From NCBI RefSeq assembly GCF_011008565.1, contig NZ_JAAIWK010000029.1, positions 1 to 48,159 on the forward strand: a stretch of DNA of 48,159 nucleotides, written 5' to 3'. Under the pieces are notes generated by a model, which saw nothing but the letters and a program-made list of their open reading frames with translations, did no database searches and had not been told where the DNA came from. Of the stretch, positions 1 through 48,159 are shown piece by piece (the first letter of the stretch is position 1; each line of letters begins with the position of its first letter). The translations under genes and the position numbers were made by a program. This DNA comes from Heyndrickxia ginsengihumi. GTDB lineage: Bacteria > Bacillota > Bacilli > Bacillales > Bacillaceae_C.

Positions 1-28
1 AATTAATATCATTATTATAAGCTAAAAA

Positions 29-66
29 GACAGTTAAAGGTTTAATTTATTCAACCTTTAACCGTC
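29..66. terminator. Hairpin, possible terminator of an upstream gene
   Basis: GACAGTTAAAGGTT and AACCTTTAACCGTC form a 14-bp stem (one G-T pair) with a short A/T loop. The T-run after it is weak, so it may be a terminator of a gene lying left of the window or only a stable hairpin. Confidence 0.4.
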
Positions 67-89
67 TAATAATTTAATGGACTTTTTCA

Positions 90-162
90 GTGCCCTCCGA
101 GCAGCACCGAGGATACCCATCATTTCTCCGTGGAAAGCGAGTATCCTGAAGCGAAAATAAGT
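90..162. repeat. Family B intergenic repeat, copy 1
   Basis: The stretch contains GTGGAAAGCGAGTATCCTGAAGCGAAA, nearly identical to the reverse complement of the copy near 26.7 kb. Related G+C-richer pieces occur near 5.29, 11.35, 15.95, 26.7 and 27.68 kb, always between genes. No coding function is visible. Confidence 0.5.
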
Positions 163-188
163 TGTAAGAATCTATAACAAAAATATTA

Positions 189-216
189 TTGCAAAATTCT
201 AATTTTATAGTAAAAT
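189..216 (+). promoter_or_regulatory. Candidate SigA promoter for the BASS transporter
   Basis: TTGCAA (189-194) and TAAAAT (211-216) are separated by 16 bases and lie 35 bases upstream of the start codon at 251. Confidence 0.4.
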
Positions 217-250
217 TAATTTTATTCAGATAAATGCATAGGAGGTAAGT

Positions 251-1219
251 ATGGGAGCAATCGAGAAAGTCAGCAGATTTGCAGGTAAGACATTTACATT
301 TTGGGTGATTATTGTAGCGGTATTAGCCTATATGTATCCTGGAAACTTTAAATGGTTGGGGGGCTATGTTGTTCCGTTACTAGGAATTGTAATGTTTGGG
401 ATGGGGCTTACCCTTTCAGCAGCAGATTTTAAAGAAGTATTTCGCAGGCCGAAAGAGGTTGCTTTAGGAGTTGTAGGACATTTTATTATTATGCCGCTAC
501 TGGCGTTTTTATTGGCAGTAGGGTTACATTTGCCGAAAGAAGTGGCAGTAGGGGTTATACTTGTTGGCTGTTGTCCGAGCGGTACTTCCTCCAATGTAAT
601 GGTGTTTCTGGCAAGGGGGAACGTAGCATTAGCCGTTTCGATTGCATCGGTTTCTACAATTCTTGCACCAATCTTTACTCCTTTGCTTATTTTTCTATTA
701 GCTAGTAAATGGGTACATATTAGCGTCGGTTCATTGTTCTTATCTATCGTTCAAGTAATTATCGTTCCATTATGTCTTGGATTTCTAATTAAAAAGTTTT
801 TTGGCAAGCAAGCTGCTGCGAGTACGAAAGCAATGCCGCTCGTATCTGTTATTGCAATTGTATTGATCGTATCAGGAGTTGTAGCAGGTGCTCAAGCACA
901 AATTGCCAAAACAGGCTTACTTATTTTTGCCGTTGTAATCCTCCATAATATTCTTGGTTATTGTCTCGGCTTTTTCTTTTCACGTTTATTTGGAATGGAC
1001 TTATCTAAGCAAAAAGCAGTTGCAATGGAAGTTGGAATGCAAAATTCTGGATTAGGAGTAGCAATTGCCTCTACAAGCTTTTCACCATTAGCAGCTGTTC
1101 CAAGTGCTATTTTTAGTGTATGGCATAATATTTCAGGATCCATTCTCGCTTTTATTTTTAGCAAAATTGATGACAAACATAAAGAAGAAAAGGATAAGGA
1201 TAAAAAATTGGCAGGATAA
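251..1219 (+). CDS. Bile acid:sodium symporter (BASS) family transporter
   Basis: A 322-residue integral membrane protein with about nine or ten hydrophobic helices, the size expected of bacterial BASS/SBF-family secondary transporters. Conserved patches seen are the early GIVMFGMGLTL, the CCPSGTSSNV stretch near residue 107 and the QNSGLGVAIA stretch near residue 268; the last two resemble the broken-helix sodium-site regions of the family. The C-terminus is a lysine-rich cytoplasmic tail. The ATG follows AGGAGGTAAGT. Family members carry sodium with organic anions such as bile acids, pantoate or keto acids; the substrate here cannot be read from sequence. It stands alone, with its own promoter-like site and a terminator after it. 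Confidence 0.85.
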   Translation: MGAIEKVSRFAGKTFTFWVIIVAVLAYMYPGNFKWLGGYVVPLLGIVMFGMGLTLSAADFKEVFRRPKEVALGVVGHFIIMPLLAFLLAVGLHLPKEVAVGVILVGCCPSGTSSNVMVFLARGNVALAVSIASVSTILAPIFTPLLIFLLASKWVHISVGSLFLSIVQVIIVPLCLGFLIKKFFGKQAAASTKAMPLVSVIAIVLIVSGVVAGAQAQIAKTGLLIFAVVILHNILGYCLGFFFSRLFGMDLSKQKAVAMEVGMQNSGLGVAIASTSFSPLAAVPSAIFSVWHNISGSILAFIFSKIDDKHKEEKDKDKKLAG

Positions 1220-1269
1220 TTGTTAGCAACTTTTAAAGTAACTAGTTTCAATAACGCAGAGTGCAGACG

Positions 1270-1307
1270 AACCCCCAATGAATCTATGGGGGTTTGTCCT
1301 GTTTTTT
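1270..1307 (+). terminator. Rho-independent terminator after the BASS gene
   Basis: AACCCCC (1270-1276) pairs with GGGGGTT (1288-1294) over an 11-base loop, followed by a T-rich run ending TTTTTT at 1302-1307. Confidence 0.7.
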
Positions 1308-1690
1308 AGCCTTCGGACTCGAGTGTTAGCTTTGGAAAACTGTCTATTTAACATAGAAGACTGCAAGCAAACTATTGATATAGTATTTTAAAATAAAATA
1401 TAGTACTTTCGTTATGGATACACAGATTCATATTTTATTTTAATCTTTGGCAAACGGTCATATCGCTTTTTGTATTATTTCCCTTAAAACAAATGTTTTT
1501 CTTCATCTAGCGAATTGACTAGATAAAAGCAAAAATAGGTCAAAAACATCAATAAATTACTTCAACATAGGCTTTCTTTTTTGGTGGGTTATCTTTTTTT
1601 AGGGAATGGGGAAAATTTCCTAATATACAAGACTAATTTTCAATTATAATATAGAAAGTAGTGGTAAAGGTAGGAAGTCGGTGAAATAAA
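1308..1690. other. Intergenic region before the PAS kinase
   Basis: A/T-rich stretch with no open frame I can support. A TATAAT hexamer at 1645-1650 is a possible -10 box for the kinase, but no convincing -35 partner was found. Confidence 0.4.
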
Positions 1691-3223
1691 TTGGATGTCA
1701 TGGAACTTGGATATGATCAAGAAAAAGATAAACTACTTCATGAAATTGATCAATTAAAAATAGAAAATGAGAAGTTGAAATCAGAACTAAGTACTACGAA
1801 AGAAATTAGCAAGTATCTTAATGAAAGCGAGCAACGGTTCGAGCAGTTGTTTAATAATATTTCTGATGCTGTTTATTATTTGAAAATAGATAAGGAAGGG
1901 GTTTCGGGGAATTTTATTGAGGTTAATAAGATTGCTTATAAAAGATTAGGCTATACCCGTGAAGAGATGTTAAACATGTCTCCCTTTGATATCGATTATC
2001 ATGAAAGAGAAGAGCTTATACAAATATTAGAAAGCATCATGAGCACTGAAACACTCATATTCGAAACGATGCATGTTTGCAAAGATGGTACGCTTATTCC
2101 GGTTGAAATTAAAACCCATAATGTAGTCATGGATGGTGAAACATTTACATTGTCGGTTTGCAGGGATATTTCAGAAAGAAAGCAAGCCGAAAGGGTTATA
2201 CGAGATACGAAAAAACAATATCAAAGATTAGTAGAATCTTCAACAAACGGGATTGCTGTTTTACAAGATGATAAATGGGTTTTTGCAAACGAAGCGGCAT
2301 TAAAGTTGTTTGGCGCTCATACTAAAGATCAATTACTTGGAAAAAGTATATACGATATGCTTTATCCAGAGTTCATAGAGAAATATAAAATTCTTACTAA
2401 GTTTGGAGGGAAACATGCGAGATTAAATAGCACCTGGAAAAACTTAGACGGAAGAGAGATTCATACAGAAATTGTTTCAATTCCAATTATTTTTAGAGAT
2501 AGAGTCGCAAAGCAACTCATTATTCAAGATGTAACAGAACGTAAACAAGCAGAGGATTTAATGATTCAAGCGGAAAAGATGAATGTTGTCGGTCAGCTTG
2601 CGGCTGGGATTGCACACGAGATAAGAAATCCGTTAACCTCATTAAAGGGATTTGTACAGCTCTTTCGCTCAGGAACAGTTCCTAATGATAAATTTCTTAA
2701 CATTATGGAGAGCGAATTAGAGAGGATCGATGTTATTTCTAGTGAGTTTCTTACACTTGCCAAACCGTATAATGTAGATTTTTCTCCTGTTGATATACAA
2801 GAGCTTTTGAAAAATGTTATCGCCCTATTAGGTACGGAGGCTTCTAAGCAACGTATTTCTATTGATACAAGCTTTTTAAATGAAACAATTATTGTAGATG
2901 GAGTAAACGCAGAATTAAAAAAAGTGTTTATTAATCTTATCAAAAATGCGATTGAAGTTATGCCTGACGGGGGAACTATTAAAATTATTGTCGAGAATAG
3001 CGAAGAGGCCGTTGATATTTCTATTCAAGATCATGGCATAGGGATGACAGATGAACAGTTAAGGCGTCTAGGAGAACCATTTTTTACGACGAAAGAAACA
3101 GGAACGGGATTAGGGTTAATGGTTACATATAAGATTATTGATCATCATCATGGTGAAATGAAGGTGAAAAGCAAATTGAATGAAGGGACAACCTTTACTG
3201 TGCGCCTACCTGTAATAACATAA
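1691..3223 (+). CDS. Orphan PAS-PAS sensor histidine kinase
   Basis: A 510-residue protein without membrane segments, so probably a cytoplasmic sensor. Order: N-terminal coiled coil (residues 1-45), PAS domain 1 (about 46-165), PAS domain 2 (about 172-285), HisKA dimerisation domain with the phospho-acceptor His309 in AHEIRNPLTSLKGF, and a HATPase_c domain with N box NLIKNAIE, G1 DHGIGM and F/G2 FFTTKETGTGLGL. The architecture and H-box are close to sporulation-type kinases (KinA/KinC/KinE family) that feed Spo0F. No response regulator gene is adjacent, in line with an orphan phosphorelay kinase. The TTG start is preferred because GGTGA lies six bases upstream; ATG at 1700 is the alternative. 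The signal and exact partner are unknown. Confidence 0.85.
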   Translation: MDVMELGYDQEKDKLLHEIDQLKIENEKLKSELSTTKEISKYLNESEQRFEQLFNNISDAVYYLKIDKEGVSGNFIEVNKIAYKRLGYTREEMLNMSPFDIDYHEREELIQILESIMSTETLIFETMHVCKDGTLIPVEIKTHNVVMDGETFTLSVCRDISERKQAERVIRDTKKQYQRLVESSTNGIAVLQDDKWVFANEAALKLFGAHTKDQLLGKSIYDMLYPEFIEKYKILTKFGGKHARLNSTWKNLDGREIHTEIVSIPIIFRDRVAKQLIIQDVTERKQAEDLMIQAEKMNVVGQLAAGIAHEIRNPLTSLKGFVQLFRSGTVPNDKFLNIMESELERIDVISSEFLTLAKPYNVDFSPVDIQELLKNVIALLGTEASKQRISIDTSFLNETIIVDGVNAELKKVFINLIKNAIEVMPDGGTIKIIVENSEEAVDISIQDHGIGMTDEQLRRLGEPFFTTKETGTGLGLMVTYKIIDHHHGEMKVKSKLNEGTTFTVRLPVIT

Positions 3224-3461
3224 GGCACAGTATATTTGGGTTTTCCGCTGATTTTGTTTAATGGATGAAAGGAGAATGAGGGCTTTAACGACGATGTTAG
3301 AGTCCTTTCTATAGTCATTTTGGTAAATTGATCATGTCAGTAAATGTTGGATAATCATTACTCATTTTCATAAATAATGGTGAAAGTATAGGATCTGAGC
3401 TTTATTACGATCAGGCTATTTTCTTCATTTTTCAAAGCAATTAAAATGAATACATGGTCTC
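3224..3461. other. Intergenic region after the kinase
   Basis: A/T-rich, without a supported gene. Short open frames here on the minus strand have no ribosome site and no recognisable product. Confidence 0.4.
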
Positions 3462-3499
3462 TTTTCATATATATCCACAACTTGTATAATGCAAGTTGT
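3462..3499 (+). promoter_or_regulatory. Promoter with palindromic operator upstream of ferredoxin
   Basis: TTTTCA (3462-3467) and TATAAT (3485-3490) are 17 bases apart. The -10 box lies exactly in the loop of an 8-bp inverted repeat, ACAACTTG (3477-3484) and CAAGTTGT (3492-3499). A dimeric regulator bound here would cover the -10 region. The regulator is not identified. Confidence 0.5.
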
Positions 3500-3572
3500 A
3501 TCAAGAAAGTTTGGAGTCCAATAGCAAGGAGGAGAAGCATGCAGAAATCTATTTTTCACTGTTTATAAGTAA

Positions 3573-3893
<321 letters not shown>

Positions 3894-4055
3894 AATCTCC
3901 ATACATTTTAAATAGGTAAAAGAGAATATGATTAAAATTTTCAATATTACAAATATTTTCTGAACTGGAAAGTCGGCGCAAATCTTATACTTAATTTTTT
4001 TAATCATCTAAAAATAAACTAGATGATAAATGCTGTCCAAATGAAAGGGGAATTT

Positions 4056-5261
4056 ATGATGACAAAAATGAAAGTAGTTAATCTTGCCTCGGTTACTTTT
4101 ATGAAGGAATTGGATACTTTGGAGAAAAAGTTAAATCCTTTTCCAATATACGAGGAATTTCGTAAACATAGCCCCGTTCGTTATGATCAAGAAAGAAATT
4201 GTTGGGATATATTTCTATATGAGGATGTCGATTACGTTCTTAAACATTATGAATTATTTTCTTCCGAACAGCAGCGATTAATTAGAAGAGATAACATGTT
4301 ACGAATGGACCCACCCCGTCATAAACAATTGCGCGATCTTGTCAACAAAGGATTCACACCCCGTGCGATTAAGGAGCTGGCACCACGGATTCAGGAAATA
4401 ACTGAGCAATTAATAAGTAATGTATTGGACCAAGGCGAAATGAAGATGATTGATGACATGGCGATGCCTCTGCCAGTCATTGTCATTGCCGATTTATTGG
4501 GAGTACCGGCTGAAGACCGAGAAAAGTTCAAAGTATGGTCTGATATACTAGTAAAAGGTGTGGAAGATCCTCAGCCGGAAGTTTATGAAGCGGTAAAACG
4601 TGAGCAGGAAGATGTTCACCAGCAATTAAAAGAATATTTGTCTTACATCCTAGAACGGCGACGTTTTCATCCTCAAGATGATATTATTTCATCATTGCTT
4701 TCGGCCGAAATTGACGGAAATAAACTGACAGAAACAGAAATTTTAGATTTCAGTATTCTGTTATTAGCTGCCGGCAATGAAACAACCACTAATTTGATTA
4801 CCAATGGTGTTCGTTTAATGACAGAGATACCCGACATTCAAAGACAAGCGAAGAGTGATCTTTCTTTAATCCCTTCAATGGTAGAAGAAGTACTCCGCTA
4901 TTATTCACCGGTTCAAGCTCCATCAAGGATTGCAAAGCAAGATATTGAGCTGCAAGGCGAGTCAATAAAAAAAGGTGATATTGTCGTAGCATGGGTTGGC
5001 TCAGCAAATCGTGACGAAGCAAAGTTCCCTGCTGCAAATACTTTTCAAATTGATCGAAAGCCAAATCAACATTTGAGCTTTGGAAAGGGCATTCATTTTT
5101 GCTTAGGTGCACCGCTTGCGCGTTTAGAAGCACAGATCGCGTTTGAAAAAATGTTTACTCATTTTACCAATATTCGTTTGAAAGAAGCGGCACAAATTAA
5201 AAGAACACCTGCCCCGCAAATGTTCGGAGTAGTTGAGTTCCCGATTACATTTTCTTTGTAA
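4056..5261 (+). CDS. Cytochrome P450, CYP109-like
   Basis: A roughly 401-residue soluble class I P450. Visible motifs are the I-helix AAGNETTTN oxygen-activation motif, the K-helix ExxR in EEVLR, and the heme-ligand loop FGKGIHFCLGAPLARLEA with the thiolate Cys at about residue 349. The overall sequence is close to B. subtilis YjiB (CYP109B1), an oxidase of broad substrate range including fatty acids and terpenoids; the substrate here is open. An upstream in-frame ATG at 4023 exists, but AAAGGGGA lies just before the ATGATG at 4056/4059, which is the better start. The ferredoxin gene ends about 160 bases upstream, suggesting supply of its electrons. Confidence 0.9.
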   Translation: MMTKMKVVNLASVTFMKELDTLEKKLNPFPIYEEFRKHSPVRYDQERNCWDIFLYEDVDYVLKHYELFSSEQQRLIRRDNMLRMDPPRHKQLRDLVNKGFTPRAIKELAPRIQEITEQLISNVLDQGEMKMIDDMAMPLPVIVIADLLGVPAEDREKFKVWSDILVKGVEDPQPEVYEAVKREQEDVHQQLKEYLSYILERRRFHPQDDIISSLLSAEIDGNKLTETEILDFSILLLAAGNETTTNLITNGVRLMTEIPDIQRQAKSDLSLIPSMVEEVLRYYSPVQAPSRIAKQDIELQGESIKKGDIVVAWVGSANRDEAKFPAANTFQIDRKPNQHLSFGKGIHFCLGAPLARLEAQIAFEKMFTHFTNIRLKEAAQIKRTPAPQMFGVVEFPITFSL

Positions 5262-5282
5262 AATATTTAGAGGGTGAGGCCC

Positions 5283-5335
5283 CCTGAACGTCCGCGGAAA
5301 GCGAACCTCTGAAGCTGCTTTCCCTGCTGCCTTTT
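5283..5335. repeat. Family B intergenic repeat, copy 2
   Basis: Short G+C-rich piece with CCGCGGAAAGCGA...CTCTGAAGC, the core shared with the other family B copies. It lies between the P450 gene and the Fur-controlled fbp genes. Confidence 0.45.
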
Positions 5336-5367
5336 TTGTACGTAAGAAAGCCTTTTTTAATTTCCTC

Positions 5368-5419
5368 TTTACCTGACAAGTAATCTTCGATATAATTTTA
5401 ATTGATAATGATTATCAAT
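5368..5419 (+). promoter_or_regulatory. SigA promoter with Fur box for fbpA-fbpB
   Basis: TTTACC (5368-5373) and TATAAT (5391-5396) are 17 bases apart. ATTGATAATGATTATCAAT at 5401-5419 is a perfect 7-1-7 Fur box (TGATAATnATTATCA) over the expected transcription start, so iron-bound Fur should repress. Confidence 0.85.
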
Positions 5420-5445
5420 ATCAAAAAAGTGCAGGTGAAGCTTAA

Positions 5446-5610
5446 ATGGGAAATCTATTAAGAAAGTCTGTCGAACTTAAAAAATCACAACTAATCCATA
5501 AATTATTAGATTTAGGTGTTTATAAAAAATATGATAAACAGCTATATGAGCTGCCGCTAACAGTTTTAGAAAAAGAGTATCAGGTAATGAAAGGCGTTCA
5601 AAATAATTAA
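5446..5610 (+). CDS. fbpA: Fur-regulated basic protein FbpA
   Basis: A 54-residue basic protein, MGNLLRKSVELKKSQLIHK..., that resembles the FbpA family (short, Lys-rich, with a central LGVYKK and a distal YELPLTVLEKEY). In B. subtilis the Fbp proteins are made under iron starvation and act together with the FsrA small RNA in iron-sparing. The Fur box just upstream supports the call. The ribosome site is weak (CAGGTGAAG). The gene is too short for routine gene finders; fbpB follows 22 bases later. Confidence 0.8.
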   Translation: MGNLLRKSVELKKSQLIHKLLDLGVYKKYDKQLYELPLTVLEKEYQVMKGVQNN

Positions 5611-5632
5611 ATACTGAAAGGGATAATGCCGC

Positions 5633-5812
5633 ATGTTGCATTTGAAAAATCAATCATTTCAAACATTGATAGATGAGAATCGGCAACAAATATTGGGGAA
5701 TAAAGAGGAAATAGAACAGATTTATAAGCGAGTAGACCAGAAGGCGATGCTGAATGATAAACGCGACGCTAACAGTCCAGCTCGCAATTAATATTTGGAA
5801 AAGGCTGGGATA
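5633..5812 (+). CDS. fbpB: FbpB-like Fur-regulated small protein, altered C-terminus
   Basis: The first about 38 residues (SFQTLIDENRQQILGNKEE then IEQIYKRVDQKA) look like the FbpB family core, a small basic protein implicated with FsrA RNA in iron-sparing translation control. The frame then continues as NDNATLTVQLAINIWKRLG and stops at 5810-5812, inside the left end of repeat A copy 1. The tail does not resemble FbpB and appears to be read-through into repeat-derived DNA. The start ATG is preceded by AAAGGGATAATGCCGC. It sits 22 bases after fbpA and should share its Fur-controlled promoter. Confidence 0.65.
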
Positions 5813-5966
5813 AAACTCAAAAGTGGTTAGCTCAAGACGAACATTGCACAAATCAGTTCCAGAAATATACGTAGCCGCCTGCGGAAAGCGAAGTATATTG
5901 CCAGAACGGGGTTGGAGCGCAATATTCGAGTTGTCTTTAGCTAACATGCTTTTGTCCCAGCTTCCG
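5800..5966. repeat. Family A intergenic repeat, copy 1
   Basis: A 167-bp imperfect palindrome with outer arms AGGCTGGGATAAAA and TTTTGTCCCAGCTT. Inner arms TTAGCTCAAGACGAACATTGC and GCGCAATATTCGAGTTGTCTTTAGCTAA also pair, and the centre carries GCGGAAAGCGAAG. It shares long near-identical stretches with copies near 16.1, 20.9 and 41.9 kb. Confidence 0.8.
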
Positions 5967-6127
5967 GACTGTAGACAATCTTCCTGGAAATTAAGTTTGT
6001 TTACAGCTTTTTGTTTTAAACTATTTAATGCCGTTTTTATACATAAAACTATAAAACTAACAGGTACGATACAGCCATACAATATGAAAAAAATGTTAAA
6101 TTTTGTCGAAAAAAGTAAATAAATTTC

Positions 6128-6155
6128 TTGAAAAGGCAGGTATTACTATTATAAT
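6128..6155 (+). promoter_or_regulatory. SigA promoter of the riboswitch operon
   Basis: TTGAAA (6128-6133) and a perfect TATAAT (6150-6155) are separated by 16 bases, placing the transcript start just before the riboswitch aptamer. Confidence 0.75.
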
Positions 6156-6173
6156 GAGAATAGGACTTCAAAA

Positions 6174-6268
6174 AATGAATACGAAAAGGGCAAATTCATT
6201 GAAAAATGAAGACGCAAAGCTATAGGGACTAACGTGTTGCCAACACTATGTCAGCCAGTTACCGATTA
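6174..6268 (+). ncRNA. c-di-GMP-I (GEMM) riboswitch aptamer
   Basis: The signature segments of the GEMM-I class are present in order: GGGCAAA, a perfect hairpin TTCATT-GAAA-AATGAA, the invariant GACGCAAAGC, GGGACTAA, a variable hairpin, and the closing CAGCCAGTTACCGA. The aptamer lies between a strong promoter and an intrinsic terminator, and the leader runs into the gene at 6382. It should sense cyclic di-GMP and adjust read-through. Confidence 0.9.
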
Positions 6269-6279
6269 TATGATGAAAT

Positions 6280-6314
6280 GAGACACTTATCGGTATAGGT
6301 ATGTCTCTTTTTTT
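6280..6314 (+). terminator. Riboswitch expression platform: intrinsic terminator
   Basis: GAGACA (6280-6285) pairs with TGTCTC (6302-6307), followed by TTTTTTT. The loop carries ATCGGT (6289-6294), complementary to ACCGAT (6261-6266) at the 3' edge of the aptamer, offering a mutually exclusive pairing. Whether c-di-GMP turns the operon on or off cannot be decided by eye. Confidence 0.8.
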
Positions 6315-6381
6315 ATGATTAAATAGGCGGTGTCTTCGTATTTGAATTCAGCCCCTTCAATTAAGGAGAGGACAGAAGACG

Positions 6382-6747
6382 ATGGCACAATTTCAAGTTG
6401 ATCATAAGAATAAGGCATTTATTATTACTTTAGGCGGATTTGCAGAAACTGAGAAGGCTTCTAACTTTGTAGCGGATCTAAAGAAGGAAGTTGCAAAAAT
6501 TCAAGTCAATCAGTTCACCTTGATCGTTGATTCGGCTAAATTAAGAACGTTTAAAACCGAGATTTTACCAGTTTTAGAAACGAGCTATGGTCTATATATG
6601 AGTTTAGGATTTAAAAATATTTTAATGGTTAAACCGGAAAGTGTCACACCACGATTGCAGCTTAAAAGGATTGCAAAGAAAGTGAATTTTTCCGGAGAAT
6701 TTATTGATAGTTTACAAGAAGCATTGAATGTTTCAATGCATAGTTAA
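6382..6747 (+). CDS. STAS-like small protein, first gene of c-di-GMP-controlled operon
   Basis: A 121-residue soluble protein. The pattern of a first strand AFIITLGGF, a helix, a strand FTLIVDSAKL, a long helix and a strand NILMVKPES resembles the STAS / anti-sigma-factor antagonist fold, but I do not see the usual phospho-serine motif (D-S-S/T), so this is a fold-level guess. A role as a regulatory or scaffold partner of the chemoreceptor two genes on would fit. Start ATG 6382 follows AAGGAGAGG. It is the gene directly downstream of the c-di-GMP riboswitch, and its stop is 49 bases before the next gene. Confidence 0.55.
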   Translation: MAQFQVDHKNKAFIITLGGFAETEKASNFVADLKKEVAKIQVNQFTLIVDSAKLRTFKTEILPVLETSYGLYMSLGFKNILMVKPESVTPRLQLKRIAKKVNFSGEFIDSLQEALNVSMHS

Positions 6748-6796
6748 AGTTATTTAAAGATGAATGTTGCATGATGAAACATAAGGAGATTAAAAA

Positions 6797-7795
6797 ATGT
6801 CAACAAATGTCATTTTAAAAGAAGTATCTGTGTACCATCCAAAAAAGGTTATGAATAATGACTATTACGTTACACATTTTCAGCGTCAAGGCAATGATAT
6901 CGGCCGTTTGCTTGACGCTCTTGGCCGCGAGAATCGTTATGTTGCAGATTATAAAACAGAAACGACTTTAACGATGGCGATTGCAGCTTCAAAACAAGTT
7001 TTAGAAGAAAGCAGTTTATCGGGAAAAGATTTAGATATGATTGTGTTTGTATCTGGAACACCTGAATATTTTTGGCCCCCTAATGCTGTTGCGATCCATC
7101 AGGCTTTACAAGGGAAAGAAGAGGTTATTGTGTACGATATGAATGTTGCCTGTGTTGGAATGGTTGTTGCTGTCGAACAAGTTAGCCGTAATATGCTAGC
7201 AAATCCAAATATCCAACGTGCTTTAATTGTCGGCTCAGAGCAGATGCATCGCTATGCAAATGAAGAGGATGCCGTAACATATGCAAGCTTTGGAGACGGA
7301 GCTGCTGCAGTCATTTTAGAAAAAAATCAAACAGACAACAGCGGATTTATTGATTCTGCTTATAAAGTAAATACTGAATCGATAGATAAAATTACATTTC
7401 CAGCATGCGGCGTTTCGAATATGTTTAATGCAAACATTGCTGATCGGGATAAGAAAATTAAATGGGAAAATGTGAATAATGATAATGCTTTTATGTCTAC
7501 TGTAGAACTGATTGAAAAGTTACTGAAGCGTAATCACGTCTCAACGAATGAGGTACAAGCTTTTTGTTTTTCACAGCTATCAAGGAAAAATATATATAAA
7601 GTAAAAGAAACGTTTAATGAGGATATTAAGAAGTTTCCAATTGTCGGCACTGATTATGGCTATACAGGCTCCGCTAGTCCTTTTATGGCGTTTGAGCGTG
7701 CAGTACGCACAGGTCAGGTTAAAAAAGGAGATTATGTCATCTTTTGGTCAGTGGGGGCAGGTACGGCAGCTTGTGCAATGCTATATAAATATTAA
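6797..7795 (+). CDS. Ketoacyl-ACP synthase III (FabH)-like protein with degenerate catalytic triad
   Basis: A 332-residue thiolase-fold protein with the family landmarks [22 protein letters not shown] and the nucleophile Cys119 in DMNVACVGM. In FabH the Cys works with a His and an Asn 30 residues apart. Here the matching places hold Ser259 ([10 protein letters not shown] instead of HQAN-type) and Tyr289 (YGYTGSASP instead of YGNTSAAS), also exactly 30 apart. The decarboxylating condensation of FabH is therefore unlikely; acyl transfer, acyl binding or sensing by Cys119 remains possible. It lies between a STAS-like protein and a chemoreceptor in a c-di-GMP-controlled operon, not beside fatty acid genes. 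ATG 6797 follows AAGGAGA. Confidence 0.85.
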
Positions 7796-7824
7796 AGAGG
7801 GTTATTTTTAAGGGGGGGCGTCAG

Positions 7825-9072
7825 ATGAAAATAAAAGGGATTACGTCAGGTACATTTAAAACATATGTATTACCATCTATAATCATCAGTGTTTTTTTGT
7901 TAACAAGTCTTTTAACGAAAAATGAATATGTAAAGCTATGGATCATCATCATTGGCGTAATTGCATTGATTGTATTAGGCTTATGGTCATCGATTCGTTT
8001 AACGGCTAGAGTAGCAAAAATGAAACAATATGTGCAAGATTTAGAATCCGGAAATTTTGCGAATATCGCTAAAATAAAAAGTAATGATGATTTCGGTACG
8101 ATTTTCGAGTCATTTCATAAGGCGACTAACCATATTCGAGAGCTCGTTGGGGAATTAAAGAAAGGCATATATGATGTAGATTCTAACTCCGATGAATTAT
8201 CGGCAACGATGACAGAACTTATTTACATAATGGAAGATGTAAAGGAAACAACAAATGAGATGGCGCACGGTTCATTAGAATTGAGTGCTACTACTCAACA
8301 AATCAGTGCATCAATAGAACAAATTGAATCTGGAACGAAAACATTAGCTGAAAAAGCAAATGAAGGAGAGCATATCGTTCAAGAAATTAAAGTGCGGGCA
8401 ACGCAAGTGAGAGAAGATGCAAAATCGGCGGCTATTTCATCTCATAATATGTATACTGAAAAGGCAGAAAAAATTATGCACTCGATCCAACAAGCGAAAG
8501 TAGTGGATGAAATTAAACTATTGGCAGATACGATCGGAAACATTGCAAATCAGACGAATCTCTTAGCTTTAAATGCTTCAATAGAGGCAGCGAGGGCAGG
8601 TGAAGCAGGCAAAGGTTTTTCAGTTGTTGCGGAAGAAATTAGAAAGTTAGCTGAGCAATCTTCAAAATCTGTTGATAATATTCGTGAAATCACCCATCAA
8701 GTTCAACAGGCATTTTCAAACTTGACTGCCAACTCTAAAGAAATATTAGACTATGTTGATACGAAGGTACAACCTGACTATGAAAAATTAGTGAAAATCG
8801 GTGTTCAGTACGAAAAAGATGCGGAATTTATTAATCAAATGTCAAATGAAATTGCCCAAGCAACGACAGAGATGGCAAGTGCGATTGAGGAAGTAAATAT
8901 GGCAATTCAAAATGTATCTGCTACAAGTCAGCAATCAGCTGCTGGAACAGATGAAATTTTAAATAATATATCAGAAGTTTCCTTAGCTATTAAAGAGACA
9001 GCAGATATGGTTCAAGCTCAACATCAATTAGCCATGAACATTAATGCAAAAACAACTCAATTTCAATTATAA
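7825..9072 (+). CDS. Methyl-accepting chemotaxis protein without extracellular sensor domain
   Basis: A 415-residue chemoreceptor. Two membrane helices (about 14-30 and 38-54) are joined by only about seven residues, so there is no ligand-binding domain outside the cell. A HAMP-like linker follows (about 55-110), then a methyl-accepting signalling domain with the CheA/CheW-contact tip in the stretch [20 protein letters not shown] and [15 protein letters not shown]. Input must come from the membrane, the HAMP region or a partner protein, perhaps the two proteins encoded upstream. ATG 7825 follows AAGGGGGGG, 29 bases after the KAS-like gene. Last gene of the riboswitch operon, with a terminator at 9092. 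Confidence 0.92.
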
Positions 9073-9091
9073 GTTGAAATATTCGAGAAAC

Positions 9092-9123
9092 GGAAATGCA
9101 CCTCAAATTTGGGGTGCATTTCC
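9092..9123 (+). terminator. Terminator of the riboswitch operon
   Basis: GGAAATGCACC (9092-9102) and GGTGCATTTCC (9113-9123) form an 11-bp perfect stem with a 10-base loop, 20 bases past the chemoreceptor stop codon. The T-run is short (TATTTGTT). Confidence 0.7.
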
Positions 9124-9218
9124 TATTTGTTCTACATCATTTTTCCTGATTTTTGAAACTTAAATTAGAACAATACGTATTATTAGATATAAAATGATAG
9201 CAGATGAGGAGATAGACA

Positions 9219-9332
9219 TTGATACATTTCATTAATGAATTGATCGTTTTAGTTTTGACCTTTCTTACTTTAGTAGGTATAGGGGCTCTTTGGCTTAAAA
9301 TTAAAGATAAAATAAAAGAAATGATAAAATAA
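9219..9332 (+). CDS. Small single-pass membrane peptide (hypothetical)
   Basis: A 37-residue frame starting with TTG seven bases after GAGGAG. It begins IHFINELIVLVLTFLTLV, one hydrophobic helix (about residues 7-26), and ends in the basic tail KIKDKIKEMIK. The size, single helix and charged tail resemble small membrane peptides, including type I toxins and sporulation peptides, but no family is recognised. It stands alone between the chemoreceptor terminator and the padR promoter. Confidence 0.45.
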   Translation: MIHFINELIVLVLTFLTLVGIGALWLKIKDKIKEMIK

Positions 9333-9397
9333 GTCATTATACTAATAGTCAAAAATATTTTGCATCTTATTTTAATCATTGTTATGCTATCCTTGTA

Positions 9398-9456
9398 ATG
9401 CAATATAGTTGCATTATGTTTTTTTGGATAACTGTGTTGTTTTGCAATATAGTTGC
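9398..9456. promoter_or_regulatory. Duplicated operator upstream of padR
   Basis: GCAATATAGTTGC occurs twice, at 9400-9412 and 9444-9456, 44 bases apart. The first lies within the longer palindrome ATGCAA-TATAG-TTGCAT (9398-9414). Both flank the presumed transcription start of padR, as expected of autoregulation by its product. Confidence 0.6.
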
Positions 9457-9472
9457 GAAGGAGGAAATATAT

Positions 9473-9799
9473 TTGTCTTCAACCCAGATTTTAAAAGGGA
9501 TTCTAGAAGGGTGTTTGTTATCCATTATTGCGAAGAAAGAAACATACGGTTACGAAATGATGGAAAAATTATCCGAATATGGGTTTACTATGGTGAGTGA
9601 AGGGAGCATTTACCCGTTATTATTGCGAATGAGAAAAGAGGGGCTTGTCACTACGAGCCAACATAAGATTTCATCAGGCGGCCCAAGGAGAAAATATTAT
9701 TCTCTTACGGAGAAGGGTCAGAAAGAATTGCTGCAGTTTAAAGAACATTGGGAAGTCATTTCAAATAGTGTAGCTCGATTATTGGAACAGGGGGGATGA
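9473..9799 (+). CDS. PadR family transcriptional regulator
   Basis: A 108-residue winged-helix regulator of the short (PadR-s1) type: SSTQILKGILEGCLLSIIA, then YGYEMMEKLSEYGF, the recognition helix region SEGSIYPLLLRMRKEGLV and the wing SGGPRRKYYSLTEKGQ. A longer frame opens at 9398, but AAGGAGGAAA directly before TTG 9473 and the family's usual N-terminus (LSSTQIL) fix the start. It probably represses itself and the HAAS gene three bases downstream through the paired operators at 9398-9456. Its effector is unknown. Confidence 0.88.
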   Translation: MSSTQILKGILEGCLLSIIAKKETYGYEMMEKLSEYGFTMVSEGSIYPLLLRMRKEGLVTTSQHKISSGGPRRKYYSLTEKGQKELLQFKEHWEVISNSVARLLEQGG

Positions 9800-9802
9800 A
9801 GA

Positions 9803-10573
9803 ATGAAGTTGTCAGTGAAAAGCCAAGATTTTCTAGAGCGTTTAAGACTTTACTTAATTTCAAGCGGGAAAAATGAAAAAGAAGTTAAGGAATTAGTGGA
9901 GGAGTTAGAGGATCATTTATATGAGGCTGAGAAACAAGGAAAAAATATAGGTGAAATCATTGGCAAGTCTCCAAAAGACTATATGGAACAATTAGCGAAT
10001 GAAATGTCTTTTGATCTTATTGGGTTTTTAAAGTATGTTCCGATTATTATTTTTGGTGCCTTAGCCTATATGATTATGGATGATGCACTGAAAGGAAATT
10101 TGGCGTACTCCATTTTACAATTAAGCGGGTATCCTGTTCTATTCATCCTTTTAATGCTGATTATCGCATTCTCATTTAGAAGACTTGCGGCTACAAAAAT
10201 GTCTAGAATAAAAGAAATGTTGATTATTATTCTTCTTGCGTTTATGCAAATTGCCGTCTTTATTGGGTTCATCTATGTAAATAAAGTTGTTGAAACACCA
10301 ATGATTTATTTCGGGACGATCGGAAAAATCGTTATGATTATTCTTTCGCTTATTTTTTTCATTACGGTTTCTTTTTGGATTAAAGCGTGGTTTCCAATTA
10401 TGATTCTAATCATACTAATAGTACCAGAAATGATCATTCGGGCAACAAATTTGCAGGAAAGTACCAAACTTTTCATGACAAGCATCAGCATGCCAATTTG
10501 TTTTGGCATTTACTCAGTCATTACAATCATTGATAGCAGAAAGAAAAAGAATAAACATCATTCTATTTCCTAG
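9803..10573 (+). CDS. HAAS-domain membrane protein partner of PadR
   Basis: A 256-residue protein. Residues 1-70 form a helical, charged HAAS-type domain (FLERLRLYLISSGKNEKEV, EELEDHLYEAEKQGKN), known to occur next to PadR regulators. The rest has about six hydrophobic helices between residues 75 and 245, ending with a basic tail KKKNKHHS. The start is three bases after the padR stop and shares its GGGGGG ribosome site, so the two are translationally coupled. HAAS proteins are thought to relay membrane or envelope signals to PadR; the ligand is unknown. Confidence 0.75.
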   Translation: MKLSVKSQDFLERLRLYLISSGKNEKEVKELVEELEDHLYEAEKQGKNIGEIIGKSPKDYMEQLANEMSFDLIGFLKYVPIIIFGALAYMIMDDALKGNLAYSILQLSGYPVLFILLMLIIAFSFRRLAATKMSRIKEMLIIILLAFMQIAVFIGFIYVNKVVETPMIYFGTIGKIVMIILSLIFFITVSFWIKAWFPIMILIILIVPEMIIRATNLQESTKLFMTSISMPICFGIYSVITIIDSRKKKNKHHSIS

Positions 10574-10621
10574 TATTCAATAAACATAGCAATTCATTCA
10601 ATGTCAGCCTTAATAAAGCTT

Positions 10622-10653
10622 AAAAAAAGAGAGTACATAGGCATCTCTTTTTT
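10622..10653. terminator. Bidirectional terminator between padR-HAAS and heme monooxygenase genes
   Basis: AAAAAAAGAGA and TCTCTTTTTT pair over an 11-base loop with A and T runs on the two sides, so the hairpin can stop both converging transcripts. Confidence 0.65.
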
Positions 10654-10733
10654 ATAAGCCTTATATCAATAAATTAGACCGAAATTTATTGATAAATGGT
10701 CAGTAATGCTAAAAGAATAAAAAGAATTGCTTT

Positions 10734-11048
10734 TTAAATGTCAGCTAGTTCATAGGAGCGCAATGTTTTCTTTAATTGAACTTGTGGGGTTCCTTCTTTT
10801 TTTGCCTTTTGCATTTCTCTATGCTCTTGAACATGTTCTTCACGGGAAATCCATGCTTTAAAGTTTTCTTCAGATTCCCATTTTGTAACGATTGCATACT
10901 CAATACGATCACGATGTTTTTTTCTCCAAATTTCTGTTGAAAGAATGCCTTCAGCATGTGCATTCTCAGCTTTCGTTTTTTTACATTTAGCGATTAATCT
11001 ATCCTCATTTTCTTTACTTCCTTCAAAACTAGCATGCATAATAAACAT
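10734..11048 (-). CDS. Heme-degrading monooxygenase, HmoA/IsdG-like (ABM domain)
   Basis: A 104-residue ferredoxin-like alpha-beta barrel protein of the antibiotic-biosynthesis-monooxygenase superfamily. The triad of IsdG/HmoA heme oxygenases is suggested by Asn, Trp and His in SEENFKAWISREEHVQEHR. The ATG at 11048 follows CAGGAGGTAAAGAG, which rules out the in-frame ATG six codons upstream because that codon lies before the ribosome site. A perfect Fur box lies 42 bases upstream (11090-11108), so expression should rise when iron is low, fitting release of iron from heme. No heme uptake genes are nearby. Confidence 0.8.
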   Translation of the reverse strand: MFIMHASFEGSKENEDRLIAKCKKTKAENAHAEGILSTEIWRKKHRDRIEYAIVTKWESEENFKAWISREEHVQEHREMQKAKKEGTPQVQLKKTLRSYELADI

Positions 11049-11089
11049 TCTCTTTACCTCCTGCATTTGATGACATCATTATAACAGAT

Positions 11090-11108
11090 ATTGATAATCA
11101 TTATCAAT
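11090..11108 (-). promoter_or_regulatory. Fur box upstream of the heme monooxygenase
   Basis: ATTGATAATCATTATCAAT is a perfect palindromic Fur box, the complement-centre twin of the one before fbpA at 5401. Confidence 0.85.
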
Positions 11109-11562
11109 TTTGTGTAAAGGAGATTTTATTAGATATATAGAATGAGGATTGGTGATTTTACAGGGAGTTTCCCGTGGATAAACAGGTGAACGTTTTGACT
11201 CGGCCTATTACTGAAGCAGAATTTCCTGAATAACTGTATATCTTTCATCATGCTCATATATTCTTGAAGAGAAAACATAAGCAAAAACCTATAAAGTAAA
11301 GATTCTTACGATAAACTTTTATCACTTGGTGATTGAACGCAAGGGGCGACACTCCTGCGGGAACTTGCGACGAGGAGGCTTTCCAAACTTCCCGAGGAAA
11401 GCGAGCCCCTATAGCAGAAATCATACCTGAAATTTTAAAAAATAAATATTTGCCTGACTGCAAATCTTTTAAAGAGGATTCTGCTCTGTTAATGAATATT
11501 TTTGGTTGCTATCTAGAGGCATCAACTGAAACGATCATAATGTATCCGCAGATGATGGATTT
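11109..11562. repeat. Intergenic region with family B repeat, copy 3
   Basis: About 450 bases without a supported gene. At 11338-11412 lies a G+C-rich element (AAGGGGCGACACTCCTGCGG... GAGGAAAGCGAGCCCCT) sharing the AGGAAAGCGAG core with family B; its outer bases AGGGGC and GCCCCT are inverted, so it can fold as a hairpin. Confidence 0.5.
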
Positions 11563-12483
11563 TTACTGTATTTGTTTAACATAATCCTCGAAAATCGCTG
11601 GTTCATCGTGAAATGGTGCAATGCATTCAATTGCGTTTTCCGTAAAAGGATGAATCAAATTAAGTTTACGAGCGTGGAGAGCTTGTCTTTGAAAAATTGT
11701 TTTTCCGCCGTACAATGTATCTCCAGCAATTGGGTGACCAATAGAGCTCATATGCACTCGGATTTGATGTGTTCTCCCAGTATCGAGCGTACATTCAACT
11801 AGTGATAATTGTTGCTTATGAAATTGCTGTTTAACGGCATAATTTGTTTTCGCAGCCTGCCCTGTTTTAGAAACCCTTCTTCTAGTCGGATGATGGCGGT
11901 CACGTCCAATTGGTTGTGTGATTACACCTGAAAGCGGGTGGGGTGTTCCATGAACAAGTGCCCAATATGTTCTTTTAATTTCTCGCTTATTCAGCAAATG
12001 ATCGAGAATTGCATGACCCCATGCATGTTTTGCAAATAGCACTGCTCCAGTTGTATCGTGATCAAGTCGGTGTACATGGCGGACTCTGCATGCTTCACCA
12101 TTTTGTTGATAATGAAAGGCAATTGCATTTGCTAATGTGTTTGTTTGTCCTTCTACGTTTGGATGAGTATCCATTCCTGCAGGTTTATTGGCAACGAGCA
12201 AATGCTCATCCTCATAGAGAATCTCAACCGGATGATATTCAGGAACTACTCCAAAATCTTCTTCTTTAAAAATGGCAATGGAAAAAAGATCATGAGCTTT
12301 CAATGGCTTGTTCCAGCTGAGATTTTCCCCATTAATTTGTACAGCCTTATCCATTCTAAATTGGTGCAACATTTTCTTTGGGGTAGACCAATGTTCTTTT
12401 AAAATCGTTTCAATCGTCATTCCATTCAACTTATTTGGTAGTTCAAATTCAAATAGATTTCCATTTTTTTTTGCTTTCATCAT
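11563..12483 (-). CDS. RluA-family pseudouridine synthase
   Basis: A 306-residue RNA pseudouridine synthase of the RluA/RluD family, closest in layout to B. subtilis YhcT. An S4-like N-terminal part (about 1-75) precedes the catalytic domain. The catalytic Asp141 sits in HRLDHDTTG; further landmarks are NKPAGM, the SKTGQAAKTNY stretch and TGRTHQIRVHM. It converts uridines of rRNA or tRNA to pseudouridine in the cytoplasm; the target base is unknown. The start codon overlaps the marR stop (TAATG) and AAGGA lies just before, so translation is coupled to the regulator gene, an unusual pairing. Confidence 0.9.
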   Translation of the reverse strand: MMKAKKNGNLFEFELPNKLNGMTIETILKEHWSTPKKMLHQFRMDKAVQINGENLSWNKPLKAHDLFSIAIFKEEDFGVVPEYHPVEILYEDEHLLVANKPAGMDTHPNVEGQTNTLANAIAFHYQQNGEACRVRHVHRLDHDTTGAVLFAKHAWGHAILDHLLNKREIKRTYWALVHGTPHPLSGVITQPIGRDRHHPTRRRVSKTGQAAKTNYAVKQQFHKQQLSLVECTLDTGRTHQIRVHMSSIGHPIAGDTLYGGKTIFQRQALHARKLNLIHPFTENAIECIAPFHDEPAIFEDYVKQIQ

Positions 12484-12974
12484 TATGTCCTTTCATTTAA
12501 TGCTTTTATTGTGTTAAAACCTCGTTCAACCATCGTTTCAAATAGCGGTGTGCCGCTTAATAGTTTACTTAACATATTATTTGTTTGCTGAAGTTCTTCT
12601 TTTGTATAAATGTTTTCCAAAGTCTTATACAATTGTATTTCAGCTTCGATAATAAGCGAATATTTTTCTTCCCCAAGACTTGTAAGAGCAAGCTGGATGT
12701 ATCGTGAATCCTTTTCATCTTTAATCCGTTTAATTAATCCGTCTTTTACCATTCTTTCAATTAATCTTGATGGGCTTCCGTCTTCACAAATTAATAGCTT
12801 TCCTAATGCTTTTAAAGTAATTGGTTGTCTCGTTTTTAAAATGCTAATAACTTCCGCTTGAGAAGGCGTAACTCCAATATGTTTTAGCTGAGTTTTTAGC
12901 ATTCTGTTTCCTTGCCTTTGCACAGCGAGAATAAGATATCGAAATGCTTCTGCTTCATTAAATAATGGATTCAT
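12483..12974 (-). CDS. MarR family transcriptional regulator
   Basis: A 163-residue winged-helix protein with the MarR order: N-terminal dimer helix, HTH SQAEVISILKTRQPITLKAL and recognition stretch EDGSPSRLIERMVKDGLI, then the wing DEKDSRYIQLALTSLGEE and a C-terminal dimer helix. It lies 12 bases after the lactonase-like gene and overlaps the pseudouridine synthase gene, so the three are likely one minus-strand operon. The duplicated palindrome before the operon (13822-13869) is a good candidate for its own operator. Effector not known. Confidence 0.88.
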   Translation of the reverse strand: MNPLFNEAEAFRYLILAVQRQGNRMLKTQLKHIGVTPSQAEVISILKTRQPITLKALGKLLICEDGSPSRLIERMVKDGLIKRIKDEKDSRYIQLALTSLGEEKYSLIIEAEIQLYKTLENIYTKEELQQTNNMLSKLLSGTPLFETMVERGFNTIKALNERT

Positions 12975-12986
12975 GCTTATTTTCTC

Positions 12987-13799
12987 CTAATCTCGTTCTT
13001 CAATAATAGCTGGTAATATATTAGGATCGTGGTTTGCGATTACGCGAATGCAGTCTTGCCGTTCGGAAAAATTTTTTATCCATTTTAATGATTGGTAGGC
13101 GGCTTTTTTGTTTGTTGTAATCCCTGGTAATATCATGTGTTCCCATGATTGCTGCGAATAACCGACATCACTTGCTAAAACTAGCCACTTATTACCTATT
13201 TTAACCAAAATGGAAATCATTCCATCACTATGCCCAGGTGTATGCACAAGATATATTGAGTGATCTCCAAACAAGTCAATTCCTTGGTTGGTTGGACCAA
13301 AAGGAATACTTGAAAACGGAAAGGTGTCGATAGCTATATCATGCCACATTGATTGTATATAGCCAATTTTTTTGTGGGCTGCATTCCATTCTATGGCACT
13401 TGTAAGAATTTTTTTCGCGTCTTTTACATGTTCTAAACCGCTAACATGGTCTGAATGTAAATGAGTCAGTAAAACAATATCCAAATCTTTACTTTTAAGT
13501 CCTAAATGATTTAGTTGCTCGGCGATTGAATCACCTGCAGGAAGATCTCCTTTGAACATAGAGTAGGCTAACTTCCCTAAATGTTTCTGTTGATGATTCC
13601 TCATATTTTCGTGCCAGCCGGTGTCTATTAATATTAGTCCTTTCGGATGTTCAATCAAATAAGAAGATACAGGTACCCAGATCTTTTTATTTTTCCCGCG
13701 CAGCCAACCTGTATAGGGAAAAGGATGTAAGCTCTTTTCCTTATATGCTAATGCCCGATCAATATAGACCCTTCCCGTATGTAAAATATGTACTTTCAT
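12987..13799 (-). CDS. Metallo-beta-lactamase fold hydrolase, N-acyl homoserine lactonase-like
   Basis: A 270-residue MBL-fold enzyme. The zinc-site motif THLHSDHVSG, the second-site LVHTPGHSDG and Asp in ASDVGYS are all present, and the N-terminal layout (KVHILHTGRVYID... VPVSSYLIEHP... LIDTGWH) is that of the AiiA/AttM-type lactonase family. Activity on acyl-homoserine lactones or other lactones is inferred from family only. The frame is open up to 13862, but GGGGGATC directly precedes ATG 13799 and the family start (MKVHILHTG) agrees. First gene of an operon with marR, suggesting control by an aromatic or lactone-like ligand. Confidence 0.82.
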   Translation of the reverse strand: MKVHILHTGRVYIDRALAYKEKSLHPFPYTGWLRGKNKKIWVPVSSYLIEHPKGLILIDTGWHENMRNHQQKHLGKLAYSMFKGDLPAGDSIAEQLNHLGLKSKDLDIVLLTHLHSDHVSGLEHVKDAKKILTSAIEWNAAHKKIGYIQSMWHDIAIDTFPFSSIPFGPTNQGIDLFGDHSIYLVHTPGHSDGMISILVKIGNKWLVLASDVGYSQQSWEHMILPGITTNKKAAYQSLKWIKNFSERQDCIRVIANHDPNILPAIIEERD

Positions 13800-13821
13800 T
13801 TTTCGATCCCCCAAAAAAATA

Positions 13822-13869
13822 AATGATGTGTCATCTATTTCCAATAATAAATGACATGTCATTTATTAT
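13822..13869 (-). promoter_or_regulatory. Two-site operator upstream of the lactonase-marR operon
   Basis: 13844-13869 is a perfect 26-base palindrome centred on TGACATGTCA. A second site, AATGATGTGTCATCTAT (13822-13838), matches AATGACATGTCATTTAT (13850-13866) at 14 of 17 positions, 28 bases apart. The second site abuts the ribosome site of the lactonase gene. Likely bound by the MarR protein of the same operon; it may also affect the divergent amidohydrolase gene. Confidence 0.7.
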
Positions 13870-13964
13870 CAATCATTATTTGAAAAATTTTATTTTAAAG
13901 AAAATTATTTCAATACTGTTGTATAATATTATTTAGAAATAACGATAGAGGGGGAAGTGTAACA

Positions 13965-15221
13965 GTGGATATTATTTCGATGAGGCGCGATTTCCATCGT
14001 CATCCTGAAATTGGTTTTACAGAATTTCGAACGGCTTCAAAGGTTGTTGAACGATTAACATGTTTAGGTTATGAAGTGATTTACGGGCAAGATGCAATGG
14101 ATGGAAAGTCACGTCGTGGTTTACCATCCGATGAAGTGCTTGAATCGTGCTTTAATAGAGCTTTAAAAGATGGGACCAACCCTGAAATCATTGAAAAGAT
14201 GAGAGGCGGATATACTGCAGTTATTGGTGTTTTGAAGGGGAAAGCTGATGGACCAACTGTTGCATTTCGCTTCGACATGGATGCATTACCTGTTTGTGAA
14301 AGTGCAGAAGTTGATCATATTCCCAATGTCGAAGGCTTTCGATCTGAGTATGAAGGCAACATGCATGCTTGTGGACATGATGGACACACAACAATAGGGT
14401 TAGGTCTTGCAGAAAAATTAGCTGATCAGCAGTTTGCGGGGACAGTTAAATTCATTTTTCAACCTGCTGAAGAAGGGGTACGAGGGGCTTATTCTATTGT
14501 ACAAAAAGGTATGCTTGATGATGTTGATTATTTATTTTGCCAGCATTTAGGGACAGGTGTTCCATTAGGTGAATTTCATGGCGGATCTACTGGATTTTTT
14601 GCAAGCACAAAATTGTCAGCCCATTTTCGAGGAGTTTCATCACATGCCGGTGCTTCTCCAGAGGAAGGGAGGAATGCGCTTCTCGGAGCTGCTACAGCTT
14701 TATTAAATATTCATGCGATTCCGCGGTTCAGTTCGGGCACAACGCGAATTAATGTAGGTGTTTTGGAAGGAGGGACTGCTGCAAATATTATTCCTGATTA
14801 TGCAAAGATGGTCATTGAAACAAGGTCTATTTCTGAAGAGGTTAATGAAGAATTAGAGAAACGTGTTCGTGATATTGTCAAACATAGCGCGGCCATGCAT
14901 GAACTTGAGTTTGAAATTGAAATGATAGGTAAGGCGATTCCGATTAGATGTGATCAATCCTTAGTTGATTTAGCGATAGAAGAGGCAAAACAAGTGGACG
15001 GTTTTACTTCTTTCAAGCCATTCAGAGAATCTGGTTCAATTGGTAGTGAAGATGCGAGTTTTATGATAGAACGTGTTCAAAAAAATGGTGGTCAAGCTAC
15101 ATATATGGTCATTGGAACAGACATTCCAGCACCACATCATCATCCAAAGTTTGATATTCAAGAAGAAGTGCTTCCGAGAAGTGTAGAATTACTTAATCGC
15201 ATTGCAAGGCGAATGTTGTAG
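13965..15221 (+). CDS. M20 family amidohydrolase (AbgA-like)
   Basis: A 418-residue zinc-dependent amidohydrolase of the M20D group, resembling the A subunit of p-aminobenzoyl-glutamate hydrolase more than hippurate hydrolase because of the insert near residues 45-80. Metal-site motifs are FRFDMDALP, NMHACGHDGHTT, PAEEGVRGA and the final APHHHPKFDI. A dimerisation domain occupies about residues 195-305. It should cut an amide bond of an N-acyl amino acid in the cytoplasm. The GTG start at 13965 follows GAGGGGGAAGTGTAACA. It is divergent from the lactonase operon across an operator-rich gap. Confidence 0.85.
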   Translation: MDIISMRRDFHRHPEIGFTEFRTASKVVERLTCLGYEVIYGQDAMDGKSRRGLPSDEVLESCFNRALKDGTNPEIIEKMRGGYTAVIGVLKGKADGPTVAFRFDMDALPVCESAEVDHIPNVEGFRSEYEGNMHACGHDGHTTIGLGLAEKLADQQFAGTVKFIFQPAEEGVRGAYSIVQKGMLDDVDYLFCQHLGTGVPLGEFHGGSTGFFASTKLSAHFRGVSSHAGASPEEGRNALLGAATALLNIHAIPRFSSGTTRINVGVLEGGTAANIIPDYAKMVIETRSISEEVNEELEKRVRDIVKHSAAMHELEFEIEMIGKAIPIRCDQSLVDLAIEEAKQVDGFTSFKPFRESGSIGSEDASFMIERVQKNGGQATYMVIGTDIPAPHHHPKFDIQEEVLPRSVELLNRIARRML

Positions 15222-15294
15222 TTAATTGTTATGGACGGTTCCTCTAAACTTTATAAAACAATATATTTTAACATACTATAAAAGGGTGGTTTAA

Positions 15295-15867
15295 TTGCAT
15301 ATTTTATGGGATTTTGACGGAACATTATTTGATACGTATCCTGCTTATACAAACATTCTCTCTCAAGTTTTAGGAGATACAGAGAATAAACAAGAAATCT
15401 ACGAAAAGTTGAAAATTTCTTATTCCCACGCGATTAGTTACTACAACATTTCCAACGATCAAGAAGAAAAAATTAAAAATTTAAAGAAAAAACTACCTCC
15501 TCACGAAATTAAGCCGTTTAATGGTGTAGAAGCCATTTTAAAATATGCCAATAAAAATGTAATCATGACTCATAAGCATAGAGACGGAGTTGAAGCCATC
15601 TTAAAATATTATGGATGGGATCCATATTTTGTTGATATCGTAACGATTGACGACGGCTTTCCTCGTAAGCCTGATTCATTGGCCTATTTATATTTACACA
15701 AAAAACATAAAATTGATTTAGTGATTGGGGACAGAGAATTAGATTTATTACCCGCAAAAGAATTAGGAATTGCAACGTGTATATTTCAAAGCGATAGTAA
15801 TGTCGCTGATTATCGTTTACAGGATTACTCGGAATTTTTCAATACTACTATTTCATTAGCAACATAA
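15295..15867 (+). CDS. HAD-superfamily hydrolase (phosphoglycolate phosphatase-like)
   Basis: A 190-residue HAD-IA phosphatase. Motif I is WDFDGTLFD with the nucleophile Asp; motif II is the IMTHKH stretch (Thr); motif III Lys is in FPRKPDS; motif IV is VIGDRELDLLPAKELG. The small helical cap lies between residues 15 and 75. Substrate cannot be predicted. The start is TTG at 15295, 12 bases after AAAGGGTGG. It follows the amidohydrolase by 73 bases and may be co-transcribed. Confidence 0.85.
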   Translation: MHILWDFDGTLFDTYPAYTNILSQVLGDTENKQEIYEKLKISYSHAISYYNISNDQEEKIKNLKKKLPPHEIKPFNGVEAILKYANKNVIMTHKHRDGVEAILKYYGWDPYFVDIVTIDDGFPRKPDSLAYLYLHKKHKIDLVIGDRELDLLPAKELGIATCIFQSDSNVADYRLQDYSEFFNTTISLAT

Positions 15868-15904
15868 TATATAAGTTTTTTAAACGCAATGAATGATGCT
15901 TACA

Positions 15905-15995
15905 ATCAGAGTGTAGCGGGGAGAGAGAATCTGCAGGCGAATTCGAGTGGCTTCCGAACTGCCCGCGGACGGCGGTCCCTTGAGGCAGACATCAG
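15905..15995. repeat. Family B-like intergenic repeat, copy 4
   Basis: G+C-rich stretch with CTTCCGAACTGCCCGCGGACGGCGGTCCCTTGAGGC. It is the most degenerate family B-like copy, placed here by composition, position and its partial match to the 11.35 kb copy. Confidence 0.35.
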
Positions 15996-16028
15996 CCTCT
16001 ACGCATATTTGGGCAGCCAAATAAAAAA

Positions 16029-16071
16029 GCTGTAAACAAATCTCCTGTTTAAGAAGGAGTTTGTTTACAGC
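16029..16071. terminator. Long hairpin, probable bidirectional terminator
   Basis: GCTGTAAACAAA plus TCTCCT pair with AAGGAG plus TTTGTTTACAGC around a GTTTAAG loop; about 18 bp with one internal mismatch. It lies between the HAD gene and sspH, which converge, with A-rich sequence on the left side. Confidence 0.55.
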
Positions 16072-16073
16072 AT

Positions 16074-16222
16074 GAGAGGCAGGGACAACATTTATATTAG
16101 CTAAAGAAACTCCGAATATTGCGCTCCGATCCCGCTTCGGAAATAGACTTCGCTTTCCAAAGCTGATTCGTGCAATATTCGTCTTTAGCTAAACAGTTTT
16201 GAGTTTTGTCCCCAGCCTCATC
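16074..16222. repeat. Family A intergenic repeat, copy 2 (inverted)
   Basis: Reverse-oriented copy with ends GAGGCAGGGACAA and TTTTGTCCCCAGCCTC. Arms TTAGCTAAAGAAACTCCGAATATTGCGC and GTGCAATATTCGTCTTTAGCTAA pair; the centre holds CTTCGCTTTCC, the complement of the GGAAAGCGAAG core. It reaches to within one base of the sspH stop codon, so it may act as its terminator. Confidence 0.8.
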
Positions 16223-16402
16223 TTAATGCTCCATTAATTGATGCAGTGGAACACTTTGTTCATATTGCGGTTCGTTAAGCGGAAAGATTCTTGCGGTTTC
16301 ATTGCTTTCATCCACATGTTGAATATAAATTTGTGTACCGTTATAGGTTACATTTGCCATAATAGGTGAAGAAGCAATTTCTTTTGCCCGTTGTATGTTC
16401 AC
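16223..16402 (-). CDS. sspH: Small acid-soluble spore protein, H type
   Basis: A 59-residue protein starting MNIQRAKEIASSPIMANVTY and containing IQHVDESNETARIFPL, which matches the SspH family of minor core-specific SASPs along its whole length. It is made in the forespore and stays in the spore core. The GTG start at 16402 follows GGAGGTTGTTAAAAC. Its presence shows that the organism makes endospores. Upstream on the minus strand a CATTATA -10-like box for SigG is visible. It was missed by length-limited gene finding. Confidence 0.92.
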   Translation of the reverse strand: MNIQRAKEIASSPIMANVTYNGTQIYIQHVDESNETARIFPLNEPQYEQSVPLHQLMEH

Positions 16403-16435
16403 GTTTTAACAACCTCCAGTGCAACGTTTAACAGT

Positions 16436-16467
16436 TATAATGTCTCCGACTACATATGGCAATATTC
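16436..16467 (-). promoter_or_regulatory. Candidate SigG promoter for sspH
   Basis: Read on the minus strand, CATTATA matches the SigG -10 pattern CATnnTA, and GAATA upstream matches the -35 pattern. The spacing of 20 bases is longer than the usual 17-18, so the -35 assignment is weak. Confidence 0.35.
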
Positions 16468-16557
16468 TTCACAGATCAAATCATTTCCAAAATGTTGGAT
16501 CTTTTTTTATCAAAAAAGGATTTAGAGCATATAATTTTTATAAACGAAGTGTAGATG

Positions 16558-16821
16558 TTAGAAGAAAAATGGAATGAAGGCTAATGCTGCAATAGCGCCG
16601 AGTGCTACGCCCCAACCGAAGCCCCAGCCTACGCCCCAACCGTATCCACCGCCATAGTATCCATAACCATATCCGCCTAAATTCGGTCTGCCTAAAGGAC
16701 GAAGGAACACTCTGTTTGGTGTAACTCTTTCAATAATACCGCGATGAATACGGCCGTTAATCGTTCTGATTTCAACAGCTCTGCCAATTCCTCGCCGACA
16801 CATGCTGTGATACCGTGACAT
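16558..16821 (-). CDS. Glycine/tyrosine/tryptophan-rich small protein with Sm-like N-terminus
   Basis: An 87-residue protein in three parts. Residues 1-45 (RGIGRAVEIRTINGRIHRG, IIERVTPNRVFLRPL) look like a small beta-barrel of the Sm/SH3 kind. Residues 46-70 are a low-complexity Gly/Tyr/Trp segment (GGYGYGYYGGGYGWG). The end is a hydrophobic stretch ALGAIAALAFIPFFF. ATG 16821 follows GGGAGGTG. I do not know the family for certain; similar Gly-rich proteins in Bacillus are often spore or envelope proteins, and sspH lies next to it on the same strand. Confidence 0.7.
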   Translation of the reverse strand: MSRYHSMCRRGIGRAVEIRTINGRIHRGIIERVTPNRVFLRPLGRPNLGGYGYGYYGGGYGWGVGWGFGWGVALGAIAALAFIPFFF

Positions 16822-17011
16822 AGTATGCACCTCCCAGGAAAGATAAATTTTTTTGTAACCACTTATATGGTATGTGATTTTTTAAAAACTGAATGGTTAT
16901 AAAACACAAGGCTTGTGCGGAAAGAGAGAATTCAAATCGAACAAGCCTAACATATAGTACCTTTCGGAGGATGAAATCATAGGATGGTTACAAAAAGAAG
17001 GAGTTGACATA

Positions 17012-17740
17012 ATGACATATGATTATCAGGATGCCTTAGCATATAAGGGAATATCAGCAGCCCATCCTGGAGGATTTTCCCTTACAAAAAAGGTATTAGC
17101 GAAAGAACATTTTTCTTCACAGGAGAAAGTGTTGGATGCTGGATGTGGAACAGGTCTTACTTCCGCCTATTTATCGAAGGAGAAACATTGTAAAGTATAT
17201 GCAATTGATATTCATCCACAAATGATTAAACGTGCAACGGAACGAATGAAAAAGGAAAAACTACAAGTAAGTATTGTAAAGGGATCGCTTGAAAAGCTGC
17301 CTTATCCAGATCATTTTTTTCATACAGTAATCGCTGAATCATCTATCATTTTTACAAATATCCCTTTAGCTTTAAATGAACTATATCGCGTTCTTAAACC
17401 AGGAGGAAAGCTAATTAGTATTGACATGACATTAGAAGAAGATTTGCGTCCTCATGAATTAGCACAATTAAAAGGCTTATATCATATTGAACATTTTCCT
17501 AATGAACAAGAGTGGCTAGGCGCTTTTGAAAAAGCAGGATTTAAAAAGGTTGAAATATTAAAATCTAATACGATCCTTCAAGAGATTGAGGAATATACAT
17601 TTTCAGACAATGAATTGAATGTAATGCCTGAAGAGCTACCTTCAGATTTTAATGACATTCTAAATGAACACGGCAAAATGATGATGCACTTTGCCGATAG
17701 ACTCGGTTACCGTGTGTTTAAAGCTGAGAAAAATGATTAG
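17012..17740 (+). CDS. Class I SAM-dependent methyltransferase
   Basis: A 242-residue UbiE/COQ5-like methyltransferase. Motif I is VLDAGCGTGLTS, the acidic ribose-binding end of strand 2 is YAIDIHPQM, motif post-I/II is LEKLPYPDHFFHTVIAESS and motif III is RVLKPGGKLISIDM. The C-terminal part (about 165-242) is variable and likely binds the acceptor. Substrate is unknown. ATG 17012 follows AAGAAGGAG. A stem-loop follows the gene. Confidence 0.85.
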   Translation: MTYDYQDALAYKGISAAHPGGFSLTKKVLAKEHFSSQEKVLDAGCGTGLTSAYLSKEKHCKVYAIDIHPQMIKRATERMKKEKLQVSIVKGSLEKLPYPDHFFHTVIAESSIIFTNIPLALNELYRVLKPGGKLISIDMTLEEDLRPHELAQLKGLYHIEHFPNEQEWLGAFEKAGFKKVEILKSNTILQEIEEYTFSDNELNVMPEELPSDFNDILNEHGKMMMHFADRLGYRVFKAEKND

Positions 17741-17751
17741 CATGATATCAA

Positions 17752-17776
17752 CCTAGTGATATGTAATATCGCTAGG
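17752..17776 (+). terminator. Hairpin after the methyltransferase gene
   Basis: CCTAGTGATAT and ATATCGCTAGG form an 11-bp stem (one G-T pair) with a three-base loop, followed by CTATTTATTGTT. The poor T-run makes termination likely but not certain. Confidence 0.5.
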
Positions 17777-17822
17777 CTATTTATTGTTAAATTATAAATA
17801 TTTTTACTTGTTAAATTATTTA

Positions 17823-17851
17823 TTGACATTCCTATTATATTGGTGTATTGT
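17823..17851 (+). promoter_or_regulatory. SigA promoter for the U32-like/DapA-like genes
   Basis: Perfect TTGACA (17823-17828) and TATTGT (17846-17851), 17 bases apart, about 160 bases upstream of the U32-like gene. Confidence 0.55.
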
Positions 17852-17936
17852 TTGTTTCGTAAACGACAATTTAAAACTATGTTTTATAATATAGAACAAA
17901 AGAATAAGATATTTATAGCTTCATTTTTATTTACAT

Positions 17937-17960
17937 AATAAAGAAAACGTTTTCTTTATT
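17937..17960 (+). promoter_or_regulatory. cre- or LacI-type operator, perfect 24-base palindrome
   Basis: The core AGAAAACGTTTTCT fits the CcpA cre consensus at 13 of 14 places and is extended to 12 bp per arm by flanking A/T bases. It lies 48 bases before the start codon, downstream of the promoter, where a bound CcpA or local LacI/GntR-type protein would block transcription. Confidence 0.65.
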
Positions 17961-18008
17961 AAAGTTATTTACTAGAGCCTTCTAAAATAATGAATAAGAG
18001 GTGCTATA

Positions 18009-18959
18009 ATGGGTCATACAAAAGAGATTATCGAAAAATTAGGATTTCCGAGCAGCGATCATCATGAATTGCCAACCTCTACAAAAACGTTTTCCGATGG
18101 TGCACAATATCGGATTGAAATTCCAAGTGTTGAAGGTGTAAAGTCGTTTGAAGCTGTATTAGAAATGTCCGCTAAACTAAAAGTTCCTATTCATCGTGTT
18201 TCACAGGGGAGCGGGATTATGCTTTTAACAGATAATGAATTAGAAAGCATGGTTCATTTAGGTCGGCAGGAAAATAGGGAGCTTAGTCTGTTCGTGGGGC
18301 CGCGTGGAAACTGGGATATTAATCCAATGTCATGGTCGAGCGGAGGCAAAATAATCGGGCAGCGGATTGAAGGTATGGATCAGCTCGTTTATGCAATTGA
18401 AGACATCAAAAGGGGATGCAATGCTGGCTTACGAAGCATCCTTGCAGCGGATGAAGGACTGTTATGGCTTGTAAACGAATTTAAAAAATTAGGTGAGCTT
18501 CCTCGCGATTTAGTCGTCAAAATTTCCGTACAAATGGGGCAATCTAATCCTGTTTCTATTAAACTAATGGAGCAAATTGGGGCAGATACATTTAATGTTC
18601 CAACAGATTTAACGCTGGCACGTCTTTCTGCCATTCGTAAGGTGATTGACATTCCGATCGATATCTATGTAGAAGTGCCAGATGACATAGGGGGATTTAT
18701 TCGTCATTATGAAATCCCTGAAATTATTAGGGTTGCTGCACCAGTATATATTAAATTCGGATTAAAAAATGCACCTAATATTTATCCGTCAGGCACCCAT
18801 TTAGAAGAAACCTCTATTGCATTATCAAAGGAACGTGTTCGCCGCGCCCGTATTGGATACGAAATGATTCAAAGGTATGCACCACAACTTAAAACATCAG
18901 AACTAAATACTAAGCGTGCAGGGGTTCCTGTTGAAAGCAACACGCCTTTCGTTTTATAA
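18009..18959 (+). CDS. U32 peptidase-like TIM-barrel protein of unknown substrate
   Basis: A 316-residue soluble protein of a group often annotated as U32 family peptidase. Conserved stretches are YRIEIPSVEGVKSFEAV, HRVSQGSGIMLLTDNE, LFVGPRGNWD, ADEGLLWLVNEFKKLGELP, VKISVQMGQSNP, and DIYVEVPDDIGGFIRHYEIP then APVYIKFGLKNAP. The alternating strand-helix pattern suggests a TIM barrel. No protease catalytic residues can be named, so peptidase activity is doubtful. It is followed by a DapA-family aldolase gene and preceded by a cre-like palindrome, which points to carbon catabolism, for example of a sugar acid. The ribosome site is AAGAGGTG. Confidence 0.65.
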   Translation: MGHTKEIIEKLGFPSSDHHELPTSTKTFSDGAQYRIEIPSVEGVKSFEAVLEMSAKLKVPIHRVSQGSGIMLLTDNELESMVHLGRQENRELSLFVGPRGNWDINPMSWSSGGKIIGQRIEGMDQLVYAIEDIKRGCNAGLRSILAADEGLLWLVNEFKKLGELPRDLVVKISVQMGQSNPVSIKLMEQIGADTFNVPTDLTLARLSAIRKVIDIPIDIYVEVPDDIGGFIRHYEIPEIIRVAAPVYIKFGLKNAPNIYPSGTHLEETSIALSKERVRRARIGYEMIQRYAPQLKTSELNTKRAGVPVESNTPFVL

Positions 18960-19099
18960 CCCGTTACTCATCCTATATTTGCAGCTACCATCCTTAAGCA
19001 GTAAAGGGGATGCAATATATTAGGAGAAAGGTAATATTTCTTTAAACATAATGTTGGCAGTTTATCGTTAAACCTATCATTAAGAAATGTGGTGAAAAA

Positions 19100-20005
19100 A
19101 TGGAACAACGTCTGAAGGGAATTATTCCACCGATCGTGACACTATTTGATCAACATGGAGAGATCGATTGGAAAGCAAATCAAGCATTAGTAGATTGGCT
19201 GATTGATCAGCGTGTGCATGGACTCTTATTAATGGGAAGTACTGGAGAGTTTTCAGCATTGACAAACGCAGAAAGAAAAGAATATGCGGAAAAAATGACA
19301 GCATACGTAAATGGAAGAGTCCCAGTATTGATTGGCACAGGAAGCACAGCTTTCAAAGAAGTGGTTGATCTTGCAACACATGCACAGTCTGTTGGTGCAG
19401 ATGGGATTTTAGTTGTAAATCCTTATTATTGGAATTACAGTGAAGAACAACTATATGATTATTATGCTAAAATATCCCAATGTGTATCAATACCAGTCAT
19501 TATTTATAATATTCCTCTACTAACAGGTCAATGTCTTTCAGCTGAACTCATTCATCGCTTAGCGGTCAATCATAAAAATATTATTGGCGTGAAAGATACG
19601 ATTAACGATATTGGCCATATTCGCCAACTGTTAATTACTGTGAAAAAAGATCGCCCAGATTTTCTGATATTCTCAGCTTTTGATGACCATTTACTGCCAT
19701 CACTGCAAATAGGAGCGGCAGGGTCGATCAATGGTATTGCAAATTTTGCGTCAGAGCTGTTTGTACAGCTATATGAACACTATCAAAGCGGCAATATACA
19801 AGCAGCGATCGAATTGCATAAGCAAATAGTGCAATTCATGTCAATCTATGATTATAGTACTCCTTTTTACACTGCTATTAAAGAAGCTGTGAATCAAAGG
19901 GTGCTGAAAAGGAGTACTGGTGCTAGATTTCCGATTGAAACAACTGATGATGAGTTAAAAAATAATGTAAAAGAATTTTTATTAAGCAACAAACTTATCC
20001 AATGA
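19100..20005 (+). CDS. Dihydrodipicolinate synthase (DapA) family aldolase/lyase
   Basis: A 301-residue class I aldolase-fold protein. The Schiff-base Lys165 lies in IIGVKDT, the catalytic Tyr136 in IIYNIPLLTG, and the carboxylate-binding loop is GSTGEF (46-51). Because it lies beside a U32-like gene under a catabolite-type operator and not with lysine genes, a role as 2-keto-3-deoxy-sugar-acid aldolase or dehydratase (YagE/KdgD-like) is more likely than diaminopimelate synthesis. ATG 19100 follows GTGGTGAAAAA. The C-terminus is about ten residues longer than DapA. Confidence 0.8.
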   Translation: MEQRLKGIIPPIVTLFDQHGEIDWKANQALVDWLIDQRVHGLLLMGSTGEFSALTNAERKEYAEKMTAYVNGRVPVLIGTGSTAFKEVVDLATHAQSVGADGILVVNPYYWNYSEEQLYDYYAKISQCVSIPVIIYNIPLLTGQCLSAELIHRLAVNHKNIIGVKDTINDIGHIRQLLITVKKDRPDFLIFSAFDDHLLPSLQIGAAGSINGIANFASELFVQLYEHYQSGNIQAAIELHKQIVQFMSIYDYSTPFYTAIKEAVNQRVLKRSTGARFPIETTDDELKNNVKEFLLSNKLIQ

Positions 20006-20169
20006 TTGCTGTTGATAACAGACTAATCTGGAGGTGAGTACATTAGCTGCTCACTTGCTAGCTGACAATCTACTCACTGGAAAAACTTCCGTATCAATAT
20101 TGTTCATTCGTGCTATTAACTTTCTACTCCTTTTATAAGAAAGTTAAAAGCTTATTATATAATTTTTTA

Positions 20170-20207
20170 ACATCGCTTACATTTGAAACTAGGCGATGTC
20201 TTTTTTT
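20170..20207 (+). terminator. Terminator after the DapA-family gene
   Basis: ACATCGC (20170-20176) pairs with GCGATGT (20193-20199), followed by CTTTTTTT. Confidence 0.7.
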
Positions 20208-20271
20208 GTTAGCGATTGACTATAGGTATCATGCCGTTGCTTTCAAGGGGATAAGCGACTGTAAGCAGGAA

Positions 20272-20300
20272 TTGAAACTTTCTATATAGAATGTTGTAAT
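20272..20300 (+). promoter_or_regulatory. SigA promoter of the anchored protein gene
   Basis: TTGAAA (20272-20277) and TGTAAT (20295-20300), 17 bases apart, 24 bases before the start codon at 20325. Confidence 0.55.
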
Positions 20301-20324
20301 GACAACTGTCGGGAGGGCGGTAGA

Positions 20325-20867
20325 ATGAAAAGGGGTTTGGTAATTAGTGCGGGAATAGTATTAGTTGTTATGGTAATTGGAATTGGATATTTTTATATGA
20401 AGAAAGGGGAAGCTGAAGCAACTCAAGCACCAAAAAGTAAGTTGACGAAGAGCGAAGAAGCAAAAGTAAAAACAGAAATTAGCAATAGCTTCTATTCAAC
20501 AAAAGGGAAAATACCGGACTATCAAAACATGAGTGAAAACGAACTAATGCAGGAAGTTCATGTGATGACACATCAAAAAGTTGCAGCAGAGGAAAAATGG
20601 GGGTCTTCTGAAATTACAAAAGCTAAAGTTGATCAATTATATAATGTTATAAAAAATAAACAGTTTACTGATCATGATCTTCAAACAATGCTGTTGAGCA
20701 TTTTACAGCCATGGAAAAAAGGCGACTTTAGCAATGCTGTTAAGGCCCATAATGAAATTTGGAAATATCAACATGGAGATGTTGGAAAAGCAACACGCCT
20801 ATTAACAGCTGAAGAGGAAAAGAAATACATAGATCAACATTTTAATCAGAACAAGTCAAACGGATAA
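20325..20867 (+). CDS. Membrane-anchored extracytoplasmic protein (DUF6241-like)
   Basis: A 180-residue protein with a Lys-Arg start, one hydrophobic helix (about residues 5-24, VISAGIVLVVMVIGIGYFYM) and no lipobox Cys, so it is an uncleaved anchor with a helical domain outside the membrane. The outer part has QNMSENELMQEVHVMTHQKV, KVDQLYNVIKN and LLSILQPWKKGDFSNAVKAH. This pattern recalls a Bacillus family named DUF6241, from memory and unchecked. Function unknown. ATG 20325 follows GGGAGGGCGG; it is monocistronic, ended by repeat A copy 3. Confidence 0.7.
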   Translation: MKRGLVISAGIVLVVMVIGIGYFYMKKGEAEATQAPKSKLTKSEEAKVKTEISNSFYSTKGKIPDYQNMSENELMQEVHVMTHQKVAAEEKWGSSEITKAKVDQLYNVIKNKQFTDHDLQTMLLSILQPWKKGDFSNAVKAHNEIWKYQHGDVGKATRLLTAEEEKKYIDQHFNQNKSNG

Positions 20868-20903
20868 ACCTTTATCTAGTCATTTTAATCCGTTGCATAC
20901 ATA

Positions 20904-21093
20904 AGAGGCTGGGACAAAACTCAAAAGTGGTTAGCTAGAGACGAACATTGCACAAATCAGCTCCGCAAATAAATGTTGACTACTGCGGGGGGCTCATCAG
21001 CCGCCCGTGGAAAGCAAAGGACATTTCCAGAGTGGGGTTGGAGCGCGCAATATTCAGAAGTTCTTTAGTTAATATTCTTTTGTCCTAGCCTCT
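20904..21093. repeat. Family A intergenic repeat, copy 3
   Basis: About 190 bp with ends GAGGCTGGGACAAAA and TTTTGTCCTAGCCTC. The left arm (CTCAAAAGTGGTTAGCT...GACGAACATTGCACAAATCAG) is nearly identical to copy 1, the right arm less so. The centre is longer than in copy 1 (GGGGGGCTCATCAGCCGCCCGTGGAAAGC). Confidence 0.8.
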
Positions 21094-21185
21094 GTTTGTG
21101 ATTCCGTTTGTATGCACTTTTTTATTTGCAACTGATAGTTTGATACAATGTTAGCATTAGCAGTTGAGAAAAAGGGGAATATTAT

Positions 21186-21887
21186 ATGTTCAACATTTTT
21201 ATTATTGAAGATGATAAACAGCTAGTAACATTACTAGAGAGTCATTTACATAAATTTGGATTTGCAACAAAGTCAGTCGCTAACTTTGCTGCAATTACCG
21301 AGGAATTTAAGCAATTTGACCCGCATCTTGTGCTTCTAGACGTGAATCTTCCTAAGTTTAACGGCTATTACTGGTGTCGCCAAATTAGAGCGATATCTAC
21401 ATGCCCAATATTATTTATTTCAGCTCGTGCCAGTAAAATGGATCAAGTGATGGCACTTGAAAATGGGGCAGATGATTTTATTACAAAACCATTCGATTAT
21501 GAAATTGTGACAGCGAAAATTAATAGCCAATTAAGACGAGCGTACGGGACTTATGCAAATGCCAGTAATGAACGAATGGTAAATGTCGCTGGCTTGCAGC
21601 TCGATGTTGAGCGCTTAGTACTTTCAATAGACGATCAGTCTGTCGATTTGAGCCATACTGAGGTTAAAATTTTAGATGAATTAATGAAAAAGGTTGAGAA
21701 AGTTGTAAGCCGTGAACGGTTATTAGAAAAAATTTGGGATGATCAGGCGTTTGTTGATGATAATACATTAAATGTATATGTTACACGGGTGCGAAAAAAA
21801 TTAACCGAATTACATATTTATGATGCGATTGAGACGATTCGTGGTCAAGGATATCGCTTAGTGCCGAATTGGGGTACAAAGTTATGA
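21186..21887 (+). CDS. OmpR-family response regulator, Bce type
   Basis: A 233-residue regulator. Receiver domain (1-120) has the acidic pair EDD at residues 8-10, phospho-acceptor Asp52 in LLDVNLPKFNG, and the switch Lys in FITKPF. The C-terminal winged helix (about 135-230) ends QGYRL. Its gene overlaps the next kinase gene by four bases (ATGA) and is followed by the ABC transporter genes, the order of BceRSAB-type modules. It should bind the TTACA-N4-TGTAA site at 22869 and switch on the transporter when a peptide antibiotic is met. Confidence 0.9.
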   Translation: MFNIFIIEDDKQLVTLLESHLHKFGFATKSVANFAAITEEFKQFDPHLVLLDVNLPKFNGYYWCRQIRAISTCPILFISARASKMDQVMALENGADDFITKPFDYEIVTAKINSQLRRAYGTYANASNERMVNVAGLQLDVERLVLSIDDQSVDLSHTEVKILDELMKKVEKVVSRERLLEKIWDDQAFVDDNTLNVYVTRVRKKLTELHIYDAIETIRGQGYRLVPNWGTKL

Positions 21888-22855
21888 GGATTTTTATTCG
21901 TGAACAGCTGCCCCTCATTGTTCTTTATTTTTTACAATTATTCATCGTCACAGCGATTTACTTGTTAGATGGTTATCACCATTTAATGATTAGTTTATAT
22001 ACCATTTTTTTAAGCACTTGTCTTTTGGCTGGCTATCTTTGCTATCGATATATAACAAACCGCTCATTTTATCGTCTACTAGAGAGACCGTTGTCAGCAA
22101 TGGAAGATTTTAAGAATGAGGTCGGAAAATCTCCCTTATCTGAAAGTTTACAACAGCTTCTTATGAGTCAATTCGCTCATTATAGAGCAGACATACATCA
22201 TTACAAATATAAACTTGAAGACCATATACAATTTATCAATCAGTGGGTACATCAAATGAAAACGCCGATTTCCGTTATTCATTTAATTATCCAAAATGAG
22301 GACGATGCCCGGTTTCATGCGATTGGCGATGAGCTAGAGCGTTTAAGAAAAGGGTTGGAAATGGTCTTATATACGGCTCGTTTAGATTTGTTCGAGCGTG
22401 ATTTTTATGTAGAGACATTGGAACTTGAAAAAATTGTTCGAATGATAACATCAAGTCAAAAACGGCTGTTTATTCGCAATCATGTTTTTCCATCCATTAA
22501 TATTCCTCAAAACTTAACAATTACTTCTGATGAAAAATGGTTATCGTTTGTCATTACCCAGCTCATTACAAATGCGGTCAAATATACAATTGGTGAAAAT
22601 AAAAAAATCTATTTTTATGGGTACAAGCATGGAAACCATCAAATATTAGAAGTGCAAGATCAAGGAGTGGGGATCCAGCAGGCTGATTTACCACGCGTAT
22701 TTGAACCATATTTCACAGGCGAAAATGGAAGGCAATTTCAAGAATCAACAGGGATGGGATTATATTTGGCAAAACAAATTTGTGAGAAATTAGGTCATCA
22801 ACTTGAAATCGAATCAACGCTTGGCGAGGGGACGACTGTTCGTATCATCTTCTAA
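21884..22855 (+). CDS. Intramembrane-sensing histidine kinase, Bce type
   Basis: A 323-residue kinase with two membrane helices (about 8-25 and 35-53) and only a very short loop outside, as in BceS-type kinases, which get their signal through the partner ABC transporter. His123 lies in the family-specific H box HQMKTPISV; the ATP-binding domain has TNAVKYT, DQGVGI and TGMGLYLAK. Start ATG 21884 overlaps the response regulator stop; an in-frame TTG at 21869 exists but the overlap form is usual. Partner of the gene before and of the transporter after. Confidence 0.9.
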   Translation: MRIFIREQLPLIVLYFLQLFIVTAIYLLDGYHHLMISLYTIFLSTCLLAGYLCYRYITNRSFYRLLERPLSAMEDFKNEVGKSPLSESLQQLLMSQFAHYRADIHHYKYKLEDHIQFINQWVHQMKTPISVIHLIIQNEDDARFHAIGDELERLRKGLEMVLYTARLDLFERDFYVETLELEKIVRMITSSQKRLFIRNHVFPSINIPQNLTITSDEKWLSFVITQLITNAVKYTIGENKKIYFYGYKHGNHQILEVQDQGVGIQQADLPRVFEPYFTGENGRQFQESTGMGLYLAKQICEKLGHQLEIESTLGEGTTVRIIF

Positions 22856-22868
22856 GGGAAAACAAAAC

Positions 22869-22934
22869 CTTACAAATCTGTAAGTGAACTGTAATGTTGC
22901 TCCATAGTTTAGAAGCCGGGTTCTAGACTAAAAT
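22869..22934 (+). promoter_or_regulatory. Bce-type response regulator site and promoter of the transporter genes
   Basis: TTACA-AATC-TGTAA (22870-22883) matches the BceR-family inverted-repeat consensus; a second half-site TGTAA follows at 22890-22894. A -10 box TAAAAT lies at 22929-22934, with no good -35 hexamer, as expected of an activator-dependent promoter. Confidence 0.7.
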
Positions 22935-22966
22935 GAGGATATAAAAGAACAGGGAGTGAAATCCGA

Positions 22967-23737
22967 ATGTCCATTTTACAAGTGAAGCATTTAGAAAAAA
23001 TTTATGAAGGAAAAGTTGCCTTTAAAGCGTTAAATGATATTAACTTTTCCATAAATAAAGGTGAGTTTGTCGGAATTATGGGTCCATCAGGCAGCGGGAA
23101 AACAACGTTGTTGAATGTCGTTGCTACAATCGATAAACCTACTTCTGGAGAAATTTTAATTAACGGGAAAAATCCCCATCGTTTAAGCAGGAAAGAAACA
23201 GCATTATTTAGAAGGCATGAACTTGGTTTTGTCTTTCAATATTTCAATTTATTAGATACGCTAACCGTTGAAGAAAATATTGTTCTGCCGCTTACACTTG
23301 ATGGAGTGAGTGTGCGGGATATGGAAAAGGAACTGGAGACTGTCGCTGAAAAGCTTGGGATTATTTCTATTTTAAAAAAGCGAACGTATGAAATCTCGGG
23401 TGGACAGAAGCAAAGAACGGCTATTGCACGAGCAATCATCCATAAACCATCTTTATTATTGGCAGATGAACCAACTGGTAATTTAGACTCGAAATCTTCA
23501 AAAGACGTAATGGAAACTTTTGAAACAATTAATGAACGGGATGGAGCAACATGTTTAATGGTCACACATGATGCTGTCGCTGCCAGCTATTGTCATCGTG
23601 TTATTTTTATTAAAGACGGCCAATTTTATAATGAAATTTATCGTGGTGATAATCGTCAAGCGTTTTTTCAAAAAATTATAGATATGCTTGCATTGTTAGG
23701 GGGTGACAATCGTGAGCTTTCGACAATTCGTTTTTAG
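22967..23737 (+). CDS. ABC transporter ATPase, BceA type
   Basis: A 256-residue ATPase with Walker A GPSGSGKTT, signature ISGGQKQR, Walker B LLLADEPTGNLD and the His of the switch in MVTHD. The type is that of the MacB/BceA group whose partners have ten membrane helices and one large outer domain. It powers removal of peptide antibiotics from their lipid targets and passes the signal to the kinase. The end overlaps the permease gene by about 26 bases. Confidence 0.92.
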   Translation: MSILQVKHLEKIYEGKVAFKALNDINFSINKGEFVGIMGPSGSGKTTLLNVVATIDKPTSGEILINGKNPHRLSRKETALFRRHELGFVFQYFNLLDTLTVEENIVLPLTLDGVSVRDMEKELETVAEKLGIISILKKRTYEISGGQKQRTAIARAIIHKPSLLLADEPTGNLDSKSSKDVMETFETINERDGATCLMVTHDAVAASYCHRVIFIKDGQFYNEIYRGDNRQAFFQKIIDMLALLGGDNRELSTIRF

Positions 23738-25628
23738 AAATGTAATTCGCAATAAAAGAACTTATTCAGCTTATTTTTTGAGCAGCTCTTTTTCTGTTCT
23801 CATTTTCTTTGTTTATGCACTATTTATTTTTCATCCGGATATTAAAAAGGGTGTTACTGCAGCAACTGCAGTTCAATTAATGACAGCGGCAGAAGTTATC
23901 ATGTACGTCTTTTCATTTTTGTTTGTATTTTATTCTGTCAGTACGTTTTTAAAAACGAGAAAACGTGAGTTTGGTATCCTCATTATGCATGGAATGACAA
24001 GAGGACAACTTGTGCGTATGGTCTTTTTAGAGAATATGATCATTGGAATAGGAGCGATCATCCTTGGGATTATGATGGGGATCATAACTGGAAAGCTCTT
24101 TCTGATGATAGGTTCGAACATGCTCGGAATTAAATCACTTCCATTTTATTTATCTCCGAAGGCATTATGTTTAACGATTATAGCTTTTTTTGTTTTATTT
24201 TTTTGTATTTCCTTATTTACAACCATTCTTGTGCAAGTGAATAAGTTAATTGATCTATTCCAATCAGGGGAGAAACCTAAGAAAGCGCCTAAAGTTTCAA
24301 TTATTTTATCATTATTGTCAGCTATTCTTTTGTTTGTCAGCTATTATTTAGCTGCGACGACAACGCTTAAGACAATACTATTCCGTATATTGCCAGTTAT
24401 AGGTATGACAATTATTGGAACTTATTTTTTCTATACGCAGCTATCTGTTTTTATCATAAAGTTATTGCAAAAAAATCGTTTAATCTTTTGGAAGAAAACA
24501 AATATCGTTACAATCTCAAGTTTAGCATATCGTCTGAAGGATAATGCTAATATGTTTTTTATGGTAACAATTGTTTCAACAGTTGCATTCTGTGCCATTG
24601 GAACTTTAGCTTCGAGTAATGCCGTGAACCGGGAGATTAAGACTGATTATCCAGCAACAGTCAGTTATATCGCTCAAGATCATAACCCAATTCACGAGCA
24701 GCATTTGCGCGAAATTAAAGAAGAATTTAACAAAAGAAATTTATCATATAAAAGTACAAATGTAGCAATTAAAGTAGTTAAGGTTCATGACAATTCGCAA
24801 GAAAAACCGAAATTGCAAATCGATCAATTTCCAGTTATTTCATTTTCTAGTTATAAGAAAATGTCCAAGCTTGCAGGTTTTGATGTAGATGAAAAAGCAT
24901 TGGTTGGAAATGAAGCAAGACTTATGTTAGCGTCACATTTAAAGATAGACCTAAAACCTCAATCTTATACAATTCAACAAGGAAATATTACATTAGATCA
25001 TTTGCAATCAACAAAAAATATCGTTTTTCCATACGAAATGATCTTAAGTGAAGGACTTGTTGTCAGTGATGAGTTATTTCGCAAACTTAAGCCTGTAAAA
25101 ACAGAGATGTATACTGGATTTTATACAAAATCATTGCCAGAAACTGCTGGAATGGCAAGCAATCTCGTTGAAAAAGGAATGGCATTTCCGAATGAGAAAA
25201 ATACTTATTCTATGATTGTTAGTGGTACTTTATATGCGAATCAAATGAGTATGTACAAGATGATGCTATTTGTTGCATTATTGGTTGGGCTTGTCTTTTT
25301 CGTTGCAGCAGGCAGCTTCTTATATTTCCGTCTATATAGTGATCTAGAATACGATACGCGCCAATATTTAACAATTAAAAAGATTGGATTGACAGATCGG
25401 GAATTAAACAGTATTGTGACCCGGCAAATGGCATTGCTGTTCTTTGTACCAATCGTCGTTGCCTTTGTTCATAGTATTTTTGCTTTTATAGCTTTGCAAA
25501 CTTTTTATACAGTATCAATTGTAAGAGAAACAGTCATAGTATTAGCATGTTTCTTCATTGCCCAATTATTATATTTCTTTATTATTCGGTCTCGCTATTT
25601 GAGAAATTTAAAAAAATCACTGATTTAA
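23712..25628 (+). CDS. ABC transporter permease, BceB/YxdM type
   Basis: A 638-residue permease with ten predicted helices in the FtsX/BceB arrangement: first helix, a triple, another group, then a roughly 200-residue outer domain (about residues 310-510) before the last three helices. The N-terminus SFRQFVFRNVIRNKRTYSAY is closer to YxdM than to BceB, so the inducer may be a cationic peptide; that is inference. GTG 23712 is preferred over GTG 23703 because GGGGGTGAC lies just before it and the family start agrees. Confidence 0.9.
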   Translation: MSFRQFVFRNVIRNKRTYSAYFLSSSFSVLIFFVYALFIFHPDIKKGVTAATAVQLMTAAEVIMYVFSFLFVFYSVSTFLKTRKREFGILIMHGMTRGQLVRMVFLENMIIGIGAIILGIMMGIITGKLFLMIGSNMLGIKSLPFYLSPKALCLTIIAFFVLFFCISLFTTILVQVNKLIDLFQSGEKPKKAPKVSIILSLLSAILLFVSYYLAATTTLKTILFRILPVIGMTIIGTYFFYTQLSVFIIKLLQKNRLIFWKKTNIVTISSLAYRLKDNANMFFMVTIVSTVAFCAIGTLASSNAVNREIKTDYPATVSYIAQDHNPIHEQHLREIKEEFNKRNLSYKSTNVAIKVVKVHDNSQEKPKLQIDQFPVISFSSYKKMSKLAGFDVDEKALVGNEARLMLASHLKIDLKPQSYTIQQGNITLDHLQSTKNIVFPYEMILSEGLVVSDELFRKLKPVKTEMYTGFYTKSLPETAGMASNLVEKGMAFPNEKNTYSMIVSGTLYANQMSMYKMMLFVALLVGLVFFVAAGSFLYFRLYSDLEYDTRQYLTIKKIGLTDRELNSIVTRQMALLFFVPIVVAFVHSIFAFIALQTFYTVSIVRETVIVLACFFIAQLLYFFIIRSRYLRNLKKSLI

Positions 25629-25689
25629 TTGGAAGGCTTTTTATCAACATTATGTCCTGGGAAATGTGGCATATGCTTTAAATATGATA

Positions 25690-25766
25690 TAAGAGGCTAG
25701 GACAAAAGGATATTAACGAAGGAAAGCTTTTAGCTAATTACTTTTGAGTTTTGTCCTTGCCTCCTT
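25690..25766. repeat. Family A intergenic repeat, copy 4 (short, ends only)
   Basis: A 77-bp form with both ends (GAGGCTAGGACAAAA and TTTTGTCCTTGCCTC) and inner TTAGCTAA but lacking the middle 100 bases of the full copies. It could be an internal deletion of a full element and would work as a bidirectional terminator-like hairpin after the permease gene. Confidence 0.65.
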
Positions 25767-25879
25767 TTGTTATATTTTATTTTCATCGCATTTGTAAATC
25801 CCAATAATTAAGAGCAATAAATAAATTTTCCTGTAAAAGTAAATATTATTGAATAATACTTACTTAGGAGGCATTTGAC

Positions 25880-26656
25880 ATGGGATACTATAAGCCGCAG
25901 CAAATTGCGATGCAGACAATTAGTAATGGAACAACGAAAGCCAGTCTCCCATTTATGAGTATGTTGCTGCTAGGATTTCTTGGGGGAGCATTTATTTCTA
26001 TTGGCTATTTACTGGATATTCGTGTAACTGCAAGTTTGCCGCCAGCTTGGGGAACATTTGGATCATTTTTAGGTGCCGCTGTCTTTCCGTTAGGTTTGAT
26101 CCTAATTATTTTGGCAGGTGGAGAATTGCTAACAGGAAATATGATGGCGGTGGCTTTAGCGTGCTTTGCTGGAAAGGTTTCACCTGGAAGACTTATTTAC
26201 AATTGGATTATGATAACAGTGAGTAATTTTATTGGTGCCATTTTTGTTGCTTATGTTTTTGGACATTTGGCAGGATTGACAAGTGAAGATCCTTTTTTGG
26301 CTAAAACAGTTGCATTTGCAAAGGCAAAAATAGATCAGGGATTCTGGCCTGCTTTTTATTCAGCTATTGGCTGTAATTGGTTAGTCGGTCTCGCTGTTTG
26401 GCTTTCTTATGGATGTGAAGAAATGAGCAGCAAAATTCTTTCTATATGGTTCCCTATTATGGGATTTGTGGCCATCGGATTTCAACACGTTGTGGCAAAC
26501 ATGTTTGTCATCCCTGCCGCGATTTTTTCCGGGCATTTTACATGGAACGATTATTTTTCAAACTTTGTTCCTGTCTTTTTAGGTAATGCTGTTGGAGGAA
26601 GTATTTTCGTCTCCCTATTCTATTGGCTCTCATATAAAGCAGTTATAAAGGATTAG
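25880..26656 (+). CDS. Formate/nitrite transporter (FNT) family channel
   Basis: A 258-residue membrane protein with six helices. It has the FNT motif GGELLTGNMM at the end of helix 2 region and GFQHVVANMF with the central His near residue 197. FNT proteins form pentamers and pass formate, nitrite or hydrosulfide. The sequence resembles the formate channels of Bacillus (YrhG type). ATG 25880 follows TTAGGAGGCATTTGAC. No formate dehydrogenase or pyruvate formate-lyase gene is near, so the substrate is not settled. Confidence 0.9.
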   Translation: MGYYKPQQIAMQTISNGTTKASLPFMSMLLLGFLGGAFISIGYLLDIRVTASLPPAWGTFGSFLGAAVFPLGLILIILAGGELLTGNMMAVALACFAGKVSPGRLIYNWIMITVSNFIGAIFVAYVFGHLAGLTSEDPFLAKTVAFAKAKIDQGFWPAFYSAIGCNWLVGLAVWLSYGCEEMSSKILSIWFPIMGFVAIGFQHVVANMFVIPAAIFSGHFTWNDYFSNFVPVFLGNAVGGSIFVSLFYWLSYKAVIKD

Positions 26657-26702
26657 TATAGGGCTTTTATCGAGCTGTTATGGAACTTTTTCTAAAAAAG
26701 TG

Positions 26703-26748
26703 GAAGCTAATTTCGCTTCAGGATACTCGCTTTCCGCAGGCGGAGCCA
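26703..26748. repeat. Family B intergenic repeat, copy 5 (inverted)
   Basis: Contains TTCGCTTCAGGATACTCGCTTTCC, the reverse complement of copy 1 at about 132-158, followed by GCAGGCGGAGCC. Confidence 0.55.
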
Positions 26749-26757
26749 TTGACAAAG

Positions 26758-26800
26758 AAAAACATCGCTTCCGGATTGAACTGTCCTTGAGCGATGTTTT
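26758..26800. terminator. Terminator after the FNT channel gene
   Basis: AAAACATCGCT and AGCGATGTTTT pair over a 20-base loop; A- and T-runs on both sides allow use by the converging doxX transcript too. Confidence 0.65.
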
Positions 26801-26859
26801 TAATTTTTATGAAATATTACTTTTTAAGGAGAGGTAGAATAGATATCTCAAACAATTTT

Positions 26860-27369
26860 TTAATGAGAAGCGCTATTTGCGATACGATGTTTCGTATGAC
26901 GGTTTTTAAAGTAATTTTTTATTGCTGGTAAGACGAAGCGGTCTAATCCCCAATAATAAGAAGCACAGCCAGTAAATAATAATAGAATTGCAACAGTATA
27001 TAAAATTGGGTTTGTGCTTGTTGTTCCAGCGAGCATAAAGTTTAGATTCATAAATGCGCCAGCAAGTAGGGCGGGAATAGTAGCTAAACCAACGATAAGT
27101 CCTAATCCTATTAATACTTCCCCTAATGGAACGATCACATTAAAGACTGCAACATTTGGTAAAGCAAAATGTTGAATAAATGATGCATACCAGCCTTGGA
27201 CAGCAGGGTTTTCTCCGCCGCTGCTTTGAAGGGCATGGGTTAAAAAGCCAGAGGCATCAAAGCCGTCTTTTAATTTATGGATACCTGCTTCAAGCCATTG
27301 TACTCCGAGCCAAATTCTAATTACTGCCCATATAAGACTTATTTTAGAATTTTGATACCATTTCATCAT
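26860..27369 (-). CDS. DoxX family membrane protein
   Basis: A 169-residue protein with four hydrophobic helices and the DoxX landmarks VIRIWLGVQWLEAGIHKL, VPLGEVLIGLGLIVG and MNLNFMLAG. Bacterial DoxX proteins are linked to quinone-dependent redox tasks and thiol or sulfur stress; no function is proven for this one. ATG 27369 (or the next codon) follows GGGAGTGAGCA. The basic tail KNRHTKHR is cytoplasmic. Two TGTGA-N6-TCACA boxes flank its promoter, pointing to Fnr or Rex control. Confidence 0.8.
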   Translation of the reverse strand: MMKWYQNSKISLIWAVIRIWLGVQWLEAGIHKLKDGFDASGFLTHALQSSGGENPAVQGWYASFIQHFALPNVAVFNVIVPLGEVLIGLGLIVGLATIPALLAGAFMNLNFMLAGTTSTNPILYTVAILLLFTGCASYYWGLDRFVLPAIKNYFKNRHTKHRIANSASH

Positions 27370-27411
27370 TGCTCACTCCCATCTCATTTTCATGAACTTC
27401 CACATGCGGGC

Positions 27412-27437
27412 AAGAATGTGAAATAATTCACATTCTT
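27412..27437 (-). promoter_or_regulatory. Fnr/Rex-like box downstream of the doxX start site
   Basis: TGTGA-AATAAT-TCACA (27417-27432) sits in an 11-4-11 perfect inverted repeat. It fits the Fnr pattern TGTGA-N6-TCACA exactly and the Rex pattern TTGTGAA-N4-TTCACAA except for the outermost bases. It lies between the -10 box and the gene. Confidence 0.6.
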
Positions 27438-27446
27438 TACACTTCT

Positions 27447-27475
27447 ATAATATGCCATTATGTTTCAGTATTCAA
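27447..27475 (-). promoter_or_regulatory. SigA promoter of doxX
   Basis: Minus strand TTGAAT (27475-27470) and TATTAT (27452-27447), 17 bases apart. Confidence 0.65.
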
Positions 27476-27481
27476 CTAGTT

Positions 27482-27497
27482 TGTGAAAAACGTCACA
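27482..27497 (-). promoter_or_regulatory. Second Fnr/Rex-like box upstream of doxX
   Basis: TGTGA-AAAACG-TCACA, an exact match to TGTGA-N6-TCACA, lies just upstream of the -35 box, 65 bases from the first box. Together they bracket the promoter. Confidence 0.55.
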
Positions 27498-27519
27498 TAT
27501 TTGTGATATTTCAATGTTC

Positions 27520-27840
27520 AAGGGATGAGGAAGATAAAATCTAACAAGGATTTGATCGGGAATGATGTGGCACAGCCAGTAAAGTTTAAATAAATGCTTG
27601 TTGGAACATCTAAAAAGTCATTTTTCATTAGCGGCTTAAAAAAAGGAAGCGTTGGTTTCAGCTCGAGGATGCTCGTTTTATGCGGGAGGTAGAGGTTCAC
27701 CTCTGTGGCTTTTGCTCCACGAAAACAGCAAGTGACTTTTATGAAATATTGTTGTTTCATCGTTCTGCTAACTTTTGAGTCTCATCGTAAATTTTTTCAC
27801 CACAATCTACAGTAACAGAGTAAAAGGAAAGGGGGAAGTA
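27520..27840. repeat. Intergenic region with degenerate family B repeat, copy 6
   Basis: About 320 bases without a supported gene. Around 27655-27725, AAAACGAGCATCCTCGAGCTGAAA (minus strand) resembles the family B stretch AAAGCGAGTATCCTGAAGCGAAA. An 80-codon minus frame crosses it but has no family match. Confidence 0.4.
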
Positions 27841-27841
27841 A

Positions 27842-27873
27842 TACTAGTGAACTATTTAAATAGTTCACTAGTA
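27842..27873. repeat. Perfect 32-base palindrome next to the esterase stop codon
   Basis: Arms TACTAGTGAACTATTT and AAATAGTTCACTAGTA are exact reverse complements with no loop. It begins three bases after the stop of the minus-strand esterase. The lack of a T-run argues against a simple terminator for that gene; a protein-binding site or cruciform is possible. Confidence 0.8.
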
Positions 27874-27875
27874 CT

Positions 27876-28997
27876 CTACAATTTTTTTTGTGAAAAAAGC
27901 CAATTAACTAATTCTTGTTTCTCGTAAGTTGGTATCCATGACATATGAGGATGATGTAATGAGCCTGCAGGGTATTCCGTATATTTAATTGGACTTCGCA
28001 AAAATTGGAGCGCTGCTACCATATGTCTTGAACCTGAAACTGGAACAATTTTATCATCTGCCGCATGAAAAGCCCAAATAGGCATATGCTTAATTATGCC
28101 TGCATTACTTGGACTGCCTTGGCCACAAATGGGGATCGCTGCTGCAAAGATTTGCGGGTTTTTCTGAATGAAGTGCCAAGTGCCAATTCCGCCCATTGAC
28201 ATACCAGTAACATAAATACGACTTTCATCAATCGGATAAGTTTTCTGCATGTCTTGAAGTAATTGAAGCAATAGGGAATAGTAAGGATCGGCTGCCCATC
28301 CATTTTTAGTGGGAACATCCAATGGAAGCTGCGGTGCTAGCACGAAGGCAGGGTGCTGCTTTTGAATTTCAGGAGAAGCCCACATAGCTGCTCCTTTGTT
28401 GGCAAGGATATGAACAGCATTGTCATTTCCTTTTTCTCCAGCACCATGTAAAAAAAGGACAAGCGGATATGTTTGATCTGTTTCAACTTTTGGTTCGAAC
28501 AATCGATAGGGCAGATTATTTCCGAATTCATCTGTAATTGCAGCTTGCTTAAAGTAATCGATGATTGGATTCATTTCACCATTATTTCTTAATTGTTTGT
28601 CTGAGGGGAAAAGAGGATTACCATTATGCGTGTAGACTGTTTCTGTTTGCGAAACGGCGTAGTTAAGCGGTGGCTTTCTGTTTTGATATTGTTCGTCGTT
28701 CCAAACGATTGTATTTGCGTGTTCATCATGTTCATCTAATTCAATGATCACATACGGTCCGTTAACTTGGGACTTTGACAATTCGGGTTGATGATTGCTG
28801 TAAACATTTGTAATCGTTCTTTGTTGCCAAGCTCCATTAACAGATGCTTTTACAGTAAAGCTTTTGTTTGATAACGATGCTCCATTGATTTCTTCATTAA
28901 ACTTTAAAATGGCCGCAATTACTTTTTCGCCATCTGCTGTAATATTCGTTACTAAGTCTATTCTTTGAATAGGGCTTTTTGTCTTATCTACGCGCAT
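27876..28997 (-). CDS. Alpha/beta hydrolase, PHB depolymerase/prolyl-oligopeptidase-like esterase
   Basis: A 373-residue protein. Residues 1-130 form a beta-rich Ig-like N-terminal domain; residues about 150-373 are an alpha/beta hydrolase. The oxyanion stretch is LFLHGAGEKG, the nucleophile elbow is GMSMGG, the acid Asp lies in HAADDKIVP and the His in HPHMSW. No signal peptide is seen, so it is likely cytoplasmic. Related proteins are annotated as esterases or peptidases with open substrates. ATG 28997 follows AAGGAGGAGATGATCGT. It is monocistronic. Confidence 0.8.
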   Translation of the reverse strand: MRVDKTKSPIQRIDLVTNITADGEKVIAAILKFNEEINGASLSNKSFTVKASVNGAWQQRTITNVYSNHQPELSKSQVNGPYVIIELDEHDEHANTIVWNDEQYQNRKPPLNYAVSQTETVYTHNGNPLFPSDKQLRNNGEMNPIIDYFKQAAITDEFGNNLPYRLFEPKVETDQTYPLVLFLHGAGEKGNDNAVHILANKGAAMWASPEIQKQHPAFVLAPQLPLDVPTKNGWAADPYYSLLLQLLQDMQKTYPIDESRIYVTGMSMGGIGTWHFIQKNPQIFAAAIPICGQGSPSNAGIIKHMPIWAFHAADDKIVPVSGSRHMVAALQFLRSPIKYTEYPAGSLHHPHMSWIPTYEKQELVNWLFSQKKL

Positions 28998-29186
28998 ACG
29001 ATCATCTCCTCCTTATATAAAACATCTAAGTCTCCCTTAAAGATGAATACTGCCATTTTATATTGAAAACGCTTTATTTTCAAGAGAGTTTTTTTATCTA
29101 TTATAAAAAAGAATGATTTCGTGTCTTTTTCGATGAAATGTACTAATCTATTTAATAAGAGAAAATATTGAATAGGAGCTAGCTTC

Positions 29187-29795
29187 ATGAACGAGCAATA
29201 TTATGATGGTTTACTTAATATTAAAACGATCGGTGAACAAAAAGGATTTTCAGCTTCCTTCCACTATCACCGCTATGAGCCGACACCTTATCAAGCTTTG
29301 GAAAGATTGCTTGCTCAATATGAACTACGAAGCACTGATCGTCTCATTGATTTTGGATGTGGAAAAGGAAGATTAAATTTTTTTATTAATCATGTTTGCC
29401 GAGCTTCTGTTGTAGGAATTGAAATGAATGAAACATTTTACCAACAAGCATTAAAAAATAAAATAAGATACTTGAAAAAACACGGTGATCAAATAGAGCG
29501 TATTCATTTTCAGTGCTGTTTGGCTGAGGAATATCTTATTGAACCATCTGATAATCGCTTTTATTTTTTTAATCCCTTTTCAGTGCAAATATTTATGAAG
29601 GTGATCCATAATATTTTGCGGTCAGTAGAAGAAAATCCTCGGGATGTCGAACTGATTTTGTATTATGCATCGGACGACTATCGATATTTTTTAGACAACC
29701 AAACTATATTTGAATTAAAGGATGAAATTATCCTTCCACATTTATATGAGCACAACCCTTATGAGAAATTTTTAATCTATCGATTAGCCTATTGA
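29187..29795 (+). CDS. SAM-dependent methyltransferase-like protein
   Basis: A 202-residue protein with Rossmann motif I LIDFGCGKGRLNFF, acidic loop VGIEMNETF and the later FFNPFSVQIF in the place of the catalytic DPPY-like region. The N-terminal segment YHRYEPTPYQALERLL is shared with small uncharacterised Bacillus methyltransferases. The acceptor is unknown. ATG 29187 follows TAGGAGCTAGC. Divergent from the esterase gene; the htpG promoter follows directly after its stop codon. Confidence 0.75.
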   Translation: MNEQYYDGLLNIKTIGEQKGFSASFHYHRYEPTPYQALERLLAQYELRSTDRLIDFGCGKGRLNFFINHVCRASVVGIEMNETFYQQALKNKIRYLKKHGDQIERIHFQCCLAEEYLIEPSDNRFYFFNPFSVQIFMKVIHNILRSVEENPRDVELILYYASDDYRYFLDNQTIFELKDEIILPHLYEHNPYEKFLIYRLAY

Positions 29796-29797
29796 AT

Positions 29798-29862
29798 TTG
29801 ACAAACTGCATATTATATGCTAAATAAATAACTGATTAGCACTCGATGCAATAGAGTGCTAA
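29798..29862 (+). promoter_or_regulatory. htpG promoter with CIRCE element
   Basis: TTGACA (29798-29803) and TAAATA (29821-29826) are 17 bases apart. TTAGCACTC-N9-GAGTGCTAA at 29836-29862 is a perfect CIRCE element, the operator of the heat-shock repressor HrcA, placed at the start of the transcript. Confidence 0.88.
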
Positions 29863-29920
29863 TCGGTTTAACAGGCGATATTTATGTTTACATATACTAT
29901 TTTTGAAGGGAGAGTTCATA

Positions 29921-31798
29921 ATGGCAATGAAGGAATTTAAAGCAGAATCGAAGAGACTGTTGGAGATGATGATACACTCCATTTATTCACAAAAGGAAAT
30001 CTTTTTAAGAGAGATTATTTCAAATGCAAGCGATGCAATTGATAAAATTTATTATAAAGCACTTACAGATGAGAATTTAACTTTTAATAAAGATGATTAC
30101 TATATTAAAATTACCGTAGATAAAGAGCAACGTACGTTAACGATTTCTGATACAGGAATCGGCATGACAAAGGAAGAGCTTGAACATAATTTAGGAACGA
30201 TTGCGAAAAGCGGTTCTTTGGCGTTTAAACATGAAAATGAGCTAAAAGATGGTCACGATATAATCGGCCAATTTGGCGTAGGATTTTACTCTGCCTTTAT
30301 GGTAGCGGATGTCGTTACAGTGATTTCAAAATCATTAGGCAGTGATGAAGCATATAAATGGGAATCACAAGGGGCAGATGGATATAGTATCGAACCATGT
30401 GAAAAAGATGCTGTTGGAACAGATATTATATTAAAATTAAAGGAAAATACTGAGGACGAACGATACGATGAGTTTTTAGATGAGTACCGTTTGAAAGCAA
30501 TCATAAAAAAATATTCTGATTTTATTCGTTATCCAATTAAAATGGATGTAACAGAAAGAAAGCTGAAAGAGGGCAGTGAAAACGAATTTGAAGAAGTTAA
30601 AGAGGAACAGACGATTAACAGTATGGTTCCAATTTGGAGAAAAAATAAAAACGAATTAACAGATGAAGATTACGAAAACTTTTATCAGGAAAAACATTAC
30701 GGGTTCGACAAGCCCATTAAACATATCCATATTAGTGTTGATGGTGCAGTACGTTATCAAGCTATTTTATACATTCCCGAAAATATACCATTCGACTATT
30801 ATTCAAAAGAATATGAAAAAGGTTTAGAGCTTTATTCGAGCGGTGTTCTAATTATGGAAAAATGCCCTGAATTGCTCCCAGACTATTTCAGTTTTGTAAA
30901 AGGAATGGTGGACTCCGAAGATCTATCTTTAAATATTTCGAGGGAAATTCTTCAACAAGATAAGCAGCTAACATTCATAGCGAAAAATATTAAAAATAAA
31001 ATTAAACGTGAATTAGAAAATCTACTGAAAAATGACCGTGAAAAATATGAAGCCTTTTATCAATCTTTCGGCAGACAATTAAAATTTGGCGTTTATAATG
31101 AATTTGGCCGTGATAAAGAAGTATTGCAGGACTTATTACTGTTCTATTCATCAAAGGAAAAGAAACTTGTTACATTAGATGAATACGTATCAAGAATGCC
31201 AGAAGACCAAAAATATATTTATTATGCTACAGGTGAGACAAATGAACGAATTGAAAAGCTTCCGCAAACAGAGCTCGTAGCGGATAAAGGCTATGAAATT
31301 TTATATTTCACAGATGATATTGATGAATTTGCGATTAAAATGTTGATGAAATATAAAGATAAAGAATTTAAATCAGTATCCAGCGGTGATCTCGGCATAG
31401 AAGAAGACAAGCAAAAAGAAACAGAGGCAGAACAAAAGGAACATCAAGAACTATTTGACTTTATGAAAGAAGTTTTAAATGGAAAAGTAAAAGATGTGAA
31501 AGTGTCAGCAAGATTAAAATCTCATCCTGTTTGTATTACAACTGATGGCGAATTGTCAATTGAAATGGAAAAAGTATTAAGTTCAATGCCAAATAGCCAA
31601 AATGTTAAAGCCGAAAAAATATTAGAATTGAATGTGCATCATGATGTATTCAATTCATTAAAACAATCATTTGAAGAAGATAAAGATAAATGTAGGCTCT
31701 ATACAAACTTATTATATAATCAAGCGCTGCTTATTGAAGGCTTACCAATAAATGATCCAGTTGAATTTACAAATGATATTTGTAAAATTATGCGGTAA
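29921..31798 (+). CDS. htpG: Molecular chaperone HtpG (Hsp90)
   Basis: A 625-residue Hsp90. The N-terminal GHKL ATPase domain has [19 protein letters not shown] and the lid region [14 protein letters not shown]; the middle domain has [11 protein letters not shown] with the catalytic Arg; the C-terminal dimer domain follows residue 500, without an MEEVD tail. It helps fold clients in the cytoplasm. The frame is open to 29903 but AAGGGAGAG before ATG 29921 and the start [11 protein letters not shown] fix the true start. A perfect CIRCE site lies 59 bases upstream, implying HrcA control. Confidence 0.96.
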
Positions 31799-31816
31799 TT
31801 TATGGCCCGAGTTATG

Positions 31817-31851
31817 GGCGTCCTATAAGGTTACTATAGGACGCCTTTTTT
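31817..31851 (+). terminator. htpG terminator
   Basis: GGCGTCCTATA (31817-31827) pairs with TATAGGACGCC (31835-31845), followed by TTTTTT. Confidence 0.85.
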
Positions 31852-31920
31852 CGTGGCTTTGAATGATGATAAGGAAACAGTATAGATGGTAGATATGCAG
31901 ATGAATAGAATGATTGACGA

Positions 31921-32880
31921 TTATGGCAGACATGTTGGTGGAGAATATTTGTAATCATTTCTTCCATTATTTTTTACTTGATACATAGCATGATCAGCCT
32001 TTTTAATTAAAACTTGAATATCATCTCCATCCTCGGGATACCGGCTAACACCAATGCTCATCGAGAGAGAGACTTTACCATCAGGAATGTTTAAAGGTTT
32101 GCTTACTGCACACTGTATACTTTCGATGATCTTAGAGAGTGCAGCATTGTCTTTATAGTTTAAAACCAATGCAAGAAATTCATCCCCGCCCAGTCTGCAT
32201 AAAATATTGTTCTTTCCGAGGACAGCTTTAATTCTAGATGCAATCTCTTTTAAAACAATATCTCCGACAGAATGATCGTGTTGATCATTAATCGCTTTGA
32301 AATAATCAAGGTCAAAAAAAAGAAACCCAATCTTTTTATATTTGTTTTTCCAGCCATCCTTGAAAAAGGCTTCAAGATAGCTTCTACTAAAAACATTTGT
32401 TAATGGATCGTGAAAGGCCATATGTTCAAGTTCAGTAACAGAGGAAAGGAAGGCAGCGATTGATTTTAATAGCTTTATATCTGTTTGTGAAAAAGCTTTC
32501 TTTTTACGATCCATTCCACAAATTGTCCCTACGATCGTACCATCTTTGAGCTTTATTGGAATTCCAATATAGGTAACGTTTCCTATATGCGCGGTTGGTT
32601 TCATCTTTTTTGTTAAAGGATTGTCTGTTGTGTCCGTAATGATTAGGACGTTATTCTGTTCATTTTCTTCAACTAAACTGCAGTATGCTTCTTCAAAAAG
32701 TACTTCTCCTTCTACAACCATTTTTTCCTGACGATTATAAGCGGATAGAACATAATTTGTTACTTTATCATTGACAGCAACGAAAACGGTATTTATATCA
32801 AGTGCATTACTTAAGGCTGAAAGGATATGTTTCGAAGCAATCTTCAAATCATTAAAAATAAAGAGATGTGTCTCTAACAT
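31921..32880 (-). CDS. GAF-GGDEF diguanylate cyclase
   Basis: A 319-residue soluble protein. A GAF sensor domain spans about residues 15-150; the GGDEF domain spans about 155-315 with an intact active loop RLGGDEF (GGDEF 231-235), the Mg-binding FFDLDYFK and the closing KADHAMYQVKNNGRND. It should make c-di-GMP from two GTP. The RxxD inhibitory site five residues before GGDEF is missing (GKNN), so product inhibition by that route is not expected. ATG 32880 follows GGGGGAAG. It is monocistronic. It may supply the c-di-GMP seen by the riboswitch at 6174, though other cyclases surely exist. Confidence 0.9.
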   Translation of the reverse strand: MLETHLFIFNDLKIASKHILSALSNALDINTVFVAVNDKVTNYVLSAYNRQEKMVVEGEVLFEEAYCSLVEENEQNNVLIITDTTDNPLTKKMKPTAHIGNVTYIGIPIKLKDGTIVGTICGMDRKKKAFSQTDIKLLKSIAAFLSSVTELEHMAFHDPLTNVFSRSYLEAFFKDGWKNKYKKIGFLFFDLDYFKAINDQHDHSVGDIVLKEIASRIKAVLGKNNILCRLGGDEFLALVLNYKDNAALSKIIESIQCAVSKPLNIPDGKVSLSMSIGVSRYPEDGDDIQVLIKKADHAMYQVKNNGRNDYKYSPPTCLP

Positions 32881-33416
32881 TTAAGTTTCTTCCCCCTACA
32901 AAATCTTCCCTAGAAGCCTCTATTCACCATAATGAAATAGTTGTTCTTTAAAACTACTATTCATTATACAATTAAAATAGTGAATAAGTCCCGTTTTTTG
33001 TTACCCTTTTTTGTTTTTTCCTAAACCTAATGAACGATTTAAAATTTGTTTATTATTAGATTTTTTCCCTATAAGTTTATAATCAGTCCTTGATTTCCTT
33101 GAAAATACGGTTTAAGTATATGTTTCTTTCAATCTAATCTTTACATGAAAAGAAAAAATGATTTTAAATAAACATATTAAATAATGTTAAAATAATGAAT
33201 AGATAAAAAATATATAATACTTTATCATATAATTGAGTACATAAATATATGTTTAATCGGCAACGAACGACTGAGACCTTTCTTTAAAGTGGCCTGAATT
33301 TTGCGTTGTTATTGAAGTAAACGATTTCAATAAAAAGGAATTATACATCTATTTTTTCCGTCTCTTTCTGGAGTAAAGGTGTATTAAATAAATATTAAAT
33401 AGAAAGGATCTTTGTT
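32881..33416. other. A/T-rich intergenic region with candidate cre site
   Basis: About 535 bases with no supported gene. At 33311-33331 ATTGAA-N9-TTCAAT encloses AGTAAACGATTTCA, which fits 12 of 14 places of the cre consensus, about 90 bases before the dehydrogenase gene. No T-box or riboswitch motif was seen. Confidence 0.4.
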
Positions 33417-34475
33417 ATGAAACAATACGATATTGCTGTTATACCAGGAGATGGCATAGGAAAGGAAGTAGTACCAGAAGGTTTAAAGGTATTAAATACT
33501 GTGGCCGATATCCATGGGGGAATCCATTTTAATTTTACGGAATTTCCATGGAGCTGTGATTATTATGCAAAACATGGGAAAATGATGCCTGATGATGGGC
33601 TGCAAACGTTAAAAAACTTTCATGCTATTTTTCTAGGGGCTGTTGGAAATCCTAGTATTGTCGATGATCATATCTCTTTATGGGGACTTCTATTAAAAAT
33701 TAGGCGCGAATTTGAACAAGTTTTAAATATTCGTCCTGCAAAATATTTTAAAGGTTTGCGATCGCCATTGGCTAATCCAAATAATTTTGACTTTATTGTT
33801 GTAAGGGAAAACAGTGAGGGTGAGTATAGTGAGGTTGGCGGAAGAATTCATAAAGATGAAGACGAAATCGCTATTCAAAATGCTATATTTACACGTAAAG
33901 GAACAGAAAGAGCAATGAGATATGCGTTCGAATTAGCCCAAAAACGAAGAGGCCATGTTACGAGCGCAACAAAATCGAACGGAATTTTCCACACAATGCC
34001 CTTTTGGGATTCGATATTTAAAGAGATAAAAGAAGTGTATCCTAACATTGAAACCGCGTCTTACCATATTGATGCACTGTCGGCGTTTCTCGTTATGAAA
34101 CCACAAACGTTTGATGTCATTGTTGCTAGTAATCTCTTTGGAGACATTTTAACAGACATTGGCGGTGCCATTATGGGAAGTATTGGCATCGCCCCAGCAG
34201 CAAATATTAATCTTAATGGGAAATATCCGTCAATGTTTGAGCCTGTCCATGGTTCAGCACCAGATATATATGGTAAAGAAATTGCAAATCCAATCGGACA
34301 AATATGGACAGCGAAAATGATGTTAGATCATTTTGGGGAAGAGGAACTAGGAGCAAAAGTATTAGAGGCAATTGAATGGGTAATAGAACAGGGGATTAAA
34401 ACAAGTGACATAGGCGGATCATCGGCAACGAAGCAAGTATCAGAGGCAATATGTAAACGGCTGTTATCATTATAA
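33417..34475 (+). CDS. dmlA: Tartrate dehydrogenase / D-malate decarboxylating dehydrogenase
   Basis: A 352-residue beta-decarboxylating dehydrogenase of the isocitrate/isopropylmalate family, most like B. subtilis YcsA and DmlA/TtuC. The start KQYDIAVIPGDGIGKEVVPEG, the substrate loop VRENSEGEYSEVGG, the catalytic Lys in TSATKSNG, and the metal Asp stretch FGDILTDIGG with PVHGSAPDIYGK are present. It converts D-malate (or tartrate) with NAD to pyruvate and CO2 (or glycerate-type products). ATG 33417 follows AGAAAGGATC. Monocistronic, with a good terminator. A cre-like site upstream suggests catabolite control. Confidence 0.88.
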   Translation: MKQYDIAVIPGDGIGKEVVPEGLKVLNTVADIHGGIHFNFTEFPWSCDYYAKHGKMMPDDGLQTLKNFHAIFLGAVGNPSIVDDHISLWGLLLKIRREFEQVLNIRPAKYFKGLRSPLANPNNFDFIVVRENSEGEYSEVGGRIHKDEDEIAIQNAIFTRKGTERAMRYAFELAQKRRGHVTSATKSNGIFHTMPFWDSIFKEIKEVYPNIETASYHIDALSAFLVMKPQTFDVIVASNLFGDILTDIGGAIMGSIGIAPAANINLNGKYPSMFEPVHGSAPDIYGKEIANPIGQIWTAKMMLDHFGEEELGAKVLEAIEWVIEQGIKTSDIGGSSATKQVSEAICKRLLSL

Positions 34476-34480
34476 ATGTT

Positions 34481-34518
34481 AAAGGACTTTCACAATGGGG
34501 AATGTGAAAGTCCTTTTT
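34481..34518 (+). terminator. Terminator after the dehydrogenase gene
   Basis: AAAGGACTTTCACA (34481-34494) pairs with TGTGAAAGTCCTTT (34503-34516) and runs into TTTTTT. Confidence 0.85.
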
Positions 34519-34716
34519 TCGGCTATTTTTTAAAAGATTGTTGTTGCTCACATAAATGATTCATCAAGCGAACTGGAGCGAGCATTATGGAGTGGAAATG
34601 AACTTCTTTCTTTGATGAAAAAGCAACAAAATTTATGAAAACAGCCCTTTTCTACGGTGATGTATTCTACGTAGAATAAACGAAGGAAAAGGTACAATGA
34701 TTAATAAGTTCGGCTA
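34519..34716. other. Intergenic region, contains a 16-base palindrome
   Basis: No gene seen. TATTCTAC-GTAGAATA (34663-34678) is a perfect palindrome of unknown use. Confidence 0.35.
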
Positions 34717-34863
34717 TTACTTGTTCTTCAATAATTGCATGATTTCTTCTTGTCTATCTTCAATGCCCTTCACCGCTAATTCCATTTTATCTAATCTTTC
34801 TAGCAAAGGGGTAAGCACATCCTTAAGTATATTGTTTAGGCGTTCAGCTTTCTCTTGATCCAT
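34717..34863 (-). CDS. Small coiled-coil protein (hypothetical)
   Basis: A 48-residue acidic-basic helical protein beginning MDQEKAERLNNILKDVLTPL and continuing LERLDKMELAVKGIEDRQEE; heptads of Leu, Ile and Met suggest a coiled coil over nearly its whole length. GAGGAGG lies eight bases before the ATG at 34863, a strong ribosome site, which supports a real gene. No family recognised. Stands alone between two terminators. Confidence 0.65.
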   Translation of the reverse strand: MDQEKAERLNNILKDVLTPLLERLDKMELAVKGIEDRQEEIMQLLKNK

Positions 34864-35077
34864 CACAGACAACCTCCTCATTAACAAACAATAAAGATGT
34901 ATTTTTAATACTTCTTTATAATACTCGAATGATTCATGAAAAAGAATAGAAATAATGAATGTGTAATAAAGTTGTCAAAAATCGACGGAACAAATGTTTA
35001 AACCTACTTAATTTAATGGAATTCTCAATTGTAAAGGAGAATCATAATAGTTATTTTTAGTAGTAGAATACTATTTT
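34864..35077. other. Intergenic region upstream of the coiled-coil gene
   Basis: A/T-rich, presumably holding the promoter of the small minus-strand gene; no clear paired -35/-10 was found. Confidence 0.3.
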
Positions 35078-35123
35078 TTTAACCAAAAGGTCATTCCCTG
35101 TATGAGAATGACCTTTGGTTAAA
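35078..35123. terminator. Terminator of the gab operon
   Basis: TTTAACCAAAAGGTCATTC (35078-35096) and GAATGACCTTTGGTTAAA (35106-35123) form a stem of about 18 bp with one bulge; A- and T-rich sides serve the minus-strand operon ending at 35156. Confidence 0.75.
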
Positions 35124-35155
35124 TGCAAATTCAATTAATAATGATAAAAAATTAC

Positions 35156-36586
35156 TTATTTCAAAGCGATTGAGATAAATTTCGTTTCTAAGTATTCTTC
35201 TATTCCGTGATGTCCGCCTTCCCGGCCAAGTCCGCTTTGTTTAAATCCGCCGAATGGAGCTTGTGCAACAGAAGGAAGACCATCATTTAAACCAACAATT
35301 CCATATTCAAGCTTTTCGCTTACTTTAAATGCTCTATTAATATTTTCTGTAAAAATATATGCTGCGAGACCATATGGTGTATTGTTTGCACGTGCGATTA
35401 CTTCCTCATCGCTTTCAAACGTGCTAATTGGTGCTAAAGGTCCAAAAGTCTCTTCGTTCATGCAAAGCATTTCTTCTTTAACATTTGTTAATACAGTTGG
35501 CTCGAAAAAGAAGCCATCTCCTAAAGAAATTTTTTTACCACCAGTCTTGATTTCTGCACCTTTCGATACAGCGTCTTGCAATTGGTTTTCTACTTTTTCG
35601 ACAGCGCGGCTATCGATCAGTGGACCAATATCGGTTTCAGCATCCAAGCCATTGCCAACTTTTAAATTTTTCACAGCCTCTGCATATTTTTCGGCAAACG
35701 TTTGAGCAATAGACTGATGCACATAAAGGCGGTTTGCACATACACATGTTTGACCAGCATTTCTAAATTTAGATGCAATTGCCTGGGAAACAGCAGTATC
35801 GATATCAGCATCTTCAAAAACAATAAGTGGGGCATGACCTCCGAGTTCTAAAGAAACTTTTTTGACAGTATTAGCTGCCCCGCGCATTAATATTTTTCCT
35901 ACTTCGGTTGAGCCAGTAAACGTAATTTTGCGGACCCGATCGTCTTCAAGCCAAGTTTTTCCGATTTCTTCGGCATTGCCAGTAATCATATTGATAACGC
36001 CTTTTGGAATTCCAGCTTTTTCAGCTAGCTCAACTAGTTTTAATGCTGTTAAAGGTGTTTGTTCTGCCGGCTTTACTACGACGGTACAGCCTGAAGCTAG
36101 TGCGGGTGCAACTTTTCTTGTAATCATTGCGACAGGAAAGTTCCAAGGTGTGATTGCTGCAATAACACCGACTGGTTGCTTCAATACAATAATCCGTTTA
36201 TTTTGTGCTGATGCAGGAATTGTTTCTCCGTAAATTCTTTTACCTTCTTCTGCATACCAAGAAATAAAGCTATTGCCGTAACCTACTTCACCAATGGCTT
36301 CTTTTAATGGTTTTCCTTGTTCGCGAGTCATTAATTCGCCGATTTCTTCTTTGTGATCATCAATTAATTGATACCATTTTAGTAACAGTGTTGCACGTTC
36401 TTCAGCTGTTTTTTTCGACCAATCAGGAAAAGCTGCATAAGCTGCATCTACAGATTGTTTTGCTTCTGTAGCACTACAGTTTGGCACATTGGCAATTTCT
36501 TCCCCTGTTGCTGGATTGATAACAGGAAAGACAGATAAATTCTTTCCAATCCATTCTCCGTTAATATAAGCTAGTTGAGTATCCAT
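35156..36586 (-). CDS. gabD: Succinate-semialdehyde dehydrogenase
   Basis: A 476-residue aldehyde dehydrogenase. The general base Glu247 lies in [10 protein letters not shown], the nucleophile Cys281 in [11 protein letters not shown], and the NAD-fold motif is FTGSTEVGK. It oxidises succinic semialdehyde, the GABA transaminase product, to succinate. It follows gabT by 100 bases on the minus strand with an intercistronic hairpin between. The sequence fits GabD-type enzymes; glutarate semialdehyde could also be used if the operon serves 5-aminovalerate. Confidence 0.9.
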
Positions 36587-36636
36587 TTATTACACTCCCA
36601 TCAGATAATATGCTCTTCTAAATTATAGATGAATCA

Positions 36637-36674
36637 AAGGAATAGCACACATATATTGCTTCGAGCTATTCCTT
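36637..36674 (-). other. Intercistronic hairpin between gabT and gabD
   Basis: AAGGAATAGC (36637-36646) and GCTATTCCTT (36665-36674) can pair over an 18-base loop. There is no T-run on the gab strand, so it is more likely an mRNA processing or stability hairpin than a full terminator. Confidence 0.4.
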
Positions 36675-36686
36675 GATTTTTCCTCG

Positions 36687-38039
36687 TTATAAAGAAATTT
36701 TTTCAACGGCGGCTGCCGCCAAAATAGATTGTTCAAGAATTTCTAAGCCTTCTTGTAATTGGTCATCTGTAATTGTAATCGGCATCAATAAACGAATGAC
36801 ATTACCAAATACACCCGCACTTAATAGCAGTAAACCACGTTTATTGGCTTCAGCTATGATTTGATTGGTTAACTCTTTGTTCGGTTCTTTAGTACTTCTG
36901 TCTTTTACAAGTTCTATTGCACACATTGCTCCCAGTCCACGAACATCACCGATAAATTCAAAACGGTCATACCAATTTTTAAAAGTGTTCATGATAGTTT
37001 TGCCAATTTGTTCACCGCGGCTATTTAAATCTTCGGTTTCGATGATGTCCAATACTGCTAATGCTGCGGCACAACCGAGAGGGCTCCCGCAATATGTTCC
37101 TCCTAATTCTCCTGGGGAAGCAGCGTCCATAATGTCGCTTTTGCCAATAACACCACTTAAAGGTAATCCGGCAGCAAGTGATTTAGAGACGGTAATTAGA
37201 TCAGGAACAATGTCAAAATGTTCAATAGCAAAATAACGACCTGTTCGGCTAAAGCCTGATTGTATCTCATCAGCAACAAATAAAATGCCATGTTTATGAC
37301 AAATGTCGTAAACCGCTTGAACAAATTTTTTACTAGGAACGATGAAACCACCTTCACCTTGAACCGGTTCCATCACAACAGCGGCAACCATTTCTGGAGC
37401 AACATCATTTTTGAAAAAGTTGTTAAATTCTTCGATCATAAAGTTTTCATATTCTTCGTCTGAAAGGTTGCCTGGTTTTCTATAAAAATAAGGATAAGGA
37501 GCTTTATAAACCTCTGAAGCAAATGGACCAAATTCAAATTTATAAGGCTTCACTTTGCTTGTCATCGACATCGTCATTAACGTGCGACCATGAAAACCTC
37601 GTGAAAAGCTGATAATGCCTGGTCTTTTTGTATATTTTCTAGCAATCTTTACGGCATTTTCTACTGCTTCGGCACCGCTATTGAGAAGAATAACTTTTTT
37701 ATCATCATTTCCTGGGGCGATAGCTGCAAGTTTTTCGGCTAATTCGATATATGGTTCATACATGACAACATTAAACCCTGTATGAATATATTGATCAATT
37801 TGTGCTTTTAATGCATCTACAACCTTTGAATGTCTATGGCCTACATTGATCGTACCTATTGCGCCGGCAAAATCTATAAAAGTATTACCATCAACATCTG
37901 TTACGAGTGCACCTGTTGCTTCTTTAGCAAAGGTGGGGATCCCATAACTAACACCTTTTGGAACAGCTTTTTTTCTTCTTTCTAATAAACTTTTAGATAG
38001 GCTTCCTGGTAAACTACTTTTCACATTTGCGTATTTCAT
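36687..38039 (-). CDS. gabT: 4-aminobutyrate aminotransferase
   Basis: A 450-residue class III PLP aminotransferase. Landmarks are NSGAEAVENAVKIAR, GFHGRT, EPVQGEGGF, DEIQSGFSRTG with the PLP Asp, and the PLP Lys in TVSKSLAAG. It moves the amino group of GABA (or 5-aminovalerate) to 2-oxoglutarate to give succinic semialdehyde. ATG 38039 follows GAAAGGATTGGTAC; the frame is open six codons further up without a ribosome site. Between the permease and gabD genes in a five-gene minus-strand cluster. Confidence 0.92.
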   Translation of the reverse strand: MKYANVKSSLPGSLSKSLLERRKKAVPKGVSYGIPTFAKEATGALVTDVDGNTFIDFAGAIGTINVGHRHSKVVDALKAQIDQYIHTGFNVVMYEPYIELAEKLAAIAPGNDDKKVILLNSGAEAVENAVKIARKYTKRPGIISFSRGFHGRTLMTMSMTSKVKPYKFEFGPFASEVYKAPYPYFYRKPGNLSDEEYENFMIEEFNNFFKNDVAPEMVAAVVMEPVQGEGGFIVPSKKFVQAVYDICHKHGILFVADEIQSGFSRTGRYFAIEHFDIVPDLITVSKSLAAGLPLSGVIGKSDIMDAASPGELGGTYCGSPLGCAAALAVLDIIETEDLNSRGEQIGKTIMNTFKNWYDRFEFIGDVRGLGAMCAIELVKDRSTKEPNKELTNQIIAEANKRGLLLLSAGVFGNVIRLLMPITITDDQLQEGLEILEQSILAAAAVEKISL

Positions 38040-38059
38040 TTGTACCAATCCTTTCACTT

Positions 38060-39439
38060 TTAAATAGATTTTTGATCAAGTTGTAATTCTTCCGGATTCT
38101 CAGCACTTTGAAAATCCATTTCAGGTGGTGCTATTTTAAAGCCTTTTGTTAAAAAGGCTAGATAAACGATTCCAATGATGGTCCAAATGGATCCAAGAAT
38201 TTTTGCGTTTTTATCTAAATTTAAAAACAATCCAAAATCTAAAATGGCGCCTATTAAAGGAATGAGGAGGTAGAAAAACATATCTTTAGTTGAACGCTGC
38301 TTTTGCTTTATAAAGTAATGAAAAATCACATCGAGATTCACAAATATGAATGTCAGAAAGGCCCCAAAGTTAATAAAGGATGTAGATGTCGTAACGTCCA
38401 TATTCACAGCTAATAAAGAAATAGCTCCAACGATTACAATATTAATAATTGGCGTTTTTGTTTTTGAATTTAAATAGCCAAATATTTTCATAGGTAAAAC
38501 TCTATCTCTGCCCATCGCATATAAAAGGCGTGCGCCGCTTGCTTGTGCAGCAATTCCAGAAGCGAATTGGGCAATTATCATACCAGCTAGGAAAATAGCA
38601 CTGAATAAAGTTCCGCCAATTTGTTTGGCAATTTCAAATGCAGCTGAATCAATATTTTTAAAATCGGTGTAGCTTGGTTGAACAAGGTATAAAAAACAAG
38701 AGGAGATAACAAAGATGATTCCACCAATTAAAGTTATGAGGAAAATAGCTCGTGGCAGCGTTTTTTCAGGTTGTATCGTTTCCTCAGACATTGTTGTGAC
38801 AGCATCAAATCCTAAAAATGAATAACAGGCAATTGACGCTCCTGCAAGGATAAATGAAAGGGAGGAGTGGCTGTTGAAAAACGGGTTATGAGCAAATACA
38901 TTAACTCCGGTATTTAAAGTAATATTCATAATCGATAAGATGAGAAAAATAGCAACGACTAGAAGCTGAAATACCATCATGATAAAATTGACATTTGTTG
39001 TCATTTTTACGCTAATTAAATTAATAATAGATGTGACGATAATAAAGGCAACAATCCATGACCAAAGCGGTACAGATGGAAATGCAGAATTCAGATAGAC
39101 AGCTCCGATTAACCAGATGACCATCGGCAGGAATAAATAATCTAGTAATATTGCCCAGCCAATAATAAAGCCTAAATGAGGACTGATTGATTTTCGGGTA
39201 TACGTATAGGCAGATCCTGAAGTTGGATACGCTTTTACCATTTTTCCGTAGCTATAAGCAGTAAACAGCATAGCGACCAAAGCAACGATATAGGCAGTTG
39301 GAACGGTTCCGTGGGTAGTTTCTGCTAAAATGCCGTAAGTTCCAAAAACGATCATAGGCGCCATATAGGCAAGACCGAATAAAATTACTTGTGGAAGCTT
39401 TAACGTTCGTTTCAATTGTAGCTGATCTTTCATATACAT
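38060..39439 (-). CDS. APC-superfamily amino acid/amine permease
   Basis: A 459-residue permease with twelve predicted helices. The first helix carries the APC substrate-site pattern FGLAYMAPMIVFGTYG and the loop after helix 2 has YPTSGSAYTYTRK. It resembles PuuP/YfnA-type transporters for putrescine or amino acids. Its place before gabT makes GABA, putrescine or a related amine the likely substrate. ATG 39439 follows AAGGGAGATGAA; the C-terminus is a short acidic tail. Confidence 0.85.
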   Translation of the reverse strand: MYMKDQLQLKRTLKLPQVILFGLAYMAPMIVFGTYGILAETTHGTVPTAYIVALVAMLFTAYSYGKMVKAYPTSGSAYTYTRKSISPHLGFIIGWAILLDYLFLPMVIWLIGAVYLNSAFPSVPLWSWIVAFIIVTSIINLISVKMTTNVNFIMMVFQLLVVAIFLILSIMNITLNTGVNVFAHNPFFNSHSSLSFILAGASIACYSFLGFDAVTTMSEETIQPEKTLPRAIFLITLIGGIIFVISSCFLYLVQPSYTDFKNIDSAAFEIAKQIGGTLFSAIFLAGMIIAQFASGIAAQASGARLLYAMGRDRVLPMKIFGYLNSKTKTPIINIVIVGAISLLAVNMDVTTSTSFINFGAFLTFIFVNLDVIFHYFIKQKQRSTKDMFFYLLIPLIGAILDFGLFLNLDKNAKILGSIWTIIGIVYLAFLTKGFKIAPPEMDFQSAENPEELQLDQKSI

Positions 39440-39475
39440 TTCATCTCCCTTGATTGGTTTTTAGTACCAGATATA

Positions 39476-40270
39476 CTAAGAGGTTTTATCTAGTAACTCG
39501 GCGTATAGGTCTGTTCTGCGATCTTTCATATAACTTAACTGTTCATCCAGTTGCTCATTTAATGGCACATGAATGGTTTGGAGCTGTTCTTCATCGTTTA
39601 GCTTAATTAATAATGAGCCATCGCTGCTAACGATAGCGCTTTCGCCAAAGAAATGGGTGTCATTTTCTGTTCCTGTACGATTGCATAAAACAATTGGTAT
39701 TTGATTTTCCATTGCCCGACTTTGTAAATAAATGAACTGATATTTTTCATATGGTTGCATGTTTGCTAATGGTACGAGCAGAAGCTGAGCCCCTTTAAGA
39801 CGAAGGATTCTAGCGACTTCTGGAAATTCAAGATCATAGCAAATCATAATTGCCATTTTTCCAAGTTCAGTATCGAAAACAGGCAGCTCTGTTCCACTGC
39901 TAAACACGTCTCCTTCATTCGCAAAGAGATGGGATTTTCGATAAATTCCTTTTATTAAACCTTTATCATCAATTAGTGCAGCAGCGATATAGAAAGTACC
40001 ATTAAGATGCTTTTCGGGAAAAGAGATTACTGCATATATTCCATGTTCTTTACAGGCGGTTTGCAAGGTCTGAATACTTTTACCTGATAGTGGTTCAGCC
40101 AACTCACTCAATGATTCTGAAATAAAATATCCGGTCAGGCATAATTCTGGAAAGACAATGAGCTGTGATTGCTGTTCTTTTGCCTTTTTCATCATGTTGA
40201 TCATGTTTTTAATGTTAGCGCTTTTATTACCTAGTTTTGGTGTGAATTGAGCAATTGTAACTCGAAACAT
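39476..40270 (-). CDS. Nitrilase-superfamily carbon-nitrogen hydrolase
   Basis: A 264-residue amidase-fold enzyme. The catalytic triad is Glu42 (FPELCLTGY), Lys112 (YRKSHLF) and Cys144 (MICYDLEFPE). In a GABA operon a natural job would be release of ammonia from an amide such as 4-guanidinobutyramide, 5-aminovaleramide, N-carbamoylputrescine or 2-oxoglutaramate; the actual amide is not known. Start ATG 40270 follows CAAGGAGGGATTGTGG, so the longer open frame to 40327 is not used. It lies 36 bases before the permease gene. Confidence 0.85.
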   Translation of the reverse strand: MFRVTIAQFTPKLGNKSANIKNMINMMKKAKEQQSQLIVFPELCLTGYFISESLSELAEPLSGKSIQTLQTACKEHGIYAVISFPEKHLNGTFYIAAALIDDKGLIKGIYRKSHLFANEGDVFSSGTELPVFDTELGKMAIMICYDLEFPEVARILRLKGAQLLLVPLANMQPYEKYQFIYLQSRAMENQIPIVLCNRTGTENDTHFFGESAIVSSDGSLLIKLNDEEQLQTIHVPLNEQLDEQLSYMKDRRTDLYAELLDKTS

Positions 40271-40304
40271 CCACAATCCCTCCTTGGCATTTCGTATTCT
40301 TTTA

Positions 40305-40333
40305 ATGTATACATAAATTGTATACAATTTATG
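40305..40333 (-). promoter_or_regulatory. Overlapping GTATAC palindromes, probable GntR operator
   Basis: ATGTATACAT (40305-40314) overlaps a perfect 22-base palindrome (40312-40333) centred on TTGTATACAA. Their centres are 13 bases apart. FCD-type GntR regulators typically bind such TnGTATACnA sites. They lie between gntR and the nitrilase gene, just upstream of the catabolic genes. Confidence 0.7.
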
Positions 40334-40341
40334 ACATCGTT

Positions 40342-41031
40342 CTATACATAACGATTAATCACTTGTGTAATGGAGACTGGATAAGTGAACTCTTTTGAAA
40401 AATCAATATCATGTTGAATTGAAACAATATGGTTAATGGCTAATTCTTCTGCAACTTTGGCTTGTCTATTTTTAATCGAATCTACTAATTGCCCGTGTTC
40501 ACAAATGGCATTTGCCTCTTTATGTTCTGAAACATCATAGAAGCTTAATATAATGTGGGATAATGTAATAATTTTTCTAAGAAATTCTATTAAATATGTG
40601 TTTCTCGATGATTCAATAATGCTTAAATGTAAATTTTTCGTTGCAACTAATGACTTATGAAACAATTGGTCTTTCATCAACTTTCTTTCTTCCTCTAAAA
40701 AAAGATACATACGGTCAATTTCAGACGTTGTTGCATAATTGGCTGCAAGTGCTGTTGCTTGTGGTTCTAACATTTGCCGGACACTGAAGATTTGTTCCGC
40801 TTCAGCTGGAGTAGGACAATATACAAAGGCGCCCCTTTTTGGTTTTAGTTCAATCAATGAATCGTATTTCAAACGTTGAAAGACAGTTCGAATAGGGGTC
40901 CGGCTTACTCCAAAAGCTTCTGCTAGCAAACTTTCTTTTAATTGCTGCCCAGGAGGAAAATCTGCGTTTAAAATTGCATCACGGAGAATGTTATAGATTT
41001 TCTCTTCAGTCATTTTAGGTGCAGCTTCCAT
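40342..41031 (-). CDS. GntR family (FadR/FCD type) transcriptional regulator
   Basis: A 229-residue regulator. The N-terminal winged helix (residues 1-75) has LRDAILNADFPPGQQLKES, LLAEAFGVSRTPIRTVFQRL and PKRGAFVY; the C-terminal all-helical FCD ligand domain (about 80-215) contains metal-site residues Asp/His typical of the family. It should control the four genes downstream, through the GTATAC palindromes at 40305-40333, in answer to a small organic acid or amine from the pathway. Confidence 0.9.
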   Translation of the reverse strand: MEAAPKMTEEKIYNILRDAILNADFPPGQQLKESLLAEAFGVSRTPIRTVFQRLKYDSLIELKPKRGAFVYCPTPAEAEQIFSVRQMLEPQATALAANYATTSEIDRMYLFLEEERKLMKDQLFHKSLVATKNLHLSIIESSRNTYLIEFLRKIITLSHIILSFYDVSEHKEANAICEHGQLVDSIKNRQAKVAEELAINHIVSIQHDIDFSKEFTYPVSITQVINRYV

Positions 41032-41188
41032 TGCATCATTCCTTTCTAATTAAATCTCACTTATAAATTACCATGAATTTTCAGAAATAACAATCTTTTT
41101 GTTAGGTTATCTCTCATATTTTTTTCATTGTAACAGTAAGTTAAATGACAGATTGATTCACGTAACTATGATAAAATAAATGCATAGT

Positions 41189-41202
41189 GGAAAGCGCTTT
41201 AT
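41189..41202 (+). promoter_or_regulatory. Candidate cre site upstream of the EIIA gene
   Basis: GGAAAGCGCTTTAT fits the cre consensus at 12 of 14 places, with the CG centre and symmetric AAAGCGCTTT, 60 bases before the start codon. Confidence 0.5.
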
Positions 41203-41261
41203 TGGTTAAAATATTGAAAGTTGTTCACTGTTCCTGCATGGGATTGAAGGGAGATATATCT

Positions 41262-41762
41262 ATGTTTAAAAAAATATTTGGAAAAAGAGAAGAAGTTTTA
41301 AAAAGTATCCAATTAATTGCGCCTGTTAGTGGGAAAATGCTTACGATCGAAGAAGTACCCGATCCAGTTTTTTCACAAAAGATGATGGGGGATGGCGTTG
41401 CATTTGAACCTCAAGAGGGCAAAATTGTTGCACCGGCAGACGGTGAAATCATTCAAGTATTTCCAACTAAGCATGCCATCGGAATTAAGGCTGTGAACGG
41501 AGCTGAAATATTGATTCATATTGGCTTAGAAACAGTAGGAATGAAAGGCGAAGGTTTTACCGTTCATGTTTCAGAAGGAAAAAAAGTAAAACAAGGGGAT
41601 GTTCTTGTTACAGTTGATCTTAATCTAGTAAAAGAGAAAGCAAGCAGCATTATTACACCTATGATTATTACGAATCTTAACGATATGCAGTCTATTGAAA
41701 AAAGTTCGCTTTCTTCTGTTATTGCTGGTGAACAGGCTGTTATGACAATTGAAGCAAAATAA
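41262..41762 (+). CDS. Orphan PTS glucose-type EIIA (YpqE-like)
   Basis: A 166-residue EIIA-Glc domain protein. The phospho-acceptor His86 is in ILIHIGLETV and the assisting His71 in FPTKHAIGI; KIVAPADGEI and the final EQAVMTIEAK are also typical. No EIIB or EIIC gene is near, as with B. subtilis YpqE, so it may feed a PTS permease encoded elsewhere. ATG 41262 follows AAGGGAGAT; the frame open from 41187 runs through the cre site and is not used. Confidence 0.88.
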   Translation: MFKKIFGKREEVLKSIQLIAPVSGKMLTIEEVPDPVFSQKMMGDGVAFEPQEGKIVAPADGEIIQVFPTKHAIGIKAVNGAEILIHIGLETVGMKGEGFTVHVSEGKKVKQGDVLVTVDLNLVKEKASSIITPMIITNLNDMQSIEKSSLSSVIAGEQAVMTIEAK

Positions 41763-41906
41763 ATTTTTGAATGATAAGAATCTATGATACTTTATGCCTG
41801 TATGAATAGTCTATTTTTGTTTAAACTTGCAATTTTCACTACGAACTTTTTATGATTTGCTTAAACGGCATTATATTTTCGTATCATTTGCTTGTGAAAG
41901 ATGAAA
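41763..41906. other. Short intergenic region after the EIIA gene
   Basis: A/T-rich, no feature seen apart from the repeat that follows. Confidence 0.3.
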
Positions 41907-42093
41907 TGAGGCTGGGACAAAACCAAAAAGTGGTTGGCGAAAAACGAATATTGCACAAATCAGCTCCGGAAATATACGTAGACTTTTGTGGGAGGCTCGC
42001 CCTCCGCTCGGAAAGCGAAGTATATTTCCGGAGTGAGGTTGGAGCGCAATATTTGGTGTTTCTTTCGTTAACGTACTTTTGTCCCGGCCTCAT
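41907..42093. repeat. Family A intergenic repeat, copy 5
   Basis: About 187 bp, with ends GAGGCTGGGACAAAA and TTTTGTCCCGGCCTC and the full inner arms (CGAATATTGCACAAATCAGCTCCGG and CCGGAGTGAGGTTGGAGCGCAATATT). The centre has CGGAAAGCGAAGTATATTTCC. It is the most complete copy and ends in TTTTTTT, so it could end the EIIA transcript. Confidence 0.85.
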
Positions 42094-42132
42094 TTTTTTA
42101 TAGGTAAGATGATAATCCATTTTTGTCCCTAT

Positions 42133-43188
<1,056 letters not shown>

Positions 43189-43215
43189 TGATGAGCTTTT
43201 CGTATAGGAGATGTC

Positions 43216-44391
43216 ATGGAAATGTTTAAACCAATTCGGAGCACCTATTTACCATATGGAAAACAATCGATTGATGAGGATGATATTGAAGCAGTTGTTC
43301 ATGTGCTGAAAAGTGATTATTTAACGACAGGGCCTAAGATTAATGAATTTGAAAAGAAAATTGCTGACTATGTAGGTGCAACATATGCTGTCGCATTCTC
43401 GAATGGGACAGCAGCACTTCATGGCGCATGCTTTGCAGCAGGAATATCTGAAGGAGATGAAGTCATTACCACACCTATCACATTTGCTGCCAGCTCCAAT
43501 TGTGTTTTATATATGGGCGGAAAAACGATTTTTGCTGATATAGATGAGAAGACATACAACATAGATCCTCATGAGATAGAAAAGAAGATTACAAATAAAA
43601 CGAAGGCAATTATTCCAGTAGATTATACCGGTCAGCCGGCTGCCCTTGATGAAATATTAGAAATTGCCCGCAATAATGAACTTATCGTCATTGAAGATGC
43701 TGCACATGCTTTAGGGGCCAGTTATAAAGGGAAAAAGGTTGGATCACTCAGCGACATGACCATGTTTAGTTTTCATCCAGTAAAGCATATTACGTGCGGT
43801 GAGGGTGGAGTCATAACGACGGATCGTAAAGATCTGTACGAGAAACTACTTATGTTTCGATCGCATGGGATTACAAGAAATAAACAGCAATTAATAGAAG
43901 ATCATGGTCCATGGTATTATGAAATGCAATGTTTAGGATATAACTACCGAATGACAGATATTCAAGCTGCATTAGGTGTCAGTCAAATGAACAAACTTGA
44001 TCAGTTTGTACAATTGAGAAGGAAATATGCAGAAATGTATACGGAAGCTTTTCAAGAAACGAAAGAGATTGAGATTCCATATCAACATTCGGATGGTCAA
44101 TCAAGTTGGCATTTGTATGTAATTCGTTTAAAACCGGACCTGCTTTCAGTAAGTCGTAAAGAAATTTATGAATCTTTACAAAGCCAAAATATTGGTGTAA
44201 ATGTGCATTATATTCCTGTTTATTTATTGCCATATTATCAACAATTAGGATATCAGAAAGGGTTTTGTCCTAGAGCAGAGCGTTTGTACCAAGAAATCAT
44301 TAGCCTGCCATTATTTCCAGCGATGACGGAAAAAGATGTGCAGGATGTTATTCAAGCAGTTAAAAGAACTGTTCAACATTATGCAACATAA
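43216..44391 (+). CDS. pseC: UDP-4-amino-4,6-dideoxy-AltNAc transaminase, PseC
   Basis: A 391-residue DegT/DnrJ/EryC1-family PLP aminotransferase. The Lys for the internal aldimine is in FSFHPVKHITCGEGGV, with the cofactor Asp in VIEDAAHALGA and FSNGTAALH at the PLP phosphate. It puts an amino group from glutamate on the 4-keto sugar made by PseB. ATG 43216 follows ATAGGAGATGTC. Upstream neighbour is pseB, downstream pseF starts 12 bases later. Confidence 0.93.
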   Translation: MEMFKPIRSTYLPYGKQSIDEDDIEAVVHVLKSDYLTTGPKINEFEKKIADYVGATYAVAFSNGTAALHGACFAAGISEGDEVITTPITFAASSNCVLYMGGKTIFADIDEKTYNIDPHEIEKKITNKTKAIIPVDYTGQPAALDEILEIARNNELIVIEDAAHALGASYKGKKVGSLSDMTMFSFHPVKHITCGEGGVITTDRKDLYEKLLMFRSHGITRNKQQLIEDHGPWYYEMQCLGYNYRMTDIQAALGVSQMNKLDQFVQLRRKYAEMYTEAFQETKEIEIPYQHSDGQSSWHLYVIRLKPDLLSVSRKEIYESLQSQNIGVNVHYIPVYLLPYYQQLGYQKGFCPRAERLYQEIISLPLFPAMTEKDVQDVIQAVKRTVQHYAT

Positions 44392-44403
44392 ATAGGTGAT
44401 ACG

Positions 44404-45135
44404 ATGAAGATTGCAGCTATCATCCAGGCAAGAATGGGATCTACGAGATTGCCTGGAAAAGTATTAAAAAAAGTATTGGATAAACCATTACTAGAGTACC
44501 AAATTGAAAGAATTCAAAAAGCAACATTAGTGGATGAAATTATTATTGCTACAACTGTTGAAGAAAGAGATACTCCAATTGTAGCATTATGCGAGCAAAT
44601 GGGAGTTTTATCTTATCGAGGTTCTGAACACGATGTGCTGTCCCGTTACTTTGAAGCAGCGCAAGCCTTTAACGTTGATGTCATTGTAAGATTGACTTCT
44701 GATTGCCCTCTTATTGATCCAGTCATCATTGATAAAGTAATTGCTCAATTTTTAAAGCAACAGCCGCACGTTGATTATGTTTCCAATACATTAAAAAGAA
44801 CATACCCAAGAGGGCTCGATACAGAAGTATTTTCTTTTAATGCCTTAAAAGAAGCTGCAAATAATGCTCAGTTACCAAGAGATAGGGAACATGTCACCTC
44901 TTATTTCTATACGAATCCAACAATATTTACACTTGAAAATATTGAACATGATCAAAACTATAGTCATTATCGATGGACTGTAGATACCCCGGAAGACTTC
45001 ACATTAGTCACTCATATTCTCACAGAAATGTATGATGCTAATAAGCTATTTCATTTGGAAGATGTTATTCAGCTTTTAAAAGAGCATCCAGAATGGAATG
45101 AAATCAATGCAAATATCGAACAAAAGAAATTGTAG
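44404..45135 (+). CDS. pseF: Pseudaminate cytidylyltransferase, PseF/SpsF
   Basis: A 243-residue nucleotidyltransferase fold protein. The N-terminal IIQARMGSTRLPGKVL motif and TSDCPLIDP are typical of the SpsF/PseF cytidylyltransferase group. It activates pseudaminic acid with CTP to CMP-pseudaminate, ready for a glycosyltransferase. B. subtilis SpsF in the spore coat polysaccharide operon is a close kind of protein. Start ATG 44404 follows AATAGGTGAT. Confidence 0.88.
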   Translation: MKIAAIIQARMGSTRLPGKVLKKVLDKPLLEYQIERIQKATLVDEIIIATTVEERDTPIVALCEQMGVLSYRGSEHDVLSRYFEAAQAFNVDVIVRLTSDCPLIDPVIIDKVIAQFLKQQPHVDYVSNTLKRTYPRGLDTEVFSFNALKEAANNAQLPRDREHVTSYFYTNPTIFTLENIEHDQNYSHYRWTVDTPEDFTLVTHILTEMYDANKLFHLEDVIQLLKEHPEWNEINANIEQKKL

Positions 45136-45146
45136 GTTGTGGTTTA

Positions 45147-46226
45147 ATGAATATTGTCATTAGAACGGACTCCTCAGTAGAAATAGGAACAGGCCATGTA
45201 ATGCGCTGTCTTACTTTGGCAAAACAGCTTATGCAGTTCGGAGCTAATGTTTCATTCATTTGTCGTGATTTTCCCGGAAATAACAGTTCATATATAAAAG
45301 AGCAAGGCTTTTCTGTGTATAAACTTCGATCTAGATGCACAGAACATCATTGGCAATGGGTAAAAGAATATTGGGAAACAGATGTAGAAGAAACATTGGC
45401 GATTTTAAATGGCTTCAATCAGAAGCCGCACTTATTAATTGTTGATCATTATGGTCTTGATTCAAGATGGGAGGATAAACTCCGTGCGCATGTCAAGAAT
45501 ATAATGGTCATAGATGATCTAGCTGATCGTCCGCACAACTGTGATGTTTTACTTGATCAAAATTATTATTTAAATATGCGGGACCGCTATCGAGCACTTG
45601 TGCCTGATGCTTGCTTTCAATTGTTAGGACCGAATTATGTTCTTCTAAGAGATGAGTTTTTATCGATCGATACAGAAAATATTCAACGCGATGGGAAAAT
45701 TCATAATGTGTTAGTGTTTTTTGGTGGAACTGATCCGACAGCAGAAACGATGAAGACCCTTCAAGCACTTCATGAATTACATTTTCCAAGCTTAGCAATT
45801 CATGTCGTTGTTGGAGCAACGAACCCCAATAAGAAGCAAATAAAGGATGTTTGTGCGAAAATGCCTCAAACCTTCTATTATTGTCAAATTGATCATATGG
45901 CAGATCTCATGATGAAAACAGACCTTGCGATTGGAGCTGGAGGAACAACAACATGGGAGAGGTGCTATCTTCAATTACCTTCATTAACAGCGATCATCGC
46001 TGACAATCAAGTCGAAGTTACAAAAGCAGTTGCGGCGAAAGGAGCTACGATCTCGTTAGGACGGACCAATGAATTTGATAAAGAAACGATAAAAAAAGAA
46101 ATGATCTCTCTTATTAAGAATAAGGAAAGACTTCGAGAAATGTCTGAAAATTGTAAAGGGATTGTAGATGGAAGCATTGTAAAGGGAAGGCCTGTGGCAA
46201 GATTTGTTATGGAGCTGTGTTTATGA
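45147..46226 (+). CDS. pseG: UDP-2,4-diacetamido-2,4,6-trideoxy-L-altropyranose hydrolase, PseG
   Basis: A 359-residue GT-B fold hydrolase of the PseG/SpsG type. The start NIVIRTDSSVEIGTGHVMR holds the conserved His used in water attack; later motifs are VDHYGLD, VIDDLADR, VFFGGTDP and GAGGTTTWER. It removes UDP from the 2,4-diacetamido sugar made by PseH, to give the free sugar for PseI. The gene starts 11 bases after pseF and overlaps the next by four bases (ATGA). Confidence 0.92.
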   Translation: MNIVIRTDSSVEIGTGHVMRCLTLAKQLMQFGANVSFICRDFPGNNSSYIKEQGFSVYKLRSRCTEHHWQWVKEYWETDVEETLAILNGFNQKPHLLIVDHYGLDSRWEDKLRAHVKNIMVIDDLADRPHNCDVLLDQNYYLNMRDRYRALVPDACFQLLGPNYVLLRDEFLSIDTENIQRDGKIHNVLVFFGGTDPTAETMKTLQALHELHFPSLAIHVVVGATNPNKKQIKDVCAKMPQTFYYCQIDHMADLMMKTDLAIGAGGTTTWERCYLQLPSLTAIIADNQVEVTKAVAAKGATISLGRTNEFDKETIKKEMISLIKNKERLREMSENCKGIVDGSIVKGRPVARFVMELCL

Positions 46227-46795
46227 GCATATTCAACAGAGTGATGTTAAAAGACATGACAGAAGCGGATTTACCACTCGTTTTAAGTTGGAGAAATAAA
46301 GATCATGTTCGGAATATGATGTATAACAATGACATCATTACAATCGAGCAGCATGTAAAATGGTTTGAAACGATACAAAAAAGTCCTACATCTTTAGCGA
46401 AAGTTTTTTACGTTGATGAGCGACCATATGGTGTAGTAAATATACATCAAATCGATCATAACAATTATACGTGTGAATGGGGAATATATATTGGTGAAGA
46501 AAATACTCCTGCAGGTTTAGGCACAGTTATGGGATATTTAGCGATCCAATATATTTTCTATGAGCTTCGTTTAAAAAAAATACATGCAGAAGTGTTGGCT
46601 TTTAATCAACAAAGTTATTATTATCATAAAAAAATGGGGTTTGAACAAAAAGATGTATTGAAAAAGCATATAAGACCAGATGGAACTTTTATAGATACGA
46701 TCGTATTCAGTTTAACGATTACGCAGTGGGAACAACAAAGAGAAGCCATTCAGACAAAAATAGAGCAGAAGTTTAAAGAAAATCATTTACAGTGA
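46223..46795 (+). CDS. pseH: UDP-4-amino-sugar N-acetyltransferase, PseH
   Basis: A 190-residue GNAT acetyltransferase. The pattern LSWRNKDHVRNMMYN near the start, the acetyl-CoA loop region GLGTVMGYLAIQYIF and the C-terminal HAEVLAFNQQSYYYHKKMGF are those of PseH. It puts an acetyl group on the 4-amino group made by PseC. ATG 46223 overlaps the pseG stop codon; a GTG two codons earlier is a less likely start. Confidence 0.9.
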   Translation: MSIFNRVMLKDMTEADLPLVLSWRNKDHVRNMMYNNDIITIEQHVKWFETIQKSPTSLAKVFYVDERPYGVVNIHQIDHNNYTCEWGIYIGEENTPAGLGTVMGYLAIQYIFYELRLKKIHAEVLAFNQQSYYYHKKMGFEQKDVLKKHIRPDGTFIDTIVFSLTITQWEQQREAIQTKIEQKFKENHLQ

Positions 46796-46963
46796 ATAAT
46801 TGAGAAAACGTTGTAGTCATTTCTCCTGCCTTACATGTTGAATTAAGAATGGTAAACCTATTATTGGTCTTAGATTTTTTTAGTTAAAGCGAAAGTCCTG
46901 ATCCTGCTATCTTTTGTATTGCGGGGATATCCATCAGGAAGTTATGAATAGGAGGAGCGATGG
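46796..46963. other. Gap between pseH and pseI
   Basis: A 168-base gap, the largest within the pse set. TCCTGAT (46896-46902) and ATCAGGA (46933-46939) can pair over a 30-base loop. A separate promoter for pseI is possible but none was clear. Confidence 0.35.
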
Positions 46964-48016
46964 ATGAAAGAGATTACGATCATGCATCAAACAATTGGCA
47001 GTAATCATGCCCCGTTTATAATCGCAGAAATGTCCGGCAATCATAATCAATCACTGGAAAGAGCGTTAGAGATTGTTGAAGCGGCTGCGAAAGCAGGAGC
47101 ACATGCGTTGAAAATACAAACTTATACAGCGGATACAATGACATTAAATATTGAAAATCCTGATTTTAAAATTGATGATTCCAATAGTTTATGGAATGGT
47201 GATTCCTTGTATCAATTGTACCAAAAAGCGTATACACCATGGGAATGGCATAAACCTATTTTTGATAAAGCACTTGAACTGGGCATGATTCCGTTTAGCA
47301 CCCCCTTTGATGAAACAGCAGTAGATTTTTTAGAAGATTTAGATGTTCCAATGTATAAAATTGCTTCCTTTGAAAATACTGATCTACCATTAATTAAGAA
47401 GGTTGCTGCGACAGGAAAGCCACTCATTATTTCGACGGGGATGGCTTCAGTTGCTGAATTAGATGAAACAGTGAGAATCGCAAGAGAATCGGGGTGTAAT
47501 GAGTTAATTTTGCTTAAATGTACGAGCACATACCCAGCAACGCCTGAAAATACAAATATAATGACAATCCCACATATGAGAGAGCTATTTAATGTTCAGG
47601 TTGGTTTGTCAGACCATACAATGGGAACGGGTGTTGCGGTTGCGAGTGTCGCATTAGGAGCAACAGTAATTGAGAAACATTTCACTTTAAGGAGAGCAGA
47701 CGGTGGAGTAGACTCAGCTTTTTCTTTAGAGCCAGAAGAATTTCATGCTTTAGTAACTGAAACAGAGCGGGCATGGCAAGCATTGGGAAAGGTAACATAT
47801 GGTCCAACCGAACATGAAAAGGCTTCGTTGAAATTTAGAAGGTCCATATACACAACAGCGGATATTAAAAAGGGTGATGTCATTACGAATCAAAATATAC
47901 GAGTAGTAAGACCGGGATTTGGACTACAACCTAAATACTTAGATGTCATATTAGGAAAGAAGGCTAAAACAAATATTTCAGCGGGAACCCCAATTACATG
48001 GGATTTATTGATCTAA
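46964..48016 (+). CDS. pseI: Pseudaminic acid synthase, PseI
   Basis: A 350-residue NeuB-family enzyme. The TIM-barrel part (1-280) starts FIIAEMSGNHNQSLERA, with ALKIQTYTADTM, STPFDETAVDFLED, CTSTYPATPE, GLSDHTMGTG and VIEKHFTL; the C-terminal SAF (antifreeze-like) domain holds RRSIYTTADIKKGDVI. It joins the 2,4-diacetamido-6-deoxy-altrose to phosphoenolpyruvate to form pseudaminic acid. ATG 46964 follows AATAGGAGGAGCG. Last gene of the set before the insertion element. Confidence 0.94.
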   Translation: MKEITIMHQTIGSNHAPFIIAEMSGNHNQSLERALEIVEAAAKAGAHALKIQTYTADTMTLNIENPDFKIDDSNSLWNGDSLYQLYQKAYTPWEWHKPIFDKALELGMIPFSTPFDETAVDFLEDLDVPMYKIASFENTDLPLIKKVAATGKPLIISTGMASVAELDETVRIARESGCNELILLKCTSTYPATPENTNIMTIPHMRELFNVQVGLSDHTMGTGVAVASVALGATVIEKHFTLRRADGGVDSAFSLEPEEFHALVTETERAWQALGKVTYGPTEHEKASLKFRRSIYTTADIKKGDVITNQNIRVVRPGFGLQPKYLDVILGKKAKTNISAGTPITWDLLI

Positions 48017-48070
48017 TGATATCTTCACTACATTGGATTGTTATTGAATAAACCCGCTACAATATTGATA

Positions 48071-48159
48071 TGCTCCCCTTTAGGTAGACAGATTAAAAAA
48101 TAAAAATCTGGCTGCTTATGGGGGAGTATTTGTTATGTCCAAAAGATCTTACTCTGCAG
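48071..48159 (+). mobile_element. Left end of an IS3-family (IS150-like) insertion sequence, cut by the window edge
   Basis: TGCTCCCCTTTAGGTAGACAG (48071-48091) has the TG start and the TAGGTAGAC core of IS150-group terminal repeats. About 40 bases later comes a transposase-type frame MSKRSYSA, the usual start of an IS3-family orfA. The rest lies beyond the window, so completeness is unknown. Confidence 0.75.
48120..48159 (+). CDS. IS3-family transposase OrfA, first codons only
   Basis: ATG 48135 follows GGGGGAG by eight bases and encodes MSKRSYSA, then the window ends. The true coding part here is 48135-48159; 48120-48134 is its ribosome site. IS3-family OrfA proteins are helix-turn-helix DNA binders that join OrfB by a frameshift. 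Confidence 0.6.

Follow-up and report, generated by a model that had tools for sequence, protein, structure and literature searches.

The window, meaning the whole stretch of 48,159 nucleotides of Heyndrickxia ginsengihumi DNA that was analysed, contains a c-di-GMP riboswitch followed by three closely spaced genes. The features of this locus are as follows.

6128..6155, + strand: sigma-A-type promoter, TTGAAA-16-TATAAT, 11/12 matches, the best site of the region
6179..6266, + strand: c-di-GMP-I (GEMM-I) aptamer (RF01051, 84 bits, E 3.2e-15)
6260..6266, + strand: candidate antiterminator strand UACCGAU, the last 7 nt of the aptamer, pairing with 6289-6295
6280..6307, + strand: intrinsic terminator of the riboswitch, -8.5 kcal/mol, then seven T
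6289-6295, + strand: candidate antiterminator partner AUCGGUA, inside the riboswitch terminator
6382..6747, + strand: gene for a predicted STAS-fold protein of 121 aa without a Pfam family (ORF, AlphaFold2 model, Foldseek, 39-member alignment A2)
6797..7795, + strand: gene for a KASIII/FabH-fold protein of 332 aa with Cys119-Ser259-Tyr289 in place of Cys-His-Asn (PF08541, PF08545, Foldseek match to FabH, triad comparison)
7825..9072, + strand: chemoreceptor (MCP) gene, 415 aa, with two TM helices, HAMP and signalling domain (PF00015, TM scan, hairpin tip)
9092..9123, + strand: operon-end intrinsic terminator, 14 pairs of which 7 are G-C, loop of 4

The aptamer, the terminator behind it, the tight spacing of the genes (gaps of 49 nt between the STAS and KAS-like genes and 29 nt between the KAS-like and MCP genes) and the final terminator all agree with the original prediction, which had also described the promoter as perfect. 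That site is indeed the best of the region but near-perfect rather than perfect, and the 15 promoter-like sites counted there are the chance level, shuffled sequence giving a mean of 14.6. The riboswitch terminator was missed by a simple terminator scan and found by a folding-energy check, and a purine-rich Shine-Dalgarno-like run can be read from the sequence ahead of each of the three genes.

The riboswitch and the sign of its control

The aptamer match spans positions 1-87 of the 87 in the RF01051 model, and its score stands well above the gathering score of 35. With the window aptamer mapped onto Vc2 numbering in what we take to be the correct register, the ligand contacts G20, A47 and C92 and the GNRA tetraloop are present in the RF01051 alignment as AGGGCAAA, a GAAA loop, GACGCAAAG and UUACCG. 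These three positions are named as c-di-GMP contacts in the available part of PMC11218506. A c-GAMP-type GEMM was considered; as far as can be read from the alignment, the window aptamer has G at position 20.

In which direction would the ligand act? Aptamer and terminator are 10-13 nt apart in the window and in three orthologous leaders, and the two structures can coexist; the competing antiterminator helix, by contrast, requires the aptamer's own last nucleotides. In 4/4 leaders of GEMM-I-led STAS-KAS-MCP trios the 3' end of the aptamer, including the C92 equivalent, can enter a mutually exclusive pairing with the terminator of 7-8 pairs, an extent reached in 55, 14, 18 and 26 of 2000 shuffles, respectively. 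With the aptamer taken out of the competition, the terminator forms with a probability of 0.94-0.98 in these leaders (0.98 in the window). Without the aptamer constraint the corresponding values are 0.35, 0.67, 0.07 and 0.74, and the OFF logic is therefore not clear-cut energetically. Taken as anatomy, the leader suggests the predicted layout of an OFF switch, a sign of control that the original prediction had left unstated; the same pairing test left OFF logic unsupported for the GNAT-type leaders described below and for L112.

A distinctly possible alternative is that c-di-GMP turns expression ON, or that the element does not respond in vivo, in which case c-di-GMP does not set the receptor level in the way proposed below. 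According to the available part of the report by Liu et al. 2024 (PMC11218506), Bc1, a riboswitch of this class that precedes mcpE, bound c-di-GMP yet its ligand barely altered mcpE expression in vivo, and Bc2 is an ON switch. The mixed ligand-free free-energy estimates point the same way, whereas the placement of the terminator and the use of the aptamer end by the competing helix are the layout of an OFF switch.

The three encoded proteins

The KAS-like protein matches PF08541 (68.4 bits) and PF08545 (60.6 bits), both above cut-off, and Foldseek pairs it with FabH at E 5.8e-22, with a thiolase fold. In FabH the active-site Cys is the acyl acceptor, and the His and Asn are needed for decarboxylative condensation. 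Among the 58 genes of the KAS family the Cys is kept in 58/58, the His is replaced by Ser in 57/58 and by Thr in 1/58, and the Asn is replaced by Tyr in 58/58; the window protein keeps Cys119 and has Ser259 and Tyr289 at the other two positions, whereas His and Asn are both present in 8/8 compared FabHs. The family forms a clade apart from these eight in a quick tree that uses them as outgroup and leaves 18/63 inner branches open. An ordinary FabH is rejected by the family-wide replacement of His and Asn and by a score of 130.7 bits against the curated fabH model TIGR00747, far under its cut-off of 292.1. Since Cys, Ser/Thr and Tyr each occur in 58/58 genes, and the frames are open, the substitutions represent conserved change and not the decay of a pseudogene. 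The earlier label "FabH-like" thus holds for the domain families and fails for the enzyme, two of whose three catalytic residues are replaced; we regard this as an uncharacterised KASIII-derived family whose members annotation pipelines would call FabH-like. FabH mutants in His and Asn retain transacylation, a point for which the literature search returned no supporting paper.

The 121-aa protein had been called STAS-like. This stands for its predicted fold, and no Pfam or NCBIfam family is assigned to it at curated cut-off. The AlphaFold2 model has a pLDDT of 78.1 (the other four models, 54.5-61.4), and Foldseek places it with STAS proteins, with a best E of 6.8e-4, one match only at E < 0.001, and TM-scores of 0.55-0.72 for the leading STAS matches. 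Among the 25 families listed, Pfam STAS was not matched at E up to 1 by any of the 39/39 family members, and the SpoIIAA-like PF11964 appeared in 2/39 with a best E of 0.045. Searched against solved structures, the family profile gave nothing significant, the best match being an antibody chain at E 0.02. The loop that presumably carries the STAS phospho-acceptor site in alignment A2 has no conserved Ser/Thr among the 39 members, and no kinase gene adjoins the STAS gene; a partner-switching (anti-anti-sigma) role is therefore not supported.

The prediction of a sensorless chemoreceptor was borne out. The receptor matches MCPsignal (PF00015) at 113.1 bits against a cut-off of 34.6 and HAMP (PF00672) at 23.1 bits, just below the cut-off of 25, and it carries the usual signalling hairpin tip. 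Its hydrophobic segments, at residues 13-31 and 36-54, lie four residues apart, and no sensor domain, extracytoplasmic or cytoplasmic, is found at Pfam cut-off. The genome encodes 16 MCPs and has 4 genes with a CheW domain (PF01584), one of them in a CheA-sized frame of 685 aa.

Recurrence of the gene association

The 58 KAS genes at 55 loci are samples, plus G003, which was found via the STAS search; gene calls are longest ORFs, and the counts exclude the duplicates L085, L124 and L141 (G1162, whose coordinates are identical to those of G458). The STAS-KAS-MCP trio occurs in the window order at 7/55 loci. GEMM-I leads 4/7 trios and 10/55 KAS loci; it was not found at the front of 45/55, including 3/7 trios, counts in which sub-threshold elements could be missed and for which the L165 aptamer was found by our own model only, not by Rfam. 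The original prediction was to be refuted if the trio were confined to this strain, and it is not: GEMM-I, terminator and trio are kept in Heyndrickxia coagulans, Niallia nealsonii and Niallia sp., and three further loci have the trio without GEMM-I. A strain oddity was rejected, given that both the trio and the KAS family recur in other genomes.

Gene neighbourhoods extend the association beyond the trio. KAS genes, in Bacilli and Clostridia, adjoin STAS genes in 39/58 cases and MCP genes in 21/58 (20 as scripted, plus L021, added by hand, where the MCP frame overlaps the KAS frame), versus ~0.8% expected, a figure calculated at one gene per kb from the genome MCP counts, in which some candidates went unscored in a few clostridial genomes. 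MCPs make up 19/109 immediate KAS neighbours versus 6/276 genes three or more away, in a comparison that leaves out the window, L021, L085 and L124. All 16/16 KAS-bearing clostridial genomes have MCPs, versus 84/196 of the class. No MCP adjoins 37/58 KAS genes, and the STAS-KAS pair must therefore act without need of a linked receptor. The KAS-linked MCPs of the trio and of the clostridial type have no sensor domain recognised by Pfam; the MCP genes beside KAS at the f2-family loci L052, L055 and L056 lie on the opposite strand, convergent with KAS, and have sensor-length spacing, and 4HB_MCP_1 is found in L052.

A parallel operon has a GNAT-like protein, unrelated to KAS, in the KAS slot between STAS and MCP, with GEMM-I in 9/14 loci. 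This protein is possibly acyl-CoA-using; its NCBIfam and Pfam matches to GNAT are weak only (PF00583 in 9/14 members, best E 6.4e-4), and its best E in a PDB profile search is 0.0018.

A candidate input module for chemotaxis

We tentatively favour the reading, drawn from sequence, that the operon is a c-di-GMP-gated chemotaxis input module in which the KAS-like and STAS proteins would supply a sensorless receptor with input from inside the cell. Bound c-di-GMP would free the terminator, such that the module is made mainly at low c-di-GMP, in the motile state. The KAS-like protein may be acylated on Cys119, or may bind an acyl-thioester or related metabolite, without condensing, and its acyl state would report on the corresponding pool. 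The KAS-like protein would then act, through the STAS protein as an adaptor, on the cytoplasmic part of the receptor and thereby on CheA. We infer both the coupling to the receptor and the ligand, as candidates only. In favour of this reading are the conserved leader and trio, the exclusive pairing at the aptamer end, the family-wide active-site change, the frequent STAS and MCP neighbours, the receptors with no recognised sensor, the MCPs in all KAS-bearing clostridial genomes, the parallel GNAT-like operon and the GEMM-I-led gene run at L109. Against it count the KAS genes with no adjoining MCP, the loci with no GEMM-I found in front, the convergent MCPs of the f2-family loci, the mixed terminator energies, the outcome of the pairing test for the GNAT-type leaders and L112, and the weak in vivo response of Bc1.

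An alternative hypothesis, which we consider somewhat unlikely, is that the KAS-like protein works enzymatically, with unknown specificity, transferring acyl groups to a non-malonyl acceptor and making a metabolite or lipid, with the STAS protein as regulator or structural partner and the MCP in the operon because its ligand, or the motile state, accompanies that metabolite, with no protein-protein coupling to the receptor. STAS-KAS pairs occur more often without an MCP than with one, GNAT-like proteins generally have enzymatic roles, and metabolic enzymes lie in the same gene runs: the GEMM-I element at L109 is followed by KAS, a gene for an AMP-binding protein of the acyl-CoA ligase type and an MCP gene, at L054 an AMP-binding ligase gene follows KAS, at L163, L165 and L167 genes for a TPP enzyme and CMD proteins precede STAS-KAS, and PLP decarboxylase genes lie beside GNAT-type operons. 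However, these enzymes vary by locus whereas STAS and MCP recur, and a ligand-detecting MCP should carry a sensor domain, of which these have none known to Pfam. It is improbable that this is a lifestyle operon, in which c-di-GMP co-regulates functionally unlinked genes that serve the motile (or sessile) state, as might be argued from the 5 GEMM-I elements ahead of diverse genes in this genome and from those known ahead of motility, surface and membrane genes (available part of PMC11218506), since the STAS-KAS and KAS-MCP links were kept or regained many times, riboswitch or not (7 changes for MCP and 8 for STAS linkage on the KAS tree).

The c-di-GMP-gated input module has a further-reaching form, unlikely on balance: a KASIII-derived, non-condensing family with a STAS adaptor would be a cytosolic sensor of acyl-thioesters (or a derived metabolite) that plugs into sensorless chemoreceptors and is gated by c-di-GMP through GEMM-I, while a GNAT-like protein that binds acyl-CoA, unrelated to KAS, would occupy that slot in other Bacilli. 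Such a sensor, if real, would add a new type of input to chemotaxis, one that uses a dead or redirected enzyme to read metabolism. The recurrence in other Firmicutes hints at an undescribed route from an internal metabolic signal to swimming behaviour, and these operons are concrete and testable candidates for a tie between c-di-GMP, acyl metabolism and chemotaxis in that group.

Substrate-binding proteins acting on Tar are partner proteins that bring a stimulus to a chemoreceptor, and the proposed module would resemble such systems in relying on another protein for delivery of the signal; it differs in that the candidate partner would be cytosolic and enzyme-like and the receptor is without any sensor domain. 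The KAS-like family shares with FabH its fold, its domain families (PF08545, PF08541; TIGR00747) and the active-site Cys, and is unlike it in having Ser/Thr for His, Tyr for Asn, a separate clade and STAS and MCP gene neighbours. The STAS protein is like RsbS, the RsbR stressosome domain, SpoIIAA, RsfB and SiaC in predicted fold, and unlike them in its missing Pfam STAS match, conserved phospho-acceptor and adjoining kinase gene.

The closest described arrangement is Bc1-mcpE of the Bacillus cereus group, where a Bacillaceae MCP gene is likewise preceded by a c-di-GMP-I riboswitch with intrinsic terminator(s), its aptamer being of the same GAAA tetraloop type (available part of PMC11218506). 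There, the leader has two terminators and a weak in vivo response, the riboswitch lies directly before mcpE, the available text describes no STAS or KAS gene (0 occurrences of "STAS"), and tagged McpE, at ~68.6 kDa, is much larger than the 415-aa receptor of the window (PMC11218506). The literature searched, mostly abstracts and including the available parts of PMC11218506 and PMC6200980, yielded no STAS-KASIII-MCP operon. The claim that no system of this make-up had been described therefore stands, within that literature, for the STAS and KAS-like part, and falls for GEMM-I control of Bacillus MCPs. GEMM-I ahead of MCPs has so far been puzzling, Bc1 being barely responsive in vivo (available part of PMC11218506); the trio operons combine the same switch class with a sensorless receptor and two conserved partners, one of them enzyme-like with a conserved non-canonical active site.

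Architecture of the operon and its host genome

The operon spans positions 6128-9123 of the window, and its three co-directional genes are separated by gaps of 49 nt and then 29 nt:

5' end of 6128-9123: near-consensus promoter
between promoter and intrinsic terminator: c-di-GMP-I riboswitch aptamer (GEMM-I, RF01051), 84 bits
6280-6307: intrinsic terminator, behind the aptamer and ahead of the first gene
6382-6747: gene 1, protein with a predicted STAS-like fold (STAS)
between genes 1 and 3: gene 2, KASIII-fold protein (KAS-like)
7825-9072: gene 3, chemoreceptor (MCP)
9092-9123: final terminator

The aptamer, terminators and closely spaced genes of the original prediction are thus retained, and its perfect promoter becomes a near-consensus one. 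The GAAA loop is present in the aptamer, and the alignment also shows the c-di-GMP-contacting G, A and C named in PMC11218506. Upstream, a small ferredoxin-like protein (CxxCxxC; 3645-3893) and a cytochrome P450 (4023-5261) lie in tandem and are likely a redox pair. The motif GCGGAAAGCGA, with at most one mismatch, occurs seven times in the window (at 130, 5294, 5881, 11394, 16917, 26727 and 42008) against 0.47 expected, as part of a dispersed intergenic repeat.

The host genome encodes a PAS-GGDEF gene, 16 MCP genes and 4 CheW-domain genes, one of these within a 685-aa frame, and it contains four further c-di-GMP-I aptamers. One (L081:6534-6618, contig C55) lies ahead of a GTP cyclohydrolase I gene (L081:6779-7468) with a PAS-GGDEF gene just upstream of the aptamer, an arrangement that may provide c-di-GMP feedback on GTP use. 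Another (L082:5010-5092, C14) precedes a stand-alone 120-aa response-regulator receiver protein (5173-5535), with a protoglobin chemoreceptor of the HemAT type ~3 kb away. The third (L083:5041-5123, C8) has no sizeable same-strand gene within 1.6 kb downstream, where ORFs reach at most 57 aa, and the fourth (L084:5074-5162, C3) is followed by a frame of 112 aa and by a family 2 glycosyltransferase, which would be a target of the exopolysaccharide type.

The altered active site of the KAS-like family and its gene partners

In FabH, the active-site Cys accepts the acyl group, and His and Asn serve decarboxylative condensation. What remains of this machinery in gene 2? When 58 family members from 55 loci were aligned together with 8 FabHs that the same genomes encode, the Cys was found in 58/58, the His position was occupied by Ser in 57 and Thr in one, the Gln that follows (the SQ pair) was invariant, and the Asn position was Tyr throughout (58/58); all 8 FabHs have both His and Asn. 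Since the condensing residues are replaced and the Cys is kept (Cys119-Ser259-Tyr289 in gene 2), the family is predicted to accept an acyl group but not to carry out its condensation with a malonyl group. In a quick tree, in which the 8 FabHs were the only other KASIII proteins included, the 58 members form one clade with support 100. The KAS-like gene of Neobacillus terrae seems interrupted at a group II intron end (L022:4152-4388) immediately before about codon 8.

At a threshold of E < 1e-40, the family was detected in 23/397 genomes of the window's order, 16/391 of the class of Clostridium puniceum and 7/398 of a phylum sample (including the window's own genome and one repeated clostridial genome), and it is patchy even within the genus (2/5 genomes). 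A STAS gene directly adjoins 39 of the 58 KAS genes, three of the 39 on the opposite strand, and an MCP gene adjoins 21 (one, L021, added by hand), 11 of them on the same strand. MCPs make up 19/109 immediate neighbors, 2/106 at distance two and 6/276 further out, where genome-wide MCP counts predict an adjoining MCP for ~0.8% of genes and at most 1.9%. Among the 19 KAS genes lacking STAS, 11 adjoin an MCP and one more (L109) has an MCP two genes on. The trio is not confined to this strain: same-strand STAS-KAS-MCP order is found in six loci besides the window (L019, L020, L021, L049, L050 and L073), with GEMM-I ahead in the first three. On the KAS tree, the fewest changes required are 7 for MCP, 8 for STAS and 5 for GEMM-I, so that each link was gained or lost several times.

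Gene 1 matched no Pfam or NCBIfam family, and 39 relatives scanned against Pfam gave scattered weak matches only (SpoIIAA-like in 2/39). Structure modeling (best model pLDDT 78.1, remaining models 54.5-61.4) predicts a fold nearest to STAS proteins: among the best 18 Foldseek matches, 15 are named STAS, anti-sigma-factor antagonist (including SpoIIAA and a homologue) or stressosome, and the other three are TM1081 and two SiaC chains.

In gene 3, an MCP, four residues separate the two transmembrane helices; HAMP scores slightly below its cut-off, and the tip is of the usual type. Nine clostridial KAS-adjoining MCPs examined have 4-6 hydrophobic segments in their first ~190 residues, and six scanned against Pfam gave no sensor domain above cut-off, with DUF4077 below cut-off in one; the exceptions are L052, L055 and L056, where the adjoining MCP is convergent and has 4HB-type sensor spacing. 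The exact tip string was matched in L023, L109 and L111 and in none of the other clostridial MCPs examined, whose tips therefore deviate somewhat. MCPs are present in 16/16 clostridial KAS genomes and in 84/196 genomes of the class sample, including all 8 KAS genomes there, a comparison weakened by the relatedness of the genomes.

Riboswitch leaders and the sign of regulation

A same-strand GEMM-I heads the gene run in 10/55 KAS loci (window, L019, L020, L021, L061, L109, L111, L112, L163 and L165). No GEMM-I was found in front of the trios of L049, L050 and L073; in L073 one lies behind the trio, ahead of a GGDEF gene. Runs L163:426-3967 and L165:652-4345 each comprise a sensorless MCP, GEMM-I, a TPP-dependent enzyme, a CMD protein, STAS and KAS-like. 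A terminator lies behind the aptamer in 10 of 11 leaders examined, none being found in L061.

Does c-di-GMP favor or prevent termination? In the window and the three GEMM-I orthologues, a helix of 7-8 pairs can form between the aptamer end UACCGAU and the terminator arm and loop AUCGGUA, which 55, 14, 18 and 26 of 2000 shuffled terminators match for the four leaders. This stretch contains the ligand-pairing C, so the helix and c-di-GMP binding are mutually exclusive, and the bound aptamer is compatible with the terminator. Together these point to OFF logic, and the trio riboswitch is probably an OFF switch. However, several observations count against this assignment: the free-RNA terminator probabilities are 0.35, 0.67, 0.07 and 0.74, the four loops are related rather than independent, and the same pairing test gave nothing on L112 or on the leaders of the GNAT-type operons described below. 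Moreover, PMC11218506 describes the Bc1 riboswitch ahead of B. cereus group mcpE as binding c-di-GMP with expression hardly changed.

A parallel operon and the proposed receptor module

The STAS search also led to three loci (L074, L076 and L077) where the genes behind STAS encode a 236-aa protein and an MCP that carries one transmembrane helix at its N-terminus. The 236-aa protein, which weakly resembles GNAT acyltransferases, occurs in 11/397 genomes of the window's order; across its 14 loci, STAS precedes it in all, an MCP follows in 13 (the exception is L155), and a same-strand GEMM-I leads nine, once of the GGC subclass. The slot between STAS and a sensorless receptor can thus be filled by either of two unrelated proteins, both plausibly handling acyl-CoA. 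We regard this as the strongest reason to see the operon as a functional module, the GNAT assignment itself being weak.

Pyridoxal-dependent (PLP) decarboxylase genes flank the GNAT-type operons in L074, L077, L152 and L159, and in L159 a c-di-GMP-I-GGC aptamer heads the decarboxylase on the opposite strand. Directly behind the L076 operon, a second GEMM-I (L076:7441-7524) lies ahead of a sodium:neurotransmitter-symporter-type gene. STAS relatives of 120-142 aa also occur without an adjoining KAS, GNAT-like or MCP gene (L075, L078, L079 and L080).

Judged from sequence, the operon is most simply explained as a receptor module that takes its input from inside the cell. We hypothesize that the KAS-like or GNAT-like protein would be its metabolite-binding part, that the STAS protein would serve as a link and that c-di-GMP would gate the amount of the module. 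Two constant partners with locus-variable enzymes (an AMP-binding ligase in L109 and L054, the TPP enzyme and CMD protein in L163 and L165, PLP decarboxylases) fit a sensor or an enzyme reading alike. Most KAS genes have no adjoining receptor, and the STAS-KAS pair may therefore work on unlinked receptors too, or in another context.

In the literature searched, mostly without subscription papers, no description was found of the STAS/pseudo-KASIII partners, the conserved Cys-Ser-Tyr site or the GNAT-like operon. GEMM-I ahead of an MCP is already known from the B. cereus group, as PMC11218506 describes. The operon belongs with riboswitch-controlled chemoreceptors, and its sensory principle is possibly new.
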